The position numbers were made by a program, and so were the translations under genes. DNA of 64,000 bases, taken from contig NZ_JQMP01000003.1 in assembly GCF_000744775.1 (NCBI RefSeq), positions 806,001-870,000 on the forward strand, written 5' to 3'. Shown one piece after another: positions 1 through 64,000 of the stretch. Under the pieces are notes generated by a model, which ran no database searches, had not been told where the DNA came from, and was given only the letters and a program-made list of their open reading frames with translations. Source of the stretch: Thermorudis peleae. Lineage in GTDB: Bacteria > Chloroflexota > Chloroflexia > Thermomicrobiales > Thermomicrobiaceae. Positions within the stretch are counted from its first letter, which is position 1. The number at the start of each line of letters is the position of its first letter.

Positions 1-1124
1 ACTGCCGTTGGCTTCCTCCTGAAGAGGTCGCTGAGCGCCTCGAACGTGGCGAGCAAGCCGTCATTCGCTTTAAGATGCCGCTCGAGGGCGAAACCGTTAT
101 CGTCGATTTACTCCGTGGGGAAATTGCCTACGATAACCGCGTCTTGCAAGATCTCGTGCTCCTCAAGTCGGATGGTTTCCCAACCTATCACCTGGCAAAT
201 GTCGTTGATGACCATTTCATGCAGATCACACATATTCTCCGGGCTGAGGAATGGATCCCAAGTGCGCCACTGCATGCACAGCTCTATCGCGCTTTTGGAT
301 GGGAGATGCCGGTGCTCTGTCACTTGCCGGTAATCCTGAGTCCGGATGGCAAGGGCAAGCTCAGTAAGCGTCATGGCGCAACGAGCGTGCTTGAGTTTAA
401 ACGGCAAGGATATCTGCCTGAGGCAATGGTGAATTATCTGGCATTGCTCGGGTGGGCGTATGATGACAAACAGGAAATCTTTAGTCGGGAGGAATTGCTT
501 GAGAAGTTCCGGCTTGAAGATGTGAACCCACATCCAGCCCGCTTCAACTTCGAGAAGCTGGCCTGGATGAATCAGTACTACATTAATCACGTGCTGACAC
601 TGGATGAGTTAACGGCACGATGCATTCCCTTCCTGCAGGAGGCGGGGTTGCTTCCGCCTGAGGCAAGCGATCCGGCAAGCCCTGCTTTTGCCTACGCACG
701 TGAGGTCCTTGCCCTTGTGAAAGACCGGCTCAAGACACTGGCTGAGGCGCCGGACCTTACCCGTTTCTTCTTTACCGATGTAGAGGACTATGATCCATCA
801 TTACTTGTTCCCAAGAAGACAGAGCCAGCTCAGGTACTCCAGGCACTCGAGCGGGCAATGGCCACGCTTGAAGGTGCCGATTTTACGAGTGAAACAGACC
901 TTGAAGCGCGCCTGCGGGGATTAGCAGAGGAACTTGGCTTGAAGGCTGGCCAGCTCTTTATGCCTATCCGCGTTGCTGTTACTGGCCGCACGGTCTCACC
1001 CGGCTTGTTTGAGACGCTCCGCGTCCTTGGCCGTGAGCGCTCACTCGAGCGGCTTGCGGCAGCGCGTGAGAAGCTGGCGGCTTATCTTGGAACGCTAGCG
1101 TGGTCAACGCCATCTGGGCAATGA
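1..1124 (+). CDS. gltX: Glutamyl-tRNA synthetase, 5' end outside window
   Basis: The reading frame is open from the first bases of the window (codons in phase from base 3) to the TGA at 1122-1124, so the start and the N-terminal HIGH-containing part lie upstream. The visible 373 residues hold the second half of the class I catalytic core (LKSDGFPTYHLANVVDDH, then the KMSKS equivalent KLSKRHG) and the all-helical anticodon-binding C-terminal half. The enzyme charges tRNA-Glu with glutamate in the cytoplasm. An internal ATG at residue 25 is not a true start, because conserved GluRS sequence precedes it. Identification as GluRS is firm. Whether it is discriminating or also charges tRNA-Gln cannot be read from this part. 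Confidence 0.95.
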   Translation, partial: CRWLPPEEVAERLERGEQAVIRFKMPLEGETVIVDLLRGEIAYDNRVLQDLVLLKSDGFPTYHLANVVDDHFMQITHILRAEEWIPSAPLHAQLYRAFGWEMPVLCHLPVILSPDGKGKLSKRHGATSVLEFKRQGYLPEAMVNYLALLGWAYDDKQEIFSREELLEKFRLEDVNPHPARFNFEKLAWMNQYYINHVLTLDELTARCIPFLQEAGLLPPEASDPASPAFAYAREVLALVKDRLKTLAEAPDLTRFFFTDVEDYDPSLLVPKKTEPAQVLQALERAMATLEGADFTSETDLEARLRGLAEELGLKAGQLFMPIRVAVTGRTVSPGLFETLRVLGRERSLERLAAAREKLAAYLGTLAWSTPSGQ

Positions 1125-1148
1125 AGCGCACCATCTGAGAAGCAAAGC

Positions 1149-1180
1149 AACGTGGGCTGTCTGAATTGGCAGCCCACGTT
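1149..1180. terminator. Hairpin terminator between convergent gltX and dienelactone hydrolase
   Basis: AACGTGGGCT at 1149-1158 pairs with AGCCCACGTT at 1171-1180, with a 12-nt loop, followed by TGTTT on the plus strand. It lies between the two convergent stop codons (1124 and 1205), so it could serve both strands. The T tract is weak. Confidence 0.7.
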
Positions 1181-1204
1181 TGTTTCGTCGATCGGTCGCA
1201 TGAT

Positions 1205-1885
1205 TCACGCTGTCTTCAGATGCTGGCGGAAGAATGCGAGCGTCCGACGCCACGCATCGATAGCTGCCTCGGGGCGGTAGCTGGCTCGGGTATCGTTGAA
1301 AAAGGCGTGCGGTGCGTTGGGATAGATGTGGAGTTCGAACTGTTTGCCGGCTTCCTGCAATGCTTGGCGGAGCCGCTCCACTTCAGTGGGCGGAATACCT
1401 TGATCCGCCTCTCCATACAAGCCGAGCAAGGGGCAGGTGAGCGAACGTACTTGCTCAATTGGATTAGGATTACGGCCGTAGAAAACCACCGCTGCCCCAA
1501 ACAGATCGCTGCGGCATGCGGAAAGAAGCGACAACCCACCACCCATACAAAAGCCAACCACGCCAACCTTGGGGCCGCGGACTTCGGCACGGCTCAAGAG
1601 ATAGCGGGCAGCAGCAATGATCTCAGCGACTGCCCGGTCATATTCAAGTTCCATCGCGAGTTTGCGCGCTTCATCCGGTTCGGTCGCAACTTTGCCGTGG
1701 TAGAGGTCAGGGGCGAGTGCGACAAAGCCTTCAGCGGCGAAGCGATCGGTCACATCCCGAATGTGTGGCTCAAGCCCCCACCACTCCTGGATAACAACGA
1801 TACCCGGCGCAGGCGTTGTGCTCGGCAACGCAAGATACCCGGGTGTTTCTCCACCATTGCTTGGGAACGTAATCATTGTGCCCAT
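1205..1885 (-). CDS. Dienelactone hydrolase family protein
   Basis: A 226-residue alpha/beta hydrolase of the dienelactone hydrolase family. The nucleophile is cysteine in GFCMGGG; the acid is the Asp of GEADQGIP and the base the His of NAPHAFF, giving the Cys-Asp-His triad of the family. Such enzymes hydrolyse lactones or small esters in the cytoplasm; the substrate here is unknown. The start is placed at the ATG at 1885 because AAAGGAGC lies seven bases upstream and the MGTMITFPSNGG start fits the family; an ATG 78 bases further upstream has no such site. It is monocistronic and convergent with gltX. Confidence 0.85.
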   Translation of the reverse strand: MGTMITFPSNGGETPGYLALPSTTPAPGIVVIQEWWGLEPHIRDVTDRFAAEGFVALAPDLYHGKVATEPDEARKLAMELEYDRAVAEIIAAARYLLSRAEVRGPKVGVVGFCMGGGLSLLSACRSDLFGAAVVFYGRNPNPIEQVRSLTCPLLGLYGEADQGIPPTEVERLRQALQEAGKQFELHIYPNAPHAFFNDTRASYRPEAAIDAWRRTLAFFRQHLKTA

Positions 1886-2017
1886 TGCGTGCTCCTTTTC
1901 CCAAGGTACCCCTTTGTCACGAGCATCGTAACACGGGGAATTATTCGGAGACTCTTCACCCAAGCAATATCACGCCCCGAGGTTCTCAAACACAAGGCGC
2001 TACAGGAGACATGCTAC

Positions 2018-3406
2018 TTAGTAGTGAATGCTGACTGTCGAGCCGATGTTCAAGAAATTCCAGAACCATTCGGCATCGCTATTCATGAGTCCAACACACC
2101 CGTGGCTGCTAAAGCCGCCAAATTGCGAAGGCGGAGTCCAATAGTTGCCGTGGATGGCATATCCCCCCGGTTTGAAGTACTGCGTGTAGAGCACGTTTTC
2201 AAGATGATAGTACCCCGGACTGCCCGGTGGGATACCAATGGTGGCTGAATCCATCGTCTCGTTCTGGACTCGGTAGAGGATATGGAATATGCCAGTTGGT
2301 GTAGCCTGGTCTTTTCCAGCCGTGATAATTGCTGCATAAACCGGACGGTAGCCGTCATACGCAATCGCATAGAAAGCTGTGAGACTGACATCAACCCAAT
2401 GTCCATCAAAGAACTGTGGTGGTTCTGGCGGAGTGAGTGGCTCAACCCAAGCCGCTGCGACATAGCGGCCCCCGCCAAGGTCATACCAGACATTCAACCC
2501 GTTCACGCTATCGCCAGTAACGATTCCACGAATTGGTACCGGGTAACGCTTGTATGTTGAGCCGACAACTGGAGCGCTCGTCTGTGGAGCCGAGCGAATC
2601 AGCAATTCATCAGCCACAACAGCGCCAAACAGTGTGCCGTCATCGTTGCTGACGGCGCGGGACCAGCGAGGATCAAGTAAGCCAGGATAGGCGGTGATAC
2701 TCCCAGAAGCCTGGGGCACGGGGGCCGTATTGATCCCTTGGGAGGCTGCATATTGAGCTCCCAGTCGCCCAAGCAGGACTTCGTACTCTGTGCCGCGATT
2801 TTCGGGATGGTATTCAAACCGGGCACGCTCGAAGTATTGCACCGTATAGACCTGCCCGGTATCAGGATTGCGCTCAGAGAATTCCTCAGAAATTGGGTAG
2901 CCGAAAGTATACAGCCCGCCATGGAGGAGCCAGTAGCGCCGGAATCCATAGGCAATCGTATGCCCGGTTGCCGGGAAGAAGGTGCGGTCGGGATCGTTCT
3001 TAAACCAATCAGCTGCTTGGGGCGGCAGGGGCTTGAAGGGATCCTCATTCTTCCGGTTTGCGGTTGCCCAATTACCGAGAAGCGTTGCGAGGACGACATA
3101 GGGTGTACCCCGATTCTCGGGGTGATACTCAAAACGCGCACGTTCGAAGTATTGGACAGTCATGCCATCTTGCGTCATTGGCTCGGAAATTGGATAACCA
3201 AAGATCATTAAACCACCATGGCTGAGCCAGGCTTGTAAAAAATCACCGCTGAGGTGATGACCTGTTTGCGGGAAATAGATTGTTGGTGTTTGCCAGGGGG
3301 CTGCTTGGGCTGGGGGCTGTAAAGGAAGCGGCATCAAGCTCAACAGGAAGGCGCTTACCGTTCCAACCAATCCAACCAGGCGAGACCAGCGCCGTGTACG
3401 TCCCAT
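2018..3406 (-). CDS. Secreted L,D-transpeptidase (YkuD) with two N-terminal repeat modules
   Basis: A 462-residue exported protein. Residues 1-36 form a signal peptide (Arg-rich start, hydrophobic LVGLVGTVSAFLLSLMPL, cleavage near QAA). Two copies of a roughly 70-residue module follow (about 40-110 and 140-215), each containing FPxTGH, LxHGGLxxFGYPISE and VQYFERARFEYHPENRG. An SH3-like stretch lies at about 245-320 and a YkuD catalytic domain at the C terminus, with YAIHGNY and the catalytic SHGCVGL. The family cross-links peptidoglycan or links proteins to it outside the membrane, using cysteine. A GGGAGC stretch upstream of the ATG is the likely ribosome site. The modules resemble those in the next protein upstream on this strand. 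Confidence 0.88.
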   Translation of the reverse strand: MGRTRRWSRLVGLVGTVSAFLLSLMPLPLQPPAQAAPWQTPTIYFPQTGHHLSGDFLQAWLSHGGLMIFGYPISEPMTQDGMTVQYFERARFEYHPENRGTPYVVLATLLGNWATANRKNEDPFKPLPPQAADWFKNDPDRTFFPATGHTIAYGFRRYWLLHGGLYTFGYPISEEFSERNPDTGQVYTVQYFERARFEYHPENRGTEYEVLLGRLGAQYAASQGINTAPVPQASGSITAYPGLLDPRWSRAVSNDDGTLFGAVVADELLIRSAPQTSAPVVGSTYKRYPVPIRGIVTGDSVNGLNVWYDLGGGRYVAAAWVEPLTPPEPPQFFDGHWVDVSLTAFYAIAYDGYRPVYAAIITAGKDQATPTGIFHILYRVQNETMDSATIGIPPGSPGYYHLENVLYTQYFKPGGYAIHGNYWTPPSQFGGFSSHGCVGLMNSDAEWFWNFLNIGSTVSIHY

Positions 3407-3448
3407 TGGGCTTGCTTGCTCCCTTCATTGTCACTGATTGCCTGAGGC

Positions 3449-3486
3449 GAAACGGTGCGGCTCATGCGACCATGCCGCACCGTTTC
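3449..3486 (-). terminator. 13-bp hairpin between two secreted-protein genes
   Basis: GAAACGGTGCGGC at 3449-3461 pairs perfectly with GCCGCACCGTTTC at 3474-3486 around a 12-base loop. It lies directly downstream of the stop at 3539 on the minus strand, so it most likely ends the transcript that enters from 5886. There is no long T tract. Confidence 0.65.
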
Positions 3487-3538
3487 CTCTTTCCATATTG
3501 GAATAACGAATGAGCAGCGGAAACGTTCCGCGTCCTGG

Positions 3539-5065
3539 TTAGTCGCCAGGTTGGAAACTGACTAATTGAACAGCAAGGGCATCGCTTGTCCACTGCACAA
3601 TGCCGATACCCGGACTAAACCAGATAGTTAACGTTTGGGGTGATGTCGCATTTTCGGGCAGTACCCCTTGCATCGTCATGCGAAGCCGCCACGCTGGTAC
3701 CAGTCCATACGTTGTGCTCACAAGTTCATTTTCCTGAACCTCGACGTGGAGGCTCGCGGGACGGGGTGGTGCATCGGTGGAAAGAGCAGTTGCGGTGACT
3801 GTCCATTGCACACCTTCACTGAGGTCGAGCACTGAGAGAAACCGAAGTGCTGGCCAAAACATGGTTGTTTCGGTGACGGTCCCATTTTGATCAAGGCGGT
3901 CATAGCCAGTGAAGAACACCCCACGATTGGTAATTGCCCAATACGTAACGCGTGTCCCCTGTGTGTCTGTTTCCCGACGAGGAATCAATGTAGAGCCAGC
4001 GATGAAACTGACGGAGGGATCACGCGTTTCCCATTTTTCCTGTGTACCGGCAGTCGTCGTATAGGTCCACCGAGAGCCTGGTTGTAAACCGTAGTATGCA
4101 GCGCCCGGCGCCAGCGTGGTTGGTGGGGTGAATTGATAGCGCCAACGATAATAATGCTGGCCAACATTGCCCATCTCGACTTGCCATCCGGCTGGATTGG
4201 TTGGAGTATAGGTGAGGACGCGTCGTTCGAATGGCTGAATAAGCACCCAGGTCGGCTCACCCCGCAGTCGAACTTGTGCCCAAACAGGGTCGGCGATGGG
4301 GTACCCAAGCACGAACAGCCAGTCAAACAGTGGAGACGCTGTTACCAATTGTCCATCTTGTTCAGCTACCCCACTCTGTGTCATGAATGTCCAGAAGGCA
4401 CGTGGGATGTTATAGCCAACGGTTTGCCCTGATGGGCCACGGTAGGTAATGTATTGCACGAATTGCGCGTTTGGGTCCTGGGCAGCATCCGTATATTGCG
4501 TTAATCCGCTTGGGGTAAGGGCCGCTGTCGCAGCGAGTCCGGTGCGCTTAGGCTGGCTATGATCAACCAGTGCGGCGAAATCAGCGTATGTAGGAAACGG
4601 AGTGTCTGGGTCGCCGGCAATTGGCACCGTCGCACCTGACCCGGTGTCGAAGAAGGTGCTGTCACCGACCTGAATTCGTCCGCTGATCAGTTCACGTGTC
4701 AGCAGGCCACCAGTCACATACCACGGTGCAGTCGGGTCACTATTCGGATAGGTGAGTTCCATTCGCCCCTTGTCGAAATACTGGACAAGCCGCACTCCAC
4801 CGGGTGCCTCGCGATAACGCTCATACAGGGCCGGTGTAAATGGACTCGGTCCCCAGAGCCAGGTGCGGACAACTGCACCAGTCTGGATTGGACGATCAGT
4901 CCGTGCCCAGCGAGCCACAAATGCCGGTGCGGCAAAGTCTTGCGCTCGACTTGGCTGCACTGGCCAAATGCCGAGCAGGCCAATGACAAGGGGGAGAAGA
5001 AAGCGAATATTCCACTTTTGCCAAGTCCGTCGTTGCGAAGCGCGGCGTTGAGCGTACTCCATCAT
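3539..5065 (-). CDS. Secreted protein of unknown function
   Basis: About 508 residues with an N-terminal export signal (basic start, then FLLPLVIGLLGIWPV and cleavage near SRAQ). I do not recognise the whole protein. Its N-terminal half carries divergent versions of the module in the neighbouring L,D-transpeptidase (VQYFDKGRMELTYPNS and QPFERRVLTYTPTNP, followed by VGQHYYRWRY). The C-terminal 200 residues look like a beta-rich secreted domain, with YYGLQPGSRWTYTT and IWFSPGIGIVQW. The start is uncertain: a GTG at 5095 would overlap the upstream stop, but the ATG at 5065 has AAGGGA close by and is preferred. It follows the metallo-hydrolase gene on one transcript. A cell-surface role is inferred from export and the shared modules. 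Confidence 0.7.
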   Translation of the reverse strand: MMEYAQRRASQRRTWQKWNIRFLLPLVIGLLGIWPVQPSRAQDFAAPAFVARWARTDRPIQTGAVVRTWLWGPSPFTPALYERYREAPGGVRLVQYFDKGRMELTYPNSDPTAPWYVTGGLLTRELISGRIQVGDSTFFDTGSGATVPIAGDPDTPFPTYADFAALVDHSQPKRTGLAATAALTPSGLTQYTDAAQDPNAQFVQYITYRGPSGQTVGYNIPRAFWTFMTQSGVAEQDGQLVTASPLFDWLFVLGYPIADPVWAQVRLRGEPTWVLIQPFERRVLTYTPTNPAGWQVEMGNVGQHYYRWRYQFTPPTTLAPGAAYYGLQPGSRWTYTTTAGTQEKWETRDPSVSFIAGSTLIPRRETDTQGTRVTYWAITNRGVFFTGYDRLDQNGTVTETTMFWPALRFLSVLDLSEGVQWTVTATALSTDAPPRPASLHVEVQENELVSTTYGLVPAWRLRMTMQGVLPENATSPQTLTIWFSPGIGIVQWTSDALAVQLVSFQPGD

Positions 5066-5091
5066 TCTATCCCTTCGGTTACCCTGGTCTC

Positions 5092-5886
5092 TCACTCTGC
5101 TGCCCGCCGCGCTTCCCCAACAGTAATTGTTAACCCATCATAGGCTAATGCCACATTCGGAGGGAGTATGGAACTGACCGCAGCATGCGAGACCTCATGG
5201 CTCATGTGTGTGAAGTATGCCTGTTGTGGCTTGAGACGCTCGACAACCGCAAGCGCCTCGTCAATGCTCAAGTGGGTTGGATGTCGACGGGCACGCAGTG
5301 CATTCAACACCAGTACCTGGACACCTTGAAGCGCTGCAAGGGCTGATTCCGGCACGGTTGCGGCGTCGGTAATGTATGCAAAGGGGCCAAAGCGGAATCC
5401 GAGGACAGTCCAACGTCCATGTGGCACGGGAATAGGGATAATCTCTTGCCCGAATAACTCGAATGGTCCGGTAATTTCGTGCAAAATGAGATCGGGCTTG
5501 CCGCCGTAAAAGGGGAATTGGTCTTCAAAGGCATAGCCGAAACGCTGGCGAAGTTCTCGCGCTGTATCAGGTGCGGCATAAACAGGCAGGTGTGATTGTG
5601 CAAGGTAATTGAACTGGCGGAGGTCGTCAAATCCTGCAACGTGGTCAGCATGCGCATGTGTGAAGAGAACAGCATCAACGCGTCGGAGTCCAACGGCTAG
5701 GGCTTGTAGTCGGAGTTCAGGAGCAGTATCGATCAAGATAACCCGATCGCCAACGTGCACGGTAATGGAGCTGCGTGTCCGTCGATCGCGCGGATCCGTC
5801 GAATGACAGACAGCGCAGTCGCAGCCGATCACCGGGATACCGTTTGATGTGCCAGTTCCAAGAAAGGTTACTGTCAGTGCCGTCAT
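5092..5886 (-). CDS. MBL-fold metallo-hydrolase, PhnP-like
   Basis: A 264-residue metallo-beta-lactamase-fold hydrolase. The metal-binding signature THAHADH lies near residue 78, with further histidines in HGRW and in the C-terminal THMSHE segment. The N terminus, FLGTGTSNGIPVIGCDC followed by AVCHSTDPRDRRTRSS, carries the cysteine cluster typical of the PhnP / cyclic-phosphodiesterase branch. Members of this branch hydrolyse cyclic phosphodiesters in the cytoplasm. No other phn genes are near, so the substrate is open. AAAGAGG precedes the ATG. The gene is divergent from the histidine kinase at 6028, and the stop overlaps a possible GTG start of the next gene. Confidence 0.85.
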   Translation of the reverse strand: MTALTVTFLGTGTSNGIPVIGCDCAVCHSTDPRDRRTRSSITVHVGDRVILIDTAPELRLQALAVGLRRVDAVLFTHAHADHVAGFDDLRQFNYLAQSHLPVYAAPDTARELRQRFGYAFEDQFPFYGGKPDLILHEITGPFELFGQEIIPIPVPHGRWTVLGFRFGPFAYITDAATVPESALAALQGVQVLVLNALRARRHPTHLSIDEALAVVERLKPQQAYFTHMSHEVSHAAVSSILPPNVALAYDGLTITVGEARRAAE

Positions 5887-6027
5887 CGTTCGCCTCTTTC
5901 CGGCTGCTGATTCTACCCATCAGGCAAGGGCTGGCCCAGGCATTGACCGGTGTCTCAACCGGAAATAGGACTGGTGGGGGCTATCCAAATCTCTTGCTGG
6001 GACGAATGGTAAGAATAGGGCCATGGA

Positions 6028-8286
6028 ATGGCTGCAGCGACGCTGGGGATCGATGGGTGGGTGAACAAGATGGGCGCAGAAACACTGCGCCAGTTTCAGG
6101 AGGCGATAGAGGAGATCGAGAATGGTAACCTGTTCTCGATGAGCACATTCTCGCCAATGCCTCGGCTCCAAGAGTTAGCAGACGCTGCTCGGCTTATTAT
6201 GCAAGCCGAGGTTGCTGTCGTTTACCAATTTCTGCCCTCTGACCAAGTACAGATCGTGGCGATCAGTACCAATCCTTCCGTTCCAGCAGTTCATCACTGG
6301 CCATCTCACGATCTGCCTCTTGAGCGCCAGATGGAGCGTCAGCCTCACCTCGTCGAGCTCACCAGTAATGCTCCTCCTGCATTGCCCCAGGCGAGGGTGA
6401 CGCAGTTACGGGCATTCGGGATTCAGTGGCTGCTCTCGTATCCTTTGCTGATCGATAACAATGTCGTTGGGTTGCTCGAAATTGGTTGGTCTTCAGCTCC
6501 GCCGTCACCCCATACTCCTGAGCACGCGATTCTTCAGCCCATCGCTGCGGCGATTGCGCGCACGCTTCGTGCTGCATCATCAGAGTCACCGCAACTGTCG
6601 AATCGGCAACCGCAATCAGCAAACTTGACTCCATCCCAATCGAGCGTACTGGCGGTCGGTCTGCAGCGCCTGGGTGCGGAGTTGCGTGAACTCCTCCAGG
6701 CAGATATCGGTCTTGTCTACGTGCCCTCTGGGACTTCTGGTCAGCTGCAGGGAAGCGTCGTCGCAGGATCACGTCCTGGGGCTGAAGCGTTGAGTGTGTT
6801 GCCGCTCAATCTTGACGCTCCCTTGGTACAGGAATGGATGAAGGCCCCTGCTTCTCTCCTAGATTTAGTGGCCTTGATTCGTGCCTTTGGCCGGCATGCC
6901 ATGATGCTGCAGCTACAAAGTGGCATCGTCGCGCCAATTTGGGGTGATAGCAACGAACTACTTGGGTTTGTCCTGCTCCTTCGGTCTGTCCCGCAGGTCT
7001 TTTCTGAGGCAGACCGTGCGCGTGTTGAGCGAGTGCTTAACGCGATGGTTCCACTTCTTGCACTGGGCTGGCAGCTGGAGCAGGCTGAGCGTGCGCGGGC
7101 CCTTCGTGAAGCGTTGCTTCGGCTGGCGATGGCACTCGTCCAAGCAACGTCGCTGAGTGATATCGGTCGACTCATTGCTGAAGCACTTCGGGCTGACCTC
7201 AACGTGGTGACCAGTTTGCTGGGGATTGTGTCTAACGGTCAGATCATGTGGTATGGCGCCGTTGGTGAGCGGTTGCTTGGACCGGTTGCCAGCCAGATCG
7301 ATGGTGATAGTGTCAGCGAGGCAGTGCAGAACCAGCGTGTCCTTCGTGGAGTGAGTCGTTTCTTCCGCTTGCCTGCAGAACTCGCTGCGCTCGGTTTGAG
7401 TGTTGTACCAGAAACTTTGCTGGTTCCTGCAGTACAAGCAACGCAGCGCGTTGTGTTACTCGTTCAGCGTCCTGGTACACCGTTTTCATCTGATGAGGAG
7501 TGGTTTCTCCAAGGAGCAGCACAATGGGCGGCACAAGCAGCCCAGTCTCTTCGCACGCTCGAGACAATGCAGCGGGCTGGGGATGCACGCGCTTCGCTTC
7601 TCGCTCAGCTTCTTGCCTATCAAGAAGAAGAACGGAAACGTCTTGTCGATACCATTCATAATCAAACGTTGCAAGGGCTCGCAACCTGCCTGTATCGCAT
7701 CGAGCTTATTATCCGCCAAGCGGAAGAGCAGTTACTTGGTGATGCGGTCGGCCAACTTCGCCAAGTGCGTGATATGCTTGCGGAGCATATTGCGCTCCTT
7801 CGTGAAGCTGTCTTCCAGCTTCGGCCAGTCACGCTTGATCACCTCGGCCTCGAAGCGGCGTTGCGTGAGTACCTCGCGAAGCTGAGCGATCGCGGCATAA
7901 CCGGTACGCTTGATCTTCAGCTCAATGAACGCCTTAATCCTGAACTTGAAACGGCGATCTATCGGGTCGTGCAAGAAGCGATTGAGCGTGTGCGGCAGCC
8001 AGCGGGCATTCGCCGGGTAATTGTGCGTGTACGCGAAGGCCTCGGCGAGAAGGTCATGGTTACTATTGCTGATGATGCTCCGATAGCGCCTCAGGGGCAG
8101 GGGGGTGAACAGTCCTTGCCCCTGGTAGCGTTGCGTGAGCGTGTGACGCTGCTGGGTGGCGTGATGCAGGTGGCAAGTGTTGCTCAGGCTGGCACAGTCA
8201 TTCAGCTCGTGTTACCAAAGCGACGAACAACGCGGTTTGGCTCGCCAGCGGCGTCTGAAGAACGATTTCCACCATTGCCAGAGTAG
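6028..8286 (+). CDS. GAF-domain sensor histidine kinase (HisKA_3 type) with degenerate ATP-binding domain
   Basis: A 752-residue cytoplasmic sensor with no membrane segment. Three GAF-like regions (about 45-175, 205-345, 365-520) precede a DegS/NarX-type dimerisation region: QEEERKRLVDTIHNQ, with the phospho-acceptor His at residue 544. The C-terminal ATPase region is odd. The N-box reads QEAIERVRQPAG, lacking the usual Asn, and the G1 box reads ADDAPIAPQGQGG instead of D-x-G-x-G. The LPLVALRERVTLLGG segment near the end is recognisable. It forms a pair with the response regulator at 8379. The start is tentative: AGGG lies near the ATG at 6028, and an ATG at 6070 is also possible. Light, redox or small-molecule sensing by the GAF domains cannot be distinguished. 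Confidence 0.85.
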   Translation: MAAATLGIDGWVNKMGAETLRQFQEAIEEIENGNLFSMSTFSPMPRLQELADAARLIMQAEVAVVYQFLPSDQVQIVAISTNPSVPAVHHWPSHDLPLERQMERQPHLVELTSNAPPALPQARVTQLRAFGIQWLLSYPLLIDNNVVGLLEIGWSSAPPSPHTPEHAILQPIAAAIARTLRAASSESPQLSNRQPQSANLTPSQSSVLAVGLQRLGAELRELLQADIGLVYVPSGTSGQLQGSVVAGSRPGAEALSVLPLNLDAPLVQEWMKAPASLLDLVALIRAFGRHAMMLQLQSGIVAPIWGDSNELLGFVLLLRSVPQVFSEADRARVERVLNAMVPLLALGWQLEQAERARALREALLRLAMALVQATSLSDIGRLIAEALRADLNVVTSLLGIVSNGQIMWYGAVGERLLGPVASQIDGDSVSEAVQNQRVLRGVSRFFRLPAELAALGLSVVPETLLVPAVQATQRVVLLVQRPGTPFSSDEEWFLQGAAQWAAQAAQSLRTLETMQRAGDARASLLAQLLAYQEEERKRLVDTIHNQTLQGLATCLYRIELIIRQAEEQLLGDAVGQLRQVRDMLAEHIALLREAVFQLRPVTLDHLGLEAALREYLAKLSDRGITGTLDLQLNERLNPELETAIYRVVQEAIERVRQPAGIRRVIVRVREGLGEKVMVTIADDAPIAPQGQGGEQSLPLVALRERVTLLGGVMQVASVAQAGTVIQLVLPKRRTTRFGSPAASEERFPPLPE

Positions 8287-8378
8287 GACTTTTTGGGGGT
8301 TGTCAGCGACGCTACGTACTCGTGGAATAAGACCAAGCGCGTGGGGCGTGGTAGGAGAAGCGCACGAGAGAGGACACC

Positions 8379-9053
8379 ATGGGAACTGAACGAGTGATCC
8401 GTGTGCTCATCGCCGATGACCATGATCTCTTTCGTGAGGGGCTTCGCCAGCTCATTGAGACTGACGATCACATTGCCGTTGTCGGTGAAGCTGCCAATGG
8501 TCAGGAAGCGATTGAACAGGTCAAAGCGTTACGGCCAGACGTCGTGCTGATGGACATCAGCATGCCCGGGTTAGACGGTATTCGAGCGACGGAATATATT
8601 GCTCAGCACTTTCCGAATACCCATGTGATTATGCTGACGATGTATCAAGACGATGAATACGTTATCCATGCTATTCGTGCTGGAGCGAAGAGTTATCTCG
8701 TGAAGAGTACGAAAGCGGAAGAATTACTTCGCGCAATCCACGTTGCTGCTGAAGGCGGTTCGGCAATTGATCCTGCGCTTGCTCCAGTGCTCATGCGCGA
8801 ATACCAGCGTTTGTTGAGTCGTACTCCGGTTGGCCGTCAGCAACTGAGCGATCGTGAATTAGCAATGCTGCGGCTCTTAAGTCAAGGGTATAGTAACCGA
8901 CAAATTGCCGAGCAGCTTAATCTTGCCGAGAGTACGGTCAAAAACAGCCTCTCAGCACTCTTCCAAAAGCTTGGCGTGCGTGACCGTACGCAGGCCGTCA
9001 TCTACGCAATCTCGCATGGACTTGTGCCGCGGCCAACCGCTGAGCGTCGCTAA
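8379..9053 (+). CDS. NarL/FixJ-family response regulator
   Basis: A 224-residue two-domain regulator. The receiver domain (about 5-120) has the acidic pair in LIADDHD, the phospho-acceptor Asp in VVLMDISMPG, the switch Thr in IMLTMYQ and the conserved Lys in YLVKST. A LuxR-type helix-turn-helix follows (about 150-212, with LSDRELAMLRLLSQGYSNRQ and AESTVKNSLSALFQKLG). GAGAGGACACC precedes the ATG. It lies 92 bases after the GAF kinase gene and is the expected phosphotransfer partner. It binds DNA when phosphorylated; its targets are unknown, and the CoA transferase gene immediately downstream on the same strand is a candidate. Confidence 0.92.
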   Translation: MGTERVIRVLIADDHDLFREGLRQLIETDDHIAVVGEAANGQEAIEQVKALRPDVVLMDISMPGLDGIRATEYIAQHFPNTHVIMLTMYQDDEYVIHAIRAGAKSYLVKSTKAEELLRAIHVAAEGGSAIDPALAPVLMREYQRLLSRTPVGRQQLSDRELAMLRLLSQGYSNRQIAEQLNLAESTVKNSLSALFQKLGVRDRTQAVIYAISHGLVPRPTAERR

Positions 9054-9132
9054 GTGACAGTCGGCGGTTTCACCAGCACATTTCCATGCTACAGTACCCC
9101 TAGGTGCAAGGGACGTCTGTGAAGGGGGAGCA

Positions 9133-10320
9133 ATGGCCGCCCTGCTCGAGGGTGTTCGTGTTGCGGATTTCACGCGAGTGATGTCTGGGCCGTATTGCAC
9201 GATGCTGCTCGGTGACCTGGGCGCTGATGTTGTCAAGATTGAGCGTCCTGGCAAAGGCGATGACACGCGTGACTGGGGTCCTCCGTTCGTCGATGGCATT
9301 AGTGCCTATTATCTCTCCGTGAATCGCAATAAGCGAAGCATAACGCTTGACCTCAAGCATCCAGCAGGGCAAGAAATTGCCTGGCGGCTTATCGAAAGCG
9401 CCGATGTCCTTGTTGAGAACTTTAGCCCTGGGACGATGGAGCGACTGGGGTTTGGCTACGATGCCGTATGTGCGCGCCGACCAGATATAATCTATTGTTC
9501 AATCTCGGGATTTGGCCAAACTGGCCCAGGCCGTGAGCGAACCGCGTATGACCTCATCGTGCAAGGTATGTCCGGCTTGATGAGTGTCACGGGGTTCCCG
9601 GACGGAGAGCCAACCCGTTTTGGGGTGCCGATTGCTGATCTCGCAGCGGGCATGTTTGCTGCCTATGCCATCGTTGCGGCACTCTTCTATCGAGAACGCA
9701 CCGGCAAAGGGCAATACATCGACACGTCAATGCTCGGTGGACAAGTTGCCTTACTGACGTATCAGGCAGCAATTTATTTTGCGACGCATGAGGCGCCTAA
9801 GCGCACTGGTAATGCTCATCCTATTGTTGCGCCATACCAGACATTTCGGTCGAAGGATGGCTATGTCAACATTGCCGCTGGTAATGATGGTATCTTTGCC
9901 CGCCTCTGTCGTGCTCTTGGGCTTGAGCGTTTGCTTGAAGATCCTCGATTCAAAGACAATGCCGGCCGTATCACACGTCTCCCTGAGCTTGTCGCAGAGC
10001 TGGAGACAGTGTTGACACAGCTTTCTACCGCTGAAATCATTGAACGACTCGATGCTGCCTCAGTTCCGTGTGGGCCAATCTACACCGTGCCAGAAGTCTT
10101 TGCTGATCCGCAAGTCCAGCATCTCGCACTCCATCAACGTGTGCCACACCCCACCCTTGGCGAAGTTGATCAAACAGGCTTCCCGTATCGTTTCTCAGAT
10201 ACTCCAGCACGCATTCGCCGTCATCCGCCGCTTCTTGGTGAGCATACGGACGAGGTGCTCAGTGAGCTTGGGTATAGTGCTGATCTGATCGCCTCGCTTC
10301 GAGAGCAAGGAGCTATCTAA
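9133..10320 (+). CDS. Class III CoA transferase (CaiB/BaiF family)
   Basis: A 395-residue family III CoA transferase. It has the N-terminal VRVADFTRVMSGPYCTMLLGDLGADVVKIE signature region, NRNKRSITLDLKH, and the catalytic Asp in VPIADLAAGMFA. Family members move CoA between a thioester and a free organic acid through a glutamyl/aspartyl anhydride intermediate; the acid (for example formate, carnitine, succinate, bile acid or an aromatic acid) cannot be named from sequence. GGGGGAGCA precedes the ATG. The 3' end overlaps by 8 bases the stop of the convergent ECF gene. No acyl-CoA dehydrogenase or ligase gene adjoins it, so the pathway is unclear. Confidence 0.9.
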   Translation: MAALLEGVRVADFTRVMSGPYCTMLLGDLGADVVKIERPGKGDDTRDWGPPFVDGISAYYLSVNRNKRSITLDLKHPAGQEIAWRLIESADVLVENFSPGTMERLGFGYDAVCARRPDIIYCSISGFGQTGPGRERTAYDLIVQGMSGLMSVTGFPDGEPTRFGVPIADLAAGMFAAYAIVAALFYRERTGKGQYIDTSMLGGQVALLTYQAAIYFATHEAPKRTGNAHPIVAPYQTFRSKDGYVNIAAGNDGIFARLCRALGLERLLEDPRFKDNAGRITRLPELVAELETVLTQLSTAEIIERLDAASVPCGPIYTVPEVFADPQVQHLALHQRVPHPTLGEVDQTGFPYRFSDTPARIRRHPPLLGEHTDEVLSELGYSADLIASLREQGAI

Positions 10321-11161
10321 CTATTTCTGATGGCATATCTGTCTGGGGAGTGCGTTGGTGCTCCTCGGCTGCCCAGGGTTGCCAGATAAAGCGATCGCGA
10401 TAGCGTTGCATCACGTTAACAATCGCTGGCCCAAGGGTAAAGACCAGGAGCGCGTTACCCAAGGCGCGTGTGCCGTCAAACACGAGTGACGTCGTAAGAT
10501 AAAATTTCCAATAGGTCTGCAGAGTCTCCGAGAGCGACATGCCAGGGTGCCAGTAAAGCCCTGCAGTATCGGAAAGGCCAGGTGCAGCAAATGGCCAGAA
10601 CCACAAGTTCATGATTGCGCCAAAGAGGAATCCCCAGATACTCCCGAACAGGGTAAGAGCAAGCCGTTGGGCAGTACCGCGCCACTTTGGCAACCAGCTG
10701 GCCGTCATGCCCACCCAGCCTGCTGTTAACATCTGGAAGGGAAGCCAGGGGCCGATGCCTCCTGTAATGATGGCCGACAGCGCGAGGGTCATTGCTCCCA
10801 TGACGAAGCCATAGGCCGAGCCGAAGACGTAGCCCGTGACGATAATGAGCAAAAAAATTGGTGATGCGCCCAGGAGGCTCGGAAGTAGTCGGAGTGCTGC
10901 GTCAAAGGCAATCAGGACGGCAAGTAAGCCGAGTGCGCGTGATTGTCCTCGCTGAATCGTCTGCTCTTGGAACAGTAGCAAGAGCAGCAATAAGGCACAC
11001 GTGGCAAGGGCGGCGAAGAGTAATGGCACCTCGACGCTGCGTCCATTGGGAACCGATGTAACTCCGAGCAGCGGCAGAACAAAGGGGTAGAGAAACGCGA
11101 GAAAACCAATCACGCTTGCTGCGAGGAGCAGGAACGGCAGGAGAAGACGGATTTCTTTCAC
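10313..11161 (-). CDS. ECF transporter S component family membrane protein
   Basis: A 282-residue membrane protein with about seven or eight hydrophobic segments. The middle part, PSIFLLIIVTGYVFGSAYGFVMGAM, matches ECF-type substrate-specific (S) components such as the cobalamin- and thiamine-precursor families; the stretch FQMLTAGWVGM is also typical. It starts with GTG in a GTGA overlap with the stop of the BtuF-like gene, so translation is coupled. S components need a shared A/A'/T module, which is not in this window. The cobalamin-binding-like partner suggests a corrinoid substrate, but that is inference from context. Confidence 0.75.
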   Translation of the reverse strand: MKEIRLLLPFLLLAASVIGFLAFLYPFVLPLLGVTSVPNGRSVEVPLLFAALATCALLLLLLLFQEQTIQRGQSRALGLLAVLIAFDAALRLLPSLLGASPIFLLIIVTGYVFGSAYGFVMGAMTLALSAIITGGIGPWLPFQMLTAGWVGMTASWLPKWRGTAQRLALTLFGSIWGFLFGAIMNLWFWPFAAPGLSDTAGLYWHPGMSLSETLQTYWKFYLTTSLVFDGTRALGNALLVFTLGPAIVNVMQRYRDRFIWQPWAAEEHQRTPQTDMPSEIVR

Positions 11162-12093
11162 GGCACCTGTTCCAGCGTATTTTCAAAGACGGCAATAGCA
11201 GAGTGCCCATCAGATGGGGTTGAGAGCACAGTAGGGTGGAGAAGATGGGCGAGCAACGCGAGCCCAGTGACGAGACGAGGACCAGGACGACTGAAGTAGC
11301 TTGAGGCATCGACTGCGTAGACGTGGCCCATCTGTGTTGCGCGCGGTGCGGCATGTTCAAGGACAGGCCAGTAGGACTGTGCAAGTTCAGCACTCGCATG
11401 AGCATCGTAGCCGCATGGCATGACGATGAGGATGTCTGGGTCGGCGTCAGCAATAGTCTCCCAATTGACGGCGAATGAGGGCTGCCCATGCAGGCCAAGT
11501 ACGTCGATGCCACCGGCACGCTCGACCATCTCAGGAACCCAGTGCCCAGCGATGAATGGCGGGTCAAGCCACTCTAGGCACACAACACGTGGACGATGCG
11601 GTTGGGCCGCACACTGTTTTGTGATCCACGCGATACGCTGGCTGAGAGCAGCAGCGACTGCTGATGCGCAGGTTGCCCGACCAGTTATTGCTCCGACTGT
11701 TTGGAGTGATGCTACGACATCGTCAAGCGTGTGTGGCTCGACTGCCAGAACGTCTGGCTGGCTTGGAAGCGTGGCTGCGAGCATGCAGACATCATCGTAT
11801 GCCACTGCGCAAACAGGACAAAGCGCCTGGGTAAGGATAAGGTCGGGTTCAAGCGCTGCGATCAGTTCCCAATCGAGCGCATAGAGTGGTTGCCCGGCTG
11901 CAACACGTTCTCGCACCGCCCGGTCGATGGCTGCATGATCCAGCCCTTCTGGAAGCAAGCTCCGGGTAACATGGGGAAGCGTGCGCACAGCAGGCGGGTA
12001 ATCACATTCATGGGTAACGCCAACAAGGCTATCAAGAAGACCAAGGGCTGCGCACAGTTCTGTTGTACTCGGCAACAGTGACACGATCCGCAT
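11158..12093 (-). CDS. BtuF-like substrate-binding domain protein without signal peptide
   Basis: A 311-residue protein of the helical-backbone metal/cobalamin-binding family (BtuF/FhuD fold). It starts directly with MRIVSLLPSTTELCAALG, followed by the VGVTHECDYP segment, and has FAVNWETIADADPDILIVMPCG in the C-terminal lobe. No signal peptide, Tat motif or lipobox is present, and the start is well fixed by AAGGAGGATCAGGC, so the product should stay in the cytoplasm. The coupled membrane gene downstream is an ECF S component. A cytosolic role in corrinoid handling is a guess; the usual role of the fold is periplasmic capture for ABC importers. Confidence 0.82.
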   Translation of the reverse strand: MRIVSLLPSTTELCAALGLLDSLVGVTHECDYPPAVRTLPHVTRSLLPEGLDHAAIDRAVRERVAAGQPLYALDWELIAALEPDLILTQALCPVCAVAYDDVCMLAATLPSQPDVLAVEPHTLDDVVASLQTVGAITGRATCASAVAAALSQRIAWITKQCAAQPHRPRVVCLEWLDPPFIAGHWVPEMVERAGGIDVLGLHGQPSFAVNWETIADADPDILIVMPCGYDAHASAELAQSYWPVLEHAAPRATQMGHVYAVDASSYFSRPGPRLVTGLALLAHLLHPTVLSTPSDGHSAIAVFENTLEQVP

Positions 12094-12117
12094 GCCTGAT
12101 CCTCCTTGTGGACCAGG

Positions 12118-12474
12118 CTAGCTATCGTCAGTATGGCTACTATCAACTGACGAATGGTCTTCTCGTAACCACGTCTCGCCAAAAAGCCGCAGTTGTTCGA
12201 TAACAGGCAATGCAGCCTTCCCCATTTCGGTGAGTGAGTACTCCACACGCGGCGGAATTTCCATGTACTGGCGACGTGAGATCAGCCCAGCAGCCTCAAG
12301 ATGGCGTAGTCGATCAGAGAGCACGGTAGGACTCATCCCTGTTGACCGCTGGAGTTCGTGAAAGCGCTTGCATCCTTGCGCAAGGTCGCGGACGATCAAG
12401 AGTGTCCAATGGTCGCCAAGGAGCTGCGCCGCGCGCGCGATTGGGCAATCGGTTCGTTCATGTGTGCGTCGCAT
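12118..12474 (-). CDS. HxlR-family winged-helix transcriptional regulator
   Basis: A 118-residue HxlR-type regulator. It has the family hallmarks CPIARAAQLLGDHWTLLIVRDL near the N terminus, then RFHELQRSTGMSPTVLSDRLRHLEAAGLI and the wing region RVEYSLTEMGKAALPV. The cysteine at about position 10 is the residue that senses electrophiles or redox state in some family members. GAGGAGCTGATCA precedes the ATG. It is the first gene of the operon with the BtuF-like and ECF genes and probably controls them and itself. No effector is known from the sequence. Confidence 0.9.
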   Translation of the reverse strand: MRRTHERTDCPIARAAQLLGDHWTLLIVRDLAQGCKRFHELQRSTGMSPTVLSDRLRHLEAAGLISRRQYMEIPPRVEYSLTEMGKAALPVIEQLRLFGETWLREDHSSVDSSHTDDS

Positions 12475-12741
12475 TGATCAGCTCCTCATCCCTATTGCCA
12501 TTGCCCATTGTACTCTATGAAGCGGCCTTTTTCACTGATACCTCATTGCTAAATAAGCCTTTTCAGATGTTGATACGAAAGGTGTGATATAAAGAGAGGA
12601 TCCTGTTCCTGCTCGCAAAGTAAGTATGGTGTGGTGGGAATGTTGGTTGCTATTGTCAATACTGCACTCAACACTGTTTCATGCTTGGTCTATCCTAAAC
12701 AGAGCAATGCCTTGCTGGTCACCCATGGCGTACCTCGCCAC

Positions 12742-13449
12742 CTACTCGAGCTCGACAAGGACGAACGCTTCGGCAAGGTCGAGCCCCGCAGTGCGGCCGG
12801 CTTCCTGCGCACGCAGTCGGATCCGCTGTTCGAGGCCACCAGGGAAAGCGCCAAGTTGACTCACGTGGCAGCGAAGCGCTTCCAGTTTCTTGGGGAATAC
12901 CTCGTGAATGTCAACGAATGTATTCGGTTGATCAGAGCCAAAAAGCATGGCCCAGCGGACTATATGGGGCTGTAAGCCTGCTGCGAGGTGATTGGGGAAG
13001 AACGTTCCAAGACGACTTGCGGGGAATGCAGCAGCCAGCGCTGCCGCTCCCGTTGCACGGTGGTCCGGATGCTGGCGGTAGAGGCGCGTGAATGGGTCAT
13101 GGGTCAGCACGACATCAGGGCGAAAGCGACGAATTTCTGCTGTTAGACGTTCGCGCAATTCGAGGGTATCGAACACCTCTCCGTCTGGCCATCGGAGAAA
13201 TGTCACATCCTGGACTCCGAGTATTGCTGCGGCTGCTCGTTGCTCATCTTCGCGGACCCGTGGAAAAGGACGCGGATCATGCCAATCGTCGGGTTGACCT
13301 TTATCGCCTGAAGTAACCACGATATACCCAACAGTAACGCCTTGCGCAACCCATTGGGCAACGGTGCCGGCGCAGAAGAATTCTGAATCATCGGGATGTG
13401 CTCCAATCACCAGCGCACGCTGAACTAGCGGCAGCAGAGTGATTGACAT
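12742..13449 (-). CDS. PIG-L (LmbE-like) deacetylase
   Basis: A 235-residue zinc-dependent deacetylase of the PIG-L family. The metal-binding AHPDDSEFFCAGT is near the N terminus; VLTHDPFTRLYRQHPDH supplies the third ligand region. Family members de-N-acetylate GlcNAc-containing compounds, including MshB and BshB in low-molecular-weight thiol synthesis. It sits 6 bases downstream of the beta-lactamase-like gene on one transcript. An MshC-like ligase is encoded 19 kb away, which makes a thiol pathway worth considering, but PIG-L proteins have many substrates. The 267 bases between its stop side and the HxlR start at 12474 contain no gene I can support. Confidence 0.88.
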   Translation of the reverse strand: MSITLLPLVQRALVIGAHPDDSEFFCAGTVAQWVAQGVTVGYIVVTSGDKGQPDDWHDPRPFPRVREDEQRAAAAILGVQDVTFLRWPDGEVFDTLELRERLTAEIRRFRPDVVLTHDPFTRLYRQHPDHRATGAAALAAAFPASRLGTFFPNHLAAGLQPHIVRWAMLFGSDQPNTFVDIHEVFPKKLEALRCHVSQLGAFPGGLEQRIRLRAQEAGRTAGLDLAEAFVLVELE

Positions 13450-13455
13450 GGTCCC

Positions 13456-14274
13456 TTACCTTCCTCTCTCGTTTCCTTCACCATAAAGTTCGGCTATCCA
13501 TGCGTTGTAGCAGGCTCGTGCAATCTCACTAATCTCACAACGGCCACGATGTTCATCAGTCAGTCCCGTGGTGAAGATCGCGAGAGCAAGGCGCCCCTGG
13601 GGCGCCCAGATGATCGCGGCATCATGTGCAATGCCAGGTAGGCTCCCGGTTTTGTTGCCCACCACAACTGAGGGTGGGAGACAGGCCGGAATACATTCTT
13701 GAAACTGCTGCGCGCGAAGAATTGTCCGAACCTCGTCGAGCAGTGGTCCTTCAGGAACAATCATGCCGCACTCAAGTGCGCGCAGTAAGGCTACGGCGTC
13801 ACGTGCGCTCATCGTATTCTCCGGCTCATCGGCACGTGCGGCGCGTCCCCAAAATGGGCGGCGTAGCGATGTCTGCTGGAGTCCAAGCTGGGCTGCTAGG
13901 TGATTGATCGCTGCAAAGCCAAGGATATCAATGAGTCGGTTTGATGCAATGTTGTCGCTGACGATGATCATCAAAGTGGCAAGATCGCGCACGGTAAAGC
14001 GAAGGCCGAAGCTGAGCCAACGTAGGACACCGCTGCCCTCGACTACATGCTCCTGCTCAATCGCGACCTGCGCCTCGAGTGACAGTGCACCGCGCGATGC
14101 CTGGCGATACAGTTCGGCGAGGATAAGCAGCTTAATGACGCTGGCAGAAGGGACCGTGTTGTCTGCGCGAAAGGCAAGGTGCCAGTCACGATCAAGGTCG
14201 CTTGCGGCAAGGGAAATTTGACCGGGAAAGTGAGCGATGCGTTCTGCGATCTGTGACGGTAATGGCGCTACCAC
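13456..14274 (-). CDS. Class A beta-lactamase-like serine hydrolase
   Basis: A 272-residue protein of the class A beta-lactamase / PBP-like fold. It has the nucleophile motif SASVIKL (S-x-x-K), the SDN loop in IIVSDNIASN and the KTG motif in GNKTGSLPG. The omega-loop region, RRPFWGRAARADEPENT, does not show a clear Glu166 equivalent by simple alignment, so efficient beta-lactam hydrolysis is doubtful. No signal peptide is evident from the GTG start at 14274, so it may be cytoplasmic. It is cotranscribed with the PIG-L deacetylase (gap 6 bases). Assignment to the fold is sure; antibiotic resistance is not supported. Confidence 0.82.
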   Translation of the reverse strand: MVAPLPSQIAERIAHFPGQISLAASDLDRDWHLAFRADNTVPSASVIKLLILAELYRQASRGALSLEAQVAIEQEHVVEGSGVLRWLSFGLRFTVRDLATLMIIVSDNIASNRLIDILGFAAINHLAAQLGLQQTSLRRPFWGRAARADEPENTMSARDAVALLRALECGMIVPEGPLLDEVRTILRAQQFQECIPACLPPSVVVGNKTGSLPGIAHDAAIIWAPQGRLALAIFTTGLTDEHRGRCEISEIARACYNAWIAELYGEGNERGR

Positions 14275-14367
14275 TCTCGCGACCCCTTTCTGCTGCTGGC
14301 AGTATAGCGGCTTGCCTGGTAAAGCGCGCTATGCTGTGGCTGAAGAAGAGCGAAAGGGGTCGTGATC

Positions 14368-15579
14368 ATGCAAGTGCGATCGGTAACGGTCGGGGCATCG
14401 GCGGCATTTGATCATGGCGTGCTTGCGTTACCTGAGCAACTTGGCCCGTTTCTCGCACAGGCGCATACCTACTTTGCGCGAGCAAGTCTGCCAGTTCAAG
14501 GAATGCGCTTGGCTTGTCAGCCATTGGCTGCGGTTACGGGCTTGACACGTGAGAATACAGTGGAATATGCGCAAGCGCTTGCTCGTGTTGCTGGCATTCT
14601 TGGCTTTGATTACGTTTCACTTGGGCCGGTCGATGCAGCACATCTTGACTGGATCCCTCTGCTTATTGAAGCGCTTGTCAATGTCGAGACAGCGTTCGGC
14701 TCAGTTATCGTTGCCGAGCGTGGTGGAACGATTTCACTGGAAGCGATTGCAGCAGCGGTTACGGTGATACGAACCCTTGCCGAGCGAACACCTGACGGTT
14801 TTGGGAATGTTCGATTCGCTGCTTTGGCAAATTGTCCAGCGGGAATTCCCTTCTTCCCAGCCGGCTATCATGAGCCTGATGCTTCGCCGCGGTTTGCCGT
14901 TGCATGGGAAGCTGCCGATCTCGCTGTTGACGCTTTTTCCCAAGCGAGTACGCTCAACGATGCTGAAGCGCGGCTCCTTGAACAGGTGACAACCGAAGGG
15001 CGGCGTGTTGTTGAGGCGGCAGAGGCGCTTGCTCGCGCCACCGGAGTGCCATTTGCTGGCATCGATATCTCGCTTGCTCCGTTTCCGCGTGACGACCGAA
15101 GCATTGCGGCAGCGTTCGAACGATTGGGCGTCGACTGGTTCGGATCGCCGGGTACCCTCTTCGTTGCGGCACTGATTACTCGTGTGCTGAAACGTGTGCC
15201 ATTGCCCAAAACAGGTTTTTGTGGGCTGATGCTACCCGTTCTTGAAGATAGTGTGCTGGCCAAACGTGCTGCCGAAGGGCGGTATGGCGTATCCGATCTC
15301 TTGGTCTGGTCGGCGGTTTGCGGACTCGGTTTGGATGTTGTGCCGCTCCCAGGTGACATTACGGCAGCCGAGCTCCGTGGCCTTGTCCTCGACATGGCAA
15401 CGCTTGCGGTGACGCTCGATAAGCCGTTAACGGCGCGGCTCATGCCGTTGCCTGGCAAGCATGCTGGTGAGCAGGCAGTCTTTTCCTTCGCCTACTTTGC
15501 GCCAGCTGGCATCCTTGCCGCGCGTGGTGGTGGAGCGCAGGGGCTCTTTGCACGCGAGGGTATATCATGGCAGGGATAG
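14368..15579 (+). CDS. DUF711 / UPF0210 family protein
   Basis: About 403 residues, matching the DUF711 (UPF0210) family, which is related to glycyl-radical PFL-like folds but has no assigned reaction. Recognisable stretches are GFDYVSLGPVDA, FFPAGYH, GIDISLAPFPRD, GFCGLMLPVLEDS and the GLDVVPLPGDIT segment. The start is set at the ATG at 14368, eight bases after GAAAGGGG; a GTG six bases earlier is too close to that site. It is divergent from the beta-lactamase-like gene. No function is claimed. Confidence 0.85.
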   Translation: MQVRSVTVGASAAFDHGVLALPEQLGPFLAQAHTYFARASLPVQGMRLACQPLAAVTGLTRENTVEYAQALARVAGILGFDYVSLGPVDAAHLDWIPLLIEALVNVETAFGSVIVAERGGTISLEAIAAAVTVIRTLAERTPDGFGNVRFAALANCPAGIPFFPAGYHEPDASPRFAVAWEAADLAVDAFSQASTLNDAEARLLEQVTTEGRRVVEAAEALARATGVPFAGIDISLAPFPRDDRSIAAAFERLGVDWFGSPGTLFVAALITRVLKRVPLPKTGFCGLMLPVLEDSVLAKRAAEGRYGVSDLLVWSAVCGLGLDVVPLPGDITAAELRGLVLDMATLAVTLDKPLTARLMPLPGKHAGEQAVFSFAYFAPAGILAARGGGAQGLFAREGISWQG

Positions 15580-15581
15580 TG

Positions 15582-15620
15582 TCGAAAGTGATTTGTGAAG
15601 TAGGTAAAAGGTACTTTCGA
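15582..15620. repeat. 8-bp inverted repeat after DUF711 gene
   Basis: TCGAAAGT at 15582-15589 and ACTTTCGA at 15613-15620 are perfect inverse complements separated by 23 bases. They follow the DUF711 stop codon by three bases and may form a weak terminator stem. There is no T tract. Confidence 0.4.
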
Positions 15621-15621
15621 G

Positions 15622-15657
15622 TATAAGCTTTGCAACAATGCTTATATCCTCTATACT
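15622..15657 (+). promoter_or_regulatory. Promoter with overlapping TATAAGC-N11-GCTTATA dyad
   Basis: TTGCAA (15630-15635), a 16-base spacer and TATACT (15652-15657) make a plausible sigma-70 promoter for the gene at 15710. An inverted repeat, TATAAGC at 15622-15628 and GCTTATA at 15640-15646, brackets the -35 box and runs into the spacer, which is where a repressor would bind. Confidence 0.55.
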
Positions 15658-15709
15658 TTGATGCTAGTGCTGTGGGGGTAGTTCTCGGCCTCTTTTGGAG
15701 GAATAGTCG

Positions 15710-16225
15710 ATGGCACGGATCGTCATTACGATTGAAGGCGATTCTCAAGAAATTGAAGCAATTCAAGCGGTGTTGCAACGTCTGGCTGGGATGGCAAGTG
15801 GCGGAATTGAAGCAGAAGAGACCGTGGAACAGCCGCGGTCTTCAGGCGAGGAAGAAAGCTGGACGTTCGAGGAGTTTCAGCAGTTTTGGAGTCGATTGAA
15901 GGGCGGGGCTCGGCAAATTCTTGCCGAAATTGCGAAACGTCCTGAGGGCTATCCGATGACCGACCTCGAGCAGGCGCTAGGTTTGCCCGCTCGTGTCATT
16001 GGCGGACGACTCAGCTCAGTAGGCCATGCAATGCGCCGCTTTGAGCATAAGCGGGAACCGCTCGAGTTTCGCGCTGGCGGTGACGAAGGGGTTGGCCGAC
16101 GCGTCTATATCATGCCGCCGGAGATCGCTCGCATGATCCGGCAGCTCGTAGCTGAGGAGCGCCGAGCTGGACAGGCCGGTGCGAATCAGGGCTCGAATGA
16201 AGCAGTCTCTGTCGCTGAACGGTAA
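15710..16225 (+). CDS. Small protein of unknown function, possible winged-helix
   Basis: 171 residues, no membrane segments or signal peptide. The N-terminal 25 residues, MARIVITIEGDSQEIEAIQ, look like a short beta-alpha element. A linker rich in Glu follows, then a region at about 50-150 of helix-turn-helix character (ILAEIAKRPEGYPMTDLEQ, then ARVIGGRLSSVGHAMRRF) that resembles a winged-helix domain. I do not recognise the family. TTGGAGGAATAGTCG is a strong ribosome site for the ATG. A dyad over its promoter is compatible with autoregulation. The methyltransferase gene follows 29 bases later, probably on the same transcript. Confidence 0.7.
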   Translation: MARIVITIEGDSQEIEAIQAVLQRLAGMASGGIEAEETVEQPRSSGEEESWTFEEFQQFWSRLKGGARQILAEIAKRPEGYPMTDLEQALGLPARVIGGRLSSVGHAMRRFEHKREPLEFRAGGDEGVGRRVYIMPPEIARMIRQLVAEERRAGQAGANQGSNEAVSVAER

Positions 16226-16254
16226 AGCGCACACGGAATCGAGTGAGATAAGGG

Positions 16255-17118
16255 ATGCACGAAAGCGAACAGTGGAAAACGATACGCGAGGCGAACCGTC
16301 GCTCGTGGAATGCGGCGACCTTGGTGCATCAGCAACATAAGGCCACGCTGCAAGAGCAACTTCGCTCGGGTATTGGTACGCTCCACGCTGAAAAACGCGC
16401 ACTGCTCGGAGATGTTTCGGGTAAACGGATTGCCCATCTTCAATGCAATGACGGTGTCGACACGTTGAGCCTTGCGCTTCTTGGTGCAGAGGTTGTCGGC
16501 GTCGATATAAGTGACACGGCAATTGCGACTGCGGAGGAATTGCGCCAACGTCTTGGCATTCCTGCCACGTTTGTCCGTGCTGATGTGTATGACTGGCTAC
16601 CGCAGGCGCAACACAATGGGCAGCAGTTCGATGCTGTCTTTGTTTCCTATGGAGTGTTTTGCTGGCTGCCTGACCTCCGCGCATGGGCACAGGGCGTCGC
16701 TGGCGTGCTTACTCCAAATGGTCGGCTTATTGCAATCGATTTCCATCCTGTGCTTGGAATGTTCGACGATGATTGGCAGGTGTGCTATCCCTATGCTGGG
16801 TTTGGTTCGTCGTCCCTCCTCGAGAATCCCGATGGTGTGGGTGACTATATCGGTTTTGAGGAGACCTTGCGTACTGGACAGGTTCCTACACAAACGTGGA
16901 AGAATGGTCGGCCGGCATATGAATTTGCCTGGGGGATTGGCGATATTCTCTCAGCGGTGCTTGGGGCTGGACTGCAGATCGAGCAGTTTACTGAGTACGC
17001 AGGATGCCCCTACGCGCTACGATCTGGAATGGTGTTGCGCGAGGAGCGCTGGTATCCGCCATCCCATGTTCCGCCCATCCCGCAGTTGTTTAGCCTCGTT
17101 GCGCGGCGAGTTGATTGA
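16255..17118 (+). CDS. Class I SAM-dependent methyltransferase
   Basis: 287 residues. The SAM-binding motif I region reads IAHLQCNDGVDTLSLALLGA, followed by VVGVDISDTAI (acidic end of beta-2). FVSYGVFCWLPDLRAWAQGV and PNGRLIAIDFHP mark motifs IV-VI of the Rossmann-like fold. This is the soluble UbiE/Methyltransf_11-like group of small-molecule methyltransferases; the substrate is unknown. The start ATG follows GATAAGGG with short spacing, a weak site. The stop codon overlaps the -35 box of the metE promoter. Confidence 0.83.
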   Translation: MHESEQWKTIREANRRSWNAATLVHQQHKATLQEQLRSGIGTLHAEKRALLGDVSGKRIAHLQCNDGVDTLSLALLGAEVVGVDISDTAIATAEELRQRLGIPATFVRADVYDWLPQAQHNGQQFDAVFVSYGVFCWLPDLRAWAQGVAGVLTPNGRLIAIDFHPVLGMFDDDWQVCYPYAGFGSSSLLENPDGVGDYIGFEETLRTGQVPTQTWKNGRPAYEFAWGIGDILSAVLGAGLQIEQFTEYAGCPYALRSGMVLREERWYPPSHVPPIPQLFSLVARRVD

Positions 17119-17143
17119 CGGTTGAGGCAGGTCGTGGTATCGT
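17115..17143 (+). promoter_or_regulatory. Sigma-70 promoter for the metE riboswitch transcript
   Basis: TTGACG at 17115-17120, a 17-base spacer and TATCGT at 17138-17143. The predicted transcript start near 17150 lies just before the riboswitch P1 stem. Confidence 0.6.
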
Positions 17144-17166
17144 GAGCCAGAACATTATGCGCTGAT

Positions 17167-17271
17167 GACGCGCATTCCGAGTGGTGGAGGGAACGGCCCG
17201 ACGAAACCCGGCAACCAGCGCGATCGCGCCAGGTGCCAATGCCGGCGGAAAGTTTCCGCACGATGCGCGTC
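17167..17271 (+). promoter_or_regulatory. SAM-I (S-box) riboswitch upstream of metE
   Basis: The P1 stem is GACGCGCAT (17167-17175) pairing perfectly with ATGCGCGTC (17263-17271). Inside are the SAM-I core elements in order: GGTGGAGGGAACGGCCC at about 17183-17199, GACGAAACCCGGCAACC at about 17200-17215, AGGTGCCAAT at 17231-17240, then GGCGGAAAG. This is the consensus of the S-box aptamer, which binds S-adenosylmethionine and turns off methionine genes. It precedes metE, the expected target. A strong hairpin (17298-17325) follows as expression platform. Confidence 0.93.
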
Positions 17272-17297
17272 TAAGGACGTGAGGATATTGGCTGGTA

Positions 17298-17325
17298 GTG
17301 CCCTCCACGGTTCTGTGGAGGGCAC
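17298..17325 (+). terminator. Expression-platform hairpin of the metE riboswitch
   Basis: GTGCCCTCCAC (17298-17308) pairs perfectly with GTGGAGGGCAC (17315-17325) around GGTTCT. The sequence after it is ATTGTGTATG, not a T tract, so it may terminate weakly or need a factor. It ends 20 bases before the metE start codon. Confidence 0.7.
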
Positions 17326-17345
17326 ATTGTGTATGGGGGTGCAGC

Positions 17346-19640
17346 ATGGCACAAAGTTCGACTCTTGGCTATCCACGCCTTGGCAAGCGCCGGGAGCTCA
17401 AACGTGCTCTTGAAGGCTTTTGGGCAGGGACCCTTGATGAAGCGCAGCTGGTAGAGACGGGCCGGGCAATCCGCCGAGCGATGTGGCAGGTGCAGCAACA
17501 GGCTGGCATTGACTTGATTCCCTGCAATGATTTCAGCTTCTATGACCACGTTCTCGACGCTATTTGCCTGGTTGGACTTGTTCCCGAGCGTTTTGGCCCG
17601 CGTGAGGAAACGGTGAGTTTGTCAACCTACTTTGCCATGGCACGGGGAGCCGAAGGTATTCCAGCGCTTGAACTCACGAAGTGGTTCGATACGAACTATC
17701 ACTACCTCGTCCCTGAATTTCAGGGACCTGAGCCTGCACTGGCGAGCACGAAGCCGTTTGATGAATTTGTCGAAGCGACAACGATGCTTGGCCGTGCAGC
17801 AAAGCCTGTGCTGCTTGGCCCGGTCTCCTTGCTTCTGCTCGGGAAGCATCATTCACGACCGCTCGCTGATCACCTTGCTGCACTTCTACCCATCTATGCA
17901 CGCGTCCTCGAGCGCCTGGCAGATGCAGGCGCCGAGTGGGTGCAAGTTGATGAGCCCGTCCTCGTCCAGGATCGTACTGCCGAGGAGCTGGCCCTTGTCC
18001 GACAAGCCTATCGAATGCTTGGATCACTCTCTCATCGTCCAAAGCTTCTCGTGCAAACCTACTTTGGCAGTCTCGATGTTGAGAGTTGGCACCTTGTGAC
18101 AGCCTTGCCCATTGAAGGGATTGGCCTTGACTTTGTTCGTGGGACAGAGAATCTTTCACTGCTCAATGAGCACGGATTCCCTGCCGGGAAAGTCCTCGGG
18201 GCTGGTGTGGTCAATGGTCGCAATATCTGGCGAACGAATTTGGTTGAAGCACTGGAGTTGCTGGAGGAGCTAGCTGAGCACGTTGATCCTGCTCTGCTCT
18301 GGGTACAACCGTCGTGTTCCCTGCTCCACGTTCCACACGATGTGCGACTCGAGGAGCACTTGCCGGAAAACGTGCGTGCACTCCTCGCGTTTGCTGAACA
18401 ACGGCTAGAAGAGGTCGTGATCTTAACACGTGGGATCAATGAGGGCCGGTCAGCGATTCTAGCTGAGCTTGAAGCAAACGCCGAGTATTTCCGCCTTGGT
18501 CTTGATGCCAGCCAGCTCTACCACCGGCCAACACGAGAGCGTATCGCTGCCTTGAGCGAGGATGATTTTCGCCGTCGCTCGCCATATAACGTGCGTGCAC
18601 CACTCCAGCAGGCACGTCTTCAACTGCCCCTCTTCCCCACGACAACAATTGGCAGTTTCCCACAGACACAAGATGTGCGGACCGCTCGTGCGCGCTGGCG
18701 CAGTGGGAAGTTAAGCGATGAAGCGTACTGGCAGTTTATTCGCGAGCGCATTGCCGACGTGATTCGCCGGCAGGAAGAAATCGGCCTCGATGTACTCGTA
18801 CATGGCGAGTTTGAACGGAGTGATATGGTCGAGTACTTCGCGGAGCAACTTGCCGGGTTTGTCTTAACGGAACATGCCTGGGTGCAGTCCTATGGCAGTC
18901 GTGCTGTGCGCCCACCCATTATCTTTGGCGATATCTATCGCCCTAAGCCGATGACGGTCGACGTCAGTCGCTATGCACAATCGCTCACGGCAAAGCCAGT
19001 GAAAGGTATGCTGACTGGGCCAGTAACGATTCTCAACTGGTCGTTTGTCCGGGAAGATTTGCCACGACGCGAAGTTGCCTATCAGATTGCGCTGGCGCTC
19101 CGCGATGAGGTACGTGATCTTGAAGCTGCGGGAATCCAGGTTATTCAAATCGATGAGCCGGCGCTCCGTGAGGGGTTGCCGCTACGGCGGAAGGATTGGG
19201 ATGACTACCTTGATTGGGCCGTGAAGGCGTTTCGTCTTGCATCTTCAGGTGTGCGGGATGAAACACAAATTCACTCTCACATGTGCTACAGCGAGTTTAA
19301 CGACATCATTGCAGCTATTGATGCGTTGGATGCGGACGTGATTTCAATCGAAAATAGTCGAAGCCAGGGAGAATTGCTGCGTGCGTTTCAGGATTATCGC
19401 TACCCACGTCAAATTGGCCCCGGCGTCTATGACGTGCACTCAGCACGCGTGCCAAGTGTTGATGAGATTGAATCGTTGCTCCTCCGTGCTGCCGAGATTC
19501 TGGATCCTCGCCAGCTTTGGGTCAACCCTGACTGTGGGTTAAAGACGCGTCGGCCCGAAGAGGTCTGGCCCTCACTGACGAATATGGTTGAGGCCGCGCG
19601 ACGCATGCGGGAGCGCTATCTCGCCCGTGTCGATGCCTAG
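17346..19640 (+). CDS. metE: Cobalamin-independent methionine synthase
   Basis: A 764-residue MetE, the usual length. The enzyme moves a methyl group from 5-methyltetrahydrofolate-polyglutamate to homocysteine in the cytoplasm. The N-terminal folate-binding half begins STLGYPRLGKRRELKRAL; the C-terminal catalytic half starts near FPTTTIGSFPQT and has zinc ligands in HSHMCYSEF and NPDCGLKTR. The start is the ATG at 17346 after GGGGGT; a longer frame upstream runs into the riboswitch hairpin and is not real. A SAM-I riboswitch controls it, so it should be repressed when SAM is plentiful. Confidence 0.97.
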   Translation: MAQSSTLGYPRLGKRRELKRALEGFWAGTLDEAQLVETGRAIRRAMWQVQQQAGIDLIPCNDFSFYDHVLDAICLVGLVPERFGPREETVSLSTYFAMARGAEGIPALELTKWFDTNYHYLVPEFQGPEPALASTKPFDEFVEATTMLGRAAKPVLLGPVSLLLLGKHHSRPLADHLAALLPIYARVLERLADAGAEWVQVDEPVLVQDRTAEELALVRQAYRMLGSLSHRPKLLVQTYFGSLDVESWHLVTALPIEGIGLDFVRGTENLSLLNEHGFPAGKVLGAGVVNGRNIWRTNLVEALELLEELAEHVDPALLWVQPSCSLLHVPHDVRLEEHLPENVRALLAFAEQRLEEVVILTRGINEGRSAILAELEANAEYFRLGLDASQLYHRPTRERIAALSEDDFRRRSPYNVRAPLQQARLQLPLFPTTTIGSFPQTQDVRTARARWRSGKLSDEAYWQFIRERIADVIRRQEEIGLDVLVHGEFERSDMVEYFAEQLAGFVLTEHAWVQSYGSRAVRPPIIFGDIYRPKPMTVDVSRYAQSLTAKPVKGMLTGPVTILNWSFVREDLPRREVAYQIALALRDEVRDLEAAGIQVIQIDEPALREGLPLRRKDWDDYLDWAVKAFRLASSGVRDETQIHSHMCYSEFNDIIAAIDALDADVISIENSRSQGELLRAFQDYRYPRQIGPGVYDVHSARVPSVDEIESLLLRAAEILDPRQLWVNPDCGLKTRRPEEVWPSLTNMVEAARRMRERYLARVDA

Positions 19641-19669
19641 CAACGTGCTCCTTCAGCGTGTAAAGTAGC

Positions 19670-19695
19670 GAGGGCGGGGAGTTCTCCCCGCCCTC
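19670..19695. terminator. Bidirectional hairpin between metE and FAD/Fe-S oxidoreductase
   Basis: GAGGGCGGGGA (19670-19680) pairs perfectly with TCCCCGCCCTC (19685-19695) around GTTC, between the convergent stops at 19640 and 19716. It is very stable and GC-rich, with no T tract. Confidence 0.75.
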
Positions 19696-19715
19696 GACTA
19701 TGTTCGGCCGCTCGG

Positions 19716-22688
19716 TTATTCGGCCGCAAGCGCCACCCCCGTAGGCTCTGCGGCTGATTGGACAGCTGGCTCGAGACGACTCGCAAGGACCTCAACAACG
19801 TGTACTGGGCGGCGTCCAGTAAAGTGCGCAATTTGCTCTCGGCAGGAAACACCAGCGACAGCGATTACGGTGTCTGGTGCTTGTGCTGCAACTTTCGGGA
19901 AGAGTCGCTCTGCTCCAATCTTGCGAGAGATCTCATAATGTTCTGTTTCATAGCCAAATGAGCCAGCCATGCCACAGCAACCTGCGCCGCTTTCCTCGAC
20001 CGTGCACCCTGCTGCGCGCAGCACCTGCAGCGTTGGTCCAACTCCAATAAGTGCCTTCTGGTGACAATGCCCATGGAATAGGACGTGTGGGCCAGCTTCT
20101 GCTTTCCAGGGTAGCTGCACCCCGTGCTGCAGTTCACGCGCAAGAAATTCATCAATCATAAAGCTCTGGCTTGCAATGAGTTCAACATCTGGCGAATTTG
20201 GCAAAAGATCGCGGTATTCATCGCGAAACGTGAGAATGCAGCTTGGCTCAGTGCCAACAATCGGGATACCGGCTCGGGCGTATGGCGCAAGAAGCGCAAC
20301 GTTCTTGCGTGCATTGGTGCGTGCCTGCTCAACTAATCCCTTGGAGAGCATCGGCCGGCCGCAGCAGGCGCGGCGCTCGACAAGGATGACACGATAGCCC
20401 GCTGTCTCAAGGACAGCAACTGCCGCTCGGCCGATTTCCGGATAGTTGTATGTAGTAAAGGTGTCATGGAAATAGACGACTGGGCCGCGAGTACCATCAC
20501 CGCGTGGTATATGGACGTTGCGGAACCACGCGTCAAATGGTTGCCGAGCAAGATGTGGCAGTGACCGTGCGGGATGAACGCCAATCAGCCGCTTGCCGAG
20601 ATTGCCAAGTGGGCTATGGAGCACCAGGTTCGCAATGGGCGCCACCGGTGCGCCAAGCTTGTTTAGCGCGTGAATATTGCCGAAGAGACGGGCGCGCAAT
20701 GGTGTGCCATGCTCGGCGTAGTAGTGCGCCAGGAATTCGGTTTTGATCTTCGCCATGTCCACGCTGGAAGGACACTCAGTCTTGCAGGCTTTGCAAGACA
20801 GGCAAAGATCGAGCACTTCATAGGTGCGCTTATCCGTGAAATGCTGGGGAGTAAGCACGCGACCTGCAAGGGCATTGCGAAGCGCGTTGGCCCGGGCTCG
20901 CGTCGTATCACGTTCGTCGCGAGTCGCCATGTACGAGGGGCACATGGTCCCGCTACCCAGTTTGCGACAGACCGCTGCACCATTGCACATTTCAATTGCT
21001 CGAGCAAACCCGCCTTCTCGTTCAAAGCTCAGGTGCGTCTTGATGTCAATGGTGTGGTAATCAGGGCCGTAGCGCAGGTTCTCAGTCATCGGCGGGCAGT
21101 CAACGATCTTCCCCGGATTGAGGAGATTCTGGGGATCAAAGGTGGCCTTCAATTCTTTCATACACTGGTAGAGCGTCGGGCCGAAGAGCCGAGGATTTAA
21201 CTCGCCACGCGCGAGGCCATCGCCATGTTCGCCACTCATCACTCCGCCAAAGCGCACAGCAAGTTCGGCTGCGCCTTCGGTAATGGCGCGCATGGCCTGG
21301 ACGCCTTGAAGCGTCTTAAGGTTAATAAGCGGGCGAACGTGCAAACAACCAGCGCTCGCATGTGCATAGAAGGCGGCCTTGGTGCCATGCTCGGCGACAA
21401 GGCGGTTGATTTCCGCCACATACTCTGCGAGGTGTTCAACAGGAACTGAGACATCTTCGATACAGGGTATCGGCTTTGCATCGCCCCGAACGCTCATCAG
21501 AAGGCCCAGGCCTGCTTTGCGAACTGCCCAGACATCGGCCTGGCGCCCAGGATCAAGAATGACGAGCGGCTCCTCGGCGAAGGTGACCCCCGCGAGATGA
21601 TGGAGTAGACGTTGTGCTTTATCCTGCAGCTCAGCATCCGATTCACCATAAAATTCGACAACAAGGACTGCCTGTGCGTTGCCAGTAATGAAGGCAATCT
21701 TCTGTGCGTAGCCTGGTTGTTGCCGGGTGAGGGAAATAAGCATGCCGTCCATCAGCTCAATTGCTGATGGTTCACATTCCAGCATGCGAGGAACGAGCGC
21801 CATCGCCGCAACAAGATCGTCGAATTGGAGTAAGACAAGCCCTGTCTGCTTAGGACGTGGGACGAGGTTGAGCGTGTACTCCAACCCAACCGCAAGCGTT
21901 CCTTCTGAACTGGCAAGCAGTCGAGCGGGATTGAAGCGTTCGGCGATTAACTCCTTCAAGCTGTAGCCACTCGCCCGACGCCAGTGCCGAGGGTAATCGC
22001 GGACGATTGCTTCACCATAGCGCTCTCGGAGCGCAAGCAAGTCGCGGAGGAGTTGTCCCTCTCGGGTGGACAGGCGCGCACGGTGCTGCAGGTCTTCGTC
22101 AGAAAGTTCACGGAGCGTGAGCTCATGACCATCGGCGAGAAGGACGTGTGCGTCGATAACATGATCACTCGTCATGCCGTAGAGGATTGAGTGAGCGCCC
22201 GATGAATTGTTCGCCACAACACCGCCGATTGTTGCTCGATCGCCGCTGGATGGATCAGGACCAAACATCAGCCCATGGCGACGCAGCTTGGCGTTGAGTT
22301 GCGCCAAGACAATGCCAGGTTGGACACGGACACGGTGGCTCGTTGTGTCAAGGTCGATAATCTGATTCAGATATTTGGAGAAATCAATAATGAGTGCGCG
22401 GCCGACGGCTTGTCCGGCGAGACCACTCCCACCGCCGCGGGGAATGACCGGGACACCATATTTCGCTGCAAGCTCAAGCGTTCCCCGAACATCGTCGTAG
22501 GTCTTTGGGATAACTACGCCATAAGGTTCGATCTGGTAGTTACTTGCGTCGGTGCTATACAGCATGCGGCTGTAAAGGTCGAATCGAACCTCGCCATCAA
22601 GACGCCACCGTAGTTCCTGCTCAAGCGTGTGCAGCGTGTCGGCGTCGACCGCCGGCATCGTTGCCGTGCTCGCTGCCTGGATGCTCAC
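19716..22688 (-). CDS. FAD-linked oxidase / Fe-S protein fusion (D-lactate dehydrogenase type)
   Basis: A fused flavin and iron-sulfur oxidoreductase of about 990 residues. Segments in order: FAD_binding_4 (IPRGGGSGLAGQAVGRALIID), FAD-oxidase C-terminal domain, a 4Fe-4S ferredoxin-like region (LCLSCKACKTECPSS) and two CCG cysteine-rich motifs (RRACCGRPM and SGAGCCGMAGSF). This architecture is typical of D-lactate or D-2-hydroxyacid dehydrogenases (Dld-II / GlcD-GlpC fusions) that feed the quinone pool from the inner membrane face. I place the start at the GTG at 22688, eight bases after AAAGGGG; a TTG at 22730 lacks a site. Substrate assignment is by family only. It may be read with the ispH transcript upstream. 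Confidence 0.88.
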   Translation of the reverse strand: MSIQAASTATMPAVDADTLHTLEQELRWRLDGEVRFDLYSRMLYSTDASNYQIEPYGVVIPKTYDDVRGTLELAAKYGVPVIPRGGGSGLAGQAVGRALIIDFSKYLNQIIDLDTTSHRVRVQPGIVLAQLNAKLRRHGLMFGPDPSSGDRATIGGVVANNSSGAHSILYGMTSDHVIDAHVLLADGHELTLRELSDEDLQHRARLSTREGQLLRDLLALRERYGEAIVRDYPRHWRRASGYSLKELIAERFNPARLLASSEGTLAVGLEYTLNLVPRPKQTGLVLLQFDDLVAAMALVPRMLECEPSAIELMDGMLISLTRQQPGYAQKIAFITGNAQAVLVVEFYGESDAELQDKAQRLLHHLAGVTFAEEPLVILDPGRQADVWAVRKAGLGLLMSVRGDAKPIPCIEDVSVPVEHLAEYVAEINRLVAEHGTKAAFYAHASAGCLHVRPLINLKTLQGVQAMRAITEGAAELAVRFGGVMSGEHGDGLARGELNPRLFGPTLYQCMKELKATFDPQNLLNPGKIVDCPPMTENLRYGPDYHTIDIKTHLSFEREGGFARAIEMCNGAAVCRKLGSGTMCPSYMATRDERDTTRARANALRNALAGRVLTPQHFTDKRTYEVLDLCLSCKACKTECPSSVDMAKIKTEFLAHYYAEHGTPLRARLFGNIHALNKLGAPVAPIANLVLHSPLGNLGKRLIGVHPARSLPHLARQPFDAWFRNVHIPRGDGTRGPVVYFHDTFTTYNYPEIGRAAVAVLETAGYRVILVERRACCGRPMLSKGLVEQARTNARKNVALLAPYARAGIPIVGTEPSCILTFRDEYRDLLPNSPDVELIASQSFMIDEFLARELQHGVQLPWKAEAGPHVLFHGHCHQKALIGVGPTLQVLRAAGCTVEESGAGCCGMAGSFGYETEHYEISRKIGAERLFPKVAAQAPDTVIAVAGVSCREQIAHFTGRRPVHVVEVLASRLEPAVQSAAEPTGVALAAE

Positions 22689-22822
22689 TTCGCCTGCCCC
22701 TTTCATGTCAAGGCGAATTATCGGTGCCAAGCAAGCGGCGCGATGCAGCTTGCCTGGATGCTGTTGGTATCAGTCTACAACGGTGTGCTGGGCTATGGAT
22801 GCTCAAGCGACTAGCGTAAGTC

Positions 22823-23809
22823 CTAAGTCAGAGATGCCATTTCATCGTCGATCTCGCCGATATCATGCTGTGAGGGCCAGACTGGACGCGCGTAGCCAAA
22901 CGCTGCAAGCCGGTCAATGACAGCGGTAATGACATAATCAGGCGTTGATGCCCCAGCGGTAATACCGATGATGCGTGCATCGCCGAGAAGCGCTGGGACG
23001 ATTTCATCAGCCTGTTCAATACGCGTAGCGGTAAGCCCGAGCTGCTGCGCGACTTCAACAAGTCGAGCCGTATTCGAGCTTTTGCGACCGCCAACAACCA
23101 GAACGAGCTCAACGCCTTGCTCGGCGAGATGAGTAATCGCGTCCTGTCGATCACGTGTCGGTTGGCAAATCGTGTTGACAACACGTACTTCCCCGCCAGT
23201 AGCGATCACTGGTCCGACAACTCGCTTGGCAAATGTGGCGAACCCGTCGGCTGTTTTCGTGGTTTGGCTGATAATTGCCACTTTATGGGGAATATGGTTA
23301 TTCGTAAGCCACGGTACTGCTTCGGGAGCAAGTGCAGCACACGCTCGGCTGGTTCCGGCCCAAGCGAGAATCCCGCGAACTTCGGGATGCAGCGCGTCGC
23401 CATAGACGACGAGATAGTAGCCTTGTTCGACCAGCTTGGCAGCCAGTCGTTGGACACGGGTGACAAGTGGGCAGGTTAGATCGATGTGCTCGAGGCCGGC
23501 TTGCTGCGCTGCCTGGGCGCGGCCAGGGCCAGCGCCATGCGCGGTCGTTGCAATGCGCTGGAAGCCTCGTGCTGCTGCTTCGGCAACGCTACCCACTGGT
23601 TCGATTCCTCGGGAACGTAATGCTGCAACGACCTGAGGATTATGAATAACGTCGCCGACGGTAGCCAACGGCCCTTGAGAAGCGGCACGCTCAAGTAAGG
23701 CCAACGTCCGTCGCACACCCCAGCAATACCCAAACACCGGTGCCAGGACGATACGTCGATCGAGGGGTGTCGTTGCCGGATGCTGATGATGAAGCGTCTG
23801 CTCAGTCAT
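22823..23809 (-). CDS. ispH: 4-hydroxy-3-methylbut-2-enyl diphosphate reductase
   Basis: 328 residues. IspH catalyses the last step of the MEP pathway, reducing HMBPP to IPP and DMAPP with a 4Fe-4S cluster. The three cluster cysteines are in VFGYCWGVRR, DLTCPLV and NTICQPTRDRQ; HNPQV, TAHGAG, SQTTKTADGF and GGRKSSNT are also conserved. It is the last gene of the carotenoid cluster, 8 bases after crtI, so the isoprenoid precursor supply is tied to pigment synthesis. The N-terminal 15 residues before RRIVLAPVFGYC are an extension without recognisable features. Confidence 0.95.
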   Translation of the reverse strand: MTEQTLHHQHPATTPLDRRIVLAPVFGYCWGVRRTLALLERAASQGPLATVGDVIHNPQVVAALRSRGIEPVGSVAEAAARGFQRIATTAHGAGPGRAQAAQQAGLEHIDLTCPLVTRVQRLAAKLVEQGYYLVVYGDALHPEVRGILAWAGTSRACAALAPEAVPWLTNNHIPHKVAIISQTTKTADGFATFAKRVVGPVIATGGEVRVVNTICQPTRDRQDAITHLAEQGVELVLVVGGRKSSNTARLVEVAQQLGLTATRIEQADEIVPALLGDARIIGITAGASTPDYVITAVIDRLAAFGYARPVWPSQHDIGEIDDEMASLT

Positions 23810-23817
23810 GGTTCAAC

Positions 23818-25359
23818 TCACTTTCCGTATGCCCGCTGACTGCCGGTCGGAAGAGGAGATGAAAGGCGGAACGATCGTGGCGCAGGCCAATCCTGCTGGA
23901 CGAGACGGCTAGTAATCGCTGCCGAAAGGAGGACGCCGGGAATCCCAGCTCCGGGATGGGTACCAGCACCGACAAAGTACAAGCCTTGAATTGTGCGTGC
24001 CCGGTTATGTGGACGGAAATAGGCGGATTGGGTGAGCGTCGGTTCAATGGAGAACGCTGCGCCATGCCAGCTTTGAAGCTGGGTGGCGAAGTCAGTCGGC
24101 GTGAACTGTGCTTCGGTCATGATGGCGTTGGCAATCCCCTGAAGCCCATAAACATACTCAAGTGTCGTTAGAATACGAGCACGAAATGCCGGGGCTTCAG
24201 CGGCCCAGTCAAGAGGCAGGTGCCCCAGATGTGGTACTGGAACAAGGATATAGAGGCTTTCCTGCCCGGCAGGAGCAAAGGATGGGTCAGTGGTCGCCGG
24301 GGCATGCAGATAGAACGCAAGCTCGCTTAACTGCGTGGTGCCATCAAAGAGTTGGGCTAAGAGGCCTGTATAGTCCCCGGGCATCATAATCGTATGGCGC
24401 TCCAGTTGCGGAAAACGATGCTTCAAACCGAGATAAAGCAGGAAGCAGCTCATAGAATAGCGAAGGCGTGGTAAGCGCCATGTCCACCACGGACGCGCAT
24501 CGGGCGGAATAAGCTGGAGCCACGTTTTCGTTACATCGCTATTGGCAACAACAATGTCAGCGGGAATTGCTGTGGTATCCGCAAGCTGCACACCATGGAT
24601 ACGGCCGTTGCGTACGATAATCTGCCTGACGGGTGCATTGAGCAGCATTTCGCCGCCAAGTGCCTGAAAACGTTCGACCATTGCTTGCACGAGTGCCCGA
24701 ATGCCCCCGTGGGCAAACCAGACACCGCCTTGTCGCTCAAGGTAGGGCACAATGCTGTAGATCGCGCTGGCTCGTAGCGGATTGCCACCAATGAAGAGCG
24801 GATGGAAGGAAAAAACGATCCGGAGTTCCGGTGATTGGAAATAGCGACTTGCAAAGCGATAGACGCTTTCGTGGGCGCGCAGCTGAAGCAGTTCTGGCAC
24901 AATACGGAGAAACGTGGTGAAGTGATCAAACGGCTCTCCAGCAAGTTCTGCAAAAGCTCGCTGATAGATACGGCGTGTCGCGTGCAAGAACGCGCGATAG
25001 CCCTTGACGTCAGATGGAGCGATGCGCGCGATCTCCGTTTCATCCCGTTCAGGATCACCCCAGTAGTCGAAGGTGCGTCCATCAGCGAAGACGATGCGAT
25101 AAAACGGCGAAAGCGGTGATAAGACCACGTCACGCTCAAGTTCGCGATCAGTGAGTGCCCAAAGCTCGCGAAGAAGGTCTGGGGCAGTGATCAGGGTTGG
25201 CCCCATATCGAAGCGATATTGTCCAAGTTGCAGGGCACCCGCTCGCCCACCAGGCTGATCACGTCCCTCAACGAGCAAGACGTGGTAGCCAGCTGCTTGG
25301 AGCCGGATCGCTGCGGCAATGCCGCCGATGCCTGCGCCGATGACAATGACACGGTGCAT
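23818..25359 (-). CDS. crtI: Phytoene desaturase (CrtI family)
   Basis: 513 residues. The N-terminal FAD-binding motif is VIGAGIGGIAAAIRLQAAGY followed by VEGRDQPGGRAG. The CrtI-family C-terminal segment is GLYFVGAGTHPGAGIPGVLLSA. The enzyme introduces double bases-pair conjugation, that is carbon-carbon double bonds, into phytoene towards lycopene at the membrane. The number of desaturation steps cannot be read from sequence. Its ATG overlaps the TAA of the upstream cruF/plsC gene (TAATG), so translation is coupled. It is the only desaturase in the cluster. Some CrtI relatives act instead as saturases or oxygenases, but the position next to crtB supports desaturase. Confidence 0.92.
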   Translation of the reverse strand: MHRVIVIGAGIGGIAAAIRLQAAGYHVLLVEGRDQPGGRAGALQLGQYRFDMGPTLITAPDLLRELWALTDRELERDVVLSPLSPFYRIVFADGRTFDYWGDPERDETEIARIAPSDVKGYRAFLHATRRIYQRAFAELAGEPFDHFTTFLRIVPELLQLRAHESVYRFASRYFQSPELRIVFSFHPLFIGGNPLRASAIYSIVPYLERQGGVWFAHGGIRALVQAMVERFQALGGEMLLNAPVRQIIVRNGRIHGVQLADTTAIPADIVVANSDVTKTWLQLIPPDARPWWTWRLPRLRYSMSCFLLYLGLKHRFPQLERHTIMMPGDYTGLLAQLFDGTTQLSELAFYLHAPATTDPSFAPAGQESLYILVPVPHLGHLPLDWAAEAPAFRARILTTLEYVYGLQGIANAIMTEAQFTPTDFATQLQSWHGAAFSIEPTLTQSAYFRPHNRARTIQGLYFVGAGTHPGAGIPGVLLSAAITSRLVQQDWPAPRSFRLSSPLPTGSQRAYGK

Positions 25360-26978
25360 TATGCTTCTCCTTGACCGAGTTGCTGCCTGGGCTTGATGGC
25401 CAACGTTGGCATTGGCGTTGAAAGAGCATGAACCTGTGCCTCGATCATGGCACGAACCTGCTCACGGTCGTCACGGTCAGAGACGAAAATCGGCTCGCCG
25501 ATGTTGAGGGAGACATGCCATCGTTGATCGAATGTGTAGGCGAGACCGACCGGCACGATAGGAATGGGTTGCTTGTTGATGTGAGCGGCACGCTGGGCCA
25601 GCCAGACGAAGCCAGGGCGGAAAGGAAGGTAGTCCTGGTTATCCCGTTTTGGCGTCCAGTGGGGATCAATATTTGGAAAACCTTCGGGGAAGACAACAAG
25701 TGCCTCTCCAGCGCACAGCCGTTGCAGAGCATCGCGAACCCCACGAAGAACGCGTGCTGAGCGCTCAGAGAGCTGGTAGGCACTCTGGCCTTGTTCCAGT
25801 CGTTCAACTCGCAAGACAACGGGCCAGCCAGCACATGCACAGAGTTGTTCCATAATCCAACGCAAACGAGGCGTGGTAGCCCAATCGAGTGCGACAAGGA
25901 AACTGAGTGGCCTCGGGCTTGTGGCCATCAGGAGTGTCGCATCGTACAGGTGATGGTAATGACGGCAGGCAAGAATCACCGGGCCTCTTGTTGGAACGTG
26001 TTCCCAGCCCGAGACATGAACATCAAGACGGCTTGACACAAAACGACTGGCAAATTGAAGCAAAATTCGAGCCACGCGCTCGGTCACTGGTATAGCGGGG
26101 GATTCTGCCGTGGTGCGCTGAGCACGTCGCGCAGCTCGTTGTATTCCGTCTGGCGTATCGGGATGAGTAGGCCAGAGCGTGCCGAGGATTGCTGGGAGTA
26201 CGCCAAGGACGAGAGCGAGCACAACTGGCATCCACAGGTGAACGCTGATGCTCAATGCAGAGGCAAAGGCAATATTGGCAAGGTAGATCCCAAGTGGAAT
26301 GAGGCTCTGCAGCTCTGCATGCGTGAGATTGCTCCGCCAGAGCCAACGACTGACTGCCATGAATAACACGGCAGTCGCAGCCCATCCGGCGAAGTTTTGA
26401 ATAGGCATGCCGAAATACGGGCCGTGCCGCTCCCACACCCAGAACCGTGCGGTAAGTGCTGGGTGCGCCATTGCTGGATCAAGCACAAGATCCCAAACGA
26501 CGAGGAAATACGCTCCAAGCAGTACCGATGGCCAGAGCGTTGTCCGTGAACGGAGTCGCAGGAGGAGGCGTGAGGCAAGCAAGTACGAGGCAAAGCCCAT
26601 GTAGAACCACGAAAGTGGAATCGTAAATGGTACGCGTCCCAGGATTTTGAACCCCAATCCACTGGTATACGCGTAGTTACCGAATGGCCAACCTGTGCTC
26701 GTGCCAATGAGTTCAGAGCTTAGTGAAATCACCACCGTCGCTACAAAGAAGGTCAACGTGCGCCGGGCGCCGAGTGCATACAGCCCAAAGAGCAACATGG
26801 TCAGCATGCCGAAAAGGATATGGAGGCTACCGCCATAGTGCATGCCGAAGGCATAGACGCGAAGTGCCAGTGGGTTGTGGCTCCAAAGGTCAGGCGAGCG
26901 CAGGGCGATAAGCAAGCCGCCAAGCCCAAACGTCAGAGCCAGAAGATGGCCGACAAAGCACAGCCGTACGAGTCGCAT
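25359..26978 (-). CDS. CruF-type carotenoid hydratase fused to PlsC-type acyltransferase
   Basis: 539 residues in two parts. Residues 1 to about 280 form a polytopic membrane domain of the CruF / DUF422 carotenoid family (MHYGGSLHILFGM, then SSELIGTSTGWPFGNYAYT and VVWDLVLDPAMAHP), which adds water at the 1',2' end of acyclic carotenoids. Residues about 310-539 are a 1-acylglycerol-3-phosphate acyltransferase-like domain: CRHYHHLYDATLL in the catalytic block, VVFPEGFPN and IPIVPVGLAY. The His-to-Asp spacing in the first block differs from H-x4-D. Start ATG at 26978 follows GAAGGGAG and overlaps the upstream TAA. The fusion suggests hydroxylation and later acylation of the same carotenoid, an inference. 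Confidence 0.85.
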   Translation of the reverse strand: MRLVRLCFVGHLLALTFGLGGLLIALRSPDLWSHNPLALRVYAFGMHYGGSLHILFGMLTMLLFGLYALGARRTLTFFVATVVISLSSELIGTSTGWPFGNYAYTSGLGFKILGRVPFTIPLSWFYMGFASYLLASRLLLRLRSRTTLWPSVLLGAYFLVVWDLVLDPAMAHPALTARFWVWERHGPYFGMPIQNFAGWAATAVLFMAVSRWLWRSNLTHAELQSLIPLGIYLANIAFASALSISVHLWMPVVLALVLGVLPAILGTLWPTHPDTPDGIQRAARRAQRTTAESPAIPVTERVARILLQFASRFVSSRLDVHVSGWEHVPTRGPVILACRHYHHLYDATLLMATSPRPLSFLVALDWATTPRLRWIMEQLCACAGWPVVLRVERLEQGQSAYQLSERSARVLRGVRDALQRLCAGEALVVFPEGFPNIDPHWTPKRDNQDYLPFRPGFVWLAQRAAHINKQPIPIVPVGLAYTFDQRWHVSLNIGEPIFVSDRDDREQVRAMIEAQVHALSTPMPTLAIKPRQQLGQGEA

Positions 26979-28126
26979 TAGACGCTCCCTTCGAGTATGC
27001 GCCCGCGCCAGAGATGTTTGCGCTGTAATGCACTGTGCCAAAGCCGTCCTGTGACCACAGGGTCGCAAAGTGGGCTAAGCCAGTAAGTCCAGGGACGTGT
27101 TCGGTAGGCGGTACGTGCTCCCCACAACGTGCCCAGGCGAATGGCAAGGAGGATCCCGTTGACAAGCGTGAGCGCTGACGGTCGCTTTTGACAAAATCGA
27201 AGGCCCAGCAGCAATGGTAATGGAACAGCTTGCGTGAGCGTGACAACCAGTAGGTCGCGCCACACGCGCCAGCCGCTCAGCGTATCACGCAAGGTGAGAG
27301 ACCGCGGCCAGTTGTGCCAGACATCGTTGCCGTTACGATGCATCCGTGCCCAAATGAGGCCAGCGGTCTCGAAAAAACCAACTGCAATGCCATGCTGGGC
27401 AGCAAGACGAGCGAAGGTAACATCTTCGCAACGGGAGTGTGCCACAGGCGTGAAGCCACCGAGGATCTCAAGAACATTTCGATGAATCAGCATGCATTGG
27501 CCATTGGCTTGTGCTTCGACCCAGTTCGTTGTGATGTTCCCTGGCGGACCGAGGCGATAGATTAACGTGGTGAGAAAAGCGGGGTGTAGAAGGCCAGCAA
27601 GTGGATCTGCAGGGAGAACTTGCTGCGTTGCCACGCTGAGTACAGATAAGTGTTCAGCCAGTGCAAAGGACACAAGCGCATCAGTCAGGTTGGCTGCCGG
27701 ACAGACATCGGCATCAAGGCAAAGGATCCACTGGTTGTGGGGATTGCTGGCCCGCCATCCCTGTTCAAGTCCCCAGGCTTTCCCATTCCAGTCTTGGGGA
27801 ATGGGAGCAGCATCAACCAGCCGTACTCGTCGATCGCGTGCAGCATAGGCGGCAATGAGGTCGCGTGTTCGATCAGTGGATCCGCCATCGATAACGAGAA
27901 TTTCCGTGACACTCGGCCCCTGTTGGATCGCTCCTTCAAGGCACAAAGAAAGGCGTGCTTGCTCATTCAGCACCGGAACAATAACGGTGACACAGGCCTC
28001 TTGCGGCTTGGTTGTGGCGGGGATGATTCGACGTCGTGTAGCTCGCAGGAGCTTGCTGGCAACAGCAAGGCCAGCAGCGCTTTGTGCGAGCGCAAGCATG
28101 CGTGGCAACGTTGAGCTGCGCATCAT
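26978..28126 (-). CDS. Family 2 glycosyltransferase of the carotenoid cluster (CruG-like)
   Basis: 382 residues. An N-terminal hydrophobic stretch precedes a GT-A domain with VTVIVPVLNEQARLSLCLEG, VIDGGSTDRTRDL, the metal-binding ILCLDADVCP and the later ARLAAQHG. C-terminal hydrophobic segments anchor it to the membrane. In CruF/CruG systems the glycosyltransferase adds a sugar to the hydroxyl made by CruF; the position next to the cruF/plsC gene supports this. Start chosen at the ATG at 28126, overlapping the TGA of the hydrolase gene (ATGA) with GGAGAAC upstream. The sugar donor is not known. Confidence 0.85.
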   Translation of the reverse strand: MMRSSTLPRMLALAQSAAGLAVASKLLRATRRRIIPATTKPQEACVTVIVPVLNEQARLSLCLEGAIQQGPSVTEILVIDGGSTDRTRDLIAAYAARDRRVRLVDAAPIPQDWNGKAWGLEQGWRASNPHNQWILCLDADVCPAANLTDALVSFALAEHLSVLSVATQQVLPADPLAGLLHPAFLTTLIYRLGPPGNITTNWVEAQANGQCMLIHRNVLEILGGFTPVAHSRCEDVTFARLAAQHGIAVGFFETAGLIWARMHRNGNDVWHNWPRSLTLRDTLSGWRVWRDLLVVTLTQAVPLPLLLGLRFCQKRPSALTLVNGILLAIRLGTLWGARTAYRTRPWTYWLSPLCDPVVTGRLWHSALQRKHLWRGRILEGSV

Positions 28127-28965
28127 GTCAGTTCTCCAACCGCGAAGCATTGAATCAGCGTGACCAGTTCTGCCCAGAAGGGGCGATCAGGGGCCAGCAA
28201 AGTGTGGTCAGTTGGGAGGTCATGCCAGACGACCGGAGCAGGCATGCGCTGGACGAGCGCCCGCGTCGTCGCTGGAGGCACTGTTGTATCGAGTGTGCCT
28301 TGAATGACAAGAGTCGGGCACGAGATACGGGAGGCGGCGCGGAGTGCCTGGAGTCCAACTTTACGTAACTCATCGAGCACGGCGAGCGGGAAGCGTACAT
28401 TGCGCAGTCCTTCACGGACTGTTGGATCATCGATGTTTAAGCCTGGCATGCTCTCAGCAAAGAAGCGCCGCGTTTCTGGGTCGTCAAAATCCATCTGAGC
28501 GAAAGGTCGGATACTCGGCACGATCCACCGAATGAGCGGCAGGAGACGAGCACGCCAGTCGCCGGGCAGCAGACGTGAGAACGGGGCAAGCAAAATGAGC
28601 CGAGTCGGCAAGATGTCGGCAGCAGTGAGTATCGCAAGCGCGCCACCCATAGAGTAGCCGAGGAGGATGGCAGTTGGATGCCGGTGGCGAATCTCTCGCC
28701 ATGCATTCTGCGCTGCGGTGATCCAATCTGCCGCCCGTTGCTGTGGCAGCCGGTTCACCTGGCGTCCAAAGCCTGGCAGAAGTGGCGCGTAGCATGTGAT
28801 CTGGCCAGTCTGGATGATTTCATGCGCGAGAGGACGAAACTCGGCTGGTGTGCCCATAAAGCCGTGCAGCATGAGTAATCCAATTGGGCCGTCTCCGAGG
28901 ACAAACGGGTCATGCACTGGATCAGCAAAGAACGTCTCAGGCTGCAAGGCCGAAACGGAGGTCAT
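28123..28965 (-). CDS. Alpha/beta hydrolase (carboxylesterase-like) in carotenoid operon
   Basis: 280 residues. The oxyanion-hole segment is LLMLHGFMGTPAEF, the nucleophile elbow GYSMGGALA, the acid in GTLDTTVP and the catalytic His in PTDHTLLAP, as in carboxylesterase / monoacylglycerol lipase relatives. GGGAGGATAACAGCG precedes the ATG and overlaps the crtB stop. It is between crtB and the glycosyltransferase in a run of overlapping genes, so it is probably part of pigment or lipid handling, for example carotenoid ester turnover. That role is inferred only from position. Confidence 0.82.
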   Translation of the reverse strand: MTSVSALQPETFFADPVHDPFVLGDGPIGLLMLHGFMGTPAEFRPLAHEIIQTGQITCYAPLLPGFGRQVNRLPQQRAADWITAAQNAWREIRHRHPTAILLGYSMGGALAILTAADILPTRLILLAPFSRLLPGDWRARLLPLIRWIVPSIRPFAQMDFDDPETRRFFAESMPGLNIDDPTVREGLRNVRFPLAVLDELRKVGLQALRAASRISCPTLVIQGTLDTTVPPATTRALVQRMPAPVVWHDLPTDHTLLAPDRPFWAELVTLIQCFAVGELT

Positions 28966-28970
28966 CGCTG

Positions 28971-29954
28971 TTATCCTCCCATATAACGATTTCGGACGTG
29001 TTCCCAGAGCATCAGAACAGCGACAATCAGTGCTTCACTGAGCTTCTCGTCAAAACTCGTCGCGGCGCGGCCACGTAAGGTGTCGTAGCCACGTGCTTCA
29101 ATGCGATCAAGGATGCGACGGTAGAGACGTGCAGCGAGCACGATAGCGAACCGCGACCGAAGCGGCAAGTATGGCACTCCCCGTAGCCCAAGCATGTAGT
29201 AACTTTCAGCACGTACGCGGTGGAACTGAAGGAGCGCGCGTAAACGGTCATCTGGCCCTTGGCCGGAGACTGCCCAGGACCGTATTGTCACAGGATCAAG
29301 GCCGAAGCGGTGCAGTTCATCTTGGGGAAGGTAGATACGATTATGGCGAAGATCTTCTCCGAGGTCACGCAGGATATTCGTGAGCTGCATGGCAATGCCG
29401 AGGTGCTCGGCTGCTTGCAATGCGGCTGCGCTGCGCGCGCCGAGCACACATGCCATGATGATTCCGACTGTTCCAGCAACTTGGTAACAGTACTTGCGTA
29501 GTGCCGCAAACGAAGGAAGAAAGACCGGGCCAAGGTCATACTCAAGACCATCGAGAAAATCAAGAAAGGGTGCCACGGGAAGCGCATACTGCTGGATGAG
29601 TGTGTCGAGCATACTACCAAGTGGTTCTCGTGGTGCAATACAGCGGGGGGAGGTCTGAAACCACGATCGCCAGGCAGCCAGTTCTTCCTGCGCCGCTTGA
29701 CGTGCAGACTGGTCAAGTGGCTGTGCATCGACAAGATCATCGAGTGTACGGAAGAAGGCGTAAAGTGTGATAGTATGAAAGCGAGAAGGCATTGGCAAGA
29801 AGTATGTGGCGAAGGTAAACGTTTTCGCGTGCTGGGCCATGAGTCGATCGAAAGAGGGAACTGCACGGTATGGCTTCGAAGACAACTCGTCTGCCTTCGT
29901 CCACAAGACTGGCGTCTCGATCGAGGTGCCCCTGCCGCCGCTTGCCCGCTCCAT
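28971..29954 (-). CDS. crtB: Phytoene/squalene synthase family protein
   Basis: 327 residues. The two Asp-rich substrate-binding motifs are FRTLDDLVD and LRDLGEDLRHNRIYLP, with AKTFTFATYFLP at the front as in CrtB proteins. It condenses two geranylgeranyl diphosphates to phytoene, the entry step to carotenoids. It is the first gene of the cluster that continues with hydrolase, glycosyltransferase, cruF/plsC, crtI and ispH, all spaced by 8 bases or less. An AGGT site lies before the ATG at 29954; the first 30 residues are poorly conserved, so an internal start remains possible. Confidence 0.93.
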   Translation of the reverse strand: MERASGGRGTSIETPVLWTKADELSSKPYRAVPSFDRLMAQHAKTFTFATYFLPMPSRFHTITLYAFFRTLDDLVDAQPLDQSARQAAQEELAAWRSWFQTSPRCIAPREPLGSMLDTLIQQYALPVAPFLDFLDGLEYDLGPVFLPSFAALRKYCYQVAGTVGIIMACVLGARSAAALQAAEHLGIAMQLTNILRDLGEDLRHNRIYLPQDELHRFGLDPVTIRSWAVSGQGPDDRLRALLQFHRVRAESYYMLGLRGVPYLPLRSRFAIVLAARLYRRILDRIEARGYDTLRGRAATSFDEKLSEALIVAVLMLWEHVRNRYMGG

Positions 29955-29995
29955 GAATCTACCTAATTATTCATAGAATCCCTCTATCACTTCCA

Positions 29996-30024
29996 AGTAT
30001 AGTGCCCAGCAAACTGCCGCGCAA
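29996..30024 (-). promoter_or_regulatory. Candidate promoter of the crtB operon
   Basis: On the minus strand, TTGCGC (30024-30019), 17 bases, then TATACT (30001-29996). The -10 box is good and the -35 box partial. It lies about 42 bases upstream of the crtB start, the only plausible head of the carotenoid operon. Confidence 0.5.
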
Positions 30025-30147
30025 GTGAGCGATATGGTCATCAGCTGTCAACTCTGGCTCGTTGTGTCGTATGCACGCTGTAATGTTATACGGATGTTTT
30101 CGTTGAACACGCTGTGCGATGACTTCCTAGTCGTGGAGAGACAGATA

Positions 30148-30199
30148 CCGGGCAAGCTGACGTTTTCGAAGGGATAATGGAAAACGCCAGCCTGCCCGG
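30148..30199 (-). terminator. Long hairpin after the TetR gene
   Basis: CCGGGCA (30148-30154) pairs with TGCCCGG (30193-30199). After one mismatch GCTG pairs with CAGC, and after another CGTTTTC pairs with GAAAACG. It lies just downstream of the tetR stop at 30207 and separates it from the crtB promoter. Confidence 0.65.
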
Positions 30200-30206
30200 T
30201 GCGTGG

Positions 30207-30788
30207 CTAGCGTGACAACACGCCGTGAAGGAATGTGTCGAGCGCTTCGTCGAGATAGGTGCGTGCTTCGCTCTCGGCAAAGCGTGCGCCAACTTGAATG
30301 CCGTCAGCCATCGAGAGGAAGAGCGCGGCCAAGAGCCGATCATCGCTGCGCTTGGTTTCGCCGCGCGCGCGTGCTTCGGCAAAGAGGTTCTCGAGCGGGC
30401 GCAGCAAGGCTTCGCGCGCCAACTGGAGGAGTTCCTTTGAATGGTCAGCAGAAATCGCCGGCATATCGGCCTGGACCATACGGACGAGGTCGAGTGGAGG
30501 ATGTTGCAGGAGCCATTCAGCAACCGCGCGTAACTGTCCAGCAAGGCTATCCCCGCCGCTCCGGATAGCCTGCTCAATTCCTTCGCGGTGGCGCTCAAGC
30601 GCATGCCTCGTAACCGTGACATATAACTCTTCTTTACCACCGGGGAAGTGGTAGTACAGCGATGCTTGCCGAATGCCAAGCTCTTGGGCGATGTCGCGAA
30701 GCGTCACCGCTTTATACCCGCGCTCGGCGAAAAGGCGCTCCGCAACTGCCTGTACCCGCTCTCGCGCTGCGCTCGGCGCTGCTGTCAT
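30207..30788 (-). CDS. TetR/AcrR-family transcriptional regulator
   Basis: 193 residues. The N-terminal helix-turn-helix is RVQAVAERLFAERGYKAVTLRD, then IAQELGIRQASLYYHFPGGKEELY; the C-terminal ligand domain is alpha-helical. AGGAGGTGTCGC directly precedes the ATG at 30788, which fixes the start. Its own promoter is near-consensus. It lies just upstream of the carotenoid operon on the same strand but is separated by a hairpin, so control of pigment genes is possible but not shown. Ligand unknown. Confidence 0.9.
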   Translation of the reverse strand: MTAAPSAARERVQAVAERLFAERGYKAVTLRDIAQELGIRQASLYYHFPGGKEELYVTVTRHALERHREGIEQAIRSGGDSLAGQLRAVAEWLLQHPPLDLVRMVQADMPAISADHSKELLQLAREALLRPLENLFAEARARGETKRSDDRLLAALFLSMADGIQVGARFAESEARTYLDEALDTFLHGVLSR

Positions 30789-30835
30789 GCGACACCTCCT
30801 GCCTGCGCCCAACCGAACCGTCACTCCCACCTAGC

Positions 30836-30864
30836 AGTATACTGGAAGACTGTTATTTTGTCAA
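30836..30864 (-). promoter_or_regulatory. Near-consensus sigma-70 promoter of tetR
   Basis: On the minus strand, TTGACA (30864-30859), exactly 17 bases, then TATACT (30841-30836). The transcript start would be about 40 bases before the tetR ATG. Confidence 0.75.
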
Positions 30865-30991
30865 TTCGCCGTTCCTGTCATGTGAGAACGCTATTCTTGC
30901 CGCTTTGGCCTGGGAACATCCGCAACACAGCCGACTCAACGCGCGCTTGGCGTATACCCGCTGCAGTTCCTTCCTTCTATCAGATTATTGA

Positions 30992-31516
30992 TTATGCTGC
31001 CGAAATATGGCGACGTCGGTGGGGTGAGGTCGTCTTCGCCGGTTGTGGCGTCGTGGTGAGGCCAGCAAGACGCTGCAGTAAAGCCGTTAAGAGTAGTGTG
31101 AGCCCACGGGTGAGTTCGTCTAGCTCTTCATCGGTAAGGGCGATGATTGCCTGCTGGATGACCGCGCTACGTCGGTCATTTGCGTCAAGGGCTGCTTCTC
31201 CCTCTGGCGTAATCGCGACAAGGACAGCTCGCCGATCGTGGGGATCTCGCTCGCGACAGACGAATCCTTGTTGCTCAAGGGTGGCAACCGTATGTGCCGC
31301 TGTTGGTAAGGAGACGCCAAGCCGCTGTGCGAGCTGGGTGAGACGGAGCGGTCCACTGGCTGCCAGAATCGCGAGCGCCAGGCGCTGACGGGATGAAAGC
31401 GTTGATGGTGTACCGGTCGCCTCGGCAAAAAGGTCAACGACCTGACAAAGTCGCAACAACGTCTGCGCGAGTTGTTCGCGTTGTCGTGTCACGCGACTAT
31501 TCAATGGACGCGCCAT
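30992..31516 (-). CDS. MarR-family transcriptional regulator
   Basis: About 174 residues. The winged-helix is recognisable: SSRQRLALAILAASGPLRLT, QLAQRLGVSLPTAAHTVATL, then RERDPHDRRAVLVAITPEG for the wing. Helices on both sides form the dimer interface. The frame remains open upstream, but only the part from the ATG at 31516 is MarR-like; the site before it (GGGAGC, 13 bases) is weak, so the exact start is uncertain. Two dyads with the core TGT-S-ACA, one 70 bases upstream of this start and one in the promoter of the small membrane protein, are candidate binding sites. Confidence 0.82.
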   Translation of the reverse strand: MARPLNSRVTRQREQLAQTLLRLCQVVDLFAEATGTPSTLSSRQRLALAILAASGPLRLTQLAQRLGVSLPTAAHTVATLEQQGFVCRERDPHDRRAVLVAITPEGEAALDANDRRSAVIQQAIIALTDEELDELTRGLTLLLTALLQRLAGLTTTPQPAKTTSPHRRRHISAA

Positions 31517-31584
31517 CGCAACCAACGAAGCTCCCGTCGCTTGTACCCAAGCATAGAGAACGACCGGGAGGTTGCCGATAGCGC

Positions 31585-31597
31585 GTTTGTCACAAAC
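31585..31597. promoter_or_regulatory. Palindrome upstream of marR
   Basis: GTTTGT-C-ACAAAC is a perfect 6-1-6 dyad, 69 bases before the MarR start codon. A short symmetric site like this is what a MarR dimer would bind; autoregulation is inferred. Confidence 0.45.
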
Positions 31598-31654
31598 ACA
31601 GGAGACGCAGGTCCTAGATAAGGAGGGAGCGAGAAGGTGAGAAAAACAGAAGCC

Positions 31655-31684
31655 GGAGGCAGCCACAATACCGCGGTCGCCTCC
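31655..31684 (-). terminator. Hairpin terminator after small membrane protein gene
   Basis: On the minus strand GGAGGC pairs with GCCTCC around an 18-base loop, followed eight bases later by TTTTT (31645-31641). It lies between the stop at 31707 and the marR region. Confidence 0.55.
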
Positions 31685-31706
31685 AGCCCCTGAAAACTCG
31701 AAATCC

Positions 31707-31964
31707 CTAGCGCCGTTCAGTTTGATGGACTGGTCGCCAGCGCAGGAGTAAGACAGCAGTTGCGGCTGCTGAAAGGAAAACCAACGGCATATCAATGAGG
31801 AGAAACTCCCAGCTAATCGCCAGTTCGCCACTGATCGCGCTCGCAAGTGTTCCGAAGATCACACTCAGGACAACAACAGTGAGTGCGCGAAGCCGTGGCG
31901 ACGCGATACGCCACGCCAGAATGCCCACCAGAACTCCTGCAGCAATCGGGAACAGCTCGTGCAC
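31707..31964 (-). CDS. Small membrane protein of unknown function
   Basis: 85 residues with three hydrophobic segments: FPIAAGVLVGILAWRIA, LTVVVLSVIFGTLASAI and MPLVFLSAAATAVLLL. I do not recognise the family. The start is placed at a GTG at 31964, seven bases after AAGGAGGT; other candidate starts upstream have no such site. It has its own promoter with a dyad over the -10 box. The neighbouring MarR gene downstream may control it. Confidence 0.68.
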   Translation of the reverse strand: MHELFPIAAGVLVGILAWRIASPRLRALTVVVLSVIFGTLASAISGELAISWEFLLIDMPLVFLSAAATAVLLLRWRPVHQTERR

Positions 31965-32008
31965 GGCCACTACCTCCTTCCCTGTCTTCCGGCCGCCTTG
32001 CATTGCCG

Positions 32009-32037
32009 AGTGTGACACTGCCTTCTCGTCGTGTCAA
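32009..32037 (-). promoter_or_regulatory. Promoter with AGTGTGACACT dyad for small membrane protein
   Basis: On the minus strand, TTGACA (32037-32032), 17 bases, then CACACT (32014-32009). AGTGT-G-ACACT (32009-32019) is a perfect palindrome covering the -10 box, with the same TGT-S-ACA core as the palindrome upstream of marR. Confidence 0.55.
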
Positions 32038-32040
32038 GCA

Positions 32041-33240
32041 TTAGCGCGTAACCGTAAGACCAAGGACAGTCCCGAGTTCGCGAAGTGCCTGTTGTGCCTC
32101 ACGAATATCCCGGCCCGCTGCGCTCGCATCCAAAATGGCTTGAGCAAATTCGTCGAGCGTAGTAATTGCTCGTGGTGTATCAAGGTCGTGTTGAAGCGCT
32201 TGGAGCGCACGCTCAGTGAAAGACCTTGAGTCAAGGGGAGCGTGTTGTCCGCTCGGTGCTTCGACTGCTTGCCTCAGCCGGGCGACAAGTGGCTCAAAGC
32301 GAGCTGGTCCGTCATCCTCATAGGCGAATGGAGTACGGTAATGATGACTCAAGAGGTAGAGACGAATAGCATCTCCACTGTGCCGGCGTAGGACATCGCG
32401 AACAAGAACAAGGTTCCCCAGCGATTTGCTCATCTTCTCACCTTGGTATTCGACCATGGCGACATGTACCCAGAACCGGCTAAACGGCTGACTGCCGGTG
32501 TAGCCTTCTGACTGAGCAATCTCGCTTTCATGATGGGGGAAAATCAAGTCATGGCCGCCGCCGTGCACATCGATCTGAGCCCCAAGGTATTTTAGGGCCA
32601 TCGCGCTACATTCAATATGCCAGCCAGGACGTCCTGGTCCCCACGGGCTGTCCCACGTTGGCTCACCAGGCTGCGCAGCCTGCCAGAGAAGAAAATCGAG
32701 CGGGTCGTCTTTCCGTGGATCAGTCGGATCGGCGCCCCGCTCGGCTGAAAGCTTGATCATTGTCTCCCGGTCGTAACAACAGAGGTGGCCATAGTCAGGA
32801 TCACTGGTAACGCGGAAATACACATTGCCCTCACGGACATATGCCATGCCCTGGTCAAGCAACTGTTGAATGATCGCAATCATAAACGGGATTTCTTCAG
32901 TCGCACGGGGAAAGACAGATGGCCAGAGCACATTGAGTCCATTGAGATCTTCTTGAAATTGGCGAATATAGCGATCTCCAAGGCGATCCCAGGGCTCGCC
33001 GACTTCGCGTGCCTTGCGCAGGATGTCATCATCAATGTCCGTCACGTTTTGGACGTAGCGCACACGCCACCCAAGATGCTGGCAGAGACGATTGAGGACG
33101 TCGAAGACGAGGTAGGTCATCGCATGTCCCATGTGGGTTGTATCGTAGGGGGTGACGCCGCAGACGTACATCCGCACCGTTCGTCCATCGGCCGGAGCAA
33201 ACGGTTCAAGTTGACCAGTCAGCGAGTTGTAGAGTTGCAC
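32041..33240 (-). CDS. CysS-family ligase resembling MshC (cysteine ligase)
   Basis: 399 residues of the class I cysteinyl-tRNA synthetase family. The ATP-binding HIGH element reads VCGVTPYDTTHMGHA, and the second motif is GEKMSKSLGNLV. Zinc ligands are in MYVCGVT, WHIECSAMAL and FPHHESEIAQSEG. The TPYDTTHMGHA form and the short C terminus with no anticodon-binding domain after the LDTPRAI segment resemble MshC, the ATP-dependent ligase joining Cys to GlcN-inositol in mycothiol synthesis. Ordinary CysRS is usually about 460 residues. It may equally be the only CysRS of the organism. Start is a GTG at 33240 after GAGGGG. It is divergent from the selenocysteine peroxiredoxin. Confidence 0.85.
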   Translation of the reverse strand: MQLYNSLTGQLEPFAPADGRTVRMYVCGVTPYDTTHMGHAMTYLVFDVLNRLCQHLGWRVRYVQNVTDIDDDILRKAREVGEPWDRLGDRYIRQFQEDLNGLNVLWPSVFPRATEEIPFMIAIIQQLLDQGMAYVREGNVYFRVTSDPDYGHLCCYDRETMIKLSAERGADPTDPRKDDPLDFLLWQAAQPGEPTWDSPWGPGRPGWHIECSAMALKYLGAQIDVHGGGHDLIFPHHESEIAQSEGYTGSQPFSRFWVHVAMVEYQGEKMSKSLGNLVLVRDVLRRHSGDAIRLYLLSHHYRTPFAYEDDGPARFEPLVARLRQAVEAPSGQHAPLDSRSFTERALQALQHDLDTPRAITTLDEFAQAILDASAAGRDIREAQQALRELGTVLGLTVTR

Positions 33241-33390
33241 GGGTGTCCCCTCTTCCTGAGCAAGCCTCTGGCGGCACTTTGGTGTTGTTCTGTAACACAC
33301 AGGCGCGATGCTGGCGCGAATGCCAGCGCCTCGCTATGCTACCACTTGCAGGCATGGAGTGTGCAAGATCAGGAAGGAGTGGAGTGACCG

Positions 33391-33870
33391 ATGGGAGTAC
33401 AAATCGGAGAGCGTGCACCAGACTTTACCTTGCCGAGCACCCTTGGTACCCCCGTCCAACTCTCAGCAGTACTCGGCCAGCATACTGTTGTCCTGGTGTT
33501 TTACCATTTTGCCTTTTCTGGTGGCTGAACGAACGAGATGGTCCAGTTTCGGGACCATTACACTGAATTCCGCGAACTCCAGGCCGAAATTTACGGGATT
33601 AGCGCTGATAGCCATTTTGCTCAGGCTGCCTGGGGGCGTGAGCTTGGTCTGCCGTTCCCGCAACTGAGCGATTGGGAGAAAACTGTCGCCCGCACCTATG
33701 ACATGCTCCTTGATGAGCTCATCGGTTACCGCGAGGTACCTGATCGTGGCGTGGTCATCATTGATCCGCAAGGAATTGTGACCTACCGCGAGCGTGTTGC
33801 GCAGCCACGGGATTTACCCAATCTGCAAGCCGCGTTGGCACACTTGCGCGCGCGGGCCGGGCAGGCATGA
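33391..33870 (+). CDS. Peroxiredoxin with in-frame TGA (probable selenocysteine) at the peroxidatic position
   Basis: A 159-residue AhpC/TSA (AhpE/BCP-like) peroxiredoxin. From the ATG at 33391 (GGAG six bases upstream) the frame reads MGVQIGERAPDFTLP, VVLVFYHFAFSGG, then TGA at 33526-33528, then TNEMVQFRD in the same frame to the stop at 33870. In peroxiredoxins the residue between FSGG and T-x-E-M is the peroxidatic Cys; TGA replaces it as residue 46. The later PDRGVVIIDPQG segment supplies the conserved Arg. No second Cys is present, so it would act as a 1-Cys type enzyme reducing peroxides. A hairpin follows at SECIS distance. A nonsense mutation is the alternative. Confidence 0.85.
33526..33558 (+). 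promoter_or_regulatory. Candidate bacterial SECIS element with its UGA
   Basis: UGA at 33526-33528 is followed by ATGGTCC (33538-33544), the loop AGTTTCG (33545-33551) and GGACCAT (33552-33558), a perfect 7-bp stem with a 7-base loop. The loop starts 16 bases after the UGA and has G as its second base, matching the known spacing and loop rules for bacterial SECIS hairpins recognised by SelB. It lies within the coding region, as expected in bacteria. Confidence 0.72.
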
Positions 33871-34102
33871 AGCCGAAGGGATCATCCAGGCGGAAGAGCC
33901 TTCGACTGCAGGGCTGAGAGGGTTCTACAGACTATTGCGTGGTGAGACGGCAGTATCGGCATAGCGCATTGTTGAGAAGTGTTGACATAACTTCTGCCGG
34001 GCCAACTGCGTATGCATTGGAATCTGCATGCATGGGGTGGAAGTAGAGAGAACGGCGGGAAAGCACGAAGCTGCATGACAAGGGGGAAGGAGTATCGACG
34101 TC

Positions 34103-35713
34103 GTGGCAGGGCAAACACGTCCCTGGTGGCAAGGGGCAGTGATCTATCAGATTTACCCACGATCGTTTCAGGATACGAATAGCGACGGAATCGGGGATTT
34201 ACGCGGAATCCTGCAGCGATTGGACTACTTAGCCTGGCTTGGTGTTGATGCAATTTGGATCTCGCCGTTCTTCCCCTCGCCAATGGCTGACTTCGGCTAT
34301 GACATCAGCGACTACACTGATGTTGATCCCCGATTTGGGACCCTTCAAGATTTCGACGAGCTTATCGCCGCCGCACAAGCGCGTGGCCTGCGTGTTATCC
34401 TCGATCTTGTGCCAAACCATACCTCTGATCAACACCCATGGTTTCAGGCGGCGCGTTCAAGCCGTACGCATCCGCAGCGTGATTGGTATATCTGGTGTGA
34501 TCCAGCTCCAGATGGCGGACCGCCAAATAACTGGCTCAGCGTGTTTGGCGGGAGTGCATGGGAATGGGATGAAGCAACAGGCCAGTATTACCTCCACACT
34601 TTTTTGCGCGAGCAGCCTGACCTTAACTGGCGCAACCCCGCTGTGCGCCAGGCAATGTATGACGTTATCCGCTTTTGGCTTGATCGTGGGGTGGCCGGTT
34701 TTCGGCTCGACGCGATTTGGTTTCTCATGAAAGATCCCCTGTTGCGTGACAATCCCCCGAATCCATACTACCGTCCTGACGCGGAATATCCACATCAGCG
34801 ACTTCTTCCGGTCTACACATCAGATTTGCCGGCAATTCACCCTATTCTCGCTGAACTTCGGGCGGTGGTTGACCAGTATGATGCACGCGTGTTGATCGGA
34901 GAAATCTACTTGCCGCCCGGACGCCTGGTTGACTATTTTGGCTGTCCGCATGCCCCAGAGCTGCACTTGCCCTACAACTTTGCGCTCTTGCAACTTCCCT
35001 GGGATCCGCGCGAGATTGCAGCAGCGGTTGATACATATGAGGCGCTGGTTCCTGATCATGGTTGGCCCAGTTGGGTGCTGGGAAACCACGACCGGCCTCG
35101 ACTAGCAAGCCGCGTTGGCGTGGAGCAGGCGCGTGTGGCTGCGATGTTGCTTTTAACGTTACGTGGTACCTCAACTATTTATTATGGAGAAGAGATTGGA
35201 ATGGTCGATGTCGCCATTCCTGCCGAGCGGTTGCAAGACCCGATTGCGTTTACGCTCGGTCGGCAATTCAGCCGTGATCCAGCGCGCACACCGATGCAGT
35301 GGGACGCGACTCCTCATGCTGGGTTTACCACGGGTGAGCCTTGGCTCCCTGTTGCGCCTGACTATCGCGAGCGCAATGTTGCGCAGCAGCGTGCTGACCA
35401 GCGATCGCTACTCTCGCTGTACCGGCGCTTGCTCGAACTGCGTCGCGCTGAGCCAGCGCTTGTTATCGGTGAGTATGTGCCACTTACCGTCACAGAACAG
35501 GTTCTCGCCTATCGACGGAGCCTTGACAACCGTCATTTCGCAATTGTCTTAAATTTCTCCGGCATGCAACAGACCGTGCAATTCCGTTTTCCTCTCCAGG
35601 GGAGCGTCGTCCTTTCAACCGAACTTGACCGCGAGGGAGATGCAATGCGTGCTGGCAAATGCTTCTTGCGACCTCATGAGGGTGTGGTTGTGCAGCTAAC
35701 ATCACTCTCTTGA
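34103..35713 (+). CDS. GH13 alpha-glucosidase
   Basis: 536 residues of glycoside hydrolase family 13 (oligo-1,6-glucosidase / alpha-glucosidase group). It begins WWQGAVIYQIYPRSFQD, and has LVPNHTSDQHPWF, the nucleophile Asp in GFRLDAIWF, the acid/base Glu in LIGEIYLPP, and the transition-state Asp in VLGNHDRPRLAS. The C-terminal beta domain starts near residue 450. No signal peptide, so it acts on sugars after import. It begins with GTG after GGAAGGAG. It precedes the sugar ABC genes and the PfkB kinase; an alpha-glucoside such as sucrose or trehalose as substrate is inferred from that set. Confidence 0.93.
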   Translation: MAGQTRPWWQGAVIYQIYPRSFQDTNSDGIGDLRGILQRLDYLAWLGVDAIWISPFFPSPMADFGYDISDYTDVDPRFGTLQDFDELIAAAQARGLRVILDLVPNHTSDQHPWFQAARSSRTHPQRDWYIWCDPAPDGGPPNNWLSVFGGSAWEWDEATGQYYLHTFLREQPDLNWRNPAVRQAMYDVIRFWLDRGVAGFRLDAIWFLMKDPLLRDNPPNPYYRPDAEYPHQRLLPVYTSDLPAIHPILAELRAVVDQYDARVLIGEIYLPPGRLVDYFGCPHAPELHLPYNFALLQLPWDPREIAAAVDTYEALVPDHGWPSWVLGNHDRPRLASRVGVEQARVAAMLLLTLRGTSTIYYGEEIGMVDVAIPAERLQDPIAFTLGRQFSRDPARTPMQWDATPHAGFTTGEPWLPVAPDYRERNVAQQRADQRSLLSLYRRLLELRRAEPALVIGEYVPLTVTEQVLAYRRSLDNRHFAIVLNFSGMQQTVQFRFPLQGSVVLSTELDREGDAMRAGKCFLRPHEGVVVQLTSLS

Positions 35714-35774
35714 CTCCTGCCAAACTCTTTGCTGATCAGCTCGACTTGGGATCCTTCTTGTTTCTGCATGTATG

Positions 35775-35803
35775 TTGACAAACCTCAGGACTCAGGTTAG
35801 GCT
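35775..35803 (+). promoter_or_regulatory. Candidate promoter of the sugar ABC operon with inverted repeat
   Basis: TTGACA (35775-35780), 17 bases, then TAGGCT (35798-35803). AACCT (35781-35785) and AGGTT (35794-35798) form an inverted repeat in the spacer, a possible operator. The -10 box is imperfect. Confidence 0.45.
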
Positions 35804-35938
35804 ATACGTGGGATTCCGCTATGTTGAGCTTCAAGAGCCAGAACGCAGAGGTAAGGGGGCGTGATACGCGACACATTCGCGTGCGATGTGTCTCCATCGT
35901 CTGTGTTTGGTTGTGAGGCACGTGATGGAGGGTGTGGT

Positions 35939-37453
35939 ATGAGTTGGCACAATCGCGTGAGTTTCGAGAGGCAGTTACACCAGCGATTCTCCCGTCGACA
36001 AATCCTGAAGGGGATCATTGTTGGCGCAAGTGCTCCAGCGGTCTCCGCGCTCCTGGCGGCATGCGGAGGCGGTGGCGCGACGCCAACACCAACGCAGGCA
36101 CCGGCTGCGCAGCCGACAGCGACCAAGGCTGCGGCAAGCCCGACGGCTGGTGGCATGACACCGACGAGCGGCATGGCAGGTGCTACGCCGACAGTGATCA
36201 CAACCGGAACAGCAGTCACCTATACAAAAGACAATCCACCCGCAGTCTTTAACGCTGACCAGGCCAAGAAGTACAGCAACCAGCAAATTACTTACTATGG
36301 TGATTCCGTTGGCATTGGTGCGGAACTTGACCAGATCCTTGCCAAGAAGTTCTCTGAGGCGACGGGGATCAAGATCAACGTCGTACCAAAGCCCCAGAGT
36401 GCAACTGAAAACTATGCTACGTATCAGCGCTTCTTCTCGGCCAAGTCAGCTGACGTTGATGTCATGATGCTTGATGTGATCTGGCCTGGTGCGTTTGCTC
36501 CTCACCTGCTCGATTTGAGCCAGGCCTTCGCTAACGAGATCAAACAGTTCTATCCCACCATCGTCGAGAACAATACGGTGAATGGTAAGCTGACCTGCAT
36601 TCCCTGGTTTGGTGACTTCGGCATGCTCTATTACCGCAAGGACTTACTGGAGAAATATGGCTTTAGCAAACCTCCAGAAACATGGGATGATCTTGAGCAA
36701 TACGCAAAGAAGATCATGGATGGAGAGAAGGGCAGTAATGCAAATTTTGTGGGGTTCGTCTTCCAGGGCAATGCCTACGAGGGTTTAACCTGTGATGCCC
36801 TTGAATGGCTGGCCTCAAGCGGCGGCGGTACCTTTATCGAGAATGGCAAGGTGACGATCAATAATCCGAATGCTGTTGCGATCCTGAATAAAGTGCGAGG
36901 GTGGGTCGGAACCATTGCACCCCGCGGTGTGACGACGTATCAGGAAGAAGATGCGCGGCAAGTGTTCCAGGGCGGCAATGCTGCGTTTATGCGCAACTGG
37001 CCCTACGCCTATTCGCTGGCGGGCGGGTCGGACTCGCCGATCAAGGGGAAGTTCGATGTTGCTCCCTTGCCAGCTCAACCTGGGAACAAGCACGTTGGTA
37101 CCGTCGGTGGGTGGCAACTCGGAGTCTCCGCCTACTCGAAGAATAAGGAGGCTTCTATTGAGTTCGTTCGCTATATGACAAGCCCACAAGTGCAGACCTA
37201 TCGCGCGGTCGTGGGTAGCTTTGTTCCAACCATTCCGAGCGTCGCGGCTGATCCACAGGTGCTGAAAGCCATGCCGTTCCTGCAGAGTTTGCAAGACGTT
37301 GTCCGCGTGACGCGACCATCTCGTGAGACTGGGGAGAAGTATAACCAGGTATCGACCATCATCTTCCAGGGCGTGAATCAGATCTTGAACGGCAGCGATG
37401 CTGCCCAAGTCCTGCCGCAAGTGGCCCAGCAACTGCAGCGACTCATCAGCTAA
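35939..37453 (+). CDS. Sugar ABC transporter substrate-binding lipoprotein
   Basis: 504 residues of the extracellular solute-binding family 1. The N terminus has a twin-arginine-like SRRQILKG, a hydrophobic stretch and a lipobox LLAAC, so it is probably exported folded and lipid-anchored. A Thr/Pro/Ala-rich linker (residues about 42-90) connects to the binding domain, which contains KINVVPKPQSAT, WFGDFGMLYYRKDLLEKYG and a TVGGWQLGVSAYSKNKEA segment. GGAGGGTGTGGT precedes the ATG at 35939. It delivers an oligosaccharide to the two permeases encoded next. The ligand is probably an alpha-glucoside, by context. Confidence 0.92.
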   Translation: MSWHNRVSFERQLHQRFSRRQILKGIIVGASAPAVSALLAACGGGGATPTPTQAPAAQPTATKAAASPTAGGMTPTSGMAGATPTVITTGTAVTYTKDNPPAVFNADQAKKYSNQQITYYGDSVGIGAELDQILAKKFSEATGIKINVVPKPQSATENYATYQRFFSAKSADVDVMMLDVIWPGAFAPHLLDLSQAFANEIKQFYPTIVENNTVNGKLTCIPWFGDFGMLYYRKDLLEKYGFSKPPETWDDLEQYAKKIMDGEKGSNANFVGFVFQGNAYEGLTCDALEWLASSGGGTFIENGKVTINNPNAVAILNKVRGWVGTIAPRGVTTYQEEDARQVFQGGNAAFMRNWPYAYSLAGGSDSPIKGKFDVAPLPAQPGNKHVGTVGGWQLGVSAYSKNKEASIEFVRYMTSPQVQTYRAVVGSFVPTIPSVAADPQVLKAMPFLQSLQDVVRVTRPSRETGEKYNQVSTIIFQGVNQILNGSDAAQVLPQVAQQLQRLIS

Positions 37454-37511
37454 GCCATGCGGTGAGTCGTGGCGGGGCTTCCTCGAACGCTCTGGTTGAG
37501 AGGAGGCAGCA

Positions 37512-38447
37512 ATGAGTCAGCGTACCGCCGTGGGGGCCCGACCTGTTCCGTCGTTGCAACGCGGGCGAGGGCTGACCCTTGCTCAGCGCCAAGCTCGCCT
37601 CGCGTGGCTCTTTCTTCTGCCGTCTCTGGTAGTCGTCTTGCTCGTTGCATTGGTTCCGCTTGTACAAACGATTATCTACAGCCTGACTGATAAGCGCCTC
37701 GGAAGTGTTGAAGCAACGCATATTATTGGCTTGAAAAATTATCGATTTTTGCTCTCTGATGGAGCGTGGTGGCATGCTGTCTGGGTGACGATCGAATTCA
37801 CAATTATCACGGTCTTCTTCGAATTCCTGCTCGGCTTGCTGATTGCATTAGTTGTCAACTCGCGCTTTCCTGGTCGTGGCCCCATGCGGGCCGCAATGTT
37901 GGTTCCATGGGCCATCCCGACCGTCCTCTCATCACAGATGTGGAAATGGATGTATAACGACATTTTTGGTGTGGTTAATGACCTGCTGAAGCGCGTCGGG
38001 CTGATCCATCAGAACATTGCGTGGCTTGCCCGGCCCGATACTGCGCTCTTCGCGGTTACCTCTATTGACATCTGGAAGACCACGCCATTTGTTGCCCTGC
38101 TCTTACTAGCCGGGTTGCAGGTTATTCCAGACGAACTCTATGAAGCAGCAACGGTTGATGGGGCCAGCAAAGTCCGGCAATTCTTCACCGTCACGTTGCC
38201 GCTGTTACGTCCTGCAATTGTCGTTGCCTTAATCTTTCGAACGTTAGATGCATTACGTGTATTCGACGTGTTTTACGTGCTCTTCGGAGCGCGCGCTGAT
38301 ATGACGACAATGGCCGTCTATGCCCAGAACAACATTGTGGCGTTCAGTGACGTCGGCTATGGCTCGGCGATCAGTGTGCTGATCTTCGTGATTATCGGCA
38401 TTTTCGTGGTGGCGTATGTGACCACGTTGGGAGTCGAGCAATCATGA
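37512..38447 (+). CDS. Carbohydrate ABC transporter permease (MalF/UgpA-like)
   Basis: 311 residues with six predicted membrane segments, first at LFLLPSLVVVLLVALVPL. The EAA loop is EAATVDGASKVRQFFTVTLPLL, which contacts the ATPase. GAGGAGGCAGCA precedes the ATG. It forms the heterodimeric channel with the next gene, overlapping by 4 bases. The operon holds no ATPase gene, so a shared MalK/MsmX-type ATPase encoded elsewhere is expected. Confidence 0.93.
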   Translation: MSQRTAVGARPVPSLQRGRGLTLAQRQARLAWLFLLPSLVVVLLVALVPLVQTIIYSLTDKRLGSVEATHIIGLKNYRFLLSDGAWWHAVWVTIEFTIITVFFEFLLGLLIALVVNSRFPGRGPMRAAMLVPWAIPTVLSSQMWKWMYNDIFGVVNDLLKRVGLIHQNIAWLARPDTALFAVTSIDIWKTTPFVALLLLAGLQVIPDELYEAATVDGASKVRQFFTVTLPLLRPAIVVALIFRTLDALRVFDVFYVLFGARADMTTMAVYAQNNIVAFSDVGYGSAISVLIFVIIGIFVVAYVTTLGVEQS

Positions 38448-39295
38448 GTCGGACGTGGCAGTACCGAGTCTCACGCGTGCTCTTCTACCTCTTGCTTCTC
38501 GTGATTATCATCTACCTTGTTTTCCCGTTCTACTGGGCAATTCGTTCGTCGATTGTGCCGAACTCTGTTCAGTTCAAGACTCCAGTTGTTTACTGGCCAT
38601 CGCACCCAACGCTTGAGAACTATCGTCAAGTTTTTGCTAGTGGACAGTTCCGCCGTGCATTGCTCAACTCTGCAATTGTCGCTGGTAGTGTTACACTGCT
38701 CTCGCTCGTGATTGGATCAATGGGAGCGTATGCGCTCGGGCGTTTTGTCTTCCGGGGACGCGCTCTCATGCGGTATATCATCTTATCGATGACCATGTTC
38801 CCGTCAATCTCAGTGTTGGGTGGGTTATATACCATTATCACGCAATTTGGTCTGTATAACCAGCTGAAGGCTTTGGTCTACAGCTATCTTATCTTTACGC
38901 TGCCGTTCACGGTCTGGGTGCTGATGAGCTTCTTCCGGCAGCTGCCAAAAGATTTGGAAGAAGCAGCGTATGTTGATGGCGCTTCACCATTTCAGACGTT
39001 CTATCGCATTCTCCTGCCGCTCTCCGCTCCGGGACTCGTTACGACTGGATTACTCGCGTTTATTGCAGCATGGAACGAGTTCCTGTTTGCACTCTCCTTT
39101 ACCCAGACGCCTGATAAGCGCACAGTGACGCTGGCCATCTTCTACTTCTCGCCGCAAACATCGGGCGGATTTGAAATTCCCTGGGGGCAGATGATGGCCG
39201 CAACAGTCGTTGTCACTATCCCGCTCATCGTCTTGACATTGATCTTCCAGCGTCGGATCATAGCAGGGCTAACGGCAGGAGCGGTCAAGGGTTAG
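38444..39295 (+). CDS. Carbohydrate ABC transporter permease (MalG/UgpE-like)
   Basis: 283 residues with six membrane segments; starts SRVLFYLLLLVIIIYLVFPF. The EAA loop is EAAYVDGASPFQTFYRILLPL, and AAWNEFLFALSF is typical of MalG-type permeases. Its ATG overlaps the stop of the MalF-like gene (ATGA). It is the second half of the sugar channel. Confidence 0.93.
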   Translation: MSRTWQYRVSRVLFYLLLLVIIIYLVFPFYWAIRSSIVPNSVQFKTPVVYWPSHPTLENYRQVFASGQFRRALLNSAIVAGSVTLLSLVIGSMGAYALGRFVFRGRALMRYIILSMTMFPSISVLGGLYTIITQFGLYNQLKALVYSYLIFTLPFTVWVLMSFFRQLPKDLEEAAYVDGASPFQTFYRILLPLSAPGLVTTGLLAFIAAWNEFLFALSFTQTPDKRTVTLAIFYFSPQTSGGFEIPWGQMMAATVVVTIPLIVLTLIFQRRIIAGLTAGAVKG

Positions 39296-39300
39296 CATTT

Positions 39301-40323
39301 GTGGTTGATGTCGTTACCTGCGGTGAAGCCTTAATTGATTTCGTTGCGCTCCGCCAGGGAACACTGGCGGAGTCATCATTGTTTCGGCGAATGCCCGGGG
39401 GTGCACCGGCCAATGTCGCCGTTGGTGTTGCGCGCCTCGGCCGTCGTGCAGCCTTCCTTGGACAAGTAGGCGATGATGAATTCGGGCATTTTCTTGCTCA
39501 CGTCTTAGCGCAGTCTGGTGTTGATATCAGCGGGTTGCGCTTTACAACAGAGGCGCGAACTGCACTTGCGTTCGTTAGCCTCCGTGAAGACGGAGAACGC
39601 GATTTTCTCTTTTATGGGCAACCCAGCGCTGACATGCTATGGCGGTCAGACGATCTTCCGCTTGATCTTATCGCATCGGCACGGATTTTCCATTTTGGCT
39701 CAATTTCGCTTATTACTGATCCAGCCCGCTCTGCAACATTGGCCGCAGTAGCGCACGCGCGGGCGAACAATGTGCTGGTTTCCTATGACCCAAACCTGCG
39801 GCTCGCGCTCTGGCCGTCTATTGAGGCAGCGCGCAGTGGTATTCGCGCTGGGTGGGCGCTTGCCCATGTCATCAAAGTCAGCGAAGAAGAGCTCGCGTTT
39901 TTGGCGCCAGGATTTGACGACGTCGATCAAGCTGTACGCTCACTTTGGCACAGTAGCTTACGGCTCGTCGTTGTCACGCGTGGAGCGGCTGGCTGCCGAT
40001 ATTACACCGATACACATCAAGGAGATGTGCCCGGGTTTCGTGTGCAACGGGTTGTTGACACGACAGGCGCCGGTGATGGCTTCGTGGCTGGGTTGCTTGT
40101 CGGCCTCTTAGAGCATGCCGAACCGTGGATGCCAGAGGATATTGAAACCATCATGCGCTTTGCCAATGCTGCTGGCGCGTTGACAACAACAAGGCGTGGA
40201 GCGATTCCAGCATTGCCGCGGCGTGCCCGGGTTGAGGCATTCCTTGATCAGCAAAATGGGGCACGCCGCGGCCGGGCAATGCCTAGGAAACGGCTTAAAC
40301 AGGAGGGAGAGTCTTCATCGTGA
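39301..40323 (+). CDS. PfkB-family carbohydrate kinase (fructokinase-like)
   Basis: 340 residues of the ribokinase/PfkB family. It has the N-terminal DVVTCGEALIDFV, the sugar-site MPGGAPANVAVGVARLG and the C-terminal signature DTTGAGDGFVAGLL with the catalytic Asp. It phosphorylates a sugar with ATP in the cytoplasm; fructose is likely, because together with the GH13 enzyme and the importer it would complete sucrose use. GTG start six bases after the permease stop. Its end overlaps the M28 peptidase start (GTGA). The last 30 residues are basic and not conserved. Confidence 0.9.
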   Translation: MVDVVTCGEALIDFVALRQGTLAESSLFRRMPGGAPANVAVGVARLGRRAAFLGQVGDDEFGHFLAHVLAQSGVDISGLRFTTEARTALAFVSLREDGERDFLFYGQPSADMLWRSDDLPLDLIASARIFHFGSISLITDPARSATLAAVAHARANNVLVSYDPNLRLALWPSIEAARSGIRAGWALAHVIKVSEEELAFLAPGFDDVDQAVRSLWHSSLRLVVVTRGAAGCRYYTDTHQGDVPGFRVQRVVDTTGAGDGFVAGLLVGLLEHAEPWMPEDIETIMRFANAAGALTTTRRGAIPALPRRARVEAFLDQQNGARRGRAMPRKRLKQEGESSS

Positions 40324-41726
40324 GTGATGCTGAGCGACTCCAAGCGATCGATCGGGAGATTGCTGGAGCGATCTGGGTATCAGATGAGCCATGGAAAAAT
40401 CTTGTTTACCTCTGCGATGTCCTCGGGCATCGTTTTGCTGGCAGTTCGCAGGAACATGCTGCTGCGGAGTTTCTGAAGCAGAAGATGGAGGCCTATGGGC
40501 TTGCTCATGTCCAGCTTGAGGAATTTCCGATCGCAACGTGGGAACGTGGTCCTTGTACTTTGATCCTCGTTGAGCCGTTCCAGCGCATGCTCCCAGCGAT
40601 CGCTATGCCGTACTGCCCTTCAGCAGCGATTGAAGGTGAGGTCGTTGACGTTGGTGAAGGTGAGTTGCCTGATTTTGAACGGTGCCGTGATGTTATCCCG
40701 GGGCGGATTGTGTTGACTGATGCAGAAACGAATCGCCCGGGAGAGCGGAAGAGCCATCGCATCGATAAATTTGGGTGGGCGATTGAACGTGGCGCAATTG
40801 CGTGTTTGTTCGTTAATCAGAACCCGGGCCAGCTCCATATCACTGGCGGGTTGCGTGGACGCGGACCACGTGGCGTCCGGGCAGATGAGGCTGAGGCGCC
40901 CATTCCAGGGTTAGGGCTGAGTTACGAAACCGGGATGCTGTTGCGTCGTCTTGCCAAGCAGGGCACGGTTCGTTTGCGGCTGGAAACGCAGAATCGTACC
41001 AGAGACAGTGTATCGTACAACGTCATCGGCGAAATCCCAGGCACCACAAAGGCGGATGAACTGATTCTTGTCGGCGGCCACTATGATGGACACGACATTT
41101 CGCAAGGAGCAACTGATGATGCCGCCGGAGCGGTCGTGGGCCTTGAGGTTGGGCGTGTCCTCGCGCCGCTCCGTGGTCAGCTCCAGCGCACAGTGCGCAT
41201 TCTCTGCTTTGGTGCTGAAGAACTGGGATTATTCGGCTCGTGGTATCACATCGAGCACCATGCGCAGGAGCATATTCGCTTCATGCTCAATTTGGATGGC
41301 GCTGGTCGCGGCCTCGGTGGCCAGGAGGAGCTTCGCCTTTCTGGATGGGCAGAATTAGTCCCCTATTTCCAGCAACTTGGACAACAACTCGCCTATCCCT
41401 TTGGCGTTCGTGACGATCTCAACGCGCATTCTGACCATTTCCCATTTGCTGTTCACGGTATTCCCAATGGCACACTCGTCAGCCGTGATGCGACCGCTGG
41501 AATGATTGGCCGCGGTTGGGGGCATACGGAAGCTGATACGCTCGACAAGCTTTCACTGCGTGGTGTACAACTTGCCGCAATGCTCGCTGCCCGCTTGGTT
41601 GTGCGCTTGAGCGAGGACGAGGCGTTCCCCGCTCAGCGCCGTGATCTTGCCGCTGTTCGCCAGCAACTGGCCGATGCGGGTGTCCTTGACGAGCTTCTTG
41701 CGAGTGGACGCTTCCCTCAAGCCTAA
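40320..41726 (+). CDS. M28-family metallopeptidase with PA domain
   Basis: 468 residues. Zinc ligands of the M28 fold are visible in GGHYDGHD, ATDDAAGAV, the catalytic EELGLFGS, NLDGAG and NAHSDHFPF. An inserted PA-like region (about 110-200) lies between the N-terminal part and the catalytic domain, as in aminopeptidases of this family. No signal peptide is seen, so a cytoplasmic peptidase or deacylase is likely. GTG start after AGGAGGGAG, translationally coupled to the kinase gene. The operon ends at a very strong hairpin. Confidence 0.88.
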   Translation: MSDAERLQAIDREIAGAIWVSDEPWKNLVYLCDVLGHRFAGSSQEHAAAEFLKQKMEAYGLAHVQLEEFPIATWERGPCTLILVEPFQRMLPAIAMPYCPSAAIEGEVVDVGEGELPDFERCRDVIPGRIVLTDAETNRPGERKSHRIDKFGWAIERGAIACLFVNQNPGQLHITGGLRGRGPRGVRADEAEAPIPGLGLSYETGMLLRRLAKQGTVRLRLETQNRTRDSVSYNVIGEIPGTTKADELILVGGHYDGHDISQGATDDAAGAVVGLEVGRVLAPLRGQLQRTVRILCFGAEELGLFGSWYHIEHHAQEHIRFMLNLDGAGRGLGGQEELRLSGWAELVPYFQQLGQQLAYPFGVRDDLNAHSDHFPFAVHGIPNGTLVSRDATAGMIGRGWGHTEADTLDKLSLRGVQLAAMLAARLVVRLSEDEAFPAQRRDLAAVRQQLADAGVLDELLASGRFPQA

Positions 41727-41737
41727 AGCACTGTATG

Positions 41738-41778
41738 GTGATGCTGGGGCACACAGTAATCGTGTGCCCCAGCATCAC
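41738..41778. terminator. 17-bp perfect hairpin between M28 peptidase and lon
   Basis: The arms 41738-41754 and 41762-41778 are perfect inverse complements of 17 bases (GTGATGCTGGGGCACAC) with a 7-base loop. The right arm covers the lon stop codon (41775-41777), so it can end transcripts from both convergent genes. No T tract. Confidence 0.85.
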
Positions 41779-44216
41779 TCCTGGACTTCCACAGGGATAT
41801 CGTCTTCCAGCGACTGCGGCGGAATCAGTGGTGTTTCTACCTTGCCCGCGAGTTCTGTATCCGCTAGGACGTCGTGTGGCTGCATGGGTAAGAGGGCGAG
41901 TGCGATCACTTCATCCATTGTTCGAACCCAATGGAACGTTAAAGTATGGACGACCGAGGCAGGAAGACGTGGGAGCTCGCGTGCATTCTCGGCAGGAGCC
42001 ACAATGTGGCGAATGCCTGCACGCTGGGCAGCAAGCACTTTTTCCCGCAGCCCTCCAATTGGCAAAATCCTGCCGCGCAGCGTAATTTCTCCAGTCAACG
42101 CCATATCGGCACGCACGGGACGTTCAGTGAAGGCCGAGATCATGGCAATTGCCATGGTAATGCCGGCTGAAGGGCCGTCCTTTGGCTGCGCTCCTTCTGG
42201 GAGGTGGATATGAATATCACTCTGCTCAAAGCGTTCAGGTGGAATCGCAAGGCTAGTGGCTCGTGATCGAATAAAACTTAACGCTGCACGAGCAGATTCT
42301 TGCATCACCTCGCCAGCTTGCCCTGTGACCTGCAGCCGTCCTTTCCCAGGCATAACGGCTACTTCAACCGGGAGAAGTACCCCCCCGACTGCTGTCGTGC
42401 CAAGCCCGAGAGCGACGCCAATCTGTGGTTCACGGTCAAACTGCGCCGGGTCGTAGCGCGGCGGCCCCAGATAGGCAAATAAGCGGCGCTTGGTCAGGCG
42501 TACTCGTGTCTGCCCTTGTTGGACTGTTTCCCGTGCCACTTTGCGACAGAGCGCGGCTAATTGCCGGTCAAGTTCTCGGACACCAGCCTCGTAGGTGTAG
42601 CCGCGAATGAGGATCGGCCAAAGCGGTTCCGGGAATTCAATGGCATCAGAAGACAGTCCATGGGCGGCAAGTTGGCGTGGTAGCAAATGGCGACGGCCAA
42701 TCTCGCGTTTCTCTTCTTCGGTGTAGCCTTCGATCTCGATCACTTCAAGGCGGTCGCGAAGCGCACGTGGCACAGTTGCCAGGGTGTTGGCTGTAGCAAT
42801 AAAGAGAACACGCGAGAGGTCATAGGGGACATCAAGGTAATGGTCGGTAAAGTGCTGGTTCTGCTCGGGATCAAGGACTTCGAGTAATGCTGCTGCCGGG
42901 TCGCCACGGTAATCAGACGCCAGCTTGTCAATCTCGTCGAGCACGATAACCGGGTTGATGGTTCCCGCGCGTCGCATCGCTGTGATGATTCGTCCGGGAT
43001 AGGCCCCGATGTACGTCCGGCGATGACCTCGAATTTCTGCTTCATCACGGACCCCGCCGAGGCTGACGCGGGCAAACGCGCGACCAAGCGCCTGGGCGAT
43101 TGATCGACCCAGACTCGTCTTGCCAACACCTGGTGGTCCGACAAAGCAGAGAACTGTTGCCTGCGTGGGCGGTCGACCGGCGGTCAACTTGCGAACAGCA
43201 AGAAATTCGAGAATGCGTTCCTTCACATGCTCGAGCCCATAGTGCTCGCGCTCAAGTACGGCTTGGGCGTGCTCCAGATCGAGATTGTCAGTGGTTTCTT
43301 CATTCCATGGCAATGCCAGGAGTGTTTCGATGTAGGTGCGCACAATGGCGCCTTCAGATGAAGCGTTTGGCATATGCTCAAGGCGGTCAACTTCACGGAG
43401 GAGGCGTTCAGCAACGTCATTGGGCAGCGATCGCTCTTGGATGCGTTGACGGAGTGTGTCAGCTTCACTCTCGGTGCTGCCAGAGAGTTCGTGGTAGATG
43501 ACCTTCAGTTGTTCGCGGAGATAGAACTCCCGTTGACTCCGGTCGATTTGTTCTCGAACGCGGTCTTTAATGCGTTGCTCAAGCTCGCTGATTTCGACTT
43601 CGCCGGCAAGAAGGATCGCAAGTTGTTCAATTCGTGCAAGTGGATCGAGTAATTCAAGGAGGCGTTGCCGCGTTGGCATATCGCGGACGATGTGCGAGGC
43701 GAGCATGTCCGTGAGGACATGTAAATCCTCAGCGTTTTCGAGGATTGACAGCATATCGTCGCTGAGGTGTCCTCCTGCAGCACGATACCGGTCAAGCAGT
43801 GTGCGGAGGTATCGTAGCTGTGCTGCAGCTTCGCGAGGCGGCGGTTGGGGCTCGGCTAATGGCTCAGCACGTGCGAGGAGATAGCCATGTTGGGTATCAA
43901 GATGGAGCAAGTGAACGCGTTGCTGGCCTTCGAGTCGAACTTCGTAACCACCACTCGTTCGTGGTTCCTGCGCGAGGATACGCACGAGGGTTCCAACCTC
44001 AAAGATGTCATCAGGTCCAGGATCATCGCAGTCAGCGTCACGTAATCCAACGACGATGAGATGGCCGTCGTAGGAAGCTGCGGCTTCAAGGGCCTGAATT
44101 GATCGTGGCTTACCAACAAGCAAGGTCACAATTGTATGTGGGAAGATGACAGCTTGACGCAGCGGGAGCACTGGGTAACGCGCGGCATAGAGTTCGTACC
44201 GGCTATTGACCGGCAT
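41775..44216 (-). CDS. lon: ATP-dependent protease Lon
   Basis: 813 residues. The N-terminal LON substrate domain starts YPVLPLRQAVIFPHT; the AAA+ module has Walker A GPPGVGKTSLG and Walker B IVLDEIDKL; the proteolytic domain has the catalytic Ser in PKDGPSAGITM and Lys in LPIGGLREKVLAA. It degrades misfolded and regulatory proteins in the cytoplasm. The start is the ATG at 44216 after AAGGAGGC; the frame runs further upstream but would overlap the MFS gene and lacks a site. The C terminus is slightly extended and acidic (LEDDIPVEVQE). Confidence 0.96.
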   Translation of the reverse strand: MPVNSRYELYAARYPVLPLRQAVIFPHTIVTLLVGKPRSIQALEAAASYDGHLIVVGLRDADCDDPGPDDIFEVGTLVRILAQEPRTSGGYEVRLEGQQRVHLLHLDTQHGYLLARAEPLAEPQPPPREAAAQLRYLRTLLDRYRAAGGHLSDDMLSILENAEDLHVLTDMLASHIVRDMPTRQRLLELLDPLARIEQLAILLAGEVEISELEQRIKDRVREQIDRSQREFYLREQLKVIYHELSGSTESEADTLRQRIQERSLPNDVAERLLREVDRLEHMPNASSEGAIVRTYIETLLALPWNEETTDNLDLEHAQAVLEREHYGLEHVKERILEFLAVRKLTAGRPPTQATVLCFVGPPGVGKTSLGRSIAQALGRAFARVSLGGVRDEAEIRGHRRTYIGAYPGRIITAMRRAGTINPVIVLDEIDKLASDYRGDPAAALLEVLDPEQNQHFTDHYLDVPYDLSRVLFIATANTLATVPRALRDRLEVIEIEGYTEEEKREIGRRHLLPRQLAAHGLSSDAIEFPEPLWPILIRGYTYEAGVRELDRQLAALCRKVARETVQQGQTRVRLTKRRLFAYLGPPRYDPAQFDREPQIGVALGLGTTAVGGVLLPVEVAVMPGKGRLQVTGQAGEVMQESARAALSFIRSRATSLAIPPERFEQSDIHIHLPEGAQPKDGPSAGITMAIAMISAFTERPVRADMALTGEITLRGRILPIGGLREKVLAAQRAGIRHIVAPAENARELPRLPASVVHTLTFHWVRTMDEVIALALLPMQPHDVLADTELAGKVETPLIPPQSLEDDIPVEVQE

Positions 44217-44241
44217 GCTACGCTGCCTCCTTACACCTTGC

Positions 44242-45543
44242 TCAGCGACCCGTCTCGCGCTTTCGGGTCGTCGACGGCAGGGGAGATTGTGCCAGCCTGC
44301 TTGCTCCATGACAAGCGGGCAATGGTTCGGCTGGAGGTGTGCTGCGTGATTGAGCCCAGCGCGTTTCCTGGACGAAGAAGCCCAGTGTGCTCGCAGCGAA
44401 GAGACCAAGGAAGGCAGTTGCCCCAGAAGTCAAGGTAATCCCGATAAGGTCGGCGATCAAACCAACGGCAAGGGGTGAAAGGGCTTGCCCGCTATCACCG
44501 ATTAACCGCCAGATGCCGAGGAACTCTCCTGTCCGGCCTTCGGGTGCGAGATCAGCACCAAGGGTCATCATTGTGCCGGAGCCAATGCCGTTACCAAAGC
44601 CGATCAGAAGGCCAGCTGCACAGAGGGTCCAGTAGCTGGTGGTGAAGGGGATAAGCCCCATGCCAAGGCCGAGGAGCAGGAATGACGGGATTGCAGCCGC
44701 TTTCCTTCCCCAACGGTCCATGATCATGCCGGCTGGGATAAAAAGTGACATGTCGAGGAAGGAGGATGCGCTAATAATGACGCCGACCTGAGCGGCATCG
44801 AGGCCGAGAATATCTCTCCCATAGAGTGGGATAACGATGTAGCGTGCTTGGCGGATCATCTGGGCAAAAATCTGTGCAGTGCCAGCGGTGAGCAACTCGC
44901 GCCAGCGCAGCTGGATGATTTCGCTAATCACTGCCAACGATAAGCGATGAGCTCCAGGAGCCGGACGCAGGTTGGGCAGTTCGGGCACGGCAATTGCAAA
45001 GCCAGTCGCCCCGAGAGCAAGTATGCCGGCAACAAGAATAGCTGTGCCGAGGCCAAAGTCGCGGCCGACGAACCCACCAACGGCTGGACCAACGAACCAT
45101 CCCAGCCGATTAATCCCGCCAAATACCGAGATAACCCGCCCACGGGACTCGACTGGAACTGCCTGCGCAATATAGGCATGCCGTGACAGTCCCCAGAAGG
45201 CAGTGCCGATACCTGCAAGAAGACGATCGATGATTAACTCTGGTGCACTCTGGGCAAAGGCCAGCGCAATTGTCCCGGCGGCAAAGAGTCCGCATCCAAT
45301 GACCATGGCGCGGCGATGACCAATCCTTGGCAAAAGAAGTCCAACAGGGACGTCCATGAGCAGTGTGCCGATCCAAGCTGCCGAGACTGCCAACCCTGCG
45401 AGGCTGTAACTTGCGCTGAAATGCCGAGCATAAAGCGGTAGGATCGGCACCATTGCTCCTTGCCCAAAGGCGAGCAGGGCGGTCGGAAGATAGACAGCTG
45501 CAAGGAGGTGTCGATTGAACGACCGAGATGCCTGCTGTTGCAC
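44242..45543 (-). CDS. Major facilitator superfamily transporter
   Basis: About 433 residues with 12 hydrophobic segments. The MFS signature loop between segments 2 and 3 reads LLPRIGHRRAMVIG. It resembles drug or sugar efflux permeases (MdtG/AraJ-like); the substrate is unknown. The start is uncertain: I prefer the GTG at 45543, giving a short tail before the first membrane segment, over a GTG at 45618 that would add an unlikely 25-residue Arg-rich stretch. It lies 25 bases upstream of lon and 84 bases after threonine synthase on the same strand. Confidence 0.85.
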   Translation of the reverse strand: MQQQASRSFNRHLLAAVYLPTALLAFGQGAMVPILPLYARHFSASYSLAGLAVSAAWIGTLLMDVPVGLLLPRIGHRRAMVIGCGLFAAGTIALAFAQSAPELIIDRLLAGIGTAFWGLSRHAYIAQAVPVESRGRVISVFGGINRLGWFVGPAVGGFVGRDFGLGTAILVAGILALGATGFAIAVPELPNLRPAPGAHRLSLAVISEIIQLRWRELLTAGTAQIFAQMIRQARYIVIPLYGRDILGLDAAQVGVIISASSFLDMSLFIPAGMIMDRWGRKAAAIPSFLLLGLGMGLIPFTTSYWTLCAAGLLIGFGNGIGSGTMMTLGADLAPEGRTGEFLGIWRLIGDSGQALSPLAVGLIADLIGITLTSGATAFLGLFAASTLGFFVQETRWAQSRSTPPAEPLPACHGASRLAQSPLPSTTRKRETGR

Positions 45544-45627
45544 TGCCCCTGTACACCCTTTCCGGACGCCCGCTGGGCGCGCTGGTATCCTAGCGCGCTC
45601 ACGGCCGGATGCCAACACGACGAAGAC

Positions 45628-46761
45628 TTACTGCGCTTCAGTCAAGAGCGTTTGGACAATATCCGGAGCTTTGAGACCACTTCCGGTCAGGACAATAACA
45701 ATTGGGCCGTCCGGCAAAGGGATGCCACGCGCAACTACTTGACAAAACGCTGCAGCACCGAGCGCTGCTGTCGGCTCAACAAAGAGTCCCTGGCGCCAGA
45801 GCAGACGCAGTGCAGCAACAAGTGATGCTTCGGTTACTGCTTCAGCCCAGCCGTGGCTAGCTCGTAAGATCGTAAGCAACTGCTGACCGCGCGGTGGATT
45901 GCCGATTCGGGCGCCTTCTGCGAGGGTTGGGCCGGGAGATACTGGGGTAACCTCTTGCGCGTTCGCTACCAGTGCCTGGACGAGTGGCGCGCAGGCGGCT
46001 GGCTGAGCTGCAACGAGGTAAGGTGGCACTACACCGAGGTCTTCCGCAGCGCGCCAGGCCCCGGCAAGGAGACTCCCACCTCCAACCGGCAGAAAACATA
46101 TCGCTGGCATGCGTCTCCCAAGCTGTTCCCACGTTTCAAGGAGCCACGTCTTGGTGCCTTCGACGAACAAGGGATGCCAGTTATGGCTCGCGTACAATGT
46201 GCCAGGTTCTTCGGCGGCATGTTGCGCGGCCGTGGCGGCAGCTTCGCGTGATCCTTCGACAAGCGTGATCATGGCTCCATAGGCACGCGTCTGGGCAAGT
46301 TTTGCCGACGATGTTGATGCTGGCGCGAAGATGTGACATGTCATGCCGGCAGCAGCGCAGTACGCGGCAAACGCTGCGGCAGCATTACCCGACGAATCGA
46401 CAATCAGCGTCTCAACACCAAGATGTTTCGCAAGGCTTACCACGACACTTGCGCCCCGGTCCTTGAATGAACCGGTTGGCTGCAAGAAATCGAGTTTGAA
46501 CCAGACAGGATGACCAGCAAGTTCGCCAGCGACAAGTGGCGTTTGCCCTTCACCCAAGGAAATAGCATTGACAGCGGGTACAGGCAACACCGAAGCATAA
46601 CGCCATAAGGTGCCCTCGCCAGGGCTGGAGACGACTGATACGGGCGTTGAAGTTGGATGTGTAAGTCCCCATGCTGCACCACAGGTAGGACAGCACCATG
46701 CACGCGTTGTGAGCTGCTCAGTGGTTTCGCAACGGCTGCAGTGATACTGCCACGGCTGCAT
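45628..46761 (-). CDS. thrC: Threonine synthase
   Basis: 377 residues, PLP-dependent fold type II. The N terminus has a rubredoxin-like zinc ribbon (HCSRCETTEQ and CCPTCGAAW). The PLP lysine is in TGSFKDRGA, SGNAAAAFAAYCAA binds the cofactor phosphate, and FLPVGGGSLLAG is the Gly-rich loop. It converts O-phosphohomoserine to threonine; relatives include cysteate synthase, so the exact substrate has slight doubt. ATG at 46761 follows AGAAGGGATC. It is divergent from the amidase gene with 90 bases between. Confidence 0.87.
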   Translation of the reverse strand: MQPWQYHCSRCETTEQLTTRAWCCPTCGAAWGLTHPTSTPVSVVSSPGEGTLWRYASVLPVPAVNAISLGEGQTPLVAGELAGHPVWFKLDFLQPTGSFKDRGASVVVSLAKHLGVETLIVDSSGNAAAAFAAYCAAAGMTCHIFAPASTSSAKLAQTRAYGAMITLVEGSREAAATAAQHAAEEPGTLYASHNWHPLFVEGTKTWLLETWEQLGRRMPAICFLPVGGGSLLAGAWRAAEDLGVVPPYLVAAQPAACAPLVQALVANAQEVTPVSPGPTLAEGARIGNPPRGQQLLTILRASHGWAEAVTEASLVAALRLLWRQGLFVEPTAALGAAAFCQVVARGIPLPDGPIVIVLTGSGLKAPDIVQTLLTEAQ

Positions 46762-46851
46762 GGTTGATCCCTTCTTGACGGCTACAGCTGAGCGGCCGTA
46801 CTCTACCCCCATCATAGCTGGTGGCTGCAACAAAGCAGGAAGGGGACAAGA

Positions 46852-48498
46852 ATGTCAGAGCAACTGCTGCCGTACTCTCGTATGACAAGGCGAACGCTCA
46901 TCAAGGGAGCATTCGCGAGTACAATCGCTACCCAGCTTGCCCTATGGCGCGGATTCGGAGTTGGAGCCAACGCGAAGCCCCGTGAAGTGACCCTAGCAAA
47001 TTTGGAAGAGGCCACCGTTGCCGATCTCCGAGCTGCATTAGACCAAGGCAAGGTTTCGGCCTATGGCCTGACCCAGGTGTATCTTGCACGGATTGCTGAG
47101 CTGAATCCGCTCCTCAACGCGGTAATCGAAGTCAACCCCGATGCCGAAGCAATAGCTGCAGCGCTTGACAAGGAATTGCGCGAGAAAGGGCCGCGGAGTC
47201 CGCTCCATGGCATTCCTGTCTTACTGAAAGACAACCTGGATACGGCGGATAAGCTCTCGACGACAGCTGGTTCCCTCGCACTGGTTGGCGCAAAGCCACC
47301 AGCTGACTCGACTGTCGCAGCACGGCTCCGGGCTGCAGGCGCAGTCATCCTCGGTAAGGCTAACATGAGTGAGTGGGCAAACTTCCGGAGCATCCGTTCC
47401 TCGAGTGGTTGGAGTGCCCGTGGTGGCCAGGGGCGTAATCCGTATGCACTTGACCGCAATCCCTGTGGCTCGAGTTCGGGTTCGGCCCAAGCGGTTTCAG
47501 CGAACCTGGCAGCGATCTCGATTGGCACCGAAACAGATGGATCAATCGTTTGCCCATCGTCAATCTGCGGGGTCGTCGGTCTCAAGCCAACCGTTGGGCT
47601 TGTTAGCCGCAATGGTGTCATCCCGATTGCTCATAGTCAGGATACTGTCGGGCCGATTTGTCGCACCGTTGCTGACGCTGCTGCCGTGCTCAGCATTATC
47701 GCTGGGCCGGATCCGCAAGATCCTGCGACTGCGGCAAGTGCGGGACATGCGCCGCAGGACTATACCCGATATCTTGATCCCCAAGGACTCAAAGGTGCTC
47801 GTATTGGTGTGGCGCGGCAGACGTTCTTTGGCTATAGCCCAGCAGCTGACGCCGTCATTGAAGAAGCGATTCAAGTTATGCGTGACCTTGGAGCTGAAAT
47901 CATTGACCCAGCTGATATTCCTACCGCGCAGCAGATTGCTACGAGTGATGCAGAGCTCACTGTGCTCCTCTATGAGTTCAAACATGATATCGCTGCCTAT
48001 CTTGCGCGCTTAGGGCCCGATTTCCCCATGAAAACGCTTGAAGATCTCATCCGCTTTAATGAAGAACATGCTGACCAGGAGTTAAAGTGGTTTGGGCAAG
48101 AGTTGTTCCTCATGGCTCAGGAAAAGGGACCACTGACCGACCCAGCTTATCAGCAGGCTCTGGCTGAGGAGCGACGCCTTGGGGGGCGGGATGGTATCGA
48201 TGCGGTCATGGACAAGTACCGGCTTGATGCTCTCGTGGCGCCCACTGGGAGCCCGGCTTGGACCATTGACTTGATCAATGGTGACCATTTCTTAGGAGCA
48301 AGTTCGTCTCCAGCTGCAATCGCGGGGTATCCGTTGATTACAGTTCCGGCTGGCTATGCCTTTGGGTTGCCAGTGGGGTTAACCTTTATGGGACGCGCCT
48401 TTAGCGAACCGACACTCATTCGACTGGCCTATGCGTTCGAGCAAGCGACACGCGTACGCAAGCCGCCACAGCTCTTACCGACAATACCAATGGACTAA
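46852..48498 (+). CDS. Amidase-signature enzyme with Tat-type signal
   Basis: 548 residues. The N terminus RMTRRTLIKGAFAS followed by a hydrophobic stretch is a twin-arginine signal, so export of folded protein is likely. The amidase signature has the catalytic Lys in VLLKDNLDTAD, the Ser cluster in NPCGSSSGSAQAV and the nucleophile in ETDGSIVCPSS. These enzymes hydrolyse amide bonds; the exported, roughly 500-residue type resembles amidases acting on peptide amides or xenobiotics. AAGGGGACAAGA precedes the ATG. Confidence 0.92.
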   Translation: MSEQLLPYSRMTRRTLIKGAFASTIATQLALWRGFGVGANAKPREVTLANLEEATVADLRAALDQGKVSAYGLTQVYLARIAELNPLLNAVIEVNPDAEAIAAALDKELREKGPRSPLHGIPVLLKDNLDTADKLSTTAGSLALVGAKPPADSTVAARLRAAGAVILGKANMSEWANFRSIRSSSGWSARGGQGRNPYALDRNPCGSSSGSAQAVSANLAAISIGTETDGSIVCPSSICGVVGLKPTVGLVSRNGVIPIAHSQDTVGPICRTVADAAAVLSIIAGPDPQDPATAASAGHAPQDYTRYLDPQGLKGARIGVARQTFFGYSPAADAVIEEAIQVMRDLGAEIIDPADIPTAQQIATSDAELTVLLYEFKHDIAAYLARLGPDFPMKTLEDLIRFNEEHADQELKWFGQELFLMAQEKGPLTDPAYQQALAEERRLGGRDGIDAVMDKYRLDALVAPTGSPAWTIDLINGDHFLGASSSPAAIAGYPLITVPAGYAFGLPVGLTFMGRAFSEPTLIRLAYAFEQATRVRKPPQLLPTIPMD

Positions 48499-48510
48499 TG
48501 GCTCGTACCA

Positions 48511-48548
48511 GCCAGTTGGCCGGGGAGTTCTAACCCCGGCCAGCTGGC
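48511..48548. terminator. Bidirectional hairpin between amidase and LigB-type gene
   Basis: The arm 48511-48525 (GCCAGTTGGCCGGGG) pairs with 48534-48548 (CCCCGGCCAGCTGGC), 15 bp with one G-T pair and an 8-base loop, followed by GTTT. It lies between convergent stops at 48498 and 48562. Confidence 0.75.
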
Positions 48549-48561
48549 GTTTCCCTACCTG

Positions 48562-49428
48562 TCACCGGAGTTCGAAAGGCGCCACAATCATCCCATAGTA
48601 TCGTGGTGCTTCATAGCTCAGCACGGTGCCGTGCATTGGAACTCGTCGCATAACGCCAGCAAGCATGAGTGTTTGCCATAATCCGTCAATGGCGGCATTG
48701 GCTACTTCCTCATCAGAAAGGTCAAGCAAGCGTTCCAGGTCATTTGCCTGTAAGGCTTCAACCACAGCCTGGTCGACACGCGCTGCATCGGGATGGAAGC
48801 CGTAGGGGCCATCTGCGCGATGGGTATGTGCCCAATCGCACGAAGCGATGAAGGCCACTCGTCGCCCGTCGGCCTCAACAGCTTCAGCCACCGCTTCACC
48901 AAAGGTGATCATTGCTGTACGCGGTAACGCGCGTGAGGGAGTCACAATCACAACTGGTGGCCCTGGATCATGCTCTGGCGTTGGGGCAAGCACATTCCCG
49001 TAACCAGGCATATCTTGGCCATAGCCAAGAAACCAAAGCGGTGTTATGACCCCCCAGTCAAGAGGAATGACGCTCTGATCACGGCGATTGCCTGCAAAAC
49101 CAGCAAGAGCGATCGGTACACCCGCGGCAGTCGCGCGCTGCGCGATCCGGTCGGTTAACTGGCCATCGACGGGCACGTTCATCTCGATCTTGCGATCATG
49201 CCACCACAAAGTGCCAGCGCCGCGAGCCGTATTAGCAAGGCAGATATGCCCTTCCACACGGACACCGTGCGGTGTTGCAACGACAAGCACATCAGGATGT
49301 GACGCAGCGCAGCGACGCCCAAGCTCTTCCATCGCTGCACGTGTGTGCAGCGCACCTTCCGCATCGTCGCTCAGTGCTGGAATAATTGGGAACCCATGCG
49401 GTGCCACAGCCCCAAAAACGATTGGCAT
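48562..49428 (-). CDS. LigB-family class III extradiol dioxygenase-like protein
   Basis: 288 residues. It starts MPIVFGAVAPHGFPIIPAL, and VVATPHGVRVEGH and the C-terminal FIASCDWAHTH provide histidines where class III extradiol dioxygenases bind iron. The LigB/MEMO fold includes aromatic ring-cleavage enzymes and proteins without catalysis, so the reaction is not assigned. The start is the ATG at 49428 after AAGGAGG; the open frame continues upstream through poorly conserved sequence that is not coding in my view. It is 55 bases downstream of the ABC ATPase gene on the same strand. Confidence 0.82.
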   Translation of the reverse strand: MPIVFGAVAPHGFPIIPALSDDAEGALHTRAAMEELGRRCAASHPDVLVVATPHGVRVEGHICLANTARGAGTLWWHDRKIEMNVPVDGQLTDRIAQRATAAGVPIALAGFAGNRRDQSVIPLDWGVITPLWFLGYGQDMPGYGNVLAPTPEHDPGPPVVIVTPSRALPRTAMITFGEAVAEAVEADGRRVAFIASCDWAHTHRADGPYGFHPDAARVDQAVVEALQANDLERLLDLSDEEVANAAIDGLWQTLMLAGVMRRVPMHGTVLSYEAPRYYGMIVAPFELR

Positions 49429-49483
49429 CGCAAACCTCCTTCCCTGTTCCCACCAGGCAGTATCAGGCAGCCGGCATGCAGCG

Positions 49484-50839
49484 TCAATGTGTCGCCTCGG
49501 CGTCACCGTTTTGTTCAAGGTAGAGAATGCCTGCGTGGTCATCGTATGCAAAGAGCTCAGCGTATCGCCCCCAGTCGATTGCCGTATCGAGTTGCCGTCG
49601 TGCCTCAACAGGACTGAAGGTCTCTTCGAGCCGCTGAATGAAGGGTTCCTCGGCAAGCCGATGCCGTGGTAAGCTGCGCAGCGCCGTCACAATCTCACGA
49701 ATCAATTCGATGCGGTCGAGTGCTTGACGGCGGAAAATCGCTTTCTTCTCAAGGACGTCCGCTTCAGCAAAGGCTGAGCCGACTGGTGTGAGCGTAACGT
49801 CACCCTCAAGTACTTCGACGAAATCGAGCAGGTCAGCTGCTTCAACAAGTGGCAACAACTCGTCGACCTCAAGCTGTAACTCACGCGCGAGTTCGTAGAG
49901 ATCTTCCCGCCCACCAAGAGCGGCCAGACGTTCAATAAAGCCAGTCAATTCTCCAATGCTCACATGAGGGAGCATCTGATAGGTGGGAACTTCGGCAGTC
50001 TGCAGCACGCGAGCCTGTGGGAGCAATGCGGTAATATCCTCGTGCGGATTCGTCATAATGCGGTAAATGGTGTCGACAAGTTGTGCATGCGCTTCTCCCT
50101 TGGCGAGACGCTCAGCAACGGGAAGACCCGGGAGTTCGACCCGAATTCTCCCCGGGTTTGCGCTAAAGATTAGTAACCGATCGGCCATACTGACCGCCTC
50201 ATCGATGTTGTGGGTGACCATCAGGATTGCCTGCGTGGGGATCTTTCGAGCAAGCCAGAGGTCAAGCAGTTCATGGCGAAGGTTTTCTGCAACGAGGACA
50301 TCCAGCGCTGAAAATGGTTCGTCCATAAAGAGGATCTCTGGTTCTCCGACAAGCGCACGGGCAAACCCGACCCGCTGCTTCATCCCTCCAGAAAGCTCAC
50401 GCGGATACGCGTGCTCGAATCCATCAAGCCCGATAAGATCGATAATCGCCAATGCACGTGCTCGTCGCTCAGCTTCCGGTAAATGTTTGTGGAGGAGCCC
50501 AAGCTCGACGTTTTGGAGGACCGTCAGCCATGGGTAGAGAGCGAACGACTGGAAAACCATTGCCACGTTCGGATTCACACCTTGCAGGGGTTGGCCATGG
50601 AGGAGCACGCGCCCGCTGGACGGCGGGATGAGGCCTGCGAGGATACGCAGCAACGTTGACTTTCCTGACCCGGATGGGCCAAGCAGAGCAACAAATTCTC
50701 CAGCTCGTAAGTCGAGCGTAATACGGTCAAGCACAAGAATACGGTTGCCATCCTGCCCGTAGTACTTCGTCACGTCCTGTGCTCGTAACAGAACAGGGGC
50801 CTCGTTGGTCGGACGGCGAACTGGCACGGTCTGTACCAT
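49484..50839 (-). CDS. NitT/TauT-like ABC transporter ATPase with C-terminal AAA-associated domain
   Basis: 451 residues. The ABC domain (about 15-260) has Walker A LLGPSGSGKST, the signature ELSGGMKQRVGFARAL and Walker B ILFMDEPFSALD, with the H-loop in VTHNIDEA, closest to nitrate/sulfonate/bicarbonate importers. A second domain (about 300-440) after HVSIGELTGFIERLAALGG matches the AAA-associated C-terminal domain found in some of these ATPases, likely regulatory. AAAGGAG precedes the ATG. It pairs with the fused permease encoded 18 bases upstream. The substrate is unknown. Confidence 0.9.
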   Translation of the reverse strand: MVQTVPVRRPTNEAPVLLRAQDVTKYYGQDGNRILVLDRITLDLRAGEFVALLGPSGSGKSTLLRILAGLIPPSSGRVLLHGQPLQGVNPNVAMVFQSFALYPWLTVLQNVELGLLHKHLPEAERRARALAIIDLIGLDGFEHAYPRELSGGMKQRVGFARALVGEPEILFMDEPFSALDVLVAENLRHELLDLWLARKIPTQAILMVTHNIDEAVSMADRLLIFSANPGRIRVELPGLPVAERLAKGEAHAQLVDTIYRIMTNPHEDITALLPQARVLQTAEVPTYQMLPHVSIGELTGFIERLAALGGREDLYELARELQLEVDELLPLVEAADLLDFVEVLEGDVTLTPVGSAFAEADVLEKKAIFRRQALDRIELIREIVTALRSLPRHRLAEEPFIQRLEETFSPVEARRQLDTAIDWGRYAELFAYDDHAGILYLEQNGDAEATH

Positions 50840-50857
50840 CGTGCTTCTCCTTTCTGG

Positions 50858-52618
50858 TTAATCCAGTCGGAAGCGTGTTGCTGCCAGGCGGTAGAGCCTG
50901 CGCCAAAATGCACGATTCAGCAGGACGACAACGACTGCCATGGTGAGTGTTGCAGCGAAGAGTTCGGGGTAGTTCCCTGCATTCGCGCTCGCAGCAATCA
51001 GTGCGCCGAGCCCTGATGTCTGATAGACCTGGTCCTGAAAAGTGACATACTCAGCGACGATTGTGGCGTTCCACGCACCACCAGCTGCCGTAATCAGTCC
51101 AGTAATGAGGAAAGGGAAAATAGCCGGCAGAATCAGAATGCGCCAGCGGTGCCAGCCAGTCAGGTGATAAATTGCTGCGGCCTCTTTCAAATCATTCGGA
51201 ATGGCCATGGCACCGGCAATGACGTTGAAGAGCACGTACCACTGCGTGCCGAGCAACATCAATGCGATAGCAGCGACGTCAAGACCTCCAGGGAGATGGA
51301 GCAAGAGCAGGAGTAAGGCTGGAAAGAGGGCGGTTGCGGGAATTGAGGCAACCATTTGGACGATTGGCTGAATCTTTGGGGCCCATCGTGGACTTAATCC
51401 AACGGCAACGCCCACTGGAACAGTCCAGATGACTGCAATCAGCAGAGAAGCAGCAACGCGCAGGAATGAGAGCCCAGCATCCTGTGCAATCGTTGCCCAC
51501 GCTGTTACTGGAAGCGCAATCAAGAGGTGGCCTGCTGCACGCACTCCCCAGCCGATGAGGAGTAGTATACCGAGACCGGCGAAGGTAGCGAATGTCCATC
51601 GCCATACTGTGCCTGGCGGTGAAATAGCATCGCTTGAAGCTGGAGATGGCTCGCCGGCAAAGATCCGGTTCATGAGCCGGTCAAGAGAGCGAGCAGTTGG
51701 GGCAACGAGGTGGTCACGTGCCCACGTGAGAAGAAGCGAGCGCTGCAGAATTTCAAGCACCCATGATGATGGCGTGACTAAGCCGGTCGTTTGTTCAACC
51801 TTGAAGCGGTCGGCCCATGCTAACAGGGGGCGCCAGAGAAACTGGTCGAGGAGGACAATCACAATAATGAGTGCGAGCAAGCCGAGTCCAAGTGCATGGA
51901 GGTCACCTCGGTCAGCTGCAACCTTGAGATAGGCACCCAGGCCAGGAAGCAGGAAACTTTGCTGCCCAAGAGTGAATTGCTCCGATGCCATAAGAAAGAA
52001 CCAGCCACCAGCCCAGCTCATCATTGAATTCCACAGCAGGGGAATGAGGCCGAATGGAAGCTCAAGCCGTGTGAAGCGCTCCCATGGCGTTAGTCGGAAA
52101 AGCCGAGCGACTTCACGGAAATCTTGCGGAATCGTGATCAGTGATTGATAAAAGCTAAAGGCAAGATTCCATGCTTGACTCGTGAAAATCAACACAATTG
52201 CTGCAAGTTCCGTTCCTAAACTGCGGTGTGGGAAGAGCGTCACGAGAGCAAGCACGACGCCAGGCATAAACGAGAGAATGGGAATGCTCTGCAAGATGTC
52301 GAGTAATGGTACGAGTACTCGCTCGGTTGCTTTACTCGCCACAGCGATCCGTGCATAGAGCAGGCTAAACGAGAGCGCAAGTACATAGGCAAGGGCCATG
52401 CGCGAGAGCGAAAAGAGTGCATACTGCGGCAGTACCCAGGGGGAGAGACTGATTGCTGTTGTCGGCGTGAGCGGAGCCGTCCATCGCTCGGCGATCCGGA
52501 TGATCCCGTAGATGCCAAGAACCAGCATGATGGCGAGCAACAGATCGATCCACCATGCTGAGCGGACGTGGCGAAGTGGCTGGCGATGGACGATAAAGGG
52601 CCAGACACGCGAAATCAC
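50858..52618 (-). CDS. ABC transporter permease with two fused membrane domains
   Basis: 586 residues: two BPD_transp_1 domains in tandem, about 25-265 and 345-580. Each has an EAA-like loop (REVARLFRLTPWERFTRLELP in the first, KEAAAIYHLTGWHRWRILILP in the second). So one polypeptide gives the whole channel, unlike the usual homodimer of SsuC/TauC. GTG at 52618 follows AAGGAGGT by five bases. No solute-binding protein is encoded next to it. It has its own promoter and a 217-base leader with hairpins. Import of a small anion or metal complex is only a guess by family. Confidence 0.88.
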   Translation of the reverse strand: MISRVWPFIVHRQPLRHVRSAWWIDLLLAIMLVLGIYGIIRIAERWTAPLTPTTAISLSPWVLPQYALFSLSRMALAYVLALSFSLLYARIAVASKATERVLVPLLDILQSIPILSFMPGVVLALVTLFPHRSLGTELAAIVLIFTSQAWNLAFSFYQSLITIPQDFREVARLFRLTPWERFTRLELPFGLIPLLWNSMMSWAGGWFFLMASEQFTLGQQSFLLPGLGAYLKVAADRGDLHALGLGLLALIIVIVLLDQFLWRPLLAWADRFKVEQTTGLVTPSSWVLEILQRSLLLTWARDHLVAPTARSLDRLMNRIFAGEPSPASSDAISPPGTVWRWTFATFAGLGILLLIGWGVRAAGHLLIALPVTAWATIAQDAGLSFLRVAASLLIAVIWTVPVGVAVGLSPRWAPKIQPIVQMVASIPATALFPALLLLLLHLPGGLDVAAIALMLLGTQWYVLFNVIAGAMAIPNDLKEAAAIYHLTGWHRWRILILPAIFPFLITGLITAAGGAWNATIVAEYVTFQDQVYQTSGLGALIAASANAGNYPELFAATLTMAVVVVLLNRAFWRRLYRLAATRFRLD

Positions 52619-52657
52619 GCGGCACCTCCTTATCACGAAGCTCCCTTGGAGTACATG

Positions 52658-52680
52658 CCGCCCCTACCAGTGAGGGGCGG
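52658..52680 (-). terminator. Hairpin in the leader of the ABC operon
   Basis: CCGCCCCT (52658-52665) pairs perfectly with AGGGGCGG (52673-52680) around a 7-base loop, 40 bases before the permease start on the minus strand. It could act as attenuator. No clear T tract follows. Confidence 0.6.
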
Positions 52681-52836
52681 TGTGCCGCGTGATGATCGAG
52701 GGAAATGTGCTAGGTCAGCTCACCAGCCCCACCGGTAGGAACGGCTGACGTCGCGGACTTGGGCCGTCGTCGTGCATTGCTTCCGTTCCTCCGAGGTCCC
52801 TGCACTGGCTGGAGCGCACCAATGATGCGCGCCAGC
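52681..52836 (-). promoter_or_regulatory. Structured leader RNA upstream of the ABC permease (candidate riboswitch)
   Basis: Transcribed from about 52836 downwards. Hairpin 1: CTGG and GCGCA (52809-52818) pair with TGCGC and CCAG (52826-52835). Hairpin 2: GTGCA (52772-52776) pairs with TGCAC (52801-52805). Inside the loop of hairpin 2, CCGTTCC (52783-52789) is a perfect complement of GGAACGG (52738-52744), a possible pseudoknot. The terminator-like stem 52658-52680 follows. I match it to no riboswitch class I know. The ligand, if any, is unknown. Confidence 0.45.
52715..52777 (-). CDS. Possible 20-residue leader peptide
   Basis: On the minus strand an ATG at 52777, ten bases after GGAGG, opens a frame of 20 codons (MHDDGPSPRRQPFLPVGLVS) that ends with TGA before the leader hairpin 52658-52680. 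It overlaps the structured leader of the ABC operon, so it may be chance or a regulatory upstream ORF. No homology is known to me. Confidence 0.25.
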   Translation of the reverse strand: MHDDGPSPRRQPFLPVGLVS

Positions 52837-52842
52837 GGTTGG

Positions 52843-52872
52843 AGTGTACGCCGAGGTGTGCAGAGGGCGCAA
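52843..52872 (-). promoter_or_regulatory. Candidate promoter of the ABC operon leader
   Basis: On the minus strand, TTGCGC (52872-52867), 18 bases, then TACACT (52848-52843). The start near 52836 coincides with the first base of leader hairpin 1. The same TACACT -10 box occurs before pyrC. Confidence 0.5.
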
Positions 52873-52903
52873 GGGGATAAAACAGAGAACGCTTGCCTGG
52901 TTT

Positions 52904-53874
52904 TCAGAGCCAACGGATGTGGCGGAAAAGTGCAAACAACCCAATGACAAGAACAGCCATGCCGGCAAGGACCGCGTAGTATCCCCACCAAAGGTTAAGC
53001 TCCGGCATGTTCTTGAAGTTCATCCCATAAATGCCGGCGATGAGCGCTAGTGTCATCAAGATGATGCTCCAGGCTGTGAGCGTGCGCATTACCTGGTTCA
53101 GCTGGTTTGAGGTCACCGAAAGATGGGCTTCCAGCATGCCCGCCAGCAGATCTCGATAGGTATCAACCGTGTCAAGAATGCGCAGGACATGGTCATAGAG
53201 ATCTTGAAAGTACAACATCGCGTCGTCACCAAAAGGTTGTCATCGAAGCGCAGGAATGCATTGAGTGCGTCACGCTCCGGGGCAAGAATTCGCCGCAAGG
53301 TAAGAAGGGTTTTGCGGAGACGAAAGAGATCACTGAGGACAGCATTATTTGCACTTGCAATAATGGCTTCTTCGATTTCTTCCGCTTGCTCAGCTAACTG
53401 GTCAAGAAGAGTAAAGTATTGATCAAAAAATGTGTCAAGAATGGTATACAGCAGCAGGGCAAGATGGGAAAGGTGCGGGTTCATCTCTGCCTGCTGCTGC
53501 CATCGCTCGGCGATGGAGGCAAGTTCAGGACAGGGAGCGCGATGAATCGTCACGAGATAATTTTTGCCGATAAAGAAATTAATTTCTTGATACTGTAGAG
53601 GAGGCCCTCCTGCTAGGCGTACTGCGTAAAAGACGAAGAAGAAATAGTGATCGTATCGATCGAGTTTCGGCCGCTGATGAGCCTTCTGTACATCTTCAAG
53701 AGCAAGGGGATGGAAGCCGAACTCACGCTGGAGAAGAGCAATGTCATGCTCAGTGGGTTGCTCAATATCGAGCCAGAGCAATCCTTCATCCCGCGCAATG
53801 ATCTGATCAATTTCATCAACACTTGGTAAGCGCCGTGTCCCTTTTTCAAGGAGTACCGCAATGTGCGCTGGCAT
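52904..53874 (-). pseudogene. corA: CorA-type magnesium/cobalt transporter with a frameshift
   Basis: Two overlapping frames together make one CorA of about 320 residues. The upstream frame (start ATG 53874) covers the cytoplasmic domain to AFLRFDDNLL; the downstream frame continues DAMLYFQDLYDHVLRILD through the two membrane segments with the conserved YGMNF motif before the pore end. One missing base near 53229-53236, in the minus-strand run CCTTTTGG, breaks the frame: an extra G would restore FDDNLLGDDAMLYF. It may be a real inactivating indel, a sequencing error at the homopolymer, or a site of -1 ribosomal slippage. It lies downstream of the enoyl-CoA hydratase gene. An intact CorA forms a pentameric Mg2+ channel. 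Confidence 0.85.
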
Positions 53875-53916
53875 TACTGTCCCGTTCAACGCTTTATGCC
53901 ATACTGCGTCGGTTGA

Positions 53917-54708
53917 CTATGCTCCTGTCCATTGTGGTGTACGCTTCTGCAAGAAAGCACACATCCCTTCTTGTGCATCAGCGGCGAGTGCGTTCAGTGC
54001 CATAACCTCTTGGGCATAGGCGTAGGCTTGTGCTTGGGTCATCTCGAGCTGATGATAGAAGGCCTGCTTCCCAATGCCAACAACCAACGGACTGGCTTGC
54101 CGGATCTTCTGTGCCAATGCCCAGGTTTCCTCTGCGAGGCGCTCGGCTGGCACAACACGGTTAACAAGCCCAAATTGGTACGCTTCTTGTGCTGAGATGG
54201 GTTCACCCGTGAGCAACATTTCAAGCATCTTCTTGCGCGGTAGGTTGCGGCTGATTGCTACCATCGGTGTCGAGCAGAACAGTCCAATCTTGACCCCTGG
54301 TGTGGCGAACTTGGCATCTTCTGCTGCGACGACAAGGTCGCAGGTTGCCGCGAGCTGGCATCCTGCCGCGGTCGCCACTCCATGCACTTGTGCAATAACT
54401 GGCTGCGGGATTGATTGAATTGTTTCCATTAATGTCGTGCAGACGGTAAAAATCCGGCGATAGGTCGGGACATCGCCACCGATCATCTCATTCAGGTCGT
54501 GGCCAGAGCAAAAAACTGGCCCATTGCCGCGGAGGATCACAACCGCAAGAGAAGAATCTTGCCCAATCTCCTTGAAGCAGTCGGTGAGCTCTTGCATGTG
54601 CTCGAGCGAGAGAGCATTGCGCTTCTCCGGCCGATTCATTGCGACAATTGCAATGCCATCTTGGCTATCAAAGAGAATATTGGTATAGTGCTTTGTTGCG
54701 ATCGCCAT
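53917..54708 (-). CDS. Enoyl-CoA hydratase/isomerase family protein, ECHDC3-like
   Basis: 263 residues of the crotonase fold. Oxyanion-hole segments are CSGHDLNEM and HGVATAAGCQLAATCDL. The residues equivalent to the two catalytic glutamates of hydratases appear changed (Gln in GCQLA, Gly in FATPGVKIGLFCSTPM), a pattern seen in ECHDC3-type proteins. So hydratase activity is doubtful and the real reaction is unknown. GGGGAGGCACACG precedes the ATG at 54708. It is followed on the same strand by corA. Confidence 0.88.
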   Translation of the reverse strand: MAIATKHYTNILFDSQDGIAIVAMNRPEKRNALSLEHMQELTDCFKEIGQDSSLAVVILRGNGPVFCSGHDLNEMIGGDVPTYRRIFTVCTTLMETIQSIPQPVIAQVHGVATAAGCQLAATCDLVVAAEDAKFATPGVKIGLFCSTPMVAISRNLPRKKMLEMLLTGEPISAQEAYQFGLVNRVVPAERLAEETWALAQKIRQASPLVVGIGKQAFYHQLEMTQAQAYAYAQEVMALNALAADAQEGMCAFLQKRTPQWTGA

Positions 54709-55045
54709 CGTGTGCCTCCCCTGTGCGGTCTGCCTTGCTTCGCCTTTAACGATACGCTCTACAAGAAAACAGCACAATGTCTGACTAGCGAAGAAAGACG
54801 TGGCGCTTTCTCTGCCCCGTCTTTCTCGTTTGCCAGCATGCTCGCTGATCGAGTATAGCGATGTCGCGATGCTCTCCAGCGAAGTCTGCTGTTATTCGGT
54901 GAGGGGCGTGGTGCCTGTCTAGACACGATGTTGGGATACTCCGCAAGACCTTTCCTCAGCACGTGTCACGTACACGATGAGAGGGAAAACGTTGGTTGCT
55001 GGAGGATGGACATGCTCACTAGACTTCTTGAGTAAGGAGGCGCAT
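54709..55045. other. 337-base intergenic region with divergent starts
   Basis: It lies between the enoyl-CoA hydratase start (minus) and the RNA methyltransferase start (plus). It holds one 9-bp hairpin, AGAAAGACG (54792-54800) with CGTCTTTCT (54818-54826), whose role is unclear. I see no gene, tRNA or riboswitch in it; promoters for both genes must lie here. Confidence 0.6.
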
Positions 55046-56245
55046 ATGCCGAGTAGTGATCAACCAGCATCGCATGTTACCCTACAGCTTACCGATATGG
55101 CATTTCAGGGGGCAGCCATCGGCCGCCTTGATGGTCGTGTTGTCTTTGCGGAATATGGGATTCCTGGGGAAACGGTCGAGGTTGCAATTGAGAAGGAGCG
55201 GCGCGACTATAGCCTTGGGCGCGTTATTGCAGTGCATGAGCCATCCCCCAATCGTGTGACACCGCCGTGTCCGTACTTCGGCGTTTGCGGCGGTTGTCAG
55301 TGGCAGCATATTGACTATGCTGCGCAGCTTGAGTACAAGCAACACATTGTCAGCGAGCAGTTACGGCGCATTGGAAAGTTTGTGGATCCTCCAGTCTTTC
55401 CCACTGTGCCTGCTCCTGAGCCGTACGGTTACCGGAATCACGCCAGGTTTACCGTAGGCCCCGAAGGGAAACTAGGGTTTATTGCACGACCAGGGGCTGG
55501 ACGGCGATTCATCCAAATCGACCAGTGTCTCTTAATGCATCCGCGCATCAATGCTGTACTTGCTCAACTTCAGGGCCGCGCTTTTGTCAAGCATCAGGTG
55601 GTTGTGCGATATGGCGTGCATACTGGGCAACTACTTGTCCAGCCCGACCTTCATGAGCTGGTCCCTACTGTGCCCTCTGGGCAGCCCTGGTATGAGGAGG
55701 AGCTACTTGGCCATCGCTTCCGTATTTCGGCCTCGTCATTTTTTCAAGTGAACACGAAGCAGGCCGAGCAACTCGCTCGCTTAGTTCGAGAACGACTGAC
55801 ACTCACGGGAAATGAGGTTCTTGTTGATGCCTATGCTGGCGTCGGCACGTTTGCAGTGTTTCTTGCGCCATTTGTGCGTGAAGTCATTGCCATTGAAGAG
55901 TCGCCATCAGCGGTGAGCGATGCACGAGTAAACTGCAGCGGGTCGGCGAATATCCGGTATGTGCAGGCCAAGGTTGAAGATGTGCTGGGCTCGCTTGAGG
56001 AACAGCCTGATGCCATTATCCTTGATCCGCCTCGCGTTGGCTGTCATCCTCGCGCATTGAGTGCGGTGTTGGCATTACGCCCACGTCGTCTTGTCTATGT
56101 CTCCTGTGATCCATCGACGTTAGCCCGCGACTTGCGTCGTCTGTGTGATGGTGGCTACATACTGCGTGACGTCACGCCAGTTGACATGTTCCCTCAGACA
56201 TACCATATCGAGTCAGTTGCAACATTGGAGTTAGCAGAATCGTGA
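55046..56245 (+). CDS. TrmA/RlmD-type 23S rRNA or tRNA (uracil-5-)-methyltransferase
   Basis: 399 residues. An N-terminal TRAM domain ([20 protein letters not shown]) precedes the 4Fe-4S cysteines in [14 protein letters not shown]. The SAM site is [23 protein letters not shown] follows, and the catalytic Cys is in [13 protein letters not shown]. It methylates C5 of a uridine in rRNA or tRNA; RlmD and RlmCD relatives share this layout, and the target base is not known. The ATG at 55046 follows AAGGAGGCGCAT. It overlaps the start of maf by 4 bases. Confidence 0.92.
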
Positions 56246-57072
56246 CCAACCTTGTCCTTGCTTCGGCATCGCCGCGGCGACGTGAGTTGCTTGCGCTGCT
56301 CGGGTTGCCCTTCGAGGTCGCTCCGGCCGATCTTGCTGAGCCAATGCCAGAACAGACGCGACGGCCTGAACGCGTAGCGCGTGCACTGGCGCGGGCGAAA
56401 GCGCAAGCGATTGCAGCGCGCTATCCTCAGGCCGTTGTTCTCGCAGCTGATACCGTCGTTTGTGATCGCGGCTATCTCCTTGGCAAGCCAGCTGATGAAG
56501 CTGAGGCATGGGCACTCTTGCGCCAGCTTCGTGGGCGGTGGCACCGGGTGATTACAGCAGTGGCAGTAGCGCGCGGACGACGCCTCTGGATTGACCATGC
56601 ACGAACCTGGGTACAGATGCGCTGCTATCAGGATGACGAAATTGCGGCGGCTATTGCCCGTGGGGAGCCATTTGACAAGGCCGGGGGGTATGCCATTCAA
56701 GATCCGCTCTTCCGGCCAGTTCGTTGCTTCCGTGGTTGTTATTGCAACGTCGTGGGGTTACCCCTTGCACTCGTTGAGCAGCTGTTGCTGCGTGCTCACG
56801 CATTACCTCAAGACTGGACAGTTGAGCCCCGGCAGCCTGCGTGCGTAAACTGTCCGCTCTACTGCGCTTTTTCCGCGAGAGAACTTCCACTACAACAACC
56901 CAAGGCGATGAAGGACGAGAATGAGAATGAGGAATGTCCAGAGGACGAGCATTCCGCTGATACCGGCGACGCCGGCAGCGATTGCAGTGAGGGGAACAGC
57001 CATCACGAGCAAGGTCATAATGAGCGCAGGGTTCCGCGACGTCGAGGGTTGCCACCGGGTTCGGCGGCGTAG
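56242..57072 (+). CDS. maf: Maf-like nucleoside triphosphate pyrophosphatase with acidic C-terminal tail
   Basis: 276 residues. The first 205 are a Maf domain: [39 protein letters not shown], then [11 protein letters not shown]. Maf proteins hydrolyse dTTP/UTP or modified nucleotides to monophosphates, a housecleaning role. Usual length is about 190-210 residues; the last 70 residues here (rich in Asp, Glu and His) run antisense through the opposite membrane-protein gene for 183 bases. No earlier in-frame stop exists, so the tail is either real or caused by a lost stop. Start GTG overlaps the previous stop (GTGA). Confidence 0.85.
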
Positions 57073-57300
57073 ATGCTCTTCGACGATCTTGGCTGCATAC
57101 TGTTCGACTTCTTGTCGAATCAGCGGACGGAGCGCTTCAACCAGCGATTGAGCGACAGCATCGCGATACTCTGGTCCAAGCTCGTGAAGGGCATCGAGAT
57201 GGACCGCGATTTCTTCCTGGAGCGCTCGCTCGTCCAGGGAGGATGTGCTGCTGTCCCGTGTTTGGTAGGACCGCCGTGCTCGCGGCTCACCACTTGGCAT
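56890..57300 (-). CDS. Putative membrane protein with two C-terminal hydrophobic segments
   Basis: About 136 residues. The N-terminal 85 residues are soluble and helical with many Glu, Arg and Gln ([37 protein letters not shown]). The C-terminal part holds two hydrophobic segments ([17 protein letters not shown] and [16 protein letters not shown]). The codon pattern and two clean membrane segments argue it is the real gene where it overlaps the maf tail. I do not recognise the family. ATG at 57300 follows AGGAG by ten bases; an earlier ATG at 57318 is possible. Confidence 0.65.
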   Translation of the reverse strand: MPSGEPRARRSYQTRDSSTSSLDERALQEEIAVHLDALHELGPEYRDAVAQSLVEALRPLIRQEVEQYAAKIVEEHLRRRTRWQPSTSRNPALIMTLLVMAVPLTAIAAGVAGISGMLVLWTFLILILVLHRLGLL

Positions 57301-57458
57301 GAGACGCCTGCTCCTCATGGTCGAAGTGTAACGCAGCTAGGACGATCCGCAAAACTGTCTCTTCTACCACACACGTCATACAACAGCGAGACCTCGGCCT
57401 ATTGCTTCTGAGATCGTAGCATTCAACAGCCGATCCGTGTGTGCCCGTGTTCGTTGGC

Positions 57459-57487
57459 TTGACGCTGTGCCGTAGCTTTGCTACACT
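57459..57487 (+). promoter_or_regulatory. Sigma-70 promoter of the pyr operon
   Basis: TTGACG (57459-57464), exactly 17 bases, then TACACT (57482-57487). The predicted start near 57494 gives a leader of about 19 bases before the ATG at 57513, with GGAGG at 57503-57507. Confidence 0.7.
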
Positions 57488-57512
57488 CTTGAGGACTGCC
57501 CTGGAGGCAGGA

Positions 57513-58976
57513 ATGTACGGACACTGGGCAGGACGTATGCACCAACTTGAATTGAACCAAGCCAATATGTGGAAGCAAGGGCCTCTGGATTCAGCCCGAA
57601 TCCAGAGGCTTTTTTTTAGCACTCCACAGCTCTCGCTCCATCTTCGCGGAGTACGAGTCGTTGATCCGGCACGTGGATGGGATGGTGTTGCCGATCTCCT
57701 CGTGCGCGAGGGGCGGCTCGAAGCTTATGGCTTGCACATCCCGGTGCCCGAGGGCATCCCTTCGCTCGACGGCCATGGACTTGTGGTTGGGCCAGCGCTC
57801 GTTGATATCCATGTCCATCTGCGTGATCCTGGCTTCCCTGAGAAAGAGACACTGGAGTCAGGGGCGTGCGCTGCTGCTCATGGCGGTTTTGGGACGATCT
57901 GTTGCATGCCCAATACTGAGCCACCGCTTGACCAAGCAGAACGAATTGCTGACATCCGCGCCCGAGCACGATCATTACCTGTTCGCGTCATGCCGATCGG
58001 GACGATTTCCCAGGGACGCAAGGGCGAAGTGCTGGCTGATCTTGAGAGCATGGCTGAAGCAGGTGCGGTCGGTTTTTCCGATGATGGTGACAGCACGCGA
58101 TCGGCTGCAGTCATGCGCCAGGCTTTAGCATGGTCGGCTAGCTCTGGCTTGCCGATCATGGTGCACTGTGAAGAGCCAACGCTGTCACGTGGTGGCGTGA
58201 TGCATGATGGAGAGGCAGCCCGGGCGTTAGGCTTGCCAGGTATTCCCGCCCTTGCAGAAGAACTGATTGTGCTACGCGATCTCGAACTTGCACGGGAAAC
58301 TGGGGGATGGTTGCATGTCCTGCATGTGACAACGGCTCGTGCTGCGGCGATGGTGCGTACTGCCAAGCGGGCAGGAGTGCGTGTCACCGCTGAAGTAACG
58401 CCGCATCACCTGCTCATGACCGATTGGTGGGTCGCTGGACAGCGGCGCTTTGTTGGCGAAGACACAGTGGAGATTGGCCCTTCGCCTGATCCGCATGCCA
58501 AAGTTAATCCGCCGCTGCGTCGTAAAGAGGATGCTCGTGCACTGCTCGCTGCTGTTCTTGACGGCACGATTGATTGCTTCGCAACTGACCATGCTCCTCA
58601 TCACGCGGCCGCAAAGCCTTCGGATCTCACCCGTGCAGCGTTTGGAATGATCGGGTTGGAGTTTGCCCTACCGTTGCTGCTGCGTCTTATTCACCGTGGT
58701 GTGCTCTCGTGGCTCCACTTCTTTGATCTCTTTGCTACCCGCCCCGCCACACTGTTCCGCCTGCCGGGAGGTGTCTTGAGGCCGGGAGCCCCGGCCGATG
58801 TCGTGGTGATCGATCCAATGGTTACCTGGCAGGTGAAGCCTGAGGTTCTGGCTTCCCGAAGCGCAAATACCCCCCTGTTGGGGATGGTCCTTCAAGGTCG
58901 GGCTGTGTTGACAGTCGTGGATGGGAAGGTGGCATATGCCGATTCAGCAGCGTTGGCCAGGCGCGCTTGTTCTTGA
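57513..58976 (+). CDS. pyrC: Dihydroorotase, start upstream of an internal terminator
   Basis: 487 residues from the ATG at 57513 (GGAGG five bases upstream). The core begins at about residue 38 with LSLHLRGVRVVDPARG and has the zinc motif VDIHVHLRDPG, GTICCMPNTEP, HCEEPTL, VTPHHLLMTDWW and the catalytic Asp in FATDHAPHH. It closes carbamoyl-aspartate to dihydroorotate in the pyrimidine pathway. The first 35 codons carry a perfect intrinsic terminator that is read in frame. No ATG, GTG or TTG lies in frame between it and the conserved core, so the enzyme must start before the terminator. It overlaps carA by 41 bases. Confidence 0.9.
   Translation: MYGHWAGRMHQLELNQANMWKQGPLDSARIQRLFFSTPQLSLHLRGVRVVDPARGWDGVADLLVREGRLEAYGLHIPVPEGIPSLDGHGLVVGPALVDIHVHLRDPGFPEKETLESGACAAAHGGFGTICCMPNTEPPLDQAERIADIRARARSLPVRVMPIGTISQGRKGEVLADLESMAEAGAVGFSDDGDSTRSAAVMRQALAWSASSGLPIMVHCEEPTLSRGGVMHDGEAARALGLPGIPALAEELIVLRDLELARETGGWLHVLHVTTARAAAMVRTAKRAGVRVTAEVTPHHLLMTDWWVAGQRRFVGEDTVEIGPSPDPHAKVNPPLRRKEDARALLAAVLDGTIDCFATDHAPHHAAAKPSDLTRAAFGMIGLEFALPLLLRLIHRGVLSWLHFFDLFATRPATLFRLPGGVLRPGAPADVVVIDPMVTWQVKPEVLASRSANTPLLGMVLQGRAVLTVVDGKVAYADSAALARRACS
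57581..57617 (+). terminator. Intrinsic terminator (attenuator) inside the 5' part of pyrC
   Basis: GCCTCTGGATTC (57581-57592) pairs perfectly with GAATCCAGAGGC (57598-57609) around AGCCC, then eight T (57610-57617). This is a textbook Rho-independent terminator about 90 bases after the promoter start. It lies inside the pyrC reading frame, so a ribosome close behind RNA polymerase would block its folding. Confidence 0.88.
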
Positions 58977-60087
58977 GGATGGGCGGATTTTCCCCGGGAT
59001 TCCCTTTGGGGCCCACAGTGATGCTGAGGGGGAAGCCGTTTTCACCACGGTGATGACTGGATATCAGGAAGTTGCGACGGATCCCTCGTTTTTCGGTCAA
59101 ATCGTCTGCATGACGTATCCCCTGATTGGCAATTACGGTGTGGCCCCCGAGCATGATCAATCGCGCCGACCATGGATTGCCGGGATGGTCGTGCGCGAAT
59201 ACTGCTCGGAGCCGAGTCACTGGCAGTCTGTTGAGACCTTTGGCGAATACCTGAAGCGCTACGGTATTCCGGCGCTCTACGGCGTTGACACACGTGCCTT
59301 GACACGGCATTTGCGCACGCGTGGTGTCATGCGCGCAGTTTTAGTTTCTGACCGGCGTGGCCGGAGTGATGACGAGCTTGTCGCCTTGGCTCGCCGCGCC
59401 TGGACGCCTGATCGCGAAGACGTTGTGCCCTCAGTGACCGGCGGAGTTCGCCGCTATGGGCCAGCTGATGGCCCACGGGTTGTCCTGGTTGACTGTGGTG
59501 TTAAGCAGTACATCATCACATCCCTCGTCATGCGTGGGATGCAGGTGTTCGTTGTGCCCTACGGAACGAGCGCCGAGGATATCCTGTCGCTTGATCCCGA
59601 TGGCGTTGTGGTCTCTCCTGGCCCCGGCGATCCGGCTCGTGCTGCAGCAGCATTGCGCTCTGTGCACGATCTGGCGCTGTCAGGCACTCCATTTTTAGGA
59701 ATCTGCCTCGGTCATCAACTGCTCGCGCGGGCCTTCGGTGGGCGGACGACCAAGCTCAAGTTTGGCCATCGCGGTGGCAATCATCCAGTCAAGGATCTCG
59801 TCACTGGCAAAGTGCGCATTACTTCCCAGAACCACGGTTACTGCGTTGAGCCAACGCCCACGCTCACGGAAGGTGGCTGGGAGATCTGGATGGTCAATGT
59901 CAACGATGGCACGGTCGAAGGGTTACGCCACCGCTCGTTGCCGGTCTGGTCGATCCAATTCCATCCAGAAGGATCTCCCGGCCCACAAGATAGCCAGGAT
60001 CTCTTCGATGCCTTTGTTGCTCAAGTGCGCGAGCGCGCGCAGTCACGGCAGCCGGTAACGCTTGTCCAAACGTCGTCGGAGGTGTAA
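58936..60087 (+). CDS. carA: Carbamoyl-phosphate synthase small subunit
   Basis: 383 residues. The N-terminal CPSase domain starts [14 protein letters not shown]; the class I glutaminase domain has the catalytic Cys in [15 protein letters not shown] and His/Glu in [13 protein letters not shown]. It frees ammonia from glutamine and channels it to CarB for pyrimidines and arginine. ATG at 58936 follows GGGAAGGTGGCAT, inside the end of pyrC. carB starts four bases after its stop. All signs show a normal, complete enzyme. Confidence 0.96.
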
Positions 60088-60091
60088 TCCA

Positions 60092-63000
60092 ATGGCACGC
60101 CTTGATGTGAAGACGGTGTTAGTGATCGGCTCTGGTCCGATCATCATTGGTCAGGCGGCGGAATTTGACTACTCAGGAAGCCAGGCCTTGCGAGCGCTGC
60201 GTGAGGAAGGCGTGCGCTCAATCTTGGTGAATTCCAACCCAGCCACGATTATGACCGATGAAGATATTGCTGACGTCGTCTATATTGAGCCGCTCAACGT
60301 CGACGTGCTGCATCGCATCATTGCCCGTGAACGCCCGGACGGGCTTTTGCCAACACTGGGTGGGCAGACAGGCTTGAATCTTGCCGTGCAGCTCGCGGAA
60401 GCCGGCATTCTTGAACGCTATAACGTGCGACTCCTCGGCACGCCGCTCGAAGCGATTCGGAAAGCTGAGGATCGACAGCTCTTCAAAGAATTCCTGATCA
60501 GTATTGGTGAGCCTGTCGTTGAGAGCACCATTGCCTATTCTGTTGAAGACGCGTTGGAATTCGCGAAAAAAGTGCCGCTGCCACTCATTATTCGCCCGGC
60601 TTACACGCTTGGTGGCACGGGTGGCGGTATTGCCATGACCGAGGATGATCTGGTACGTCTGGTACGGCGTGGGATCAATGCCAGTCCCATCGGACAAGTA
60701 TTGGTCGAACGCTCCCTGCTTGGATGGAAAGAGCTCGAGTATGAGGTGATGCGTGATAGCAACGACACCTGCATCACTGTCTGCAACATGGAAAACATTG
60801 ACCCCATGGGAGTCCACACCGGCGACAGTATCGTCGTTGCGCCAAGCCAGACGTTGAGTGACCGCGATTACCAGATGTTGCGTTCGGCCGCGCTCAAGAT
60901 CATTCGCGGGCTCGGGATTGAGGGGGGCTGCAACATTCAATTTGCCCTTGATCCAAAGTCGTCACAGTACTACGTGATCGAAGTCAATCCGCGTGTTAGC
61001 CGGAGCTCTGCGCTCGCTTCAAAGGCAACAGGCTATCCCATCGCCCGAATGTCAGCCAAGATTGCCCTTGGGCGGACACTCGACGAGCTGGTTAACCCTG
61101 TAACCGGACAAACCAAGGCCTCGTTCGAGCCAGCGCTCGACTATTGCGTGGTGAAGATTCCGCGTTGGCCATTCGATAAGTTCAGCCGAGCTGACCGCAC
61201 CCTGAGTAGCCAAATGAAGGCGACTGGGGAGGTTATGGCGATTGATCGCTCCTTTGAGGCGGCGCTCCAGAAGGCTGTGCGCGGCCTCGAGACGGAACAG
61301 CGCGATTTGCGGTGGGAGCATCCGGCTTGGGCTGATCCAACCGCGCTGGAAGAAGCGATTCGGTGGCCGAATGACTTGCGACTTTGGGCAATCACGGCAG
61401 CACTCCGTCGCGGCTGGGAGCCTGAGCAGATTAGCGAGCTCAGTGGCATTGATCCGTGGTTCACTCGGGCACTCCGTCGCATTGTGACGCTTGAGCGTCG
61501 ACTAGCCCAGGAGCCGCTCACGGAAACGCTCCTCTGGGAGGCCAAGCGTGCTGGCTTTGCTGATCAAACCATTGCCGCATTGAATGGCTGCTCGATAACC
61601 GAAGTACGAACACTCCGCGATCAGTACGACCTTCACCCGGTATATAAAATGGTTGACACTTGTGCGGCGGAGTTTGCGGCGGCTACGCCATATTATTACA
61701 GCACCTATGAGATGGAAGATGAAGCGCCGCCGCTCGAGGGACCAAAGGCGGTCGTCATCGGCTCAGGGCCCATTCGTATTGGGCAGGGCATTGAATTCGA
61801 TTATTGCAGCGTCAAATCCGCGCAGGCACTCCATCAGCGTGGTGTGGCTGCCATTATGATCAACAATAATCCCGAAACCGTTTCGACAGACTTCGACGCC
61901 TCCGATCGGCTCTATATCGAGGTGCTTGACGAAGAGAGTGTGATCGAAGTCCTCCGGCATGAACGAGGAGTAAATGCAACCTATCCTCCCGTTGTTCTCC
62001 AGTTCGGTGGACAAACTGCCATTAACCTCGCGCAACCCCTGGATGCTCACGGCGTGCCGATTCTCGGCAGCTCAGCAGAAACGATTGACATTGCGGAGGA
62101 TCGACGGCGCTTCGAACGTTTCTTAGCTGAGCTTGGTATCCCTGAACCTCCCGGCGCGGGCGTGACCTCACTTGAAGAAGCCTTAGCGGTCGCCGAGCGA
62201 ATTGGCTACCCGGTACTGGTACGGCCATCCTATGTCCTTGGTGGCCGGGCAATGGAAGTTGTCTATAGCGCTGAAATGCTCGAACGATACCTCCACGAGA
62301 CTGCTGCGTTTGCCAGTGGCCGCCCAGTCTTGATCGACAAATATCTTGAAGGGAAAGAGCTCGAGGTTGATGCGATTTGTGACGGTGAAACTGTCCTCAT
62401 CCCAGGGATCATGGAGCACATTGAGCGAGCGGGAGTCCATTCTGGCGACAGCTTTGCGGTTTATCCAGCACTGAGCCTTGACCCGCAGACAGTCAATACG
62501 CTTGTGACCTACACCACGCGGATTGCGCTAGCGCTTGGTGCCATCGGATTGATCAATATTCAATTTGTCTATCATCAGGGTCAGGTCTATGTCCTCGAAG
62601 TCAATCCTCGGGCGAGTCGAACGGTGCCTTTCCTCAGCAAAGTAACTGGTGTGCCAATGGTTGAGGTTGCTACGCGAATCATGCTCGGCGAATCGTTACG
62701 GGATCAGGGATACGTTGGCGGCTTATGGCCTCGACAACCACTTGTCGCTGTGAAGGCACCAGTGTTCTCAATGGCCAAGTTGCCAGGTGCTGAGGTTTCA
62801 CTTGGCCCAGAGATGAAGTCAACCGGTGAAGCGATGGGCGTTGATCGCACATTCGCCGCTGCCCTCTACAAGGCAATGCTTGCGGCAGGATTATCGCTCC
62901 AGCCTCATTGTGGAGTGCTTGTTAGTCTCGCTGATCGTGATAAGCCTGTTGGCGTTGAGCTCGTCGCTGAGCTTGTTCGCATGGGCCATCCAATTTACGC

Positions 63001-63355
63001 CACTGCTGGAACGGCGGCGGCCTTACAGCAGGCGGGCTTACCGGTTGCGCAGGTCGCGAAGCGTATTAACGAGGGTTCGCCGAACGTGCTTGACATTATT
63101 CTTGATGGCACAGTGCGGGCTGTTATCAATACGCCTGGGCCAGACGACCACATGGTTCGTGACGGGTTCCAGATTCGTCGCGCGGCTGTTGAGCGTGGCA
63201 TTCCCTGTATCACGTCAATCGACACTGCCCGGGCGCTCATTCAAGCGACACTTGCGGGCGGCGCTGCATTCTCTGTCCTACCGTTGCCGGAGTATCGCCA
63301 GCGGATCACCGCGGGTGTTGCGGCGGCCGAGGAGGAGCCTGTTTATGGTGAATAA
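60092..63355 (+). CDS. carB: Carbamoyl-phosphate synthase large subunit
   Basis: 1087 residues, close to the usual length. Two ATP-grasp halves are clear: [20 protein letters not shown] and the corresponding [19 protein letters not shown] at about residue 555, each with [11 protein letters not shown] or [11 protein letters not shown] in the ATP-grasp core. The C-terminal MGS-like regulatory domain (from about 940) includes [14 protein letters not shown]. It makes carbamoyl phosphate from bicarbonate, ammonia and two ATP. ATG at 60092 follows GGAGGTGTAATCC. It overlaps pyrE by 11 bases. Confidence 0.97.
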
Positions 63356-63947
63356 TCCACTGTTTTCGCTCCGTGCATGCCTGCGAGAGGTGGGTGCTCT
63401 CCAGGAGGGACATTTTCTCTTGGCTTCTGGCCGGCATAGCGACCAGTATGTGGAGAAGTTCGCGCTGCTTCGCCAGCCACGGCTAGTTGAAGCTGTCTGC
63501 GCGGCATTGATTGCGCGCCTACCCTGGCGTGATCAGATCGATGTTGTCGTTGGCCCGACGACAGGCGGGATCCTGCTTGCATATGAGGTTGCCCGCCAGC
63601 TTGGCGTTGCTGCTGCTTATGCTGAACGTGAAAGCGAAGGGGCAGCACGTCGCGTCTTCCGCCGGGGTACAACCTTTGATCCTGGCACGAGAGTGATGGT
63701 GGTTGATGACATCCTGACCACCGGCGGATCGGTACGGGAGACACTTGCAGCGCTCGAGCCGTATGGCGTCGAGGTACTTGGCATTGCTGTCTTGGTCGAT
63801 CGCAGTACGACACCGGTGGTGTTTCCTGTTCCATTCCTTGCGCTCGAGCGACTTGAAATTCCAAGTTGGGAAGCTGCAGCGTGTCCGCTCTGCCGTCAAG
63901 GCGTGCCGCTGGTCAAGCCTGGGACGTCGTTGTCCGTGCAAGCGTGA
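63345..63947 (+). CDS. pyrE: Orotate phosphoribosyltransferase
   Basis: 200 residues. The PRPP-binding motif is [14 protein letters not shown], with [21 protein letters not shown] and the substrate region [18 protein letters not shown] as in PyrE. It joins orotate and PRPP to form OMP. The frame is open far upstream but the ATG at 63345 inside the carB end, after GAGGAGGAGCC, is the start. A C-terminal [15 protein letters not shown] has a Cys pair also found in some thermophile PyrE. Last gene of the pyr cluster visible here. Confidence 0.95.
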
Positions 63948-63962
63948 TCGATGCTCTCTGAC

Positions 63963-64000
63963 GAGCACGCGCTGTCGTCTCTGACGACTCGCGCGTGCTC
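63963..64000 (+). terminator. Hairpin after pyrE, cut by the window end
   Basis: GAGCACGCGC (63963-63972) pairs with GCGCGTGCTC (63991-64000), and GTCGTC with GACGAC inside it around TCT. Any T tract would lie outside the window. It follows the pyrE stop by 16 bases. Confidence 0.6.

Follow-up and report, generated by a model that had tools for sequence, protein, structure and literature searches.

A Thermomicrobium roseum-type carotenoid cassette with a CruF-PlsC fusion in Thermorudis peleae, probably for an acylated carotenoid glycoside

Described pathways for acylated carotenoid glycosides

The closest described system is a carotenoid cluster of the same kind in Thermomicrobium roseum (trd_1158-trd_1167), which, according to section 8 of Wu et al. 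(2009; PMC2615216), includes a hydratase with a C-terminal acyltransferase domain. HPLC and saponification evidence for acylated oscillol diglycosides is presented in that paper: the pigments of T. roseum are very hydrophobic, saponification converts them into a polar glycoside and the chromophore comprises 13 conjugated double bonds. A membrane-stabilising role of the pigment was also proposed there, and the same idea in the initial annotation of the present DNA agrees with this proposal for an equivalent cluster. Within a literature search that was thin on subscription papers, Wu et al. (2009; PMC2615216) was the only source found to name a fusion of CruF with an acyltransferase. In the available parts of other texts, CruF is mentioned once, and neither Thermomicrobium nor an acyltransferase was found (Klassen, 2010; PMC2889829), a gene for the 2-hydroxylation of oscillol was not found (gemmatoxanthin paper; PMC8342508) and carotenoids are mentioned in general terms only (Ward, 2018; PMC5826079).

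Related pathways are described from Chloroflexus and Herpetosiphon, where CruF, CruC and CruD (a 1',2'-hydratase, a 1'-OH glycosyltransferase and an acyltransferase) yield glycoside fatty-acyl esters (PMC4155588, PMC3368417). In these organisms, cruF, cruC and cruD are separate genes accompanied by a lycopene cyclase, and the pigments are monocyclic, whereas in T. peleae the hydratase and the acyltransferase are fused and a convincing cyclase was not found.

Operon layout and behaviour of the cassette

The locus lies in a window of 64,000 nucleotides (the whole stretch of T. peleae DNA analysed), in which the following features were identified, by position:

28971-29954, minus strand: crtB, 327 aa, SQS_PSY family, probable 15-cis-phytoene synthase (PF00494, 229 bits)
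28123-28965, minus strand: alpha/beta hydrolase, 280 aa, S33, monoacylglycerol-lipase/Est30-like (PF12146, 64 bits)
26978-28126, minus strand: GT2 glycosyltransferase, 382 aa, CruG-like, probable carotenoid O-glycosyltransferase (PF00535, 70 bits)
25359-26978, minus strand: CruF::PlsC fusion, 539 aa, single ORF (PF04240, 221 bits; PF01553, 49.5 bits)
23818-25359, minus strand: crtI, phytoene desaturase family, 513 aa (Amino_oxidase, 169 bits; TIGR02734, 562.5 bits)
22823-23809, minus strand: ispH, HMBPP reductase, 328 aa (LYTB, 243 bits; TIGR00216, 234.6 bits)
19716-22730: FADox, FAD/Fe-S oxidase, flanking the cassette

The six-gene operon spans positions 29954-22823 of the minus strand in the order crtB, hydrolase, GT2, CruF::PlsC, crtI and ispH. 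Gaps of 5 and 8 bases separate crtB from the hydrolase gene and crtI from ispH, respectively; the hydrolase and GT2 genes overlap by 4 bases (ATGA), while the GT2/CruF and PlsC/crtI junctions overlap by 1 base each (TAATG). The order, the overlaps and the gaps of 8 bases or less given in the initial annotation are borne out by the ORFs, the junction sequence and the family matches, and chance is far from accounting for six related genes in such an order. A scan for promoter and terminator consensus sequences returned counts at or below the chance level and was uninformative.

Set against the published text (not the sequences) of the T. roseum cluster, the locus likewise groups crtB and crtI with GT2 and a CruF that carries an acyltransferase domain at its C-terminus, the counterparts being trd_1159, trd_1163, trd_1161 and trd_1162, respectively; trd_1162 is described as a 1,1'-hydroxylase with a C-terminal acyltransferase domain, like CruF::PlsC (PMC2615216). 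The likeness extends to the glycolate-oxidase paralogue trd_1165 and to the absence of a lycopene cyclase, and the places of trd_1160 (conserved hypothetical) and trd_1164 are held in T. peleae by the hydrolase and ispH. The GT2 of T. roseum is named CruC in that paper, whereas the one in T. peleae best matches CruG in NCBIfam. Since a cluster of the same kind, including the fused enzyme, was described from T. roseum in 2009, the present one is an ordinary further example, and its reading in terms of an acylated carotenoid glycoside is well supported but not new. The analysis carries the 2009 proposal over to further genomes and reduces the questions it left open: the neighbouring oxidase appears unlikely as the C-2 hydroxylase, and a CrtD-like gene becomes a candidate for the extra desaturation.

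CruF and CruG belong to the cyanobacterial myxol 2'-fucoside pathway. The two systems resemble each other in that a hydratase of CruF type is paired with a GT2 of CruG type; however, the scores in T. peleae fall under the equivalog cut-offs, an acyltransferase domain is present and a cyclase is absent. The CruF domain scores 220.8 bits against PF04240, over the gathering score of 25, but the whole protein reaches 291.5 bits against NF045693, where the cut-off is 400, and is filed as CruF-like within the PF04240 family; similarly, the GT2 is filed as CruG-like, since its best match among 13 NCBIfam families (NF045692, CruG) scores 311 bits, under the cut-off of 600. The GT2 gene lies immediately upstream of CruF in 30 of the 34 distinct loci compared. 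A PHROGs search with the GT2 returned weak phage glycosyltransferase matches only.

The identical six-gene order between a TetR gene and FADox recurs in five relatives (L052, L054, L056, L057 and L062). Since TetR and FADox adjoin each other in two genomes devoid of the cassette (G005 and G011), the six genes behave as one unit, which is either complete or wholly missing between these neighbours. TetR remains at the site where the cassette is absent, and a role as its dedicated regulator is therefore unsupported. FADox occurs in 18 of the 21 genomes (E <= 1e-100), three of which (G005, G010 and G011) have no strong CruF match; further, it lies ~240 kb from the CruF gene in G001 and on a different contig in G003, G008 and G025. 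Being common in genomes without CruF, FADox is unlikely to be a pathway member or a 2,2'-hydroxylase and is poorly suited to fill the place of the missing C-2 hydroxylase.

The fused protein and the acceptor of the acyl group

CruF::PlsC combines a membrane carotenoid 1,2-hydratase domain (residues ~1-270; PF04240 match at 50-262) with a PlsC-like acyltransferase domain (residues ~296-530; PF01553 match at 320-478), the latter scoring over the PF01553 gathering score of 23. In the structure model of the protein (pLDDT 88), the C-terminal half adopts the PlsC/GPAT fold, aligning with PlsC 5kym at Z 16.7 (200 aligned, rmsd 3.8) and with PatA at Z 12.4, while the sequence of the domain has no significant match among solved structures (5kym, E 0.67). 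PatA acylates a mannose. For the CruF half, MvINS was considered as a relative and rejected, the Z values of its best rows (7.9 and 7.8) being too low for trust.

Motif I of the acyltransferase domain reads HYHHLYD in the window. Its pattern, HxHHxxD (HX5D type), is present in all 30 PlsC domains aligned and an FPE motif in 28 of them. A canonical PlsC (LPA acyltransferase) has HX4D at motif I, a reading possible in just 5 of the 30, and the T. peleae domain deviates from it. A spacing of five residues between the His and Asp of motif I is described for other members of the PlsC superfamily, namely SalA (PMC8319176) and fungal GPATs (PMC4207751); these act on other acceptors, whereas the HxHHxxD pattern together with the linkage to CruF belongs to the CruF-linked group.

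CruF and PlsC share a single ORF in 14 of the 34 distinct loci and are separate neighbouring ORFs in 16, the other 4 having CruF only; in six further loci with CruF, PlsC is separate from it in each case. The recurrent fusion or adjacency constitutes a repeated linkage of hydration with acylation. In Chloroflexota, Eremiobacterota and Rhodospirillales MAGs, the PlsC domain keeps company with CruF and GT2, either fused to CruF or adjacent. No record in a plasmid search reached 80% coverage of the fusion. The acceptor of the acyl group would be the sugar of the carotenoid glycoside. Alternatively, the domain might acylate a membrane-lipid precursor (a lysolipid or a long-chain 1,2-diol), with the fusion to CruF only co-placing both in the membrane and the glycoside staying unacylated. 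The solved structures nearest to the domain, the glycerolipid acyltransferases PlsC and GPAT, lend themselves to this explanation, as do the diol membrane lipids and the lack of a plsB homologue described for T. roseum, but it is rendered improbable by the company of CruF and GT2 across these lineages, a motif that differs from that of PlsC, another PlsC-like match in the genome (G000:C3:1259898-1260080) and the saponifiable pigments of T. roseum (PMC2615216).

Acyl transfer (or removal) could also be assigned to the alpha/beta hydrolase, the PlsC domain being inactive. The best solved relatives of the hydrolase are thermostable monoacylglycerol lipases (E 1e-18), and its kept Ser-Asp-His set (GYSMGG, Asp and His motif columns), its position within the operon and the unusual spacing of PlsC motif I are in keeping with such a role. 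Nevertheless, the gene is present in 14 of the 34 distinct loci and missing from five (L003, L004, L007, L058 and L065) that keep crtB, GT2, CruF and PlsC; the PlsC motifs are conserved at the frequencies given above, and SalA and the fungal GPATs already exhibit the HX5D spacing, which makes this assignment highly improbable.

With sugar acylation by the fused domain as the preferred reading, the HX5D acyltransferase would be a compact enzyme, open to testing, for the production of acylated carotenoid glycosides. A more far-reaching proposal is that CruF::PlsC is bifunctional (hydrating the end group and, after the GT2 step, acylating the sugar at the same end), that its C-terminal domain represents a distinct, carotenoid-sugar-specific HX5D (HxHHxxD) class and that the enzyme is mobile with a dedicated spare ispH in a block gained or lost as a whole between fixed neighbours; this is put forward tentatively, and taken together we lean against it.

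Chain length, desaturation and the proposed pathway

CrtB is the only SQS_PSY match of the genome, and its chain-length specificity bears on the product. Its best NCBIfam match is HpnD (212 bits, under the cut-off of 278.6), it reaches the cut-off of no CrtB equivalog in that comparison and its best PDB match is CrtM 8is6, slightly ahead of a phytoene synthase; these rankings would suit a CrtM/HpnD-like C30 synthase and a C30 (diapo) carotenoid glycoside ester as the pathway product. However, Thr50 of CrtB aligns with the Phe of the C30 enzyme CrtM, and T, S, A or C stands at this position in 16 of the 17 alignment rows, so that a C40 product is favoured by the small residue. Furthermore, the families matched by CruF act on chains of C40 or longer, and an end-capped C30 chain would hardly accommodate a chromophore of 13 conjugated double bonds such as that of T. 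roseum. A C30 product is thus very unlikely.

Taken together, the locus is likely to be a carotenoid cassette of the T. roseum kind yielding an acyclic, end-capped, acylated carotenoid glycoside. Judging from the gene families and the T. roseum pigment work, IspH would supply extra IPP/DMAPP, CrtB would form C40 phytoene and CrtI would carry its desaturation towards lycopene; hydration of the psi-end double bond by the membrane CruF domain would give a tertiary 1(1')-hydroxyl, the GT2 would attach a sugar to an end-group hydroxyl (C-1 or C-2) and the fused PlsC-like domain would esterify this sugar with a fatty acid, the resulting red pigment presumably residing in the membrane. The product class put forward in the initial annotation (an acyclic, glycosylated, acylated C40 carotenoid) is supported, in agreement with the T. 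roseum report (PMC2615216), the synteny, the CruF/PlsC linkage and the PlsC-like fold.

The cluster itself contains no cyclase, ketolase or dioxygenase gene, as had been claimed. Across the genome, a convincing lycopene cyclase was not found with the PF05834 and PF18916 profiles: PF05834 matched two N-terminal FAD-binding stubs at 23 bits each, one of which passed the 23.4-bit cut-off (23.7) when scored with neighbours in frame, PF18916 had no match and no RPE65-type dioxygenase was detected. CrtI is the only protein of the genome over the TIGR02734 cut-off (238.1). CrtO-like and CrtD-like proteins are encoded outside the cluster, and the CrtD-like desaturase, whose gene (G000:C3:885310-886893) lies ~50 kb away, could contribute a 3,4-desaturation and is thereby a candidate for lengthening the chromophore; a plasmid search with this protein returned distant Thermus and other matches only. 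IspH exceeds the TIGR00216 cut-off of 187.85 bits and retains the conserved Cys and HPE motifs in the alignment. The cassette gene is an extra copy, the genome having two; two ispH copies are present in 7 of the 21 genomes.

A six-gene carotenoid cassette and its precedent

The six open reading frames (ORFs) that the initial annotation had placed in this order on the minus strand are confirmed by ORF coordinates and family matches (all six being assigned by Pfam and NCBIfam), and the tight junctions claimed for them likewise hold (overlaps, or gaps of 5 and 8 bases).

Features of the cluster and its FAD/Fe-S oxidase neighbour (FADox)
29954-28971, minus: crtB, then 5 bases to the hydrolase
28965-28123, minus: alpha/beta hydrolase, ATGA overlap with GT2
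28126-26978, minus: GT2 glycosyltransferase, TAATG overlap with CruF::PlsC
26978-25359, minus: CruF::PlsC (carotenoid 1,2-hydratase fused to acyltransferase), TAATG overlap with crtI
25359-23818, minus: crtI, then 8 bases to ispH
23809-22823, minus: ispH, last of the six
19716-22730: FADox, 1004 aa, GlcD-like FAD domain fused to Fe-S/CCG domains

The cluster is real, has clear boundaries and is coherent in function. This kind of cluster has been known since 2009; the earlier finding is that of Wu et al. (2009) restated for another genome, set beside Thermomicrobium roseum by description only, and the present additions are refinements. In the available text of that paper (PMC2615216), the T. 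roseum cluster (trd_1158-1167) comprises crtB, a conserved hypothetical gene, GT2, crtI, a glycolate-oxidase paralogue and a 1,1'-hydroxylase bearing a C-terminal acyltransferase domain, while no lycopene cyclase is reported. The same text describes hydrophobic pigments that yield a polar glycoside on saponification, with a spectrum resembling oscillaxanthin (13 conjugated double bonds), and proposes membrane stabilisation as their role.

Gene order was surveyed in 35 loci, 34 of them distinct (L063 and L006 are one contig). The full series of TetR regulator, crtB, hydrolase, GT2, CruF::PlsC, crtI, ispH and FADox, with TetR upstream and FADox downstream of the cassette, is found in L052, L054, L056, L057 and L062 as well as in the window. 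GT2 directly precedes CruF in 30 of the 34 distinct loci (exceptions: L015, L017, L019 and L020, the last starting near a contig edge). The hydrolase, present in 14/34, is absent from five loci that keep crtB, GT2, CruF and PlsC (L003, L004, L007, L058, L065) and is therefore accessory. The cassette is a sharply bounded block: G005 and G011, two relatives that have no strong CruF match and are each listed at 99% completeness, lack the six genes, and there FADox and TetR adjoin across a short intergenic stretch.

FADox best matches D-2-hydroxyglutarate dehydrogenase YdiJ in NCBIfam (604 bits, below the cut-off of 1350). A search of 21 genomes at E <= 1e-100 found it in 18 (identity 61-77% in 16 of 17 matching relatives, 41% in G024), several of which have no CruF. 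This distribution speaks against an idea put forward in the available text of Wu et al. (PMC2615216), namely that genes such as the glycolate-oxidase paralogue might perform 2,2'-hydroxylation; such a role for FADox is disfavoured.

The hydratase and acyltransferase domains

In the 539-aa fusion protein, Pfam places PF04240 at residues 50-262 and PF01553 at residues 320-478. The AlphaFold2 model of CruF::PlsC, with its ACYLTRANSFERASE domain, has a mean pLDDT of 88 and a pTM of 0.59 (29-row alignment); therefore each half is usable, but not their mutual arrangement. Structural alignment of the modelled C-terminal half gave Z scores of 16.7 for T. maritima PlsC, 14.1 for GPAT1 and 12.4 for PatA, and Foldseek agrees on the likeness to PlsC; a PDB search with this domain by sequence alone returned no significant match (E 0.67). 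Among 30 acyltransferase domain sequences, motif I reads HxHHxxD in all and FPE is present in 28. Since HX5D spacing occurs, in the available texts, in SalA (PMC8319176) and fungal GPATs (PMC4207751), it is no argument against the predicted catalysis.

CruF and PlsC form a single ORF in 14 of the 34 distinct loci and separate neighbouring ORFs in 16, as in all six further CruF loci (L099-L104); frameshifts in draft MAGs might account for some of these split pairs. CruF alone is seen in four (L011 and L017, which end near CruF, and the Pseudanabaena records L015 and L019). Matching loci are labelled Chloroflexota, Eremiobacterota/WPS-2, Rhodospirillales, Pseudanabaena and one further bacterium. 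That the two are repeatedly fused or adjacent supports their acting in one pathway, the reaction itself staying a proposal.

Among 151 phylum genomes searched at E <= 1e-60, ten match CruF::PlsC, including the window's own; three have CruF only, and six, all of family f24, have two matches each with both domains in a single frame (one of the two in G151 reaches query 1-401 only). These doubly matching f24 genomes are G095, G103, G111, G151, G159 and G175. The doubling suggests that each end of the pigment has its own enzyme, or that two pigments are made.

Chain length and desaturation

Family scores of CrtB do not decide between C30 and C40. Its Thr50 aligns with a Phe of CrtM (8is6), the residue that limits product size in that enzyme. 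Of the 17 aligned rows, 16 have T, S, A or C in this column, the seventeenth (L054) being misaligned there. Only one crtI-family gene lies above cut-off in the window's genome (G000), which also holds two genes that stay below the cut-offs of the families they match:

CrtD-like and CrtO-like genes outside the cluster
G000:C3:885310-886893 (L068:5308-6894): CrtD-like FAD desaturase, TIGR02733 275 bits, below the cut-off of 549.7
L067:6793-8424, contig C4 of G000: CrtO-like FAD oxidoreductase, NF045689 293.7 bits, cut-off 1000

The CrtD-like gene, about 50 kb from the cluster and about 15 kb past the window's end, is a candidate for the 3,4-desaturation required by a pigment with 13 double bonds. 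It occurs in 5 of 21 family genomes, the window's included, and a strong CruF match in 14; its four relatives of at least 50% identity over a long stretch (G009, G013, G016, G018) all accompany CruF matches, and G005 has neither. The CrtO-like gene adjoins cytochrome-type respiratory genes.

The second ispH

Two IspH genes are found in 7 of 21 genomes and one in 13, with none detected in 1. One copy sits after crtI in all seven two-copy genomes, as seen in gene order for G000, G002, G003, G007 and G009 and as judged from neighbouring matches on one contig for G008 and G012; G001, G006 and G025 combine the CruF cluster with a single ispH. The two copies of the window's genome (22823-23809 and L069:4864-5856) share 72% identity and group as sisters in the IspH tree (100/100), and the operon copies of other genera branch apart from them. 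This topology points either to recruitment of ispH to the operon more than once or to conversion between copies. Both copies score below the other full-length copies compared against PF02401, and the stem branch that they share is long (1.06).

Follow-up and report, generated by a model that had tools for sequence, protein, structure and literature searches.

The question raised by this locus is whether a TGA codon that interrupts a peroxiredoxin frame, in the 64 kb stretch of DNA analysed here (the window), is a lesion, a genuine stop or a codon for selenocysteine (Sec). We have concluded that the gene almost certainly encodes a one-selenocysteine peroxiredoxin in which the UGA at 33526 is read as Sec. 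Since Sec-containing peroxiredoxins (TxxU Prx, PF00578) are already known (PMC13188914, PMC1794560, PMC1088965), this reading is unsurprising in itself; what is different here is the loss of an active-site proline and a variant active site.

A peroxiredoxin frame interrupted by a single TGA

When the internal TGA is read through, the segment 33391-33870 (+ strand) encodes a single AhpC/TSA protein of 159 amino acids (PF00578, E 1.5e-34, residues 5-132), and the frame closes at a second TGA. The internal TGA (33526-33528, + strand) is residue 46, flanked by FAFSGG and TNEMVQFRD, and occupies the peroxidatic position (U46). Translation revealed no other lesion in the frame, in agreement with the original prediction of a complete peroxiredoxin broken only by a TGA at the peroxidatic cysteine. 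Gene callers would cut this selenoenzyme at residue 45 or start it at residue 50. The ATG at 33391 is preceded by a probable AGGAG-like ribosome-binding region (33374-33390, + strand), and the divergent neighbour is cysS (32041-33300, - strand), encoding a cysteinyl-tRNA synthetase, an arrangement kept at 15/15 orthologous loci. The window also carries a SAM riboswitch at 17169-17269 (RF00162, 78 bits).

The predicted fold (pLDDT 88) matched PrxQ/Bcp and AhpE structures in Foldseek with TM values of 0.8-0.9, so that both the PF00578 profile and the fold identify a peroxiredoxin of the AhpC/TSA type. The residues S43, U46 and R119 are present, the arginine (33745-33747, + strand) being invariant in the orthologue alignment, and, from this alignment and general knowledge of the family, we take Sec46, Ser43 and Arg119 to correspond to the peroxiredoxin active site. 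The nearest solved structures, by sequence as well as by fold, are AhpE of M. tuberculosis and archaeal PrxQ/Bcp (1xxu, 4x0x; 2cx3, 3hjp), but these proteins have Cys in place of Sec, AhpE being of the 1-Cys type, and their aligned sequences lack a His at position -7. The window protein contains no Cys residue at all, and therefore lacks the resolving cysteine that characterizes 2-Cys peroxiredoxins, which points to a 1-Sec enzyme with an external reductant; the Thermomicrobium orthologues have one Cys (ISCDS).

The original prediction drew a parallel with PrxU-type peroxiredoxins. The parallel holds for the chemistry, as Sec is the peroxidatic residue in both cases, but not for the family: the protein scored 59.2 bits against the NCBIfam PrxU model (NF040737), whose cut-off is 270, and it has 159 residues compared with the 233 positions of the model. 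It lies nearest to archaeal PrxQ/Bcp and mycobacterial AhpE, and it is thus an AhpE/PrxQ-like peroxiredoxin without any cysteine, of the 1-Sec type. It shares the superfamily with the peroxiredoxin-like UxxC/SelL-related selenoproteins, but these carry their Sec three residues before a Cys and not at the peroxidatic position. One of them, a SelL-related redoxin (LRGFAUPYC; G000:C1:107315-107755, L102), is a second candidate selenoprotein encoded by this genome. A strong hairpin, CUGACGCAGUUGCGUCAG, lies behind its UxxC motif, and the candidate is kept in the relatives L104-L106.

Selenocysteine machinery and SECIS hairpin

The genome (2.93 Mb, 97% complete) was searched for selC, selA, selB and selD, as had been proposed, and all four were found: a tRNA-Sec with the anticodon TCA (UCA in the RNA; 73 bits, cut-off 47) and the genes selA (559 bits), selB (333 bits) and selD (376 bits), each above its curated cut-off. 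The SelD gene (G000:C3:56074-57009, L017) has a Sec-type TGA of its own, in the motif HCAGU. Within the class, selA is present in 23/24 genomes that carry the TGA form of the peroxiredoxin, the lone exception being 78% complete. This co-occurrence is weak evidence, selA being common across the class anyway (123/158 genomes), and we have not retained it as proof.

A hairpin begins shortly after the UGA (33538-33558, + strand), with the arms AUGGUCC and GGACCAU enclosing the 7-nt loop AGUUUCG. The stem of 7 bp was extended by RNAfold to 8 with a G-U pair (33537/33559), giving an energy of -11.6 kcal/mol with all eight pairs. The published bacterial SECIS (bSECIS) model requires a loop of 3-9 nt, a stem of 4-16 bp, a G at the first or second loop base, a UGA distance of 16-37 nt and an MFE <= -7.5 (PMC13188914). 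With a loop of 7 nt, a stem of 7-8 bp, G as the second loop base, 16 bases from the UGA to the loop and -10.6 kcal/mol, the hairpin agrees with this model, and its position and geometry are those originally described. Compared with dinucleotide shuffles, z was -2.0; compared with synonymous versions of the same stretch, p(MFE) was 0.016. By itself, the hairpin is moderately unlikely to arise by chance (p about 0.02-0.03), and it is not decisive alone, since a stem of equal or greater length appeared in 7% of the synonymous versions.

The comparison with orthologues adds to this picture. The arms AUGGUCC/GGACCAU of the window are replaced by UUGUCCC/GGGACAA or CUGUCCC/GGGGCAG in some orthologues, by a bulged stem (CUGGC-CC/GG-U-GCCAG) in others, and by AUGUCCU/AGGACAG, in which the outer pair is broken; in total, 4/7 stem pairs are altered on both sides with pairing kept. 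The loop starts 16-17 nt after the UGA in the orthologues, likewise in many distant Sec homologues, and often contains AGUU. When the fold behind codon 46 was compared with its own synonymous versions, the mean z was -0.89 for Sec homologues (n=68), which are thus the more stable, and -0.05 for Cys homologues (n=61), which are not, with a p of 8e-6 that is optimistic because the sequences are related. The published SECIS model is satisfied by 40% of the Sec but only 3% of the Cys homologues. Among the orthologues, those of the Thermalbibacter group (L023/L024/L028/L029) form the stem only with a bulge, and the loops of L035/L036 fall outside the strict rule.

Conservation of codon 46 and alternative readings of the TGA

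An orthologue was found in 15 genomes of the window's family (the window's own and 14 others), covering five genera and including the heat-loving Thermomicrobium, Thermalbibacter, Sphaerobacter and relatives, and codon 46 is TGA in 15/15. One genus (g4) has no orthologue, although selA is present there. The gene thus adds a selenoenzyme retained across nearly a whole bacterial family. Over 165 homologous loci, some of which represent one gene retrieved twice and five of which, scored as Cys, encode UxxC proteins, codon 46 was TGA in 98, TGC in 46 and TGT in 21, and no other codon was observed. Those five supposed Cys homologues are UxxC selenoproteins, and they were removed from the control set. 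The distinct sequences with T/SxxU or T/SxxC number 132 (71 Sec and 61 Cys), and their best tree requires at least nine Sec/Cys changes. Sec/Cys exchange, which the proposed alignment of homologues was meant to look for, is thus frequent among them, but Sec has become fixed in the family to which the window belongs.

In a phylum-wide set of 80 loci, an in-frame internal stop was found at another position only once. The TAG and TAA marks that also appeared in the phylum survey were compared with the recoding of UAG as Sec (PMC5330540), and this interpretation was rejected: they are normal stops that lie behind the active site, at position 105 or later, in genes where codon 46 is Cys.

That the Cys codon was turned into a stop, in a pseudogene or through a sequencing error, deserves consideration since TGA is one base away from both TGC and TGT. 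Nevertheless, such an accident would hardly account for an identical TGA in 15 species with independent assemblies, isolates included, nor for a frame without other lesions. Moreover, in ten close pairs the dN/dS ratio was 0.03-0.33 before the TGA and 0.02-0.20 after it, and values so far below 1 on either side indicate that both halves are translated and selected. We therefore regard a pseudogene or error as highly improbable, and the original view of the gene as a selenoprotein, which the presence of the decoding machinery also supports, prevails.

The same constraint bears on the idea that the locus yields two products, namely a peptide of 45 aa and a protein of 110 aa translated from the in-frame ATG 33538. 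The upstream half is as constrained as the downstream one, so that a truncated product is excluded and initiation at the internal ATG very unlikely; the 110-aa form would be devoid of the catalytic residue and of the initial part of the fold, and the codon concerned, which lies inside the hairpin stem, is ATG in L022, L033 and L034 alone, being TTG or CTG in the rest. We consider two products just as improbable as a lesion. Least probable of all is a genome-wide reassignment of TGA, e.g., to Trp or Cys, even though it would equally leave the frame open. TGA terminates 15/41 long non-overlapping ORFs in the window, and this gene as well, so it is an ordinary terminator here and the recoding at 33526 is local. 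In a scan of all TGAs in the 64 kb for a two-sided coding signal, 33526 ranked top and was the only clear case. One other TGA, at 49775 (LLKDVRFSKGUADWCERNVTL), gave a weak signal, probably by chance.

Returning to the decoding of UGA 33526 as Sec, we infer from the anatomy of the locus and the complete machinery that the hairpin binds SelB carrying Sec-tRNA(Sec), so that Sec is inserted instead of a stop. The Sec46 selenolate, held by Ser43 and Arg119, would then attack the hydroperoxide and become a selenenic acid. As the protein has no Cys, a thiol or a thioredoxin-like partner would presumably reduce this acid from outside.

Loss of the active-site proline

The known TxxU peroxiredoxins and the window protein have in common the peroxiredoxin fold, the peroxidatic Sec, the T/SxxU motif and a bacterial SECIS behind the UGA. 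However, a 2026 review describes the PxxxTxxU motif as highly conserved in Sec-peroxiredoxins (PMC13188914), whereas the window protein has HxxxSxxU (H39, S43, U46; 33505-33528, + strand) in place of the canonical PxxxT/SxxC. The proline at position -7 is His39 here, and His, Tyr, Phe, Val, Leu, Ala or others in the relatives. By profile and fold, the His39 protein is still within the peroxiredoxin superfamily, as a variant.

Among the distinct sequences, Pro at -7 is present in 61/61 Cys homologues but in only 12/71 Sec homologues; the 59 Sec forms that have lost it carry V, H, L, A, Y, F, I or E. The tree requires about six changes of this residue, with no pair in the opposite direction and three supported independent pairs, too few for a tree-based test to reach significance, and hence the link between Pro loss and Sec is suggestive but unproven. 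It is possible, if somewhat doubtful, that Sec relaxes the constraint on the proline, i.e., that Pro was lost only where Cys became Sec, and that this Chloroflexota branch forms a Pro-less (H/Y/V)xxxT/SxxU class with perhaps another reductant or substrate. A literature search on Pro loss in Sec-peroxiredoxins returned no paper. If the replacement of Cys by Sec does free an otherwise fixed active-site proline, these enzymes would offer a natural test of the benefit of selenium to an enzyme. Other, separate groups of Sec-peroxiredoxins in the class (L044, L050, L051, L077 and L079) retain the proline (PxxxTxxU).

Follow-up and report, generated by a model that had tools for sequence, protein, structure and literature searches.

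Known magnesium-responsive leaders

Leader peptides that sense Mg2+ are, to our knowledge, known mainly from enterobacteria. In the Salmonella mgtCBRU operon, the eight-codon upstream open reading frame (uORF) mgtQ lies between mgtC and mgtB; Asp2 and Glu5 of this small uORF are needed, and destabilization of the ribosome has been proposed, while pairing of leader segments 2 and 3 replaces the 1:2 and 3:4 pairings and thereby releases the ribosome-binding site (RBS) of the transporter (PMC8092293). Salmonella mgtP was reported in the same work to respond to charged tRNA-Pro (PMC8092293). For MgtL, encoded upstream of mgtA in E. coli and Salmonella, early ribosome drop-off at EPDP under low Mg2+ has been proposed, and its output is transcriptional, through a Rho-dependent terminator (PMC11282234). 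Control of an Nramp-related Mg2+ transporter by an M-box (RF00380) has been demonstrated experimentally (PMC4072509). Short ORFs have also been described next to M-boxes: the mycobacterial uORF2 (Rv1805A), located 3' of an M-box and described as mycobacteria-specific, is translated and has a conserved N-terminus with Pro7 and no assigned role (PMC12810186), and in M. abscessus a ribosome-protected uORF lies beside the M-box before mgtE (PMC4974804). In the open-access literature, no paper was found that mentions MDAGPS in the sense of a leader peptide, nor one on a general association of M-boxes with acidic/Pro uORFs.

The leader analyzed here is contained in a window of 64,000 nt of Thermorudis peleae DNA and precedes an ABC transporter operon. 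With a probability of roughly two in three, it is a leader-peptide translational attenuator akin to MgtL and MgtQ but from a different phylum, the target being a Mg2+-regulated, or at least Mg2+-linked, ABC operon. Like mgtQ, it has a short uORF with early acidic codons and a choice between 1:2 plus 3:4 and 2:3, with the RBS in 3:4; unlike mgtQ, whose sequence is unrelated and whose target is MgtB, this predicted attenuator precedes an ABC system. With MgtL it shares an acidic/Pro peptide start before a (here putative) Mg2+ transporter and the proposed destabilization of ribosomes at low Mg2+; MgtL differs in acting through Rho and in having EPDP as its motif rather than (D/A)GPS.

The operon and its leader

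The first-pass annotation had described a NitT/TauT-like operon devoid of a binding protein, and both points hold. The permease (50858-52618, minus strand) has two BPD_transp_1 domains (Pfam PF00528, two stretches), and the ATPase (49484-50839, minus strand) combines PF00005 with the C-terminal AAA-associated domain PF09821, as in NitT/TauT-type importers. The system missed every NCBIfam equivalog cut-off and thus receives no substrate name; that regulation of the leader may hint at the cargo is agreed. The permease is likely to start at the GTG at 52618-52616, placed by alignment with its counterparts in the two relatives described below. Upstream lies a CorA-like Mg2+ transporter gene (52904-53889, minus strand), split over two frames with PF01544 in both pieces; the overlapping ORFs, of 258 and 104 aa, correspond to CorA positions 2-182 and 192-291, and the split reflects either a frameshift or a sequencing error. 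A LigB-domain protein gene (48562-49656, minus strand), located 3' of the ATPase gene on the same strand and overlapping its ORF, is possibly a third operon member.

The proposed promoter (52843-52872, minus strand) consists of TTGCGC (52872-52867), an 18-nt spacer and TACACT (52848-52843). It remains putative: it is weak (7/12 consensus positions), under the scanner threshold and therefore unreported, but in both relatives TATACT occupies the place of TACACT. At the 5' end of the transcript, the hairpin at 52809-52835 (minus strand) is paired in the minimum free energy structure. The following one (52772-52805) exists, but merely as GTGCA/TGCAC enclosing a 24-nt loop. The loop bases GGAACGG (52789-52783) are, as had been stated, a perfect complement of CCGTTCC (52744-52738), and the match grows to about 11 bp, CGGAGGAACGG (52793-52783) with CCGTTCCTACCG (52744-52733). 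The terminator-like stem (52680-52658) is present as CCGCCCC/GGGGCGG, but it is followed by CATGTACT rather than by a T-run, and the terminator scan found no intrinsic terminator on the minus strand; an intrinsic-terminator attenuator, which consists of a G+C-rich stem and a T-run, was rejected.

Compared with dinucleotide shuffles, the 233-nt leader as a whole has a more stable fold (z = -2.67, 2/200), so that the claim of a structured leader on a transporter operon stands, its elements being real. This excess is mainly due to the part 3' of the uORF (z = -3.2, 3/500), while the 126-nt 5' part alone folds no better than shuffles (z = -0.73). The leader is probably regulatory. With Rfam 15, it gave no match at the gathering score, in agreement with the first-pass view that no known riboswitch class is present, and none on the leader strand even at E up to 10; a match obtained at the relaxed threshold, a spurious lncRNA on the opposite strand, was discarded. 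The only gathering-level Rfam match of the window is a SAM-I riboswitch (RF00162) at 17169-17269, plus strand, with 78 bits.

A short ORF and predicted alternative pairings

Two features had been overlooked: an ORF with a strong Shine-Dalgarno (SD) sequence midway through the leader, and a 12-bp helix enclosing the main RBS and start codon. The uORF (52715-52777, minus strand) has 20 codons, from an ATG at 52777 to a TGA stop (52717-52715), and encodes MHDDGPSPRRQPFLPVGLVS; the peptide start, MHDDGPSP, is of the acidic/Gly-Pro type. Its SD region (52783-52793, minus strand), with GGAGG at 52792-52788, is segment 1. Segment 2 (GCCGTTCCTACCGGTG, 52730-52745, minus strand) lies in the 3' half of the uORF and can pair with segment 1 or with segment 3 (CACTGGTAGGGGCGGC, 52657-52672, minus strand), of which it is a 16-bp complement and which forms the 3' side of the stem 52680-52658. 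Segment 4 (52614-52631, minus strand) comprises the main RBS AAGGAGG (52631-52625) and the GTG codon, and is sequestered in the predicted folds; an anti-RBS arm (ATCACGCGGCAC, 52682-52693, minus strand) is a 12-bp complement of 52625-52614, and this pairing is counted as 3:4, segment 3 standing for the anti-RBS region. The supposed pseudoknot is the 1:2 pairing (52793-52783 with 52744-52733), its loop being the SD of the uORF and its partner the 3' half of the uORF, and the stem taken for an expression platform is part of the anti-RBS hairpin; the reading as aptamer, pseudoknot and expression platform is not supported.

The 1:2, 2:3 and 3:4 pairings are also found in both relatives, and by computation the arrangement is that of mgtQ. 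In the window and in the relatives G013 and G016, respectively, shuffled sequences formed an equally good 2:3 duplex in 0, 12 and 1 of 500 cases and an equally good 3:4 duplex in 10, 18 and 9 of 500, whereas 1:2 is only weakly above shuffles (62, 42 and 103 of 500 as good). G013 preserves the RBS helix, two of its pairs differing from those of the window by compensatory changes (CCACGCGGTAC/GTACCGCGTGG). When the uORF end is freed, the computed cost of opening the RBS falls from 16.2 to 9.7 kcal/mol in the window, from 20.5 to 13.5 in G013 and from 18.6 to 16.9 in G016, a gain matched by shuffled uORF ends in 1, 31 and 0 of 200 cases. These constrained-opening and duplex tests were used in place of a simple ribosome-position folding model: a plain partition function with ribosome positions left the RBS mostly closed at every position, which counts against the attenuator and implies that any switching would need to rely on folding kinetics or on help from the ribosome.

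Orthologous leaders in the closest relatives

The two closest operons (L003 and L004) come from genomes of the family to which the window belongs, and their permeases are 59% and 57% identical to that of the window. At the place of the uORF, they carry SD-led short ORFs, MREGPSPQRPVLRSGGTVNR (MREGPSP...) in L003 and MDEGPSLSGLGRWLAGR (MDEGPSL...) in L004; early acidic codons, as in mgtQ, are Asp3 and Asp4 in the window, Glu3 in L003, and Asp2 and Glu3 in L004. A DNA search of 60 relatives with the window leader gave chance matches only, and the three leaders have no conserved non-coding sequence in common: what they share is the SD-led reading frame. Thus the comparison of homologous leaders, proposed earlier as a check on the aptamer, found the [D/E]GPS coding motif, with free third bases at Gly and Pro, and the 2:3 versus 3:4 alternative to be conserved, not an aptamer, for a window-type layout defined by three sequences. 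The DNA pattern SD-ATG-GPS occurs 2-5 times per genome in the three genomes, both strands counted, and its chance of falling in one given 150-nt leader is estimated at about 1e-4. One further SD-led short ORF in the window's own genome (L161:1165), MNVGPSSSSAWRR..., precedes an HtpX-like protease gene and has an AGC serine codon; it may be a chance occurrence.

The MDxGPS family in Chloroflexota

Other Chloroflexota homologs of the permease are preceded by uORFs starting MDAGPSSS..., MDDGPSCR..., MDEGPGSP... and MDAGPEQR.... A family, named here MDxGPS, was defined as SD-led short ORFs of the form M..[A/D/E]GPS whose serine is encoded by AGT and which precede a gene for a Mg2+-linked transporter; the window's uORF belongs to it with MHDDGPS and AGT, having one extra residue before GPS. 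When 400 Chloroflexota genomes were searched for MD[A/D]GP followed by a Ser-like codon, about 80 hits were obtained. Those with an AGT serine represent 32 distinct copies, 31 of which are followed by a gene for an MgtE-type or Nramp-type protein or a window-type ABC permease, while the remaining one lies at a contig border, about 150 nt 3' of an M-box; the tested representatives of the downstream genes matched the Pfam families MgtE_N, CBS and MgtE, or Nramp. The non-AGT hits were set aside as chance-like, being scattered, mostly without SD or within other frames, and comparable in number to the reversed-pattern control. Across the 32 copies the MDAGPS serine codon never departs from AGT, which the search imposed for most of them, and AGT also encodes this serine in the three leaders of the window type.

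All 39 uORFs compared keep Gly and Pro, with three and four different third bases in the respective codons, and Asp, Glu and Ala interchange directly before Gly-Pro; these patterns indicate selection on the peptide. The conservation is limited to the first 6-9 residues, the ORFs being 17-57 aa long with unrelated ends. A strict MDxGPS search of 297 Actinomycetota found none, so that all finds of the motif itself are from Chloroflexota; the family tracks Mg2+ transporters through a phylum distant from enterobacteria.

Ktedonobacteria-type mgtE leaders (L255-L274 and L308-L316), which gave no M-box hit, have a near-invariant AAGGAGGTGAGGGA-N(1-4)-ATGGACGCTGGCCCNAGT in the uORF region, a downstream CTCCTCATCGAGT whose CCTCAT complements the SD of the uORF, and a TGNTATACT promoter about 110 nt upstream. 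Covariation in their consensus structure is modest (two-sided changes at six pairs, covariation term -1.3), and no conserved aptamer is therefore claimed.

Magnesium as the probable signal

In eight other genomes (G101, G092, G069, G136, G106, G338 and two Clostridium), an M-box lies upstream of the same ABC permease; this finding, together with the adjacent CorA-like gene, suggests that Mg2+ is probably the signal for the window leader. By this association the ABC operon appears to be part of a Mg2+ regulon, and the transporter would carry Mg2+ or a Mg2+-linked solute. Thirty Chloroflexota M-box loci include 6 before a window-type permease, 10 before Nramp-type and 6 before MgtE-type genes; M-boxes thus govern the same transporter families and often lie directly upstream of an MDAGPS uORF. 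Unlike in those loci, no match to RF00380 was obtained in the window leader at E up to 10, nor, at the sensitivity of the search, in the window's genome or those of the two relatives; the idea of a degenerate M-box in the window was dropped, as neither the relaxed leader search nor the genome search supported it.

Proposed mechanism and alternative explanations

In the attenuator reading, 3:4 would hide the permease RBS, 2:3 would free it, and 1:2 would favor 3:4. When Mg2+ is sufficient, the uORF, presumed to be translated, would be read to its end, 1:2 and 3:4 would form and the transporter would be off. At low Mg2+, ribosomes on MHDDGPSP would pause or drop off early, as proposed from the mgtQ-like layout, the likeness to the MgtL sensor and the peptide start itself; early abortion would thus be the sensor, leaving segment 1 covered and segment 2 free, so that 2:3 would form and the permease would be translated. 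What the sequences do show, a family of uORFs that accompanies Mg2+ transporter genes and alternative pairings common to the three leaders, makes this reading preferable to an aptamer. Against it count the fact that most permease homologs have neither an M-box nor a recognized uORF, the restriction of the window-type layout to three sequences, the weak 1:2 pairing, the single acidic residue of many MDAGPS members, fewer than in MgtL, and the invariant AGT codon, for which the model does not account.

This codon, together with the Pro of the motif, would fit attenuation by amino-acid supply or antibiotics, in which the uORF senses charged tRNA (Pro, Ser or Arg) or ribosome-targeting drugs and the Mg2+ genes are under indirect control; the response of mgtP to charged tRNA-Pro provides a precedent. 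Each uORF, however, has Pro at just one or two positions and lacks any stretch of one repeated amino acid, all four Pro codons are in use, and what the members have in common is an acidic residue, in line with the acidic excess in residues 2-6 of the uORFs following M-boxes (see below). This makes the explanation rather unlikely.

Slightly less probable still is an undescribed riboswitch, a pseudoknotted aptamer with its expression platform in which the ORF is incidental. The strong folding of the leader and its long-range loop complement are compatible with it, whatever the ligand, and the Ktedonobacteria leaders of the uORF family have nucleotide conservation beyond codons. The lack of an Rfam match, the 5' part that folds like its shuffles, the identity of the loop complement with the uORF SD, and the sharing by the window, L003 and L004 of a reading frame with varying Gly and Pro third bases, rather than of non-coding sequence, argue against it. 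That the short ORF encodes a functional small protein and no cis regulator, as might be suggested by uORF2 (Rv1805A), which is translated, has a homolog outside M-box loci and for which a peptide function was suggested (PMC12810186), is very improbable given conservation of the first residues only, variable lengths with unrelated ends, and a uORF end that, in each of the three window-type leaders, also takes part in RNA pairing.

Acidic/Pro uORFs downstream of M-boxes

SD-led short ORFs located 40-260 nt 3' of M-boxes were scanned in Chloroflexota, Actinomycetota and Bacillota, and classed as acidic/Pro when residues 2-6 contain two or more D/E, or one D/E and a Pro; examples are MESDPGHR, MSPGDSPY, MPEDGERP, MDDPDADL, METDPGRS, MDPIPIQK and MESEEGDY, besides others. 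Such starts were found in 36 of 72 non-redundant post-M-box ORFs. Among the other SD-led short ORFs of these loci the count was 41 of 504 (p = 1e-16), and among 513 long-ORF starts the share was 13.6% (p = 2e-11). The acidic excess concerns residues 2-6 and not 7-11 in Chloroflexota and Actinomycetota, while in Bacillota a smaller excess continues. Since the class was fixed after part of the data had been seen, a held-out set of 20 additional Bacillota M-box loci was then retrieved: 10 of 20 ORFs qualified (MDPSPLPS, MDPVPRAG, MDTDPDGR and MEPESSNG among them), with p = 0.011 relative to the small background of this set, 3e-6 relative to the pooled background and 2e-4 relative to long-ORF starts. 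All these p values are indicative, given uneven sampling across species and the dependence among related loci. About half of the M-box loci examined have an acidic/Pro uORF: 42 of 82, and in the held-out set 9 of 20. The mycobacterial uORF2 resembles these ORFs in lying 3' of an M-box and in its N-terminus with Pro7, its probable counterparts here starting MSxxDSP; it differs in being without the GPS motif.

A broader proposal, which we hold tentatively and at somewhat less than even odds, is that acidic/Pro peptides acting through early abortion serve Mg2+ transport genes generally as a second Mg2+ sensor, shared or convergent among Bacillota, Actinomycetota and Chloroflexota and placed often in series with an M-box but, as in the window, also on their own, and that the double-permease ABC system is an unrecognized Mg2+ importer. 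If so, ribosome stability would be a widespread gauge of Mg2+ and many M-box genes would bear two Mg2+ sensors in series; the conserved mycobacterial uORF2 would gain a possible role, and a common orphan ABC transporter a cargo hypothesis. MgtE leaders without M-box in the window's family have few acidic/Pro uORFs. The mgtE genes of its genus g6 that have no M-box are preceded by SD-led ORFs starting MDASDPSV, MDVPSSTR and MDVPSPSR (L404, L409 and L412).
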